Origin: Verrucomicrobiota bacterium
Lineage (GTDB): Bacteria; Verrucomicrobiota; Verrucomicrobiia; Chthoniobacterales; JAFAMB01
Assembly (NCBI GenBank): GCA_019243005.1
Contig: JAFAUY010000423.1
Span: 1 to 33,646 of the forward strand
Length of the DNA stretch: 33,646 nucleotides
Direction: 5' to 3'
Under the pieces are notes generated by a model that was not told the origin of the DNA, did not search any database, and saw only the letters and a list, made by a program, of their open reading frames with translations. This document shows positions 1 to 33,646 of this stretch, piece by piece (position 1 is the first letter of the stretch; every line of letters starts with the position of its first letter). The position numbers and the translations under genes are program-made.

Positions 1-684
1 CTGAGTTGGGCGGCGGTGCCGGTGGCCTTGGCGGTGGGGGCCCTCATCGGGGTGGCCACCGGGGCGCTGGTGGCCTACGTGGGCCTGCCGCCCTTCATCG
101 TGACCTTGGGCACCTACACGGCCATCCGCGGGGCGGCCTACCTGGCGGCCAACGGCACCACCGTCATCAACAGCAAGATCGCCTTTGCCTGGATCGGCAA
201 CGGCTACGCCGGCCCCATCCCCTGGCTGGTGATCCTGGCGTTGGTGGTCATCGCGCTGAGCGCCTTCCTTTTGCACCAGACGGTCTTGGGGGTGCACATC
301 TACGCGGTGGGGGGCAACCCCCAGGCGGCGCGCCTGACGGGCATCCCGGTGGCCGGGGTGCTGTTGTTCGTCTACGGGGTCAGCGGGCTGTTGTCGGGGC
401 TGGGCGGGGTGATGAGCGCCAGCCGCTTGTACAGCGCCCAAGGCCAGTTGGGCATCGGCTACGAGTTGGACGCCATCGCGGCGGTGATTTTGGGGGGCAC
501 GAGCTTTTCGGGGGGCATCGGCACGGTGTTCGGGACCTTGGTGGGGGCGTTGATCATCGCGGTGCTCAACAACGGGCTGACGCTGATGAACGTGTCGTTC
601 TATTGGCAGTTGGTCATCAAAGGGGCGGTGATCATCCTGGCGGTGATGCTCGACAAACTGCGCACCCGCGGCCAGTCCACCTAA
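1..684 (+). CDS. Sugar ABC transporter permease, RbsC type (5' truncated)
   Basis: Membrane subunit of a ribose/xylose-class sugar importer (BPD_transp_2 family). The reading frame is open from the first base, so the N-terminal part lies outside the window; about 227 of the usual 320 or so residues are present. The hydrophobic segments are typical, and the C-terminal signature with GYELDAIAAVILGG followed by the GG-rich loop is the hallmark of this family. It resembles the permease at 12134-13150, which carries the equivalent GYELDAIAAVVIGG, so the window holds two paralogues on opposite strands. No downstream partner gene follows: a transposase fragment starts right after it. The substrate cannot be read from the sequence; an aldose or polyol is likely from the family. 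Confidence 0.9.
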   Translation: MSWAAVPVALAVGALIGVATGALVAYVGLPPFIVTLGTYTAIRGAAYLAANGTTVINSKIAFAWIGNGYAGPIPWLVILALVVIALSAFLLHQTVLGVHIYAVGGNPQAARLTGIPVAGVLLFVYGVSGLLSGLGGVMSASRLYSAQGQLGIGYELDAIAAVILGGTSFSGGIGTVFGTLVGALIIAVLNNGLTLMNVSFYWQLVIKGAVIILAVMLDKLRTRGQST

Positions 685-704
685 CCTGCCCCGTTCCCAA
701 ATCC

Positions 705-953
705 TTAGCGACTGGTTAGCAATCCAGGCTGTAGCAGCGGATTTCTCCCGCTATGCCGGAAAATTCCGCTGTTATGGCGAGACCCGATCTGAACTTCAGT
801 CTGGTTTTCAGCGAGACCGGGGCAATTTTCCAACCGTTCGGCGGCTTGGTGCACTTGCCGCCGAATCGTCCGAGTGCTCAAGGCTTGGCCGATGGGCAGC
901 ACCTCTTCCAACCACTCGAGGGCCAGCCCGTAAGAGGCTACACCGGCTTTCAA
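705..953 (-). pseudogene. ISKra4-family transposase fragment
   Basis: The minus-strand frame encodes about 82 residues. Their first half (SYGLALEWLEEVLP, then a short TIRRQVHQAAERLE stretch) resembles the region of ISKra4-family transposases around 'ASYGxAxxLLxEVLPxxxxxxxxTVRxHxxRVAxRxE'. Only this middle segment is present: there is no N-terminal zinc-finger region and no C-terminal DDE core. It is therefore a decayed fragment, probably silent. Its upstream edge merges with a dispersed repeat shared with positions near 25.9 and 32.8 kb. Identification is by recognition of the motif pattern, not by a search. Confidence 0.55.
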
Positions 954-982
954 CTTGGTTGAGCCGGTCTTTGCCCCCTGCC
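942..982 (+). repeat. Dispersed repeat, copy C (degenerate)
   Basis: The 14 bases at 957-970 (GGTTGAGCCGGTCT) are identical to 25918-25931. The wider block 942-965 matches the reverse complement of 25965-25988 at 20 of 24 positions. So this site resembles both arms of the copy near 25.9 kb, which suggests the unit is partly self-complementary. The stop codon of the SRPBCC gene (950-952, minus strand) lies inside it. Confidence 0.5.
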
Positions 983-1576
983 TCTCGCAAGGACAGCGGT
1001 ACTTACGGTAGCGGCAGTCTCGGATGAGATACCGGTTCCGCTTTTGGCTCCGGTTTGCCTCGGTCTCGCCTGGAGGGGCTCCGACGCACCGAGCCTGTAT
1101 TGAAGAGGAACGGCGGGTAAAGATTCCTGCGTTTCTACTTTGCGCTTAAGGCCGGCAAGGGTTTTCTCCGCAATATCGTGAAGGAAGAATCGTCCGGCCA
1201 CCCAATTCGCCACCGCCGGTCCGATGATTGGCCACTTCAGGTCAAGATGGTGGCTGATGCGGATGCGAACAAAGCCGCCGGGTAGTTCTTCGAAATCCCA
1301 GACGGCTCTCGTGCCACGTACGGCGTTGAGCGTCGATTTAAGATGGTGAAAGTGCAATTGCCGATTTTTCGTGTCTATTCGGAACTCCGAGAGCCACCGG
1401 ATCTTGATCCCCGACCTGACGCACGACGTTCTGACGAGCCCACCCGACGGCGTTTGCGAGACAAACCGGTTGTAGCGGTAATGAGGGAGAAACTCGGGCC
1501 AACGCGGCAAATTGGAAGCCACCGCGAAGGTCTTAACGAGCGGCGCCCGGATGGTAATCTCATGGGTGAGTTTCAT
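950..1576 (-). CDS. SRPBCC (START/COQ10-like) family protein
   Basis: Small helix-grip protein of the polyketide-cyclase/COQ10 START superfamily, which binds hydrophobic ligands in a central cavity. The family start is visible: an N-terminal beta strand (THEITIRAPLVKTFAVASN), then LPRWPEFLPHY, a middle block ending in GTRAVWDFEELPGGFVRIRI, and a C-terminal helix around residues 118-150. The domain ends near residue 150. The remaining 55 or so residues are low-complexity, and the last dozen are encoded by a dispersed repeat, so the native C terminus has probably been replaced by read-through into repeat sequence. The ATG at 1576 has no strong ribosome-binding site but begins exactly at the domain. 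The ligand is unknown. Confidence 0.7.
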   Translation of the reverse strand: MKLTHEITIRAPLVKTFAVASNLPRWPEFLPHYRYNRFVSQTPSGGLVRTSCVRSGIKIRWLSEFRIDTKNRQLHFHHLKSTLNAVRGTRAVWDFEELPGGFVRIRISHHLDLKWPIIGPAVANWVAGRFFLHDIAEKTLAGLKRKVETQESLPAVPLQYRLGASEPLQARPRQTGAKSGTGISSETAATVSTAVLARGRGQRPAQPS

Positions 1577-1668
1577 TTTCTAAATTGGCCAACCGAAGGC
1601 ACCACGGTACGTAATTTCCAGTGCGGCTGCCTAGTGACTAACAGAGGAACCTTCATTCCTTACGCCCT

Positions 1669-2215
1669 TTACACCAGGTAATAAGCCGCTTCTCTTACCT
1701 CAGCCTTATCCTCCCGGCTCAGGAGCCGGTAGGCGTCGCGCACGAACCGTTCGAGGTGCTCAACCGCCACCACGTCCGGGGTACGGGTGCGCCTTAAGCG
1801 CAAAACAATGTACTTTATGCCGGTGCGGATCGTCTCCTGCTTGATTTGTTCCAGGTAGCGATCCAACTCCGGCGCTGCACCAAAGAAGAGTTCGCCCTCA
1901 AGATCGTAGATTACCAGCGAATTCGAACGGGGCTCGCCGGGTTGGCGCTCGCGCACCACGCGTTCCGGCGTCACGATCAGTTCCCGAACCGCCAACTTGG
2001 CGACACGCGGGATGAACAACAGCCGACCAACCAAAGTGGGCAGCCACCGCAGAGGCGATGATCAGCGCCAACAGCATGTCCATTTGCGGCAGCCTGTATC
2101 GATTGATCACCCTCCTCAGGAGCAGCGCCGTCACGAGGGTGCCAGTGCCGAGACCGACGGCATAGAGATTGAAGGGGCCGCTTTGGGTGTTGTCGACTGA
2201 GCTGAAGGGTTCTGG
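1669..2215 (-). pseudogene. SulP-family anion permease with STAS domain, broken remnant
   Basis: Two pieces of one transporter gene are visible in different frames. Bases 2215 down to about 2040 encode a membrane-like stretch (GPFNLYAVGLGTGTLVTALL, then YRLPQMDMLLALIIASAVAA). The frame from 2034 down to 1669 encodes LLFIPRVAKLAVRELIV and then a STAS domain with the characteristic IYDLEGELFFGAAPELDRYL and YIVLRLRRTRTPDVVAVE. In intact SulP proteins several membrane helices lie between these parts. Here they meet over the same bases in two frames, so an out-of-frame internal deletion has fused them. The N-terminal helices are also absent. The STAS portion alone (121 residues from 2034) could still be translated. 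Sulfate is the usual substrate and a rhodanese gene is next door, but substrate is inferred. Confidence 0.65.
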
Positions 2216-2318
2216 ACGGAGGTAAAAACCTCTTGCGCAGCGCCGAGGCCAGCCAAAGATTTCCCGCGTCCGATTAGCCTTTGGTTTTTGCTGGTCTCGT
2301 CGCTACCCCCCATGGCGC

Positions 2319-2720
2319 CTACTTGCGCCGTTCCCGGCAAGGGTTCTGAAAACGCCGTGAGGTTTCCACCGTCCCACCCGATTCCAACCAGTTTCGTAGA
2401 CCGCCTTTTAGCGAGCGCACGTTATGATACCCCATTTTCAACAAGTTCTCGGCAGCTAACGCTCCCCGCTCTCCTCCGGAGCAGTAGACCACGATGGGGG
2501 TGGAAAGGTCGGGGATGAGGTGGTCGATTTTTTGCTCCAAAATGCCGCGACTCAGGGGCTTTGCGCCCTCAATGTGCCCTTTGGCGTATTCTTCGGCTTC
2601 CCGCACGTCGAGGATCACGGGCAAGGGTTTTGCCCGGGAGAGTTCTTGGGGGGTAATTTCTTCGATCCGGCTTCGCGCTTGCTCGGCGAGCTGCGCAAAT
2701 GCCGTGCTGCTGTTACTCAT
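2319..2720 (-). CDS. Rhodanese-like sulfurtransferase, single domain
   Basis: A 133-residue single-domain rhodanese. Such proteins carry sulfane sulfur as a cysteine persulfide and pass it to thiol acceptors in the cytoplasm. The motifs appear in order: ILDVREAEEYAKGHIEGA at about residues 36-53, and the active-site loop CSGGER starting at Cys80, then the C-terminal LKGGLRNWLESGG. The last ten residues beyond the domain are basic and probably not part of the fold. The ATG at 2720 is preceded by AGGGAGA about 12 bases upstream, an acceptable ribosome-binding site. Immediately upstream is a run of palindromes with -10-like sequences. The neighbouring SulP remnant suggests an older sulfur-metabolism locus. 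Confidence 0.9.
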   Translation of the reverse strand: MSNSSTAFAQLAEQARSRIEEITPQELSRAKPLPVILDVREAEEYAKGHIEGAKPLSRGILEQKIDHLIPDLSTPIVVYCSGGERGALAAENLLKMGYHNVRSLKGGLRNWLESGGTVETSRRFQNPCRERRK

Positions 2721-2764
2721 GACCGTTAAGTCTCCCTTTGTCAGTTTTAGGGCGCCCCAAAGTT

Positions 2765-2820
2765 GATCCCTTCCAAAGGATCACCCCGACGGGTATAATA
2801 CCCTACTTATCTAGTATACT
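2765..2820. promoter_or_regulatory. Palindromic promoter/operator region upstream of rhodanese gene
   Basis: Three symmetric elements are packed into 56 bases: GATCC/GGATC arms at 2765-2769 and 2777-2781, the perfect odd palindrome GGGTATAATACCC at 2791-2803, and AGTATACT at 2813-2820. The central palindrome contains TATAAT on the plus strand and TATTAT on the minus strand, both -10-like. GGGTAT/ATACCC half-sites recall operators of CsoR/CstR-type (DUF156) copper or persulfide sensors, which often control rhodaneses. That link is an inference: no such regulator gene is in the window, and no convincing -35 box pairs with either -10. Confidence 0.4.
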
Positions 2821-2856
2821 TTTCTGGAATGTCAAGCGCCTGACCAGTAAAAGGCG

Positions 2857-2949
2857 ATGCGGCCGAGTTCCTCAAAACCCGCTAAATCGATCGGCAACAA
2901 CGGCAGAAAAATCGCCTTCATCATCCTGCTAATCATCGTGGCATTGTGA
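2857..2949 (+). CDS. Possible 30-residue membrane peptide
   Basis: ATG at 2857 opens a 30-codon frame ending at TGA 2947-2949. The first half is polar and basic (MRPSSSKPAKS), and the end is a pure hydrophobic run (IAFIILLIIVAL), the shape of a single-helix membrane peptide. AAGG lies only two bases before the ATG, closer than a normal ribosome-binding site. The plus-strand TATAAT at 2794-2799 is about 60 bases upstream. There is no homology to claim, and a chance open frame of this length is common. Confidence 0.25.
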   Translation: MRPSSSKPAKSIGNNGRKIAFIILLIIVAL

Positions 2950-3321
2950 AGGTGATGTTGCATTTTCACTGCTCAGATCACTAAATGATATGGTGGCATG
3001 ATCCGGCCCCGCGTGAAGGAGATGGCCTTTGGCCCCAAGCTTTAACCGTTTAGACGACTTTCCACGGAGCGCACCGGAACCGGCCGGTGCATTACTGCCC
3101 CTCTGCGAGAGTTTTTCACGTTTTCTGACGATGAAAGCACCGTGGCGCGCGTCATCGGGGGATGATACCCCGACGTCAAGCAACTCTGCGGGAGATTTTA
3201 TCAAAATCGGTTCAATCACCCAAACCGATCGGCTGGCCAAATACAATCGCCTCCTCCAGATTGAGCACCAATACACGATGGAGTTTCAAGGCACCCCCCA
3301 CCCCGCCACGAAAGGATTATC
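2950..3321. other. Non-coding stretch before the lactate dehydrogenase gene
   Basis: I see no supported gene here. Open frames on both strands have no recognisable domains. The only functional element I can point to is the ribosome-binding site at the right edge, AAAGGA five to six bases before the ATG at 3322. No clear sigma70-type promoter was found. Confidence 0.5.
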
Positions 3322-4737
3322 ATGAGCCTGCCCGCCCCCATTGGGTCGATCACTCCCGCCGCCCGCGAGGCGGTGGTCGTCTCGCTGCAGCAATTGCTGG
3401 GCGACCGGTTATCGAGCGCGGCCGCCGTGCGCGAGCGGCACGGCAAGGACGCCTCTTACCACCCCTGCGTGCCGCCGGACGCGGTTGCTTTCCCGCACTC
3501 GACTCAGGAGGTAAGCGAAATCGTCAAGACCTGCGCGCGTCACCGCGTGCCGGTAGTCCCTTTTGGGGGCGGCACCTCGCTGGAGGGTCACGTCGCGGCC
3601 TTGCGCGGCGGGGTCTGCATTGATATGGCCCGGATGAACCGGATCTTGCGGGTCAATGCCGATGATCTCGACGCCACGGTCGAAGCGGGCGTTACCCTCC
3701 AGCAGTTCAATGAGCACCTGCGCGATGGCGGCCTGTTTTTCTCGGTCGATCCGGGGGCCGCCGCCCAGGCCACCTTGGGCGGGATGACGGCCACACGGGC
3801 GTCGGGCACCAACACCGTGCGTTACGGCACGATGCGCGAAAACGTGCTGGCGCTCACGGTGGTGTTGGCCGACGGGCGCATCATTCACACCGCCCGGCGC
3901 GCGCGCAAATCCTCCGCCGGCTACGACCTGACCCGGCTTTTTGTCGGCTCCGAGGGCACCCTTGGGGTGATTACCGAGGTGACGGTGCGGCTCTTCGGCG
4001 TGCCCGCGGCCATGTCGTCGGCAACCTGCTCCTTCCCGACCGTGGCGGCGGCGGTGCGGACGGCGATTCGCACCATCCAGGCCGGGGTGCCGGTGGCGCG
4101 CATGGAATTGGCGAACGCGGCCGTCATGGAGGCGGTCAAGCAGTATTCCAAGCTTGACCTGCCGGTCGCGCCGACGCTCTGGTTGGATTTCCATGGCACC
4201 AAGGCCGGGGTCGCCGAACAGGCGGAAGCGGTCCGCAAAATCGCTGCGGCGCAGGACGGCGCCGGCTTTTGCTGGACACCGGATCCCGAAGGCCGGCGCA
4301 GGATGTGGCAGGCCCGGTACGATGCGTTTTACGCCCTCCAGGCGCGCTACCCGGGCACGGAGATCTGGGTGACCGACGCCTGCGTGCCCATCTCGCGCCT
4401 GGCCGACTGCATCACGGAGACCGAGGAGGACCTCGCCGCCTCGGGGCTGCCGGCAGCGATCCTTGGCCATGTGGGCGACGGCAATTTCCACGTAACCATC
4501 CCGCTCCATCCGGCCGAGCCTCAGGAAGTTGCGGCGGTGGAGCGTCTCAACGGGCGCCTGGTCCGGCGCGCCCTGGCCCGGGAGGGCACTTGCACCGGCG
4601 AGCACGGCATCGGCTACGGCAAGGTGGAGTTCCTGGTCGCCGAGCACGGCGAAGAAGCGGTCAGCGTCATGCGCGCCCTCAAGTTGGCGCTCGACCCCGA
4701 TAACCTGATGAACCCGGGCAAGATCGTGCGGGCCTAA
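3322..4737 (+). CDS. FAD-linked D-lactate dehydrogenase (cytochrome type)/glycolate oxidase GlcD-like
   Basis: A 471-residue flavoprotein of the single-subunit D-2-hydroxyacid dehydrogenase family (yeast DLD1, human LDHD, GlcD), which oxidises D-lactate or related hydroxyacids and passes electrons to cytochrome or the respiratory chain. The PCMH-type FAD-binding domain fills roughly residues 45-225, with VPVVPFGGGTSLEGHV and GGMTATRASGTNTVRYGTM. The FAD-oxidase C-terminal domain follows, with GHVGDGNFHV and the family signature CTGEHGIGYGK at about residue 424. The AAAGGA ribosome-binding site supports ATG 3322. There is no GlcE or GlcF partner and no signal peptide, which favours a stand-alone cytoplasmic lactate dehydrogenase over the three-subunit glycolate oxidase. 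It is a single-gene unit, convergent with the haem-protein gene downstream. Confidence 0.9.
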   Translation: MSLPAPIGSITPAAREAVVVSLQQLLGDRLSSAAAVRERHGKDASYHPCVPPDAVAFPHSTQEVSEIVKTCARHRVPVVPFGGGTSLEGHVAALRGGVCIDMARMNRILRVNADDLDATVEAGVTLQQFNEHLRDGGLFFSVDPGAAAQATLGGMTATRASGTNTVRYGTMRENVLALTVVLADGRIIHTARRARKSSAGYDLTRLFVGSEGTLGVITEVTVRLFGVPAAMSSATCSFPTVAAAVRTAIRTIQAGVPVARMELANAAVMEAVKQYSKLDLPVAPTLWLDFHGTKAGVAEQAEAVRKIAAAQDGAGFCWTPDPEGRRRMWQARYDAFYALQARYPGTEIWVTDACVPISRLADCITETEEDLAASGLPAAILGHVGDGNFHVTIPLHPAEPQEVAAVERLNGRLVRRALAREGTCTGEHGIGYGKVEFLVAEHGEEAVSVMRALKLALDPDNLMNPGKIVRA

Positions 4738-4753
4738 GACGCTGCTTAGCGTC
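4738..4753. terminator. Small hairpin between convergent genes
   Basis: GACGCT and AGCGTC form a perfect 6-bp stem around a 4-base loop, starting just after the stop codon of the lactate dehydrogenase gene. No T-run follows on either strand, so this is at best a weak terminator. Confidence 0.25.
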
Positions 4754-4827
4754 GATGCAGCCATGTGCGCACGTTGGCCGTTAATCCGCTTCGCTGCGGT
4801 TTATTCAGGGCGTCTGCCCCGCCCCGG

Positions 4828-5769
4828 TCATACCGCTTGAAACGGGATCGAGTCATCCGGTTTGCGCCGGGGACGCGCGGCGATTGCCACCCCGAGATTT
4901 GCCACCAGCAGGATACACAGGAACGCACCCGCAAGCCACAGGGCGAGCCGCTGAAAGGTCGTCTGCGCCATTTGCAAGGGGATTGTCATCGGCACAGAAA
5001 CAATTTGCGCTCCGATGATTTCATTCATCTTCCAGCCGAAGCCATTATCCGGCCCGTAAAGCCGGAGCATGGCGGGAGGAGCCTTATCCGGGGTGCTATG
5101 GCACTCAAGGCAGCTTACGTTGGTAACCTTGATCGGCCGTGCCAGGAATAACGAGGTTCCGGTGGTGGAGGTGTCGCGCGTGTTGACGAATTCGTCGCGT
5201 GCCCGGCCGTTTCGAAAGAGGTTAACGACGTCCGCTTCCCAATCGGTCGCCCGATCGCGCGGGTTACTCGGGTTGAGCGTGGATTCTTTGTAAAAATAGT
5301 CGGGAAATTTCTCCCGAAGGTAGTTAAAACTCTCGGTCGCGGCAGAAGCAGTAACCGATTGCGGGTGAAAGTCGGTGTCGGCGAGTTCTTCCGGTTGCTC
5401 CTTCAACGACTGCAAGAAGGGTTGCTGTGCCTCCCATAGGCGCTGCTGACCGAGCATAAAATACTGCTTATCGCGGGCGCGGAGGTCTTTGGCAGCATTC
5501 GAATCGGGAGCGACGGACAGTAGTTCGATGGTTTTTCGAATCTGCGCGAGGGCCGCTTGCAACTTGAAACCTTGCTGCTGCAGGACCGGTGCGACCTGCT
5601 TGGTGGTGTACGTCCGGCTCGATAGCGACGCCTCCAGGATAAGCCGCGCGTTCTGGATGACTTCCTGGCGGGCATCATCTAACAACATTTTTCGCGTGAT
5701 GTAGGCGATGCACCCCAGACAAAGCGCCAGAACGGGAACGAAAATAAGGTTAAATTTGATGAGCTTCAT
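4828..5769 (-). CDS. Membrane-anchored DUF3365 (Tll0287-like) sensor protein with haem c motif
   Basis: A 313-residue protein with a helix near residues 5-25, a large exported region and a second helix at about 275-297, followed by a short basic cytoplasmic tail. The exported part ends in features of Tll0287-like/DUF3365 domains, usually found as haem-binding sensor modules: NLFRNGRARDEF, then CLECH at residues 220-224 (a CxxCH motif for covalent haem c), then the GFGWKMNEIIGAQIVSVP block. An extra helical segment (about 60-145) is inserted before the core. No output domain is present. Its ATG overlaps the stop codon of the upstream kinase gene by four bases (ATGA), so the two are translationally coupled. 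It probably senses a redox condition or small ligand outside the membrane and acts with the kinase; the partnership is inferred. Confidence 0.8.
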   Translation of the reverse strand: MKLIKFNLIFVPVLALCLGCIAYITRKMLLDDARQEVIQNARLILEASLSSRTYTTKQVAPVLQQQGFKLQAALAQIRKTIELLSVAPDSNAAKDLRARDKQYFMLGQQRLWEAQQPFLQSLKEQPEELADTDFHPQSVTASAATESFNYLREKFPDYFYKESTLNPSNPRDRATDWEADVVNLFRNGRARDEFVNTRDTSTTGTSLFLARPIKVTNVSCLECHSTPDKAPPAMLRLYGPDNGFGWKMNEIIGAQIVSVPMTIPLQMAQTTFQRLALWLAGAFLCILLVANLGVAIAARPRRKPDDSIPFQAV

Positions 5770-7763
5770 TCCGACTCTCCATTTGCAGCGATTACGCAGC
5801 GAAAACCGACGTCGTCGCTGCGGAGGTAAGGGTCGTAGCCCCGGCGCGCTGAAGAGAGCAGGTCATCAGCGCGCCACGTTGCCCAGGATCCTCCGCGGAG
5901 CGTGCGCCAAGTCAGCGTGCCGTTGAATTTGTCGAAGCACCATTCCCAGACGTTTCCACCCAGATTGTAAAGGCCGCGCTGGTCGGCTGCAAACGCCGAT
6001 ACGGGTCCCGTGCGCGGGAAAGGATCGTGAAATTCAGGGATGACGTTCCAATTCACCGGTGCACCCTCGCTCGATTCACTTCCGGCATAGTTTCTGGCGT
6101 CAACCGGAGGTGGAAACGTTCGTCCCCAGGGATAAACGCCTTTAACTTTCTCACTACGTTCCTCGGGCGTAGCCCCGCGCTCATTCGTGAGCCCGACGGC
6201 GATACTCCACTCGCGGTCGGTAGGCAACCGGTACCGGAAGGATGTGGCGAGCAGACCCGCACTCTGTTCAGTTTGGGTCAGCCAGGCGCAGAATTGGTTT
6301 GCATCTTCCCAACTCACACCCACCACCGGGTGCTCGGGTGTTTGTGCAAAACCGGGATTCTTCCAACTCATCTTATTCAGCTTGAAACCATCCCGGGAAA
6401 CGACGGAGGACATGCCCCCAACGGCGTCGTAGCCGGTTACTCTCACAAAAGCTTCAAAATCGTGCACTCGCGTCTGCCAAATCGCGATCTCGACCTTTCC
6501 AAGCGGCACGAAGCGCATACCCAAACTATTGACCCAAGGCCGACCGGCGGTGAACGCCGGTTGGCTGGTCGAGGTGGAAGAAGTTTTCGGTAAAGCGGAG
6601 GACATGGGTGTGCCGGCGCTGGTCTGAATCCTGGGTCGAGCGACAAAAAACCAGGCTGACAGGCCAGCCAGCAACAACCCACCGGCAACCACGCCGCTGA
6701 TGAGAAAGGAGCGGCGTTTTGACCGTGACCGGCGTGCCGACGGGGTTGCGGGCGAGGCGCCAGTCGATCCATCCCGAGGCGTACCAGTGGGGGGCGGTCC
6801 TCTGCGACCCTGGCTCGACGTACCGGGGGTCTGGGAGATCCCGAGCGGGCTCGTTTCGAGACGGCCACCGGCAGATCCTGACGGCAGGCTCGTCGTGTCC
6901 GCCGGGGTGTGGAGTTGCTCGAGGCATGACCTTAGCGCCGTGCGGAGTTGCGATGGCGTTTGGATTCGCTTGTCCCGGTCTTTCTCAAGCATTCCGCGCA
7001 GCAGGGAAACGACGCCCCCGGGCAGGATCGCCAAGCTGTCGAAGGGCGGCGATTTTTCGAGATGTTGCGCGATGACGCTCGCCGCCGATCCCACAAAGGG
7101 AGGCTCACCCGTAAGCATGTACCAGAGCGTGACCCCGAGGGAGTAAATGTCCGAACGAATGTCTTCCTGCTCATGCTCGAGTTGCTCGGGGCTGGCAAAA
7201 TGCGGTGTGCCGGCGAAGCCGTGGAGGGTGAGGGTCCCGCTGCCCGCTTCCCGAGCGGCGGATTTGGCCAGGCCAAAATCGATCACCTTCACGAGGATTT
7301 CGTCATCGCCTTCGCGCACCAGCATCAGGTTTGACGGCTTGATGTCTCGATGGACCAGGTGCTGCTTCTCCGCGGCAATCAGTGCACCTGCGACCTGCTG
7401 GGCAATCCCCAGAGCCAGCGGGCAATCGAGCGGTCCCGCACGTTTTACCAGCTCTTCGACCGTCTCACCTTCGATGAGCTCCATCGCATAGAAGTAGCTG
7501 CGGCCATGCCGGCCAAGATGAAAGACCGACGCCACGTTACGATGGCGCAGCCGGGCCGCCGCTCGGGCTTCCCTCAGAAACCTTTCGGCTGCAATCCTGT
7601 CCTCGAGAAGGCCGGTCGTGATCACCTTAAGCGCAACGTTGCACTGCAAATTTGTATCAAAAGCTTTGTAAGTGATCCCCATGCCACCGCGGCCCAATTC
7701 TGCGGGGGATCCATCCGGATTTCGCAGGATTTCGTAGTGCTCGAATTCTAAGGAGTCTGGCAT
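5766..7763 (-). CDS. Membrane Ser/Thr protein kinase with C-terminal FGE-sulfatase-like domain
   Basis: A 665-residue PknB/Hanks-type kinase. The glycine loop LGRGGMGITYKA is at residues 23-34, the ATP lysine in VALKVI is Lys46, HRDIKPSNLM starts at 138, DFG is 162-164, and GTPHFASPEQ is the activation-segment end. A proline/serine-rich linker leads to one membrane helix (about 352-374). The outer part, about 408-657, is a formylglycine-generating-enzyme/SUMF1-like domain with VGVSWEDANQFCAWL, YRLPTDREWS, GNVWEWC and LRGGSW. Such fusions usually use the domain for ligand binding rather than sulfatase activation. I chose ATG 7763, because GAGG precedes it by about ten bases and it begins the kinase domain; the frame opens further, to 7892, but that extension has no domain. 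It overlaps the downstream haem-sensor gene by four bases. Confidence 0.9.
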   Translation of the reverse strand: MPDSLEFEHYEILRNPDGSPAELGRGGMGITYKAFDTNLQCNVALKVITTGLLEDRIAAERFLREARAAARLRHRNVASVFHLGRHGRSYFYAMELIEGETVEELVKRAGPLDCPLALGIAQQVAGALIAAEKQHLVHRDIKPSNLMLVREGDDEILVKVIDFGLAKSAAREAGSGTLTLHGFAGTPHFASPEQLEHEQEDIRSDIYSLGVTLWYMLTGEPPFVGSAASVIAQHLEKSPPFDSLAILPGGVVSLLRGMLEKDRDKRIQTPSQLRTALRSCLEQLHTPADTTSLPSGSAGGRLETSPLGISQTPGTSSQGRRGPPPTGTPRDGSTGASPATPSARRSRSKRRSFLISGVVAGGLLLAGLSAWFFVARPRIQTSAGTPMSSALPKTSSTSTSQPAFTAGRPWVNSLGMRFVPLGKVEIAIWQTRVHDFEAFVRVTGYDAVGGMSSVVSRDGFKLNKMSWKNPGFAQTPEHPVVGVSWEDANQFCAWLTQTEQSAGLLATSFRYRLPTDREWSIAVGLTNERGATPEERSEKVKGVYPWGRTFPPPVDARNYAGSESSEGAPVNWNVIPEFHDPFPRTGPVSAFAADQRGLYNLGGNVWEWCFDKFNGTLTWRTLRGGSWATWRADDLLSSARRGYDPYLRSDDVGFRCVIAANGESE

Positions 7764-7931
7764 CGGGCGAACCTCAGAGGATACTCGAGAGATGTTACCT
7801 CGGGTCGAGCCGTTTGAGAATGGGGCGAATGACGGCAAAGTCAACGTTAATCCAGGCCAGCAAGCCCGCCGTTTACGGTGGGCCGATGACAAAACGCGGG
7901 GGGCGGCCTAGACCATCCAGCCTCGGGAATA

Positions 7932-8567
7932 TCACCGTTGCAGGACGAAGCGCTTCAGGGGGCAGCGACGTTCCCAGCCGGCTCGCTCGAGTTCCGGCAC
8001 GTCATCTTCGGCGACAGCGTACCCGACGCAGAGATAGGCTACCAACGACCACTGCGCGGGCACTTGGAGCACGTCATGCACGCACGCCGGGTCCAGGATC
8101 GAGACCCAGCCGATCCCTACCCCTTCCGCACGGGCCGCCAGCCACAGAGTGTAGACGGCCAGCACGGCCGAGTAGCGAAGCGCTTCAGGCATCGTACGCC
8201 GGCCCAAGCCTCCGCCCTGATCGGTCGCCTCATCACAAAACACCGCCACTTGATGCGGCGCTTCCTGCAGACCCGCCAGCTTGAGGCGGGCGTATCGGCC
8301 TGCCCGTTCGGTGGGACAAGCCTTGAGGGCTTCCTGGTTGCAGGCCAGAAAGCTTTCCAGCACCGCCTGGCGCCGGCCGGCATCTTCGACCAGGACGAAT
8401 CGCCAGGGCTGGCTTAGACCGACGGAGGGCGCCAGGCAGGCGAGCTCGAGCAGCCGTTCCAAGGTCCCCTCGGGCAACGGCTCCGGCCGGAAATGCCGAA
8501 CGTCCCGGCGCCAGGCCAGGAGGCGGTGCAACTCGGTGCGGAATTCGGCAGAAAACGACGGCGGCAT
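7932..8567 (-). CDS. bluB: 5,6-dimethylbenzimidazole synthase (BluB), nitroreductase fold
   Basis: A flavin-dependent enzyme that fragments reduced FMN with oxygen to make 5,6-dimethylbenzimidazole, the lower ligand of vitamin B12. The start of the fold matches BluB rather than ordinary nitroreductases: RRDVRHFRPEPLPEGTLERL, then APSVGLSQPWRF, RYARLKLAGLQEAP, and GIGWVSILDP before the C-terminal GYAV. Length from ATG 8567 is 211 residues, normal for BluB. An upstream in-frame TTG at 8627 would add 20 residues that look unrelated to the family. No other cobalamin biosynthesis gene and no obvious cobalamin riboswitch is nearby. It lies 95 bases downstream of the SDR gene on the same strand, so it could be read from the sugar operon. 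Confidence 0.8.
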   Translation of the reverse strand: MPPSFSAEFRTELHRLLAWRRDVRHFRPEPLPEGTLERLLELACLAPSVGLSQPWRFVLVEDAGRRQAVLESFLACNQEALKACPTERAGRYARLKLAGLQEAPHQVAVFCDEATDQGGGLGRRTMPEALRYSAVLAVYTLWLAARAEGVGIGWVSILDPACVHDVLQVPAQWSLVAYLCVGYAVAEDDVPELERAGWERRCPLKRFVLQR

Positions 8568-8662
8568 TGGCGCGCATAATACTCGGGGTCCGGCGATCAT
8601 CCCAACCAAAATGCACGCCAGGCACAACCCGCGGGAACATTAGGCGCCGCGGGCGCAAGGCC

Positions 8663-9427
8663 TCACCAGCAAACAAAGCCCCCGTCGACGATCAGGTCGA
8701 CCCCCGTGCAGAAGGACGCGGCCGGGCTCGACAGGAAAATGGCCGGCCCGACCAATTCGTCCACCGTCGCCATGCGGCCCAGCGGCGTATCGGCCTCAAA
8801 CCGCTTGACCTGCTCGGCCACCTCCGGCCGCACGTTCATCGGCGTGGCCGTGTAGCCGGGGCTGATGGAGTTGACCCGCACGCCCCGGTCGCTCCATTCC
8901 ATGGCCAAACTCTTGGACAGGTGGATGACCCCGGCTTTTGAAGTGTTGTAATGCGCTTGCAGCAGCCCCCGGTTGACGATGACGCCCGACATGGAGGCGA
9001 TGTTAACGATGGAGCCGGCTTTGCGCGGCAGCATGACCCGGGCTTCCGCCTGGCAGGACAGGAAGATGCCGGTTAAGTTAATGTCCAGCATCCGCTGCCA
9101 TTGCTCCAGCGGCATGGCTTCGGCCGGGGCGGCGTTGGCGATGCCCGCACAATTCACCGCGACCGACAAGGGCCCCAGCCCTCGTTCGACGCCGTCCACG
9201 GCCCGCTGCAGGTCGGCTGCTTGCGTGACGTCGCCGGTTAAGGCGATGGCTCCTCGGCCAAGCCCTTTGATCCGGTCGACCGTGCCCGCCAGCCCCTTGC
9301 TTGAGGGCAGGTCAAAGCACCCCACCGAAGCGCCCGCTTCGGCCAGTCCCAGGGCGATGCGTTGGCCGATGCCGCTGCCGGCGCCGGTCACAAAGGCCGT
9401 TTTACCTTCCAGGCTGAATAGGTTCAT
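8663..9427 (-). CDS. SDR-family oxidoreductase, probable polyol/sugar dehydrogenase
   Basis: A 254-residue classical short-chain dehydrogenase, NAD(P)-dependent and cytoplasmic. The cofactor motif TGAGSGIG is at residues 14-21, NCAG near 92-95, and the catalytic set is Ser147, Tyr160 and Lys164 (YxxxK). The end, DLIVDGGFVCW, is typical of SDRs encoded with sugar or polyol ABC transporters. It is the last enzyme of the minus-strand transporter cluster and lies 68 bases after the ATPase gene, so it most likely oxidises the imported polyol or its ketose. The exact substrate cannot be read from sequence. Confidence 0.88.
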   Translation of the reverse strand: MNLFSLEGKTAFVTGAGSGIGQRIALGLAEAGASVGCFDLPSSKGLAGTVDRIKGLGRGAIALTGDVTQAADLQRAVDGVERGLGPLSVAVNCAGIANAAPAEAMPLEQWQRMLDINLTGIFLSCQAEARVMLPRKAGSIVNIASMSGVIVNRGLLQAHYNTSKAGVIHLSKSLAMEWSDRGVRVNSISPGYTATPMNVRPEVAEQVKRFEADTPLGRMATVDELVGPAIFLSSPAASFCTGVDLIVDGGFVCW

Positions 9428-9495
9428 AAGTTCGAGAAAGACGATTGGGTGAGGAACGTTGCGTGATGGACAAGCGTTGAGGGGGGCTGGCGACT

Positions 9496-11052
9496 TCAGG
9501 CGGTGGCCCGTTCCATGATGGCGACGTTAGTGGCTTCGCCCCGGGGCAGAATTCCCTGCGAGCGGCCGCGGGCCAGCACCAGCACCCGGTGCGACAGCCC
9601 CAGCACTTCCTCCAGGTCCGAACTGACCACGATCACGGCCATACCCTCCCGAGCAAGGCCGGCAATCGTCTCATAGATCGCCGCTCGCGCGCCCACGTCG
9701 ATGCCCCGGGTCGGTTCGTCGAGTATAAAAACCTTGGGGGAGCGGGAGATCCACCGGGCGATGATGGATTTTTGCTGGTTTCCGCCCGAGAGAAAACGCA
9801 TTGCCTGATTAGGCCGCCCCTTCACGCCGAGCCGCTTGATGGCGTCGGTCGCAAAGGAGACGACCTTCGCCGGCATCAGCCAGCCGTGCGGGGCCAGCCG
9901 GTCGAAGTTGCCCAACGCCAGGTTGCTGGCCACCGTATGGTCCAGCACGACCCCTTGGCCTTTGCGGTCTTCCGGCACCAGCACGATGCCGGCTTGGATG
10001 GCGTCTTCGGGTACCCTGAAATGGATCGGTTTACCCTCTACGAAGATCGACCCTGCGGCCAGCGGGTCGGCGCCCGCGATGGCCCGGACCAGTTCCGTGC
10101 GGCCGGCGCCCACGATGCCCGCGATGCCAAAGATCTCGCCGGCCCGCACCGAAAAGCTGATGTCCCGAAAGGCGCCGTTGGCCCCCGTCAAGCCCTCCAC
10201 CCGCAAGACGTCCTGGCCGGCCGGCTCTTCGAGCTTGGGAAAGAGGCGGTCCACCTTCCGCCCGACCATGTTCTCGAGCAATACGGGGACAGGCACCTGG
10301 GCGGTCGGGTGCGTGGCCACCAAGCGGCCGTCGCGTAACACCACGATGCGGTCAGCAATGCGCGCGATCTCCTCCAGCCGGTGGCTGATGTAGATGAAAC
10401 TGACCCCCTGCTGGCGCAGCTGATCGATCTGCGCGAACAACCGGTCGGTTTCCTCCCCACCGAGTGCGGCGGTCGGTTCATCCAGGATCAGGAGCCGCGC
10501 CTTCAGCGTGAGGGCCTTGGCGATTTCGACCTGCTGTTGGGCGGCCACCCGCAACGTGCGAACCAAGGTGGTGGGCGGCACGTCCAGGCCGAGCCGGTGG
10601 AGCTGCTCCGCCGCGCGCCGGTTCATGGCCTCACGGTCGATCCGCCCCCCTTTCCTCAGCAGCCGGCCCACAAAGACGTTTTCGGCGATCGACAAGTCCG
10701 GCAGCAGCCGCATCTCTTGGTGGATGAGCCCCACGCCGGCCTCGATGGCCTCGCCCGGCCGGGCGGGCGCGTAGGGCAGGCCCTCCCACGCCATCGTGCC
10801 TTTGGAAGGCGGAAAGAGCCCCGCGATGATCGATGACAACGTGGACTTGCCGGCCCCGTTCTCGCCCAAGAGCGCGACCAGCTCGCCTTCATACACGTCC
10901 AGGTCGATGCCGGAGAGGACCACGTTGGCGTCAAAGCTTTTTTCGATCCCGCGGAGGGACAGCCTCGGTACGGCACGTCCTTCGGACGAGACAGAAGCGT
11001 CCGAGGGGGCAGGCGGGCTGTTCGGGACGGCGTTGGCGTGGGGTGAGTTCAT
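9496..11052 (-). CDS. Sugar ABC transporter ATP-binding protein, RbsA/XylG type
   Basis: A 518-residue tandem ABC ATPase that powers an RbsABC-type sugar importer. The first cassette has a normal Walker A, GENGAGKST at residues 63-71, and an intact ILDEPTAAL Walker B. The second has the degenerate Walker A of this family (GIVGAGRTEL) followed by SGGNQQKSIIARW and ILDEPTRGID. The first 25 or so residues are an unstructured Pro/Ser-rich lead-in, so a slightly later start is possible. It sits 27 bases downstream of the binding-protein gene on the same strand. The single permease gene of the cluster probably supplies a homodimeric channel. Confidence 0.95.
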   Translation of the reverse strand: MNSPHANAVPNSPPAPSDASVSSEGRAVPRLSLRGIEKSFDANVVLSGIDLDVYEGELVALLGENGAGKSTLSSIIAGLFPPSKGTMAWEGLPYAPARPGEAIEAGVGLIHQEMRLLPDLSIAENVFVGRLLRKGGRIDREAMNRRAAEQLHRLGLDVPPTTLVRTLRVAAQQQVEIAKALTLKARLLILDEPTAALGGEETDRLFAQIDQLRQQGVSFIYISHRLEEIARIADRIVVLRDGRLVATHPTAQVPVPVLLENMVGRKVDRLFPKLEEPAGQDVLRVEGLTGANGAFRDISFSVRAGEIFGIAGIVGAGRTELVRAIAGADPLAAGSIFVEGKPIHFRVPEDAIQAGIVLVPEDRKGQGVVLDHTVASNLALGNFDRLAPHGWLMPAKVVSFATDAIKRLGVKGRPNQAMRFLSGGNQQKSIIARWISRSPKVFILDEPTRGIDVGARAAIYETIAGLAREGMAVIVVSSDLEEVLGLSHRVLVLARGRSQGILPRGEATNVAIMERATA

Positions 11053-11079
11053 CCGGCCGGCGTCGACAAACGAGCGTAA

Positions 11080-12018
11080 TTACGGGTGCTGGTTAATAAA
11101 AGGCGCCACGTTTTCCTTCGTGGTCAGGACCGCCTCCTGCAACTGTTCTTTGGGCAATTGCTTGCCGTCGGCCAGTTCCAGCGCCGAATCCAGCGCCAGC
11201 TTACCCATGTACTGGGTCTTTTGGGTCATCGTCGCGTCAAGCGTGCCGTCCCGCACCGCCTTCAGCCCAGCCACGTCCCCATCAAAGCCGAAAATCCAGA
11301 CCTTGTGCCCCACGTTGGCCACCTTGACGGCGTGCGCGGCCCCGAGGGCCAGCGCGTCGGCGCGGCCGAAAAAGGCGTTGATGTCCGGGTAACGCTGCAG
11401 CATGTCCTGGGCGATGGCAAAGCCCTCGTCCTGCATCCACATTTTGGTGGGTTGCTTGGCCACCACCTTGATACCGGGGCAGTTGGCCATCGCCTCAGTA
11501 AAGCCCTTGTCGCGGTCCAGTTCGGGCGTGGTGCCCAGCTGGCCTTGAATGATGGCCAGGTTACCCTTGCCGCCCATGGCCTTGCAGGCGTATTCGCCCA
11601 GGGTGCGCGCCGCCGCCACGCTGTCGGTCGCGATAAAGGTGTCGCCGGGCGCGTCGGGGGCGTTTCGGTCGACGTTGACGACCGGGATGTTGGCCTTCTT
11701 GGCCGCCTTGACCGGCACGCCGGCGGCGGTAGCGCCCGCCGGGATGTAGATCAGCGCGTTGACCCCGCGGGTAATCAGGTCCTGGATCTGGTCGACCTGG
11801 GTGGCCGCGTCGCCTTTGGCGTCGACGACGATGAGCTTAACGCCCTTGGCTTTGGCTTCGGCGTCGACCGATTGCTTGATTTGGTTGAAAAAGTCGGCCT
11901 GCAGGTTAGCGACGGCCAAGCCGACGGTCTTGTTGCCTTGGGCGAACGCGGACCAGGGGCTTAGTGAGACGCAGAGGGCGGTCAGGGCAGCGGTCAGGTA
12001 ACGATTCTGGAGGGACAT
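11080..12018 (-). CDS. Sugar ABC transporter substrate-binding protein, RbsB type
   Basis: A periplasmic binding protein of the peripla_BP_4 fold, 312 residues. A Sec signal peptide ends at about SAFA-Q (residues 25-27). The mature start TVGLAVANLQADFFNQIKQ and VDAKGDAATQVDQIQDLI are family hallmarks; VNVDRNAP and FGFDGDVAGLKAV form parts of the sugar pocket and hinge. It differs from ribose-type proteins in the pocket strand, so I do not name the sugar. It has its own candidate promoter in the 115-base gap upstream, consistent with binding proteins being made in excess over the membrane subunits. Confidence 0.95.
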   Translation of the reverse strand: MSLQNRYLTAALTALCVSLSPWSAFAQGNKTVGLAVANLQADFFNQIKQSVDAEAKAKGVKLIVVDAKGDAATQVDQIQDLITRGVNALIYIPAGATAAGVPVKAAKKANIPVVNVDRNAPDAPGDTFIATDSVAAARTLGEYACKAMGGKGNLAIIQGQLGTTPELDRDKGFTEAMANCPGIKVVAKQPTKMWMQDEGFAIAQDMLQRYPDINAFFGRADALALGAAHAVKVANVGHKVWIFGFDGDVAGLKAVRDGTLDATMTQKTQYMGKLALDSALELADGKQLPKEQLQEAVLTTKENVAPFINQHP

Positions 12019-12060
12019 GTTGGTAGGATGGTTAGCTAGGGTTTGCGTTGTGGTTATTTA

Positions 12061-12089
12061 ATAATAAAAGGGGAATAAAAGTTTGTGAA
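12061..12089 (-). promoter_or_regulatory. Candidate sigma70-type promoter for the binding-protein gene
   Basis: Read on the minus strand, TTCACA (12089-12084) is followed after exactly 17 bases by TATTAT (12066-12061); each is one base from consensus. The spacer is AT-rich in a GC-rich genome. The expected start point is about 35 bases before the ATG at 12018. It lies between the permease stop and the binding-protein start, so it would be an internal operon promoter. Confidence 0.5.
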
Positions 12090-12133
12090 CTCGAGCCCGG
12101 CCCAAGACTCCCGGCCGTGCATTCGACCCGCGG

Positions 12134-13150
12134 TCAGCTTCCTCGACGGCGCAGGGTATCGGAGCTGACCGCCAGGGCGATCACCACGCCGATGACCACC
12201 TGTTGGATGAAGGGCGACACGCCCGTCAGGTTCAGCCCGTTGTGCAGCACGCCGATGATCAAGACGCCCACGACCGTGCCGCCGATGCCCCCGACGCCGC
12301 CGCTCAAGCTCGCCCCCCCGATCACCACCGCTGCAATCGCGTCCAGTTCGTACCCAAGCCCGGCGCTGGGCTGGCTGGAATCCAGGCGGCTGGCCAGCAC
12401 GATGCCCGCCAAGCCCGACAGCAGCCCGCTGGCCACGTAGACCCACGTCGTCACGTTGCGCACGCGGATGCCGGCCAGGCGCGCCACCTCGGCGCTGCCG
12501 CCGATGGCGTAAAGGGCGCGGCCGGCTGAGCGGTACCGCAGGAAAATCCAACTGACAATCACCAGCACGATGGCCAGCGCGACCGTCAGCGACAGAAACC
12601 CGAAATATCGGCGCGTGGCGAAGCTGTCGAACCAGTCAGGGTAGCCGACGATCTGGCGGCCGTCGGTAATGATGTTGGCCAGGCCGCGGGCGATGGTCAT
12701 CATGCTTAAGGTGGCGATGAAGGCCGGCAGCCTGGCCCGGGTGACGAGCAGGCCGTTGGCCCACCCGCACAGGGCGCCCGCCAAAAGGGCGATCACGATC
12801 GCAACAACCAGCGGCAGGTTCCAGTCGTGACTCAGCCAACCCAGGATCATCATGGAAAAGGCCAGCACCGAACCGACGGAGAGGTCGATGCCCGCGATGA
12901 TGATCACCAAGGTCATGCCGATCGACAGAATTCCTAACACCGTGACCTGGTCCAGGACGTTGAGCAGGTTGCGAAACGACAGAAAGGCGCCGGTGGTGAG
13001 GGAAAAAACGATGCAAAGCGCCACCAGGCCGATCAGCGGGCCCTGCACGCCGATGAGCTTACCGGCCCAGGAGGCCCCGCGCCGCACGGCTGGGGCCGGC
13101 GCCGCGGGCTGGGCCGCGGCGCCTTCTTTGGTGGTCTGGGGAGTGGCCAT
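12134..13150 (-). CDS. Sugar ABC transporter permease, RbsC type
   Basis: A 338-residue membrane protein forming the channel of the sugar importer. The N-terminal 35 residues are cytoplasmic and Ala/Pro-rich. They are followed by repeated hydrophobic helices, GIDLSVGSVLAFSMM (the conserved ribose-type loop), ANGLLVTRARLPAFIATLSMM, and the C-terminal signature GYELDAIAAVVIGGASLSGG. The order permease, binding protein, ATPase, SDR on one strand defines the operon. It lies directly downstream of a transketolase remnant with only 17 bases between. It is a paralogue of the truncated permease at the window start. Confidence 0.95.
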   Translation of the reverse strand: MATPQTTKEGAAAQPAAPAPAVRRGASWAGKLIGVQGPLIGLVALCIVFSLTTGAFLSFRNLLNVLDQVTVLGILSIGMTLVIIIAGIDLSVGSVLAFSMMILGWLSHDWNLPLVVAIVIALLAGALCGWANGLLVTRARLPAFIATLSMMTIARGLANIITDGRQIVGYPDWFDSFATRRYFGFLSLTVALAIVLVIVSWIFLRYRSAGRALYAIGGSAEVARLAGIRVRNVTTWVYVASGLLSGLAGIVLASRLDSSQPSAGLGYELDAIAAVVIGGASLSGGVGGIGGTVVGVLIIGVLHNGLNLTGVSPFIQQVVIGVVIALAVSSDTLRRRGS

Positions 13151-13167
13151 ATCGAAGTTTTTCTGCG

Positions 13168-13470
13168 TTAACGCTTCGCCAAAAGGTTACGCGCGGTGGC
13201 GGCCAGCCCCGCGGTCATCCCCACCAGGTTCTGCTCGGCGATGCCCACCTCCACGATCTGGCCCGGCACGGCTTTGGCAAAGGGGGCCAGCTTGGCCGAG
13301 CCCCGCGAATCGCTGAGGACCGCGCTCGGCTTGCCCGGCCGGAAGGGCACCGCTTCGAAGGTGCGCACCAACTCGCCGAGGTCGTGGCCGGCGTTGGCCG
13401 TCTTGATCAGCCGCAGCCGGGCTTGGCGGTGCTGCACCGATTTACGTTGGAGGTCGCGTTCAGTCAGCAT
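13168..13470 (-). pseudogene. Transketolase remnant (N- and C-terminal halves fused by deletion)
   Basis: The frame encodes about 100 residues from ATG 13470. The first 35 (LTERDLQRKSVQHRQARLRL and IKTANAGHDLGEL) look like the N-terminal helix region of a transketolase, degenerate where IYRAKSGHxGGSLS is expected. The rest is from the pyrimidine-binding half: AVLSDSRGSAKLAPFAKAVP, then VEVGIAEQNLVGMTAGLA, whose GIAEQN carries the catalytic glutamate of thiamin-diphosphate enzymes. Several hundred residues between them, including the diphosphate-binding domain, are missing, so no enzyme can be made. Many bacteria encode transketolase as two adjacent subunit genes. A deletion from inside the first to inside the second would leave exactly this product. 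Confidence 0.7.
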
Positions 13471-13533
13471 GAAGATGGTTTTGTGAGGGGTGCACTCGAC
13501 GCGCGCGGTCACTTGAATAAAAATTCATCCAAG

Positions 13534-13580
13534 GTTACGTAACGTACGGTAGGATTGGATTGGGGTTAGTTTGTTGTCAA
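13534..13580 (-). promoter_or_regulatory. Promoter with palindromic operator for the transporter operon
   Basis: On the minus strand a perfect TTGACA (13580-13575) is followed after 18 bases by AATCCT (13556-13551), a weak -10. The perfect palindrome GTTACGTAAC (13534-13543) covers the region just downstream, about where transcription would start. A good -35, poor -10 and overlapping dyad suggest a regulated promoter, plausibly under the SorC-type protein encoded just upstream. The assignment is inferred. Confidence 0.4.
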
Positions 13581-13698
13581 GGGCGGGTCCCCAAAAACTT
13601 AAAATTTTTTGCATCGACGCTCGGACCTGAGGTTTGGCCGGCAGCGGTTTGCCCAAGACCGCGTTCGCCGCAGGCTTACACGTTCCCCTCGATTTCTC

Positions 13699-14703
13699 TC
13701 ACGACGGGTTTAGCGCCGCCGATCCCGCGGCCACGGTCTTGGCAGGTTGCGCTTTGATCAACCGTTGCGCCGTGTATTGGTCCGTGATCAGGGTATTAAC
13801 CCACCGGCCGCGCAAGGCCCCCAGGATGGCCGCGAACTTCCTTTTACCGCCGCAGAGCGCCACCGACCGCGGCACGCGGCGCAACATTTCCAGCCCGATC
13901 CCGATAACGCGACCACTGAAAGCGCCTTTCACCTCACGGCCGTTGGCGTCATAGAAGCGGAAGCAAATGTCTCCGACGGCACCCTCCTTTTGCAAGGATT
14001 CCAGTTCCTCCCGCGAAAACGTATTTCCGCTGCTGGCCACCAGTGCCGAGGGTTCCAGAGCACCAACGCCGACCAGCGCCAAGGTGACCTTTTCAAAGAG
14101 CGCCACGGTTTCACTCACGTAAGGGTCCTGCAACAGGACCTTGGCTGCACCGGCCGAGCCTACCACCCCCGGGGCGGCTAGAAACCGGGCATCGCCGTGC
14201 ACCAACCGCGCCAAGCGAATGGCCAGCCGGCTAGCGTGTTGCTCAGCCGATGGGTTACCCACGCCCCCCAGTACCTGCACCACCGAGCAGTTTTCGGCTT
14301 TCCGCACGGGGCGCATGTGCTCGACCATCGCCAGAAGCGACGCGCTCCAGGACGAGATGCCGATCACGTCGCCGCCTTTGAGGGTGGATTCCAGGAAATG
14401 GGCCGCCGCGGAGCCGATCGCATTCAGAACCGATTCCTCCGCGTCGCGCGTGGCATCGCCTACGATCGCCTGATTCAAGCCAAACCGCTCTTCGAGCAAG
14501 CCTTCCAAGTCCGCAAAGGTGCCTGGAGGCGCGACCACCGTGGTTCGCACGATCCCGTGTTCCTCCGCTTTTTTTAACAGGCGCGAGACCGCCACCTGCG
14601 TGATCGCGAGCCGGCGCGCCACCTCGGTTTGGGTCAGCCCCTCTTCGTGGTAGAGCCGGGCGACCCGGGTCATGAGCCGCAGATCTGGAATGCTGTGCAC
14701 CAT
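13699..14703 (-). CDS. SorC/DeoR-type sugar-binding transcriptional regulator
   Basis: A 334-residue regulator. The N-terminal helix-turn-helix spans about residues 23-47 (LTQTEVARRLAITQVAVSRL), preceded by RVARLYHEEG as in SorC/CggR proteins. The rest is the sugar-phosphate-binding domain with DVIGISSWSASL, VVQVLGGVGNP and the C-terminal ALCGGKRKFAAILGALRG. These proteins respond to phosphorylated sugars. Since the adjacent FGGY kinase that would make such an effector is truncated, its normal inducer may no longer be produced from this locus. It lies immediately downstream of the kinase remnant and upstream of the transporter genes, all on the same strand. Confidence 0.92.
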   Translation of the reverse strand: MVHSIPDLRLMTRVARLYHEEGLTQTEVARRLAITQVAVSRLLKKAEEHGIVRTTVVAPPGTFADLEGLLEERFGLNQAIVGDATRDAEESVLNAIGSAAAHFLESTLKGGDVIGISSWSASLLAMVEHMRPVRKAENCSVVQVLGGVGNPSAEQHASRLAIRLARLVHGDARFLAAPGVVGSAGAAKVLLQDPYVSETVALFEKVTLALVGVGALEPSALVASSGNTFSREELESLQKEGAVGDICFRFYDANGREVKGAFSGRVIGIGLEMLRRVPRSVALCGGKRKFAAILGALRGRWVNTLITDQYTAQRLIKAQPAKTVAAGSAALNPS

Positions 14704-14712
14704 TTTAAGAAG

Positions 14713-14874
14713 TTAATGAGTCCGCCGCATGGCGTGCCCCTGCCCGACCCAGCCGCTTTGAGGAAAGTTGATGGCCAGGGACACCGAATTGCGGGCCAGC
14801 ACGTTGGCATGCTGACCCACCAAAATCGCCTTGACGTTGGTCGTCCCGGCATCCAGCGCGAGAATGGCTTTCAT
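14713..14874 (-). pseudogene. FGGY-family carbohydrate kinase, N-terminal remnant
   Basis: ATG 14874 starts MKAILALDAGTTNVKAILV, the phosphate-1 motif of FGGY kinases (xylulose, glycerol or apulose kinase type). It runs on through LARNSVSLAINFPQSGWVGQ, where intact enzymes continue with a glutamate/aspartate and the rest of a roughly 500-residue protein. Here the frame turns into HAMRRTH and stops after 53 residues, nine bases before the SorC gene. At least 90 percent of the kinase is gone, so it cannot be active. The clean junction suggests deletion rather than slow mutation. Confidence 0.8.
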
Positions 14875-15301
14875 GAACGATTGACTTTCTAAGCCGGGCA
14901 CCCTGTCGAGTTAAGGGAACCGAATCGCTTGATCAGGGAGGACATAAGCAGCGATGAATAGGCACGTGGTTGAAGGATGGTGCGTCCGCATAATTATGCG
15001 GCTTACGTTATACTGAATGCCAAGTTTACTAAAAGGCGAACGACGCCCGGTTGTCAAGCCCAACCCTTGCGGGAGCGGCCCTTGTGCGCGGCGCTGGGGA
15101 AGGCTCAACGCCCGATCCCGCGATCCGGTAAACCGGCCCGATGGGTTCGCCGGTACAATTTCCGGCCGGTTCAGGCCGCGTCGGGTTAAACCGGAGGCCA
15201 TTCAGCTGATGGTCGACCGGGGAGGCTGTTTTCGACTCCGGATATTTTTGCAATCTTCTGGTAATTTTAAAGCGGATCTGTTTCTCTAAAAACTCCCCTC
15301 C
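14875..15301. other. Divergent intergenic region with 16-bp perfect palindrome
   Basis: This 427-base gap separates the minus-strand kinase remnant from the plus-strand GH43 gene. It holds CCGCATAATTATGCGG at 14986-15001, a perfect 16-bp palindrome, and a TATACT (15009-15014, plus) just beyond it. The palindrome includes CATAAT on both strands. It is the best candidate operator for the sugar cluster, though it differs in sequence from the GTTACGTAAC dyad near 13.5 kb. No gene is supported in the gap. Confidence 0.45.
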
Positions 15302-17323
15302 ATGCGTTCCCACCACCCTACACCGGCACAATCCTTCAATAGATCCAACCCGGCGGAGCCGGCATTTTTCCGTTGGGACGCACGGAACCCACGGCTTATA
15401 AGGGGACCAAGGGATCCGGACGCCTTCGTCAGCCGGAAGGTGCGCACCCTTTTGCCTGGGTTTGTCTTCTGGCTGGGCCTGATGCTTGCCTGGTTTAACC
15501 CACCGGCGTTTGCGCAAAGTCCCGCGTCAAACCGCCTGGGCGTGCCGCTCCCTTACCAAAACCCGCTCGTTCTGCGGCTGCCGGGTGGCGGCTTGGCCGA
15601 AGATTGTCCTGACCCATCAATCATCCGTTCCCAAGACCCGAACGACCCTTATTGGTACCTCTATGGCACGACCGATCCTCTGAACGACTCGGACCGTGAC
15701 GCCAACGGTAACCTTATCTTTCATTTGATCACCTGCTTCCGATCGCTCGATCTCGTCCACTGGGAATACCTTGGTGACGTGTATGCCCAACCGCCGGCCT
15801 GGGCCAAACCGGATGCGCTCCTTCGGTCTCCGAAGCCGATTTATTATCAGGGGCGTTACTACCTCTATTTTGTGGTGACCGATGCCAATGTAGGGGACGG
15901 AGGCAGCGCCATCGGCGTCGCCACCAGTCCCACCCCTTATGGGCCCTGGACGGATAGTGGCGGGCCCGTGGCCGGGCCAGAACCTGGCCCGGGAACTCAA
16001 GGTGCCCCCAGGTGGACTTACGATCCGGAGGTGCTGGAAGCCGACGGCAAGCGCTACCTTTACTTCGGCAGCTACTTCGGCGGCATCTCCGTGCGACAAT
16101 TAAGCGCCGATGGGCTCTCCACCGACCCCGCTACTGAACGGCAGATCACCATCCCCAACCGTTACGAGGGCAGCCGGCTCATCAAGCATGAAGGCTACTA
16201 TTACCTGCTCGTCTCGGCCACCAACTGCTGCAACGGGCAGTTGACGGGCTACAGCATTTTTGCCGGGCGCTCGCGCAGTCCCTTGGGGCCATTCGTGGAT
16301 CGCGAAGGCAATTCGCTGCTGGACGGTTTGGTAGGCGGCACACCCGTCATCAGCATGAACGGCAACCGCTGGGTGGGCCCGGGCCACGGTGACACCTTCA
16401 CGGACTTCGCCGGTCAGCTGTGGCTGGTCTACCACGCGGTTGACCAGACCGATCCTTACTTCGTTCGGGTTAACCCCGACGGGAGCGTCACGGTGGAGAT
16501 TACCAAGCGCCCCGCCTTGATTGACCGGCTGGAGTGGGTGGATGGGTGGCCTTCGGTCCGCGCAGGTTTCTGGGCTTCCCAAGAACCGCAGCTTGCGCCG
16601 GCGGCGCAACCCACGCAAGTGCGCGGGGCGTTACCGCTCATGCCTTTCCCGAGCTGGATCGATCAACCGAGCCAAACGCTGGCCTTTGATGCTTTCCAGG
16701 GTAGTCAACTTCAACCCGACTGGAGCTGGGTGCGGCCGCCGGATGCCTCGACCTATTTTGTCGGCGGGGGAGCGTTTCACTTCAACACGCAGGCCGGCGA
16801 CCTCTACGTCGATACCAACAACGCTTCGGTCCTCACGCGAGCGCTCCCTCCGGGCGATCTGGTCATCGAAACCAAAGTTAAAATAAACGTGCCCAATGAC
16901 GGCAAGGTCTACAACTACGTTCAGGCGGGGCTGCTCTTTTACGGCAACGACGACAACTACATCAAGCTGGATCGCGTCTCTATCTGGGAAACCCGGCAGA
17001 CCGAATACGCCAAGGAGATAAAACCCGTTCCGCCCGGCTACGCGCGCTACGGCAACACCGTGGTGGGAACGCCGGGGGAGGCTACCTGGTTGCGCATCGT
17101 GCGCCGGGGCTGGAACGGTTTGGAGTTGTACACGGCTTACACGAGCCAGGACGGCACACATTGGGTGCGTGGGGGCACGTGGGACCATCAGCTTGGGACT
17201 CAGGCGAAGCTCGGCCTGGTGGCCATGGCAGGCACTGGGTTTACGGCCGAGTTTGACTACGTGCGGATCTCGCGCCCGCTGTTGAACGTTCCGCCCGGCG
17301 AACGGTTCGGAGCGGCTCCCTGA
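15302..17323 (+). CDS. Secreted GH43-family glycoside hydrolase with C-terminal DUF1349-like domain
   Basis: Predicted exported arabinan- or xylan-type hydrolase. A hydrophobic segment at about residues 49-68 ends in PPAFA-Q, a Sec cleavage site. The five-bladed GH43 domain follows (about 95-430). Its expected catalytic residues are Asp104 in DCPDPSI (base), Asp241 in YDPEV (pKa modulator) and Glu289 in RYEGSRL (acid). From about 460 to 665 is a concanavalin-like module (DUF1349 type) often found in GH43 proteins. The ATG at 15302 leaves a long 46-residue lead-in before the signal peptide. GTG 15440 would give a compact signal peptide and may be the real start. Neither has a good ribosome-binding site. 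Arabino-oligosaccharide release is the likely role; linkage specificity is not readable. Confidence 0.88.
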   Translation: MRSHHPTPAQSFNRSNPAEPAFFRWDARNPRLIRGPRDPDAFVSRKVRTLLPGFVFWLGLMLAWFNPPAFAQSPASNRLGVPLPYQNPLVLRLPGGGLAEDCPDPSIIRSQDPNDPYWYLYGTTDPLNDSDRDANGNLIFHLITCFRSLDLVHWEYLGDVYAQPPAWAKPDALLRSPKPIYYQGRYYLYFVVTDANVGDGGSAIGVATSPTPYGPWTDSGGPVAGPEPGPGTQGAPRWTYDPEVLEADGKRYLYFGSYFGGISVRQLSADGLSTDPATERQITIPNRYEGSRLIKHEGYYYLLVSATNCCNGQLTGYSIFAGRSRSPLGPFVDREGNSLLDGLVGGTPVISMNGNRWVGPGHGDTFTDFAGQLWLVYHAVDQTDPYFVRVNPDGSVTVEITKRPALIDRLEWVDGWPSVRAGFWASQEPQLAPAAQPTQVRGALPLMPFPSWIDQPSQTLAFDAFQGSQLQPDWSWVRPPDASTYFVGGGAFHFNTQAGDLYVDTNNASVLTRALPPGDLVIETKVKINVPNDGKVYNYVQAGLLFYGNDDNYIKLDRVSIWETRQTEYAKEIKPVPPGYARYGNTVVGTPGEATWLRIVRRGWNGLELYTAYTSQDGTHWVRGGTWDHQLGTQAKLGLVAMAGTGFTAEFDYVRISRPLLNVPPGERFGAAP

Positions 17324-17351
17324 CAAACGGCTGGTCTTCAGGCCGGCCACT

Positions 17352-17371
17352 TTCGTGCACATTTGCACGAA
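17352..17371. terminator. Perfect 8-bp hairpin after GH43 gene
   Basis: TTCGTGCA and TGCACGAA pair perfectly around a CATT loop, 28 bases after the GH43 stop codon. No T-run follows, so it may be a weak terminator, an mRNA-stabilising hairpin or a regulator site for the ABC transporter gene downstream. Confidence 0.35.
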
Positions 17372-17545
17372 CAAGAAGTCCCGGCCGCGCGCCTCGTCGC
17401 TGAACGGGAGACCCACGGAGAACTCGTGCGGTCCGAAAGAGCGGCGGTGACAAAGGGTTCTTCGAGCGTGATCGTTTTCAGGTTTGCGTTATGCACCGGG
17501 CTTATTCTTTGCTGGCAGCCTCATCCCGTGAAAGCGCGACTTCGA

Positions 17546-19114
17546 ATGCATCCACCGCTCCGGAGGAGAACGCAAACCCTGCAGATTCTGCTCGCGTTGG
17601 TGTTGACCGCAGGCATCGTCCACGGCGGGCCGCCCCTGCGCTGGGCCGCCGACCCCAACAGCAACGCTCCGTATACGTTCTACAATCCTGGTAATAAACT
17701 TGCCGGATTCGAAGACGAAATCATCGAGGCCCTCGCCCGGCGCCTGGGGCGCGAGGCGCAATTTGTGCAAAACGATTGGGACGGTCTCATCCCCGGCCTT
17801 GGTCGCGGCCTCTACGACTGCGTTATCTGCGGCATCGAGATTACGCCGGATAAAGCCGGGGAGGTCTTATTCAGCAACCCTTATTACGTCACCTACGAGC
17901 AGTTTGTCAGCCGGCGCGGCACATCCCCCATCGCCTCCCTCGACCAGCTTCGCGGCAAGCAAATCGGTACCCTGGATCAGACCGCCGCGCTCCGCATGCT
18001 CGAGAACACCCCGGGCGTCCTCACCAAGATCTATGATCAAGAGGTCAACGCTTACCAGGACGTCGCCAACGGCCGCATTTTTGGGGTCCTGCTCGATTTC
18101 CCCATCGCCAAGTACTATGCAGCACCCAAACCGGCCCTCCAACTCAGCGGCCCTCCTTTTGGCCAGATCCTTTATGGGATCGCCGTAAGCAAAGGCAACG
18201 ACCGGCTTCAGGGAGACCTCAACCAAGCCTTGGCCGAACTGATCGCCAGTGGAGAACTGCGCAACATCTTATCCCGTTGGGGACTCTGGACGCCGACCGT
18301 GGCCAGCGCTTTCGGCCAGCCCGAAGCTCCCTCCTTGCCTGACCTTGAGTACCAGGCTTTCGCTGCCGCGCACGGCGGGCCGGCCACGATCCGGACGCGG
18401 CTCACGCATTACCTGGAATCGTGGCCGCTTCTGGTTCAAGCGGCCCTCCTCACCCTCGAAATTTCCCTCGCGGGAATGGCGGTCGCCGTCGGGGCCGGCC
18501 TCGTACTCGCCATTTTGCGGCTCTACGGGCCATGGCCACTTCAGTGGCTGGCAATGGGCTACATCGAACTGATTCGAGGGACGCCGCTGTTGATCCAGCT
18601 CCTCATCATTTTTTACGGCTTGCCGAACATCGGCATCAAACTCTCGCCCTTTGTGGCCGGCGTTTTCGGCCTCGGTCTCAATTACGCCGCTTACGAAGCG
18701 GAGAATTACCGCGCGGGCATCTTCGCCGTTCCCAAAGGTCAGATGGAAGCCGCGCGCGCCCTGGGCATGACCCACGCACAAGGCCTGCGGTTCGTGGTCC
18801 TTCCCCAGGCGTTCCGGTTCGTTCTGCCGCCCATTACCAATGATTTCATTTCCCTTTTGAAAGATTCCTCGCTCGTGTCCATGGTAACGCTGATCGAGCT
18901 GACGGGCGCCTACAACCGCATCGCCACCCAGACGTTCGATTATTTCGGAACGGGTCTCCTCGTCGCGGCGATCTACCTGCTCATCGGCCTGCCCTTCGTC
19001 CGGCTTGCGCGCTTGACGGAACAACAGCTCGCCGGAAATCAGCGCCGGCCCGACCAGAAACCGGGGATGCTGAATCTGCCGAGGGTTCGAAAACCGCTTC
19101 TGCATCCGGAATAG
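17546..19114 (+). CDS. Amino-acid-type ABC transporter: binding protein fused to permease
   Basis: A 522-residue GlnH-GlnP type fusion. A signal/anchor helix (about residues 9-26) leads into a bacterial solute-binding domain 3 (about 30-255), with GFEDEIIEALARRLGREAQF, DWDGLIPGLGRGLYDCVI and ITPDKAGEVLFSNPYY. From about 300 the permease domain of the HisM/GlnP class follows, with ELIRGTPLLIQLLIIFYG, the EAA loop AVPKGQMEAARALGMTHAQ and ITNDFISLLKDSSLVSM. The frame is open back to 17363, but that extension has no domain and would place a second hydrophobic run before the signal. I chose ATG 17546; GTG 17528 is equally possible. No matching ATPase gene is present. The neighbours suggest an amide- or amino-acid-like substrate. 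Confidence 0.9.
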   Translation: MHPPLRRRTQTLQILLALVLTAGIVHGGPPLRWAADPNSNAPYTFYNPGNKLAGFEDEIIEALARRLGREAQFVQNDWDGLIPGLGRGLYDCVICGIEITPDKAGEVLFSNPYYVTYEQFVSRRGTSPIASLDQLRGKQIGTLDQTAALRMLENTPGVLTKIYDQEVNAYQDVANGRIFGVLLDFPIAKYYAAPKPALQLSGPPFGQILYGIAVSKGNDRLQGDLNQALAELIASGELRNILSRWGLWTPTVASAFGQPEAPSLPDLEYQAFAAAHGGPATIRTRLTHYLESWPLLVQAALLTLEISLAGMAVAVGAGLVLAILRLYGPWPLQWLAMGYIELIRGTPLLIQLLIIFYGLPNIGIKLSPFVAGVFGLGLNYAAYEAENYRAGIFAVPKGQMEAARALGMTHAQGLRFVVLPQAFRFVLPPITNDFISLLKDSSLVSMVTLIELTGAYNRIATQTFDYFGTGLLVAAIYLLIGLPFVRLARLTEQQLAGNQRRPDQKPGMLNLPRVRKPLLHPE

Positions 19115-19311
19115 TTCGGAGATAGCGGTTGTAAAAAGGTTCGGCGTCATGCCTGCCGGCAGCCGCTCAGTTCCGCTTGAGAGTGCGAGGAAGTCCGCTA
19201 CATTCCCTGGCTGGATCGTTACGGTACCAGCCCCCCTGATCTGATGCCGATCCCGCGCCAACGGTCAACGTGCCGATTGACTCCATCTCACTCAACCAAA
19301 GGCATTGATTT

Positions 19312-20631
19312 ATGAACCCCTCGAGCGTCAAAAGCAAGGCGACGGCCACGGTCCTCGTTGCTGAACTGACCAATGGTATTTTGGATCCCACCCAACCCAT
19401 GCTGGGGCCGCTCCTAGCCGGGGGGACGATCGTGGGTAACACGGCCCCGGGATGCTGGGGTCCGATGATCACCCCCCGGATTCGCGGCGGTCACGAAGTG
19501 ACCCGGCCGGTCTTCGTCGACGGGGCCGTGCCCGGGGATGCGGTGGTGCTGCGCATTCGCGACATTAACGTCACCTCGGCCGCGACGGCCTCCGGTCACG
19601 ATCGATGGGTGGAAGGTCATTACCTCGGGGACCCTTACGCGGCGCCTCGTTGCCCGAATTGCGGCACACTCTATCCGGAGACCTACGTCGAGGGAATCGG
19701 GCAGCAAGCGGTCCGCTGCGTGAAGTGCAACACGCCGGTCACGCCCTTCCAGATGGTCAACGGGTACACGGTCGTCTTCGACGAGACTCGCCAGGTCGGG
19801 CTCACCGTCTCCAAAGAAGCGGCCGAACGGATTGCGCATTCGGCCAACCGGTTTGCCGCTCTACCGGCGAGTTCGGCTCAACATTCGATCCTGACGTTTG
19901 CCCCGCACGACCTGGTCGGGGTGGTGACCAGGCTGCGACCGTTCCTGGGCCAACTCGGAACGACGCCGGCGGTCCGGATGCCCGATTCCCATAACGCCGG
20001 CGACTTTGGCTCCGCGCTGGTGGGTGCCCCGCATGAATACGCCCTCACCGCCGAGCAGCTCGAACTGCGGACCGATGGACACATGGATATTGATGCGGTC
20101 CGGCCGGGCGCCATTGTGCTGGCGCCCGTCAAGGTACCGGGTGCGGGCATTTACTTTGGGGACATGCATGCGCTTCAGGGTGACGGCGAGATTGCCGGCC
20201 ACACCATGGACGTTGCGGGAACGGTGACGTTGGAGGTCGACCTGTTAAAGGGGCGAACGCTCGAGGGACCGGTCCTCTTTCCGCTCGTGGAGGATCTTCC
20301 ACCTTTGGCCCGGCCATTCAACCAGGCAGAAAAAGACCGGGCACGCCGTCTGGCGGCCCGCTGGGGAGTCGACAAGCTCGAGGAAGCAGGGCCTATCTCC
20401 GTGGTGGGCTCCGGCCCCGATTTGAATCAGGCCACTCAGGTCGGGCTGCGCCGCGCAGCTGACCTTTTGTCACTGAGTCTTCCGGAGGTGCTGAATCGCG
20501 CGACCATTACGGGAGGAATCGAGATCGGCCGGCATCCGGGCGTCGTCCAGGTGACCTTCCTGGCACCGCTGCCGGCCCTGGAGAAAGCGGGCCTGCTTCC
20601 GTTTGTGCAGGAACAGTACGGGATTGGCTAG
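19312..20631 (+). CDS. Acetamidase/formamidase family amidohydrolase with zinc-ribbon insert
   Basis: A 439-residue FmdA/AmdA-type amidase, which hydrolyses small amides to acid and ammonia in the cytoplasm. Family blocks include ITPRIRGGHEV, MPDSHNAGDFGSALVG and the metal-site region YFGDMHALQGDGEIAG. Residues 114-139 hold CPNC and CVKC, two CxxC knuckles that should form a structural zinc ribbon. This insert marks a subgroup that is often found with amino-acid ABC transporters. AAAGG stands nine bases before the ATG. It is the second gene of a plus-strand set with the ABC fusion, BKACE and cupin genes. The physiological amide is unknown. Confidence 0.88.
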   Translation: MNPSSVKSKATATVLVAELTNGILDPTQPMLGPLLAGGTIVGNTAPGCWGPMITPRIRGGHEVTRPVFVDGAVPGDAVVLRIRDINVTSAATASGHDRWVEGHYLGDPYAAPRCPNCGTLYPETYVEGIGQQAVRCVKCNTPVTPFQMVNGYTVVFDETRQVGLTVSKEAAERIAHSANRFAALPASSAQHSILTFAPHDLVGVVTRLRPFLGQLGTTPAVRMPDSHNAGDFGSALVGAPHEYALTAEQLELRTDGHMDIDAVRPGAIVLAPVKVPGAGIYFGDMHALQGDGEIAGHTMDVAGTVTLEVDLLKGRTLEGPVLFPLVEDLPPLARPFNQAEKDRARRLAARWGVDKLEEAGPISVVGSGPDLNQATQVGLRRAADLLSLSLPEVLNRATITGGIEIGRHPGVVQVTFLAPLPALEKAGLLPFVQEQYGIG

Positions 20632-20777
20632 CTAACGAGGACACGCCGTCACCTCGTAGGTGAAATCATGCTTCGTTTTTGAATACTCATTTGTCGACAG
20701 CTCGATTAAAGGCGGCCGGGCGGGTGATTCCGTCGGTTGTGTCCGGATGTCGATTGCAGGTAAAGCATAGACCGGAG

Positions 20778-21710
20778 ATGGCCAACGAAAGGAAAGTTAT
20801 CATTACCTGCGCAGTGACGGGCGCCATCCATACGCCGTCGATGTCGCCCTACCTGCCGGTAACCCCGCAGCAAATCGCCGAGGCCGCCCTGGGCGCCGTG
20901 CAAGCCGGGGCGGCCATCGTCCATTTGCACGCCCGCAATCCTGAGACCGGCAGACCAGACCAGCGGCCGGAAGCGTTCACCCCCTTTCTGCAGGTGATCA
21001 AACAGCGTTCCGATTGCGTCATCAATCTGACCACGGGCGGCGCGCCCTACATGACGGTCCAGGAACGGGTTCAGCCGGCGGCCACGTACAAACCCGAACT
21101 GGCCTCCCTTAACATGGGATCAATGAATTTCGGCCTGTATCCGATGCTGGCGCGGTTCAAAGATTTCCGGTTCGCCTGGGAACGCGAGCACCTGGAGAAC
21201 AGCCGCGACCTGGTGTTCCGCAATTCCTTCCAGGACATCGAATACGTTCTGCGCACCTGTGCGGAAAACGGCACCCGCTTCGAATGCGAATGCTATGACA
21301 TTTCCCACCTCTACAACCTCGCCCATTTCCTTGACCGCGGGCTGCTTAAGCCACCGCTGTGGGTGCAGTCAGTCTTTGGCCTGCTGGGCGGCATTGGCTC
21401 ACATCCCGAAGATGTCCTGCACATGAAGCGCACCGCTGACCGGCTGTTCGGCAGCCAGTATCGTTGGTCGGTACTCGGCGCAGGGCGCAACCAACTGCCG
21501 GTCGCAGCCATGGCGGCAGCAATGGGGTCCAATATCCGGGTCGGCCTCGAAGACAGCCTGTGGATCGGCCCGGGCAAGCTGGCGGAAAGCAACGCCGCCC
21601 AGGTCCGGCGCGCCCGCCAGATCCTGGAAGGTTTAAACCTGGAAGTTGCCACGCCGGCTGACGCCCGGGAAATCCTGCAGCTGAAGGGCGCCGACCAGGT
21701 GGCATTCTAA
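20778..21710 (+). CDS. BKACE (DUF849) beta-keto acid cleavage enzyme
   Basis: A 310-residue TIM-barrel zinc enzyme. The family condenses a beta-keto acid with acetyl-CoA and splits it into acetoacetate and a new acyl-CoA; the founding member is 3-keto-5-aminohexanoate cleavage enzyme (Kce) of lysine fermentation. The zinc ligands are visible: His49 and His51 in IVHLHARNPETGRP, and Glu258 in RVGLEDSLW. INLTTGG, SLNMGSMNF and ECECYDISHL are further family blocks. The pocket block ECECYD is unlike the EVFDxGHL of Kce, so the substrate differs. An in-frame ATG at 20679 would add 33 unrelated residues; MANERKVIITCAVTGA at 20778 matches the family start. Confidence 0.9.
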   Translation: MANERKVIITCAVTGAIHTPSMSPYLPVTPQQIAEAALGAVQAGAAIVHLHARNPETGRPDQRPEAFTPFLQVIKQRSDCVINLTTGGAPYMTVQERVQPAATYKPELASLNMGSMNFGLYPMLARFKDFRFAWEREHLENSRDLVFRNSFQDIEYVLRTCAENGTRFECECYDISHLYNLAHFLDRGLLKPPLWVQSVFGLLGGIGSHPEDVLHMKRTADRLFGSQYRWSVLGAGRNQLPVAAMAAAMGSNIRVGLEDSLWIGPGKLAESNAAQVRRARQILEGLNLEVATPADAREILQLKGADQVAF

Positions 21711-21819
21711 CCCTCCCGCCGTCGGACGCCGCCGCAGCGATTCCCAGCGAGGGTTAATTCGACCTTTGGGGGCTTTGGCTCAGAGAGCGAGAATCCCGAA
21801 GCGGCCAATTAAATCTGGC

Positions 21820-21831
21820 CCTCGATCGAGG
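21820..21831. promoter_or_regulatory. 12-bp palindrome upstream of the cupin gene
   Basis: CCTCGATCGAGG is a perfect palindrome in the 280-base gap between the BKACE and cupin genes. A longer dyad, TAACCCTC (21708-21715) with GAGGGTTA (21749-21756), begins at the BKACE stop codon. The gap may carry a separate regulatory site for the cupin gene; nothing more can be supported. Confidence 0.2.
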
Positions 21832-21990
21832 ACCGGCGCGACGTGATTGAGGGCCCGCCGGGGGAACAGCGAGTTGCAGGTCGTCCGTTCTCGGTCTTAA
21901 CTGGCTTCAGGGGGGGAGCTCACGCAACCTCTCCGGCGGGGCGGTTGCACCGCTCGCCCGGTGGGTTGAAAGGGCTTACCCCCTGCTTTT

Positions 21991-22473
21991 ATGGCTGAAG
22001 CCTTTTCACCCGTCGACTGGCGCGAACACGGCGTCAAAATCATCCGTGCCGGGCAACTGGATTCCAACACTCCGCAGACGCCTGGGATGCAGCGGGCAGC
22101 GGCCATCACCCAGGCGCGCACCGGTGCAAGCAAGCTTTGGGCCGGGACGGTCACCGTCCACGCCAACGCCAAAACGGGCGCTCACCATCACGGCGAACTC
22201 GAGAGCGTGATTTACGTGGTGAGCGGGCGAGCGCGCATGCGCTGGGGGGAACGGCTGGAATTCAGCGCGGAGGCCGGGCCGGGCGACTTTATTTACGTGC
22301 CGCCGTTTGTGCCGCACCAGGAGATCAATGCCAGCCGCCATGAACCGTTGAGCTGCGTGGTGGTGCGCAGCGGTCAGGAACCGGTGGTCGTCAACCTGGA
22401 GGTGACCCCGGCGGAGCCGCCCGAGGAGGTCTACTGGATCGACAACCTCCACCCCGCGCCACCTCACCCGTAA
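21991..22473 (+). CDS. Small cupin-domain protein
   Basis: A 160-residue single-domain cupin. Motif 1 supplies His65, His67 and Glu71 (HHHGELE), and motif 2 supplies His109 in PGDFIYVPPFVPHQE, giving the usual three-His one-Glu metal site. There is no signal peptide or DNA-binding part. Cupins of this length may be isomerases, dioxygenases or ligand-binding proteins, so the reaction is open. Its place at the end of the ABC transporter, amidase and BKACE set suggests a step in the same pathway. The 280-base gap before it leaves co-transcription uncertain. Confidence 0.8.
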   Translation: MAEAFSPVDWREHGVKIIRAGQLDSNTPQTPGMQRAAAITQARTGASKLWAGTVTVHANAKTGAHHHGELESVIYVVSGRARMRWGERLEFSAEAGPGDFIYVPPFVPHQEINASRHEPLSCVVVRSGQEPVVVNLEVTPAEPPEEVYWIDNLHPAPPHP

Positions 22474-22627
22474 CGCCGATGGCCCAGCGGGGTATCGAAA
22501 TAGCCGAAGCCGGGAGGGGCGTTAGGTGCCGGTTGAACAACAACAACCCCACCCGGGCGCACGCGAGCGGGCCAGGGGCGGTGAAAGCGAGCACTACGGA
22601 GGCTCAAGTAGGGGCGATCTTCCCGCC

Positions 22628-22840
22628 TTACGGAGCATTTGCGCCCGAGCCGTTTCTGCGAGATGAACCGCGGCCCGGGGCGTTTGCCTGCGCACCACCT
22701 TGAGCAAAGGCGACGTTTGGATCGGTGATTTCTGCGCCTGAATGAGCAGTACCTCTGCTCTGGCAAGCCGTGAACGGACTCGCCAACCCGAACACAATCA
22801 CTCCTGCTGCCAGTACAAGTTTCGCAACTTCCTTTCGCAT
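22628..22840 (-). CDS. Possible small exported protein of unknown function
   Basis: From ATG 22840 the frame gives 70 residues. A basic start and a hydrophobic core (VAKLVLAAGVIVFGLA) resemble a signal peptide, followed by SPFTAC, a poor lipobox. The rest is a low-complexity Gly/Asn/Arg tail. No homology is recognised and there is no ribosome-binding site. The frame is open well upstream, to 23131, overlapping the start of the opposing AKR gene; only the short version is plausible. Confidence 0.3.
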   Translation of the reverse strand: MRKEVAKLVLAAGVIVFGLASPFTACQSRGTAHSGAEITDPNVAFAQGGAQANAPGRGSSRRNGSGANAP

Positions 22841-22931
22841 GGAAAACGATTCGCGAACAAGCTGCAGATGTAAACAGGCTACTGCGGGCCCGGTCCCTTG
22901 ACCCGGACGCAATCCGAATCGATCTTGGCGG

Positions 22932-23948
22932 ATGGATGCCGGAAGTTCTCGCCGGGACTTCATCCGCCGCACCCTGCTCGGCGCGTTTGTCGGCGGTCTA
23001 CTCTCCGCCTCCGGTGCGCGCGCCGCCTCAACTTCCACGGCCGCAGAACCTCGCCCGGTTGACCGTCGCCAGCTCGGCCGCACCGGTGCGGAGGTTTCCA
23101 TTCTGGGTCTCGGGTTAGGTAGCGCATTCATGGAGGGCTATTCAAGCAACCTGGGTGCGGGCCACGCGTTGCTCGAATCGGCTCTCGCCCTCGGCATCAA
23201 TTACTGGGATACCGCTCGCAGCTATGGCCCGAGCGAAGCCATGATCGCTCCCGTGCTCGCGCGCCATCGGAATCGCGTCTTCCTGGCCAGCAAAAGTGAC
23301 GCGCGGGATTACGACGGCTTCAGGCGCGACCTGGAGCGCAGCCTTCAGGTGCTGCGGACGGACCACATCGATCTTTACCAACTGCATGACTTGCGCCGCC
23401 ACGAATGGGCGAATCTCAGCGCCATCGAATCCGGCGCGGTGCGTGCCGCCCGTGAAGCCAAAGGTCAGAAGGTCATCGGCGCCTTTGGGATCACCGGGCA
23501 TGCCGGCGCCGAGATGCTGATCGAGTGCATCAAGCGATTTGATCCCGACACGGTGCTGACCACCTTCCCGTGCACGCGGCCAGATCAGGGCCGCTACGAA
23601 GACGAGCTGCTGCCCGTGGCGCGCACGCGCAAGATGGGCGTGATCGCAATGAAGACGATTCGATATGCCCGCGAGGCGAAGCTTCCCGCCAGGGAGCTTT
23701 TGCGTTACGCCCTGAGCCTGGAGGGAGTCACCACGGCCATCGTGGGACTGGACAGCCTCGTGCATCTCAACGAGAACGCCCGAGTGGCGAGCGGCTTTCA
23801 ACCCTTGAAGGAAGGCCACCGGGCTGAGCTTTTCGAGAGCGCCCGCCGTGCCTTGGCTGGGGTACCGGCGCCCTGGGATTACGCCGATTATGTCGACGGC
23901 AGCCCGTTCAGCCGGGGACGTCCTCCCGCCGCCCGGTCTGGCGCCTGA
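22932..23948 (+). CDS. Tat-exported aldo/keto reductase
   Basis: A 338-residue NAD(P)H-type aldo/keto reductase. The N terminus has a twin-arginine signal, SRRDFIRR followed by LLGAFVGGLLSASGARA, so the folded protein with its cofactor would be exported. The TIM-barrel starts at RRQLGRTGAEVSILGLG. The catalytic tetrad is complete: Asp93 and Tyr98 (DTARSYG), Lys121 (LASKSD) and His152 (YQLHDLR). Tat-signal AKRs are common in the PVC phyla and their substrates are mostly unknown. It is a single gene with no clear operon partner; the genes to the right are on the other strand. Confidence 0.88.
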   Translation: MDAGSSRRDFIRRTLLGAFVGGLLSASGARAASTSTAAEPRPVDRRQLGRTGAEVSILGLGLGSAFMEGYSSNLGAGHALLESALALGINYWDTARSYGPSEAMIAPVLARHRNRVFLASKSDARDYDGFRRDLERSLQVLRTDHIDLYQLHDLRRHEWANLSAIESGAVRAAREAKGQKVIGAFGITGHAGAEMLIECIKRFDPDTVLTTFPCTRPDQGRYEDELLPVARTRKMGVIAMKTIRYAREAKLPARELLRYALSLEGVTTAIVGLDSLVHLNENARVASGFQPLKEGHRAELFESARRALAGVPAPWDYADYVDGSPFSRGRPPAARSGA

Positions 23949-24108
23949 AGAGTTAGCACTCCATTTTTTTAAGCTTGGTTCGTGGCGGGCCGTCTCCTCC
24001 AGCAGGTGGCGCGTCTGCAACGCCGACCACCGTTGCAGTCGGCCACCCTGGAGCTTTTACCGGCTCAGACCAAAACCGTTTTCATCGACGACCATCAAGG
24101 CCGTGCTT

Positions 24109-24645
24109 TCAGCCTCGATGATGCCTGCGATGATGGCGTACTCCACTCGGCGCAGCCGATTCCGGTCCGCTCACGGGAACCGGCCTTACGATACGCCCGT
24201 CATCGAGTACAATGGCATAGAAGGTTTGGGCGCCTCCTCCGATGTTCCCGGTCATTTGCACAAGATAATAGGGCACCGGACTCGTTTCATACTGGGTGGA
24301 ATCGACTTTGATGTGTGACGCGTTGTAGAACCCGCCGGGTTTATCCGCGCCGAGATCGACCGTCGAATTACTGTACGGGTCGCTTGGGTTTCCCTTGATC
24401 AGACCTCCCGCCCAGCCTACGGCCGTAACCTGCGCCGCGCCGGCAGACATCTTTAGATTTGAGGAGTACGGCATATCAGGATCGGTTGCGATCTTGCCGA
24501 TGGTGGTGCCGGGGGGGACTTCAAGCCGATAATACTGTTCAGCGCCATCTGCCTGACGAACGGCGTACGTAATGGCGTGGGCCGTCATCGTTATCGTGGA
24601 GGAAACGATGATGGAGGTCAGAATCGTTAAGAGGCTACGTTTCAT
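24109..24645 (-). CDS. Secreted protein of unknown function with basic His-rich tail
   Basis: A 178-residue protein. Residues 1-24 form a signal peptide ending TMTAHA-I. The mature part has no domain I recognise: a YAVRQADGAEQYYRLEVPPG start, a Gly/Ser-rich middle with a VGWAGGLIKGNPSDPYSN segment, and PYYLVQMTGNIGGGAQTFYA near the end. It finishes with RHHRRHHRG. A TATACT lies about 14 bases before the ATG, close to leaderless spacing. The next gene on the same strand (25050-25580) encodes another exported protein with a similar basic His-containing tail. Confidence 0.65.
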   Translation of the reverse strand: MKRSLLTILTSIIVSSTITMTAHAITYAVRQADGAEQYYRLEVPPGTTIGKIATDPDMPYSSNLKMSAGAAQVTAVGWAGGLIKGNPSDPYSNSTVDLGADKPGGFYNASHIKVDSTQYETSPVPYYLVQMTGNIGGGAQTFYAIVLDDGRIVRPVPVSGPESAAPSGVRHHRRHHRG

Positions 24646-25049
24646 GGCGTGCTTACTATAGTATAAAAAATCTGGTGCGCAGCGCTATAAAACCAAGGCC
24701 CAATCACGCTGGCCAGTAGACCCCGTAGGAACCAGGGGCCCACCGGTGGACGGCTGGCCCTGAAAGGACGGCGCGACCCGCTCATCCCGGCGATAGATGA
24801 CCTCCCCGCGCGGAATAGGAGGCGCATGCTACCGGGAGCAAGAGGGCATTGACGATCAAACGCTTGGCGCGGATTAGACGTTGCAGGGGGACCGTCCTCC
24901 GGACCAACGGGCCAGGAGAAGCTAGCGCTCCTTCGGAAATAAAATCGGCCCCGGCCCGTCCGCGTGCGCCCGCCGGCAGGGGAAAGGCTACTTCGCAAAG
25001 GTGTGCAAATTCGAACTTCGCAACTCCACCCCGGACTACGTCACCGGGG
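24646..25049. other. Gap between two secreted-protein genes
   Basis: About 400 bases without a supported gene. The minus-strand frame across it has no domain, and its composition (Arg/Ser/Pro-rich) is that of a chance frame in GC-rich DNA. Apart from the TATACT next to the 24645 start I see no element. Confidence 0.5.
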
Positions 25050-25580
25050 TCATTGAGACCGTGCGGAAGTCTCGTCAGAGCCTTTTAAAGGCACCGGTGA
25101 CCAGTATAAGTGGCCATTGACCAGGTGCCAATAACGGTGCATCCGACGCTTGGCATGGTGCACAACGTGGTGCGAGGGGCTCGGCGTCGCAGCGGGCAGG
25201 TTCTCTGATGCATCTTGATTCAAGTTTGGCACCGGTGGCGGCTCAGCTGCCGGAACGTCGGGCGAGCTCGGTTTCACGCACTTTGCCAGGCTCCAATAGG
25301 GGATGGTTCCGTCATGGAACCGAAATTCAACCAGGCCATACGGCGTTTGCGCCGAAGAAATTACGGAGACTTCGACGTCGTTGGTAACCGGTTGGCTGAC
25401 GTGTCGATCAGCGATCAGTTTGGAAATGCCCTCATTGTCGCCCTGTGCCGCCAACCTTTTAACCTCTTCGTACGTCTTCTCGGAGTCAAAGTAAACTGCC
25501 CCGCTAACTAAAGCATCTGCAAAAAGAGGAACAGGAAGGCCGATGACTACACCAATGATCAGGATGCGTTTGGGATGCAT
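25050..25580 (-). CDS. Secreted protein of unknown function, His/Arg-rich C terminus
   Basis: Starting at ATG 25580 the protein has 176 residues. MHPKRILIIGVVIGLPVPLF with ADA is a clean signal peptide, which is why I prefer this start to the ATG 39 bases upstream. The mature part has a small domain (TYEEVKRLAAQGDNEGISKL, then VISSAQTPYGLVEFRFHDGT and IPYWSLAKCVKP) that looks like a compact beta fold. A Pro/Ala linker and a tail with HHVVHHAKRRMHRYWH follow. Repeated histidines and arginines could bind metal or polyanions. No family is recognised. Confidence 0.65.
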   Translation of the reverse strand: MHPKRILIIGVVIGLPVPLFADALVSGAVYFDSEKTYEEVKRLAAQGDNEGISKLIADRHVSQPVTNDVEVSVISSAQTPYGLVEFRFHDGTIPYWSLAKCVKPSSPDVPAAEPPPVPNLNQDASENLPAATPSPSHHVVHHAKRRMHRYWHLVNGHLYWSPVPLKGSDETSARSQ

Positions 25581-26139
25581 AAGTTCGGTTTTTGTAACGG
25601 GCTGAGCTAACCTTTGCAAGATATCGTGACAGTCGAATGACTTGATCAGGTAGAAACGGTATAACGTCTTGCAATGTAATAATCAGGGGACTTGTTGGAA
25701 ACGGGCCCGCACCCGGCAGGACTGTTCCCCAGGCTGCTTTACCGCGGTCTGAACTGCCATGGTTTCAAGGGGTATTTCGCCCTCACGCAGTGGAAGGGGG
25801 GGTATTGCGCGAGGGTTTTCATAACCATTCGATGAGTTCAGCTGACCATACGAGGTTATGTTTTTATACCGAGTCGCAGGGCTAACCCGGCTGCATTTCT
25901 ACACCCATTCTCAGGATGGTTGAGCCGGTCTCCGTTCCGGAGGAGTAGTCCCGGAGGGGCAAAGGGCTGAACCAACTTGAAAACCGGCATGACTCAGATA
26001 AACGCCTGGTTCGGCAACCAACCGGTGACCGTAGTTGGTAGTAATGCAGAACGAAGATGAACCGACGCGTTTACAGAGCAAACCAACCCTGGGTTCCGAA
26101 GCTTGCGCAACGCAAGTCAACGCAAGTTCATCGAGAAAC
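25581..26139. other. Non-coding stretch containing dispersed repeat copy A
   Basis: Nothing coding is supported in these 560 bases. The right half carries the repeat at 25904-25988, described separately. The left part is AT-richer than its surroundings near 25620-25690, as expected of a promoter region for the minus-strand gene at 25580, but no clear -35/-10 pair was found. Confidence 0.5.
25904..25988. repeat. Dispersed repeat, copy A
   Basis: The left 25 bases (25904-25928) match 32766-32790 at 23 of 25 positions, and AGTCCCGGAGGG (25947-25958) is identical to 32809-32820 at the same 18-base spacing, so a 55-base unit is shared. The right arm (25965-25988) matches the reverse complement of 942-965 at 20 of 24 positions. 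Short GC-rich intergenic units of this kind resemble REP- or MITE-like elements. Confidence 0.7.
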
Positions 26140-27114
26140 TCAACGTACGCCTGATTTTGCCATCGCCTCCTCTTTCGACGAGTCGGTCGTCAGCAGGCTG
26201 GCCAGGTAATGGTTTTTAAAGGCGAGCTCGGGCGCTTGCGCGATGTTGGCAGGCTTTTCAAGTCTGGAGAATATTGCAAAGCTGATCCGTGCGCGTGGGA
26301 TGACCGCTTCCCCGTATCCAGATGGCTTTATGCTCGACCAGACGCGGACCATCTCCATGCCGTTCTGCTGCTCTCGGCCAAGATAAATCATCGATAAGGA
26401 GTGTTCGCGCCGGCCAACCGCATCGGCCAAAAAAGCTTTCATGAAATCTCCCGCTTGCGCATCTTCAAATGACGTGAAGTTCGGGCCGAGTTGCAGTTCG
26501 TCAAACAAACAGGCGATCCCGGGCCCATTGGCATTCCATCTTCCCCAGACCCCGACGCCATCCGGCTGTCCTTTCACCATTAAGGCTTCCGCGAGCGGCC
26601 CGCTCAGGGTGCCGGGAGGCAAAAGTGCCTTCAGCACCTGCAAAAAAACGAGGTACGTTGCTCCCGAGGAATAGGTAGTTTGAGCGGCGGCCGGTTTGAT
26701 CTCCAGCTGGTTTTCTCGAATCTGAATCGCTTCTTCCAGAGCCCGCATGCTTTTTGCATCGGCCTCAGAACCGCCGCCGCTCGGCATAGACGGCAAGATG
26801 CTCACGATGCGCCGGTTTGCCTCGTTCGCCGAAGCAATCGGCGGCACCGAAGGGGTTGGTTGAGCTGCCGCCGGGATTGCGGCTAAGCTGGGAGCCCCTT
26901 CGTCTCGAGATTCTGGTTCCGTTGCGTCATGCCGCTGCTCTACGCCCGGGTCCGGCAGGGGCTGAGCATCGAAGACGCCCGCAAATTCCGGAGGCTTCCG
27001 CGGTTCACGGAGGAGCAAGACCGTAACCACCGCAACGAAAGCAAGCGCGAGCAACGCCGCCAAACCCACTCCCAGGGTCCATGGTCTGGCTTTTTTACCC
27101 ACCATCAAATTCAC
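26140..27114 (-). CDS. Membrane-anchored protein of unknown function
   Basis: A 324-residue protein with one N-terminal membrane helix (about residues 13-35), a Pro/Ala/Glu-rich linker to about residue 105, and a folded C-terminal part of about 200 residues outside the membrane. The folded part begins at ALEEAIQIRENQ and contains WGRWNANGPGIACLFDELQL, FTSFEDAQAGDFMKAFL and REHSLSMIYLG. A Cys early, AGDF in the middle and a His before an IYLG strand faintly recall NlpC/P60 or CHAP papain-like hydrolases, but the match is too weak for a name. It is the third exported or anchored unknown in a row on this strand. Confidence 0.65.
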   Translation of the reverse strand: MNLMVGKKARPWTLGVGLAALLALAFVAVVTVLLLREPRKPPEFAGVFDAQPLPDPGVEQRHDATEPESRDEGAPSLAAIPAAAQPTPSVPPIASANEANRRIVSILPSMPSGGGSEADAKSMRALEEAIQIRENQLEIKPAAAQTTYSSGATYLVFLQVLKALLPPGTLSGPLAEALMVKGQPDGVGVWGRWNANGPGIACLFDELQLGPNFTSFEDAQAGDFMKAFLADAVGRREHSLSMIYLGREQQNGMEMVRVWSSIKPSGYGEAVIPRARISFAIFSRLEKPANIAQAPELAFKNHYLASLLTTDSSKEEAMAKSGVR

Positions 27115-27201
27115 AGATCGGTCGGCCCGCTCGCGGCGTCAACTCGACGGCGTGGAAAGGCTTTGCTCAAGCCAAAGATCAGTCATCCGCCCGATGCATG
27201 A

Positions 27202-27414
27202 GAAAGCGGCGTGGGCGAAGACTGGTTGGCGAAAGCCGAGGCGGCACAAACCATGGGGCAGTTGGTGAAGCCCGACCAGTTAGCTGGCTTGGCGGCCTAC
27301 CTGCTGAGCCCGGAGTCCGGTGTTATGACGGGCGCCCTGGTGGATTATGACCAACGTGTGGCGGGGGCTTACCCGGAGCAGCAAAGCGCCCCGATGCCCG
27401 GGAAGTCAGGCTAA
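27202..27414 (+). pseudogene. SDR dehydrogenase, C-terminal remnant
   Basis: The frame is open only from 27202 and begins near a GTG at 27211. Its 67 residues read as the end of a short-chain dehydrogenase: QLVKPDQLAGLAAYLLSPES, then GVMTGALVDYDQRVAGAYPE, where intact enzymes have the post-catalytic helix and the final DFDQ strand. The Rossmann start and the YxxxK site are absent. The stop codon overlaps that of the convergent oxidoreductase gene by a few bases. Confidence 0.7.
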
Positions 27415-28538
27415 CACGCGGCCACGCGTCGCTCCGGGTCAAAGCAGGCAACGTCGAGTTGGGGCGTTTCCCCGGTTGCCAGTTGGGCGGCGAGCAGTCC
27501 CACATAGGGGCCCACCGTTAATCCGTATCGACCCAATCCTGTGGCAATGACCAGACCCGGCATCGAGCGGGGCCGGCCGAGTAAGGGCAGGCCGTCCCGG
27601 GTCATCGGACGAAAGCCGACCCGGATCTCCGTCAACGTGGCCCTCTTCAGGCCAGGGGCGATACGTAAACCTTCCTGAAGCACCTCGGCAACGCCACCGG
27701 CCGTGATTCGAAAGTCGAATCCCGAGCCGCTTTCCCGCGTTGCGCCCATCACGACCCGGCCCGCGTCGAAGCCGAGCAGGTAATACTCGCTCAGCACGGG
27801 CACAATCAGGGGCCACGTCGCCGTCGAGGTCTCTTCTACCCTGAGGTGGAGGATCTGGCCCCGTTGCGGTTCCACCTCCAGGTGAACATCGAGCGGCCGG
27901 CACAGTTCGGCTGACCATGCCCCCGCCGCCACGACGACGACGTCCGCTCTGAGAAGCTCGCCCGCCACCCGGACGCCAACTCCCGCGGTAGAGCCGTTGC
28001 GCTCCAAAGTAGCGGTTCCGAACCGTTGCCGCGCGCCCGCTTTGACGGCGGCATTGAGCATCGCCACCCGCAAGCTTTCTCCGGAAACTCGGATCGCCCC
28101 GCTCAGGTAAAGGCCCGCCAGCGTTGAATCCAAATGAGGAAACAGTGCTTTGGGGCCGCCGGCATCGAGCAAACGGACCTGACCGACCTCGGTCACCCCG
28201 CGATCCAGGTAGCCTTGCAACCGCCGGGCAACGGCTTGCAATTGGTCGCGGGCCGGTGCGACTACCAAACCCCCGACGACGGCACAGTCAACCCCGGTTT
28301 CGCCGGCCGCCGTGAGCCTGGCGACAAGCTCGGGATAATAGCGGACCGCGGCGAAGGCAAGCGTTTCATAACGCGGATCGCGGCTTTGCGAAAGCCAAGG
28401 GCAAACGATACCGGCACCGGCCAACGTGGCTCGTCCCGGAGCGTGACTGTCGACCAAATCAACTTCTACACCGCGCCGGGCCAGATGAAAAGCGGCACTC
28501 GCACCGACAATGCCTGCCCCGACCACGACCGCTCTCAT
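27411..28538 (-). CDS. FAD-dependent oxidoreductase, DadA/glycine oxidase type
   Basis: A 375-residue DAO-family flavoprotein, which oxidises amines or D-amino acids. The N-terminal dinucleotide-binding motif is VVVGAGIVGASAAFHLARRG, ending in the acidic VDLVD that holds ribose. VVVAAGAWSAEL and the C-terminal VGFRPMTRDGLPLLGR with GLGRYGLTVGP are family blocks. The length is slightly shorter than DadA (about 430) and closer to ThiO or sarcosine-oxidase-like members. No signal peptide. The substrate is not readable. It is followed on the same strand by nothing intact, and preceded by the GH2 gene with a 66-base gap. Confidence 0.85.
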   Translation of the reverse strand: MRAVVVGAGIVGASAAFHLARRGVEVDLVDSHAPGRATLAGAGIVCPWLSQSRDPRYETLAFAAVRYYPELVARLTAAGETGVDCAVVGGLVVAPARDQLQAVARRLQGYLDRGVTEVGQVRLLDAGGPKALFPHLDSTLAGLYLSGAIRVSGESLRVAMLNAAVKAGARQRFGTATLERNGSTAGVGVRVAGELLRADVVVVAAGAWSAELCRPLDVHLEVEPQRGQILHLRVEETSTATWPLIVPVLSEYYLLGFDAGRVVMGATRESGSGFDFRITAGGVAEVLQEGLRIAPGLKRATLTEIRVGFRPMTRDGLPLLGRPRSMPGLVIATGLGRYGLTVGPYVGLLAAQLATGETPQLDVACFDPERRVAAC

Positions 28539-28604
28539 GGGGCGGTAATTCTAAGCCGTTAGCCTCACGGCGCGAGCCGGAATTTTGCGGGTTTCAAACA
28601 TCAC

Positions 28605-30380
28605 TCACTCCGCTTTGCCGATCGCACCTTCGCGGTACGCCATCTGTAATACATAGAAAGCTTGCTTCTTTTCACCCTGGTCAGAGATCAGCCCCTTCCG
28701 GTTGAAATAGTCTTGAATGCCGGGCAGAGGGCGGCGCGGTGAACGAAAATCCATCAGGACCCAAGGGCTCATCCCCCGCAACGGACCGATGCGATTGAGC
28801 ATCGCCAACTGGTGCCGGTAAAGGTTGGCCTGATACTCCTCAGTCCAGCGCGTATCAGATTCGCCGTGCAGGCCGTATTTCGCGTCTCCGCCGAATTCGC
28901 TGACGATCAGTGGCTTCTCGTAAGCAATTTGCCAGACGGTTTTCCCAGCATCCTCCGGCCGGTGCTCATACCATCCGATGTATTCGTTGAACCCGATGAC
29001 GTCGAGCACTTCGCCGAGCGGATCGTCGATTACCTTGGCCATGCCCTCCGTGCGCACCAATAACGCGGCCGTCACCAGACGCGTCGGATCTTGTTCATGG
29101 GTTTTGGCGACCAGCGTCCTCAGAAATTTAACCCGGGCGGGCGTGACCGGCGTTTCGTTGGCCACGGACCATAACACAACGGACGCTTTGTTACGATCGC
29201 GCCGGATCATCTCGTGCAACTGCCGTTCGGCATTGGCGAGCACGTCGGAATTATCGAAGTCGATTGCCCAATAGACCGGAAGCTCCGACCAGACCAAAAT
29301 GCCCATGCGATCGGCCAAACGGGTCATGCGCTCATCGTGTGGGTAATGCGCGAGACGGACAAAGTTCCCACCCAACTCGCGTACCCAGCCGAGCAAGGTT
29401 TCCATGTCCTCATCGTTGCACGCACGCCCGGTGCGGTACGGCGCCTCGGCATGAACGGACACACCGCGCAGGAAAATCGGCGAGCCGTTGAGAAGAATTC
29501 GGGTTCCGCGCACTTCAATGGTTCTGAAGCCGATCTCGTCTTCAAGGTTATCCTGGCCGGCCTGAAGGTGCACCCGGTAGCGTCGCGGATGTTCCGGTGA
29601 CCATGGCTCCAGGTTGCTGGCCGCGAACTGGAACGTCGCACGCCCGTCTGCGCTCACCTGGGCGGTCTCTCTTACCGCCAGTTCCGGAATGCTGACGGTT
29701 ACCTCAACTCCTGGAGCAGCCCCTTCAACGTGTACCCAACCCTCGATGGTTGCGCGGCTTCCGCGCTTCAGGTGCAAGTCGAAGTCATCGATGAATTGCT
29801 CCGGCACTTCGACGAGCGAAACATCACGGGTGAGGCCGCCATAGTTCCACCAGTCCGTCTGCAGCGTCGGGATGCCGTCGGCGTGACGGGTGTTGTCGAC
29901 TGCGATCACGACGAAATTACTGCCTTCTATGAGCAGGTCCGTCACCTCGCAGCTAAACGGAGTAAAGCCGCCTTCGTGCTCGCAGGCCTTGCGCCCATTC
30001 ACCCATACGTAGGATCGGTAATTGGCCGCCCCTGCATAAAAGAACACCCGCGTCGCCGGTTTACGTTGGTACGAGAACTCCTTTTCGTACCACATCGGGC
30101 CTTCGTAGAAGAACAGCGATTCACGCTGGGTATTCCAATCGCCGGGCACCTGCAGCGTTGGAGATTTTTGAAAGTCGTACTCCACGGGCTCGCCACCGGG
30201 CGCTTGTTTTCGATTCATGAAATAGCCGTCGGCACGCAGTTTGCCGTGGAAGGTATAAAGACCGGTCGCATACGGGTCAACGATCGTGCGCCAATCGCCA
30301 TTGAGGCTGATGGTTGGTCGATGGTCAACCGCCACCAACGGCATCGGTGGCGTAACCAAAGGTGCCGGGTTCAGACTCAT
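28605..30380 (-). CDS. GH2-family glycoside hydrolase, beta-glucuronidase-like
   Basis: A 591-residue enzyme with the three GH2 domains: the jelly-roll sugar-binding domain (about 20-190, with GDWNTQRESLFFYEGPMWYE and VWVNGRKACEHEGGFTPF), the immunoglobulin-like middle (about 195-290), and the TIM-barrel. The acid/base is Glu409 in LWSVANET and the nucleophile Glu495 in LIVSEFGGDA. The FNEYIGWYE block and overall length match beta-glucuronidases more than beta-galactosidases. It has no signal peptide, so it would act on short imported glycosides. It is transcribed divergently from the amylo-glucosidase gene, with about 330 bases between. Confidence 0.9.
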   Translation of the reverse strand: MSLNPAPLVTPPMPLVAVDHRPTISLNGDWRTIVDPYATGLYTFHGKLRADGYFMNRKQAPGGEPVEYDFQKSPTLQVPGDWNTQRESLFFYEGPMWYEKEFSYQRKPATRVFFYAGAANYRSYVWVNGRKACEHEGGFTPFSCEVTDLLIEGSNFVVIAVDNTRHADGIPTLQTDWWNYGGLTRDVSLVEVPEQFIDDFDLHLKRGSRATIEGWVHVEGAAPGVEVTVSIPELAVRETAQVSADGRATFQFAASNLEPWSPEHPRRYRVHLQAGQDNLEDEIGFRTIEVRGTRILLNGSPIFLRGVSVHAEAPYRTGRACNDEDMETLLGWVRELGGNFVRLAHYPHDERMTRLADRMGILVWSELPVYWAIDFDNSDVLANAERQLHEMIRRDRNKASVVLWSVANETPVTPARVKFLRTLVAKTHEQDPTRLVTAALLVRTEGMAKVIDDPLGEVLDVIGFNEYIGWYEHRPEDAGKTVWQIAYEKPLIVSEFGGDAKYGLHGESDTRWTEEYQANLYRHQLAMLNRIGPLRGMSPWVLMDFRSPRRPLPGIQDYFNRKGLISDQGEKKQAFYVLQMAYREGAIGKAE

Positions 30381-30712
30381 AGGCGCTCACTTGACGGTAC
30401 GAACCTCACCCACCCTCGCCGGGAGAGGCGGGATGCAACCCGGAAACGGGACATAGGCGGAGAATCGGGCGCCATCGAGGTCCTTCAATTCTGATCGGAC
30501 AGGGTTTACCCTTCAGCGTGCCCCCGGAGAAGGCTGGCGTCAACAGGGGTGGCACGCCGCCTCTCCACGAACCGGATAAAGGCACCTGTCTCAGGACGGC
30601 AGGGGTGAAGGTCAGCATGGAGGGTACGGTCAAGCCGTTGCTGAACAAGAAGCAACCCCCGAAAAGTTTTTACCTCCGCGGCGGCTTCCCGGGGCGAATA
30701 AGACAGCAACGG
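30381..30712. other. Divergent promoter region between GH2 and amylo-glucosidase genes
   Basis: About 330 bases that must carry promoters for both genes. GTGAG lies eight bases before the GH2 start on the minus strand. A plus-strand frame joined to the glucosidase begins at 30518, but its first 65 residues have no domain, so I treat it as untranslated. No convincing -35/-10 pair was found. Confidence 0.4.
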
Positions 30713-32785
30713 ATGAATTCCATGGACGCCGGGATCCGTTTCGGTCACGACCTTTGTTCCGTTCTGGAGTTCGCGGAGCGCCGGGAATGGCTGGTGACCA
30801 ACGGTCGCGGAAGCTACGGCTCCGGCACGGTGGCGAACCTTCTCACCCGTAGCTACCATGGGTTACTGGTGGCAGCGTTAGCGCCGCCGGTGGGCCGTAC
30901 GCTGACGCTGGTGAAGTTTGACGAAAGCGTTACCTACCGCAGTAGCCGGTACGACCTCTTCACCAACCGGTGGCGCGGCGGTGCGGTTAGTCCCGCGGGG
31001 CACGTCAACCTGGAAAGCTTCCGCCTGGACGGGACTGTACCCACCTGGAGGTTCGCCCTGGCGGATGCCGTCCTGGAGAAACGGATCTGGATGGAACCGG
31101 GAGCGGACACCACTTACGTCGCCTATACCTTGATCCATGCCAGCGAGCCCGTCGGGATGAGCTGCAAAGCCATCGCCGATTACCGGGATTACCATGACCG
31201 GACGCGCGCAGGCAGGTTTGGCCAGGTTCGAGTGGATCGGATCGACAAAGGGCTGAGAGTAACGATGTTTGCCGGGGCACGGCCGCTTCTGCTTTTGTCG
31301 AATGCGGCCGAGGGCAGTCCGGCCATGGAGTGGTATTACGGGTTTGAACTGGCGCGCGAGCGGGACCGCGGCTTGCCGGAGTATGAGGATCACCTGCACG
31401 TGGCTGATTTCCGGGCGAACCTCAGACCGGACGAACCGCTGGTCTTTGCCGCCTCCATCGAAGGGAGTGCCGACCCTGACATCGCCGCACTGGAGCGGCG
31501 CCGCACCTACGAGGATCGGGTGATCAAGCAGTGGGCAAAGAACCGGCCCGACGGCGACAAGGGCGCCCCCGGCTGGATCAAGCAAGGCGTGCTCGCAGCA
31601 GATCAGTTCCTCGTCGACCGTCCTGACCCCGACGGCGCCGGCGCCGGCGAGACGGGCAAGACGGTCATTGCGGGTTACCATTGGTTCGCCGATTGGGGAC
31701 GGGACACGATGATCAGCCTGCCGGGGCTGACGCTGTGCACGGGCCGGGCGGAAATTGCCAGGCTCATCCTCAAAACCTTCGCCCGCTACGTTTCCCAGGG
31801 CATGCTGCCGAATAACTTCCCCGATTCCGGTTCGAGCCCGCAATACAACACGGTGGACGCAACGCTCTGGTATTTTCAGGCCCTTTGGGCGTATTACCTT
31901 GCGACGAAGGACTGCCAGACGGTTGCCGAGCTGTTTCCGGTGCTCAAAGAGATCGTGGGTTGGTACCGCCGCGGCACCCGGTTTAACATCCACGTCGACA
32001 CCAGCGATGGACTCGTTTACGCGGGCCAAAAGGGCGTTCAACTCACCTGGATGGACGCCAAAGTCGGCGACTGGGTGGTCACGCCGCGGATCGGTAAGCC
32101 GGTCGAAGTGAATGCTCTCTGGTACAACGCCCTGCGGGTCCTCGGAAACTTCGCATCCCTGGTGAACGAAGATGGCGCTGAATTCGAGCATCTGGCCGAA
32201 CAAACCTTGAAAGGGTTTCAGCGATTCTGGAACGCGGCAAGCGGCTGCTGTTTTGACGTGTTGGACGGCCCGGGTGGAAACGACGGTGCCTTGCGTCCTA
32301 ACCAGATTTTTGCGGTGTGTCTGCCTTGGCGCTCCCTGAGCGCGCCGGAACTGCTGTCGGCCGAACAGCAGAAAGGAGTCTTGGACGCCTGCGCGGGCAA
32401 GCTGCTGACCCTGGTCGGCCTTCGATCGCTCGACCCGGCAAACCCGCAGTACCGCGGCGACTACGACGGCGATCGAGTTCAACGCGACGCGGCGTACCAT
32501 CAGGGCACCGTCTGGGCATGGCTAAAAGGCCCGTTCATCGAAGCGCATCTGCGTATCCACGGCGACCCGGCCCACGCCGAGCACCTGCTCCAACCGATGG
32601 CTGACTCACTCGTGGCGGCCGGTATCGGCACCCTGAGCGAGATTTACGACGGGAATGCGCCGACACGACCCCGCGGCTGCATCGCGCAAGCCTGGAGCGT
32701 CGCGGAACTGTTACGCACCTGGACGTTGATCGAGGAAGAGAAAACCCGGCGGCCAGCTGACTATCCCCATTCTCAGGATAGTTAA
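30713..32785 (+). CDS. Amylo-alpha-1,6-glucosidase (glycogen-debranching-type, GH133)
   Basis: A 690-residue debranching glucosidase that removes single alpha-1,6 glucosyl branches from glycogen or maltodextrin. The N-terminal domain starts with EWLVTNGRGSYGSGTVANL and TRSYHGLLVAAL. The catalytic alpha/alpha barrel begins at FADWGRDTM (residues 325-333), then NNFPDSGSSPQYNTVDATLW, WMDAKVGDWVVTPRIGKPVE and DAAYHQGTVWAW. No transferase domain, as in the bacterial GDE type. ATG 30713 (or 30722) fits the domain start. The last eight or so residues (YPHSQDS) and the stop codon are encoded by a dispersed repeat, so the native tail may have been trimmed. Confidence 0.92.
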   Translation: MNSMDAGIRFGHDLCSVLEFAERREWLVTNGRGSYGSGTVANLLTRSYHGLLVAALAPPVGRTLTLVKFDESVTYRSSRYDLFTNRWRGGAVSPAGHVNLESFRLDGTVPTWRFALADAVLEKRIWMEPGADTTYVAYTLIHASEPVGMSCKAIADYRDYHDRTRAGRFGQVRVDRIDKGLRVTMFAGARPLLLLSNAAEGSPAMEWYYGFELARERDRGLPEYEDHLHVADFRANLRPDEPLVFAASIEGSADPDIAALERRRTYEDRVIKQWAKNRPDGDKGAPGWIKQGVLAADQFLVDRPDPDGAGAGETGKTVIAGYHWFADWGRDTMISLPGLTLCTGRAEIARLILKTFARYVSQGMLPNNFPDSGSSPQYNTVDATLWYFQALWAYYLATKDCQTVAELFPVLKEIVGWYRRGTRFNIHVDTSDGLVYAGQKGVQLTWMDAKVGDWVVTPRIGKPVEVNALWYNALRVLGNFASLVNEDGAEFEHLAEQTLKGFQRFWNAASGCCFDVLDGPGGNDGALRPNQIFAVCLPWRSLSAPELLSAEQQKGVLDACAGKLLTLVGLRSLDPANPQYRGDYDGDRVQRDAAYHQGTVWAWLKGPFIEAHLRIHGDPAHAEHLLQPMADSLVAAGIGTLSEIYDGNAPTRPRGCIAQAWSVAELLRTWTLIEEEKTRRPADYPHSQDS

Positions 32786-32820
32786 GCCGGACTTTGCCCG
32801 GGAGGGGCAGTCCCGGAGGG
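32766..32820. repeat. Dispersed repeat, copy B
   Basis: The 55-base unit matches 25904-25958: 23 of 25 bases in the left part, the same 18-base spacer length, and 12 of 12 bases in AGTCCCGGAGGG. The stop codon of the glucosidase gene (32783-32785) is inside the unit. Just beyond, TAGCCCGGCAC at about 32835 recurs at 33447, a second REP-like motif. Confidence 0.7.
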
Positions 32821-32927
32821 AGGTTTGAGAGTAGCCCGGCACCGCGCCGGATTTTTCCGGACTGACGCGTTGCTCAAGGGTGGCTATTCCGCCTCCCGGG
32901 CCGGCAGTTGGCCGGGGTACGAAACGA

Positions 32928-32962
32928 AGCAGGCTTCCGGCATCGTCTGCCGGAAGCCTGCT
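32928..32962. repeat. Perfect 15-bp inverted repeat (hairpin)
   Basis: AGCAGGCTTCCGGCA and its exact complement flank a five-base loop (TCGTC). A TTTTT run begins about ten bases after the stem on the plus strand. It may end the glucosidase transcript, although the T-run is further away than in a classic intrinsic terminator. Confidence 0.6.
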
Positions 32963-32982
32963 GCTTACCAGTCTTTTTGGCC

Positions 32983-33011
32983 GGTACCCAGGATCTCACA
33001 AACTGGGTACC
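32983..33011. repeat. Perfect 9-bp inverted repeat
   Basis: GGTACCCAG and CTGGGTACC flank an 11-base loop. It begins 20 bases after the previous hairpin. It has no T-run and may be part of a multi-hairpin repeat element. Confidence 0.55.
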
Positions 33012-33119
33012 GCCCCGCACTTTACTGGCACCCGCCAGCAAGCGCCGCATTTTCGAAACAGCGCCGTGCATGCTACCAATTCGACCGGCACGCTCCAGCC
33101 GGGACCGGCAATCGATTTT

Positions 33120-33231
33120 TAGTGAGCTGAAACTTTTGGAGCCATTATAACCTGCCTTGAGGTTGCAGTGGCGATTCAAGGCGATTGGGTTTTTTCTCAA
33201 GTGCGCACGTTTATGGCCGATCAGCTCACTA
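33120..33231. repeat. 112-base element with 11-bp terminal inverted repeats and internal hairpins
   Basis: TAGTGAGCTGA at the left end and TCAGCTCACTA at the right end are exact complements. Inside, GCCTTGA (33154-33160) pairs with TCAAGGC (33176-33182), and the overlapping CTTGAG (33156-33161) can instead pair with CTCAAG (33196-33201). The first stem is followed by a six-base T-run at 33190-33195. The element could be a MITE-like transposon or a structured RNA with exclusive folds. Confidence 0.5.
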
Positions 33232-33261
33232 GGGGAAAGTCGTCAGGGCTTTCATGGTGTG

Positions 33262-33291
33262 CAGGCTGATCGCTCGTACAGGATCAGCCTG
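33262..33291. repeat. Perfect 10-bp inverted repeat
   Basis: CAGGCTGATC and GATCAGCCTG flank a ten-base loop, about 30 bases after the preceding element. A further perfect palindrome, GCCATCATGATGGC, lies at 33404-33417. No gene is supported around them. Confidence 0.55.
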
Positions 33292-33445
33292 TACCCGCCC
33301 CCCCGTGGGGTAGAATGGAATGGGGGTTGCCTCTCCCTTGCCCCGATCAGAACACATTGTCGGCGGTATTGAGCAGCCAGCCGCGAAGCGCGTGCCGTTG
33401 GCCGCCATCATGATGGCAGTCATTGTGGCGCGGAGGGGGGCTGAC

Positions 33446-33469
33446 GGTAGCCCGGCACTTCCGTGCTTA
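33446..33469. repeat. REP-like motif TAGCCCGGCAC
   Basis: TAGCCCGGCAC followed by TTCC and GTGC, a small GCAC/GTGC hairpin. The same 11 bases occur at about 32831-32845 downstream of repeat copy B. Motifs of this shape resemble REP sequences, but no associated transposase is in the window. Confidence 0.35.
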
Positions 33470-33533
33470 GTCCTACTCCGTTAAAGATGGCCTTTTTGGA
33501 AACAAGGTTTATGGGTGTTATTATCGGTGTAGA

Positions 33534-33646
33534 ATGAACCGCACTTTCACGCCCCGGCTTGAGCCTGCCGTGCTCGAGCGCCCGGAGGCGTACGCCGACC
33601 GTTTCCGCCCCACTTCAACCACCCCGGCCAAGCCCTCTGGGGCTTG
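33534..33646 (+). CDS. Start of a possible transposase gene (cut by window end)
   Basis: ATG 33534 opens a frame running to the window edge: MNRTFTPRLEPAVLERPEAY, then ADRFRP. If one base is shifted after RFRP, the next residues read FNHPGQALWGL, and this combined sequence looks like the N terminus of IS701/IS4-type transposases. That would mean a frameshift near 33612. Only 113 bases are visible, so this is tentative. The repeat-rich region just upstream fits an insertion hotspot. Confidence 0.3.
   Translation, partial: MNRTFTPRLEPAVLERPEAYADRFRPTSTTPAKPSGA

Follow-up and report, generated by a model that had tools for sequence, protein, structure and literature searches.

A haem c DUF3365 membrane protein encoded in overlap with a transmembrane Ser/Thr kinase in Verrucomicrobiota: a candidate two-protein receptor

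Introduction

Haem Cache proteins of the sCache_heme family, also known as DUF3365 or Tll0287 proteins (PF11845; PDB 5B82), have been defined as a family in PMC12889525, where about half of the members are described as stand-alone proteins without an output domain and where redox roles are assigned to such stand-alone members. Considering this, we were wondering what role a DUF3365 protein without an output domain has when its gene overlaps that of a Ser/Thr kinase, as is the case in the window analysed here, a stretch of 33,646 nucleotides from a bacterium of the order Chthoniobacterales (Verrucomicrobiota). The original prediction for this locus was a two-protein receptor in which the haem protein presents a signal to the kinase. 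The closest literature, PMC12889525, mentions neither Ser/Thr kinase partners nor serine, threonine or operon, and a full-text search that covered few subscription journals found just two further papers on DUF3365.

Results

A kinase gene overlaps the gene of a predicted haem c membrane protein

Both open reading frames were found exactly where they had been predicted, and they share the claimed ATGA, in which the stop codon of the kinase gene overlaps the start codon of the haem-protein gene (Table 1). The sequence GGAGA is located 7-11 bases 5' of the ATG of the haem-protein gene. The kinase frame begins with an ATG, and relatives beginning MPES/MAES-LEFEHY support this start.

Table 1. Features of the kinase-haem protein locus in the window
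Feature	Position	Strand	Evidence
Gene of the 665-aa Ser/Thr protein kinase, with cytosolic kinase domain, single TM helix and FGE-like ectodomain	5766..7763	-	ORF, Pfam, hydropathy
Hanks-type kinase domain, residues 22-271, catalytic motifs complete	6951..7700	-	PF00069 8.6e-41
Kinase TM helix, residues 357-375	6639..6695	-	hydropathy 1.96
FGE-like ectodomain, kinase residues 429-657	5793..6479	-	PF03781 FGE-sulfatase 5.4e-33
ATGA overlap, kinase stop / haem-protein start	5766..5769	-	sequence reading
DUF3365/Tll0287 haem c protein gene, 313 aa, two TM helices, without HAMP	4828..5769	-	PF11845 5.6e-36
Haem-protein TM1, residues 6-24	5698..5754	-	hydropathy 2.34
Haem-protein helical insertion, about residues 66-132	5374..5574	-	alignment, predicted model
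Predicted haem c attachment motif CLECH, residues 220-224, between TM helices	5098..5112	-	sequence motif
Haem-protein TM2, residues 279-297	4879..4935	-	hydropathy 2.44

The haem protein scored 124.6 bits on the sCache_heme profile, for which the cut-off is 24.1, and when its predicted model was searched with Foldseek, Tll0287 (5b82) was the sole significant match in the PDB (E 1.3e-7, probability 1.00). The predicted CLECH motif is indeed present, and C220, C223 and H224 are invariant in an alignment of 29 homologues. The genome from which the window is derived encodes proteins for cytochrome c assembly, and the DUF3365 protein is predicted from its sequence to bind haem c covalently. Its chain stops about 16 residues past TM2 and it therefore lacks an output domain, in agreement with the original prediction. 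Cys residues are found only in TM1 (17 and 20), in the CXXCH motif (220 and 223) and in TM2 (285), so that nothing in the ectodomain corresponds to the Cys that serves as axial ligand in Tll0287. The insertion at about residues 66-132 is missing from HAMP-type homologues in the alignment and is helical in the predicted model, with low confidence at residues 126-132.

The PF00069 profile and the intact motifs GRGGMG, VALK, HRDIKPSN, DFG and SPEQ predict that the product of the upstream gene is a Hanks-type Ser/Thr kinase. The stretch RSRSKRR precedes the TM helix, and the kinase domain is therefore expected on the cytosolic side. A degenerate second kinase domain (hhalign 99.5%) occurs in several paired kinases of the order but is absent from the kinase of the window and from that of locus L047; in locus L030 (3899-4666, minus strand) and its equivalents, this domain sits between the kinase domain and the TM helix.

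Within the FGE-like ectodomain, the segment GGSWATWRADD matches the site of the catalytic Cys pair of true formylglycine-generating enzymes, which we take to lie in this part of the domain, and it is free of Cys. In a PDB search, the top match of the domain was SUMF2 (1y4j), the inactive paralogue. Given that RGGSWATWRADD contains no Cys and hence no catalytic Cys pair, we ruled out that the domain is a catalytic FGE. The FGE part had been named as the only evident signal input of the kinase; the domain is present as claimed, but it has no catalytic Cys pair. Many unpaired ORFs of the order carry an FGE-like ectodomain too, and at least some of these are kinases, so that the domain was discarded as a pair-specific mark. 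Other unpaired kinases carry parts that by eye resemble PEGA, TPR or Sel1 sequences.

The gene pair is conserved within the order

Homologue searches, for which the haem protein alone served as the query, retrieved close homologues from the family of the window and from two further families of the order. Conservation of the adjacency in related genomes had been set as a test of the original prediction. Within the order, the kinase-then-haem arrangement was kept in 13 of 13 loci of this type: in each, the kinase, or its FGE part at contig ends, is encoded directly upstream on the same strand. These 13 loci were grouped by their similarity to the type found in the window. None of the seven other DUF3365 ORFs of the order, which are unpaired, TIR-fused or of the HAMP type, adjoins a kinase gene. 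Among 388 sampled genomes of the Verrucomicrobiota, the pair type was confined to the order of the window plus one weak match. Kinases are few, with seven detected in the genome of the window, which is 86% complete, 6-38 in eight others and 7-38 in the genomes with loci of this type, and chance adjacency is not credible; binomial tails for the adjacency overstate its significance, as the loci are interrelated and the per-locus rate was set by hand.

Unpaired haem proteins, some of them TIR-fused, and unpaired FGE-kinases occur in the same order, which suggests that each can function alone and counts against a joint receptor. Fusions of DUF3365 with a kinase were absent from the loci examined. 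TIR domains fused to a membrane DUF3365 haem c domain are encoded in two Verrucomicrobiota loci, L037 (2333-3694, minus strand) and L038 (971-2608, plus strand), and L029 (6614-9125, plus strand) contains an ORF reading as TIR plus Ser/Thr kinase that is divergent from a kinase-haem pair. Upstream of the pair in the window and on the same strand (8663-14703, minus strand) lie genes for a sugar-type ABC transporter, an SDR protein and a SorC-like regulator. L026, L028 and L030 likewise have ABC genes close to the pair, and their orientation varies. We found no general conserved neighbourhood beyond the pair itself, sugar-type ABC genes being close by in a few loci only.

Ser/Thr kinases are frequent neighbours of DUF3365-HAMP proteins in other phyla

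The pairing with a Hanks-type kinase had been regarded as unusual. This view did not hold, since the DUF3365-HAMP proteins that we examined have a Ser/Thr kinase as their most common neighbour. A scan of named genomes returned loci from Beta-, Gamma- and Alphaproteobacteria, Acidobacteria and cyanobacteria, and outside the Verrucomicrobiota a same-strand kinase gene adjoins 28 of 41 haem-protein ORFs. Among the remaining 13 are six cyanobacterial loci, two that lie at the end of a contig and one that is half of a split gene; another is L057, in which the gene directly downstream of the haem gene encodes a cyclase and a kinase gene lies some way upstream. In the class around a Zoogloeaceae genome, 369 genomes were sampled evenly; a kinase gene adjoined 23 of their 28 haem-protein ORFs, and two more adjoined the gene of a cyclase with the C-terminal repeats that are described below for the partner kinases. 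Plasmid records gave a kinase neighbour in four cases out of five, and on finished plasmids of Caballeronia, Paraburkholderia, Skermanella and Rhodovulum the neighbour is annotated as serine/threonine-protein kinase. On the plasmids of the first three (L096, L097 and L098, respectively), the genes for DUF3365-HAMP and kinase lie in or beside type VI secretion clusters (tssM, tagF, tssH, tssB, tssC). Some cyanobacterial DUF3365-HAMP genes are divergent from a gene for a PhnD-like substrate-binding protein, which is annotated as such in L100 (2419-3279, minus strand) and was recognised by sequence similarity in L090 (6725-7639, minus strand) and L092 (5866-6780, minus strand).

In Proteobacteria and Acidobacteria, where a kinase gene is adjacent at most loci, the gene order is usually reversed and the kinases belong to other subfamilies. 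The sensors of these distant loci consist of DUF3365 and HAMP (PF00672, 6.5e-12 for the one that was scanned; the alignment reveals the same C-terminal extension), and HAMP is their sole cytosolic part, which is not the case for the protein of the window. Their partner kinases have no FGE domain. Instead, most of these partners, be they kinases or cyclases, carry C-terminal repeats with an IGPLAKVLV-like motif; GPLAK-like repeats are shared by the kinases or cyclases encoded beside DUF3365-HAMP in L061 (8874-10346, plus strand), L057 (3893-5026, plus strand), L150 (4358-5260, plus strand) and similar loci. Pfam gave no consistent match for the repeats. The only match in a PDB sequence search was Af1502 (E 0.79), with a GPIAK motif in common, and a Foldseek search pointed to Af1502 as well (probability 0.92-0.95, E above 1). 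The best PDB match of the distant sensor profile was the HAMP domain of Af1503 (2.7e-9). Together, the Af1502-like repeats and the Af1503-HAMP match suggest that the Proteobacteria and Acidobacteria homologues are probably HAMP receptors coupled to STAC-like effectors. The STAC-type motif [LI]GP[LIMV] was absent from the kinase of the window in a motif search.

The pair of the window thus differs from the distant pairs in having neither HAMP nor STAC, in the extra helical insertion of its haem protein and in a kinase that spans the membrane and has a non-catalytic, FGE-like ectodomain, and coupling between its two proteins should occur within or outside the membrane.

The kinase-haem association has more than one origin or involved partner exchange

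The kinase tree places the Verrucomicrobiota partners inside a clade (100/99) formed by kinases from their own order and away from the HAMP-linked kinases, which are themselves spread over separate deep groups; in this tree, the second, unpaired kinase of L029 is mislabelled as paired and the placement of some long branches is uncertain. In the haem-protein tree, the sequences from the order fall into a single clade (100/99), unpaired and TIR-fused copies included. With the partner kinases in separate clades and the haem proteins of the order in one, the sequence trees indicate that the association arose more than once or that partners were exchanged.

Discussion

The pairing of DUF3365 proteins with kinases recurs in distant bacteria, and for this reason we consider it fairly probable that the two genes encode two subunits of one transmembrane receptor, with the haem protein as the sensor and the kinase as the effector. 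The DUF3365 protein would expose covalent haem c on the external side of the inner membrane and, as it has no cytoplasmic output of its own, would pass its state through contacts with the co-translated kinase, the activity of which would then change inside the cell. These contacts could involve the two ectodomains, namely the helical insertion of the haem protein and the FGE-like domain, the TM helices, or both. We infer both the physical contact and the direction of signalling from the haem protein to the kinase. Nitric oxide or the redox state would be likely inputs by analogy, since the ectodomain, like that of the NO-binding HAMP-type member, offers no candidate for the Cys axial ligand of Tll0287; the case for NO draws on this missing ligand and on one characterised HAMP-type homologue.

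Alternatively, the haem protein could be a redox carrier or an NO-handling, cytochrome-like protein, while the kinase regulates it or answers to the same condition. The redox-like properties of stand-alone Tll0287 and of a P. putida protein, together with the large stand-alone share of the family (PMC12889525), would fit such a role, as would the absence of HAMP from the haem protein of the window. However, having no Cys ligand in its ectodomain, this protein is nearer to the HAMP-type, kinase-linked homologues, and the partner that recurs is a kinase or a cyclase and not a redox enzyme, which leaves us with an unlikely explanation. Slightly less likely again is the idea that the kinase itself is the receptor, its FGE-like domain binding a ligand and the haem protein merely tuning or stabilising it. 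While the many FGE-like ORFs of the order that stand without a haem partner, in at least some of which a kinase domain is detectable, and the existence of FGE-like domains without the catalytic Cys, such as SUMF2, speak for this idea, a partner with an invariant haem motif has been kept in all 13 loci, and the distant partner kinases do without any FGE domain. That the genes are merely co-expressed and their products never touch is improbable, for although adjacency and overlap do not equal contact, the pairing recurs with kinases of separate clades and in reversed gene order.

If the two proteins do form one receptor, many 'stand-alone' DUF3365 proteins would be sensors with a neighbouring Ser/Thr kinase or cyclase as their output. 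Neighbour conservation suggests as much, the output of many of them being a Ser/Thr kinase or else a cyclase that carries the C-terminal repeats of the distant kinases. Hanks-type kinases would then join the outputs of extracytoplasmic haem sensing, possibly of nitric oxide, and two different architectures would couple one kind of sensor to a kinase. Whether the window encodes a haem c receptor kinase made of two membrane proteins, as a second solution beside the version in which HAMP is linked to a STAC-like kinase, is in our judgement evenly balanced.

Compared with known systems, the haem protein of the window shares with sCache_heme proteins the CXXCH motif, a Cache-like fold according to Foldseek and an extracytoplasmic domain between TM helices, but it lacks HAMP and a fused output, contains the extra helical insertion and is genetically coupled to a transmembrane Ser/Thr kinase. 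The HAMP-type protein of P. azotoformans binds NO and has no Cys axial ligand (PMC12889525), and the protein of the window likewise has no Cys ligand in its ectodomain. It resembles the NO-sensing subgroup of sCache_heme (PMC12889525) in having no ectodomain Cys outside CXXCH and differs from it in having neither HAMP nor a fused signalling module, the place of which may be taken by the partner kinase.

The closest parallel in gene arrangement comes from Archaeoglobus, in which the STAC protein Af1502 is translationally coupled to Af1503, a receptor with HAMP as its only cytosolic part (PMC4834066). The pair of the window is alike in that a receptor without its own effector is translationally coupled to a separate partner, and the HAMP-type homologues of other phyla match in HAMP and probably in the STAC-like repeats of their partners. 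In contrast, HAMP is missing from the sensor of the window and a STAC-like motif (LGPxxA) from the partner kinase, which itself crosses the membrane.

With regard to the ectodomain of the kinase, SUMF1 and SUMF2 (FGE) belong to the same domain family by sequence (PF03781), but the domain of the window has no Cys in the catalytic segment and is fused to a kinase. Finally, like other transmembrane Hanks-type kinases with variable ectodomains, the kinase of the window combines a cytosolic kinase domain, one TM helix and a C-terminal ectodomain; unlike these, it is encoded together with a separate haem c membrane protein and belongs to a local Verrucomicrobiota clade.
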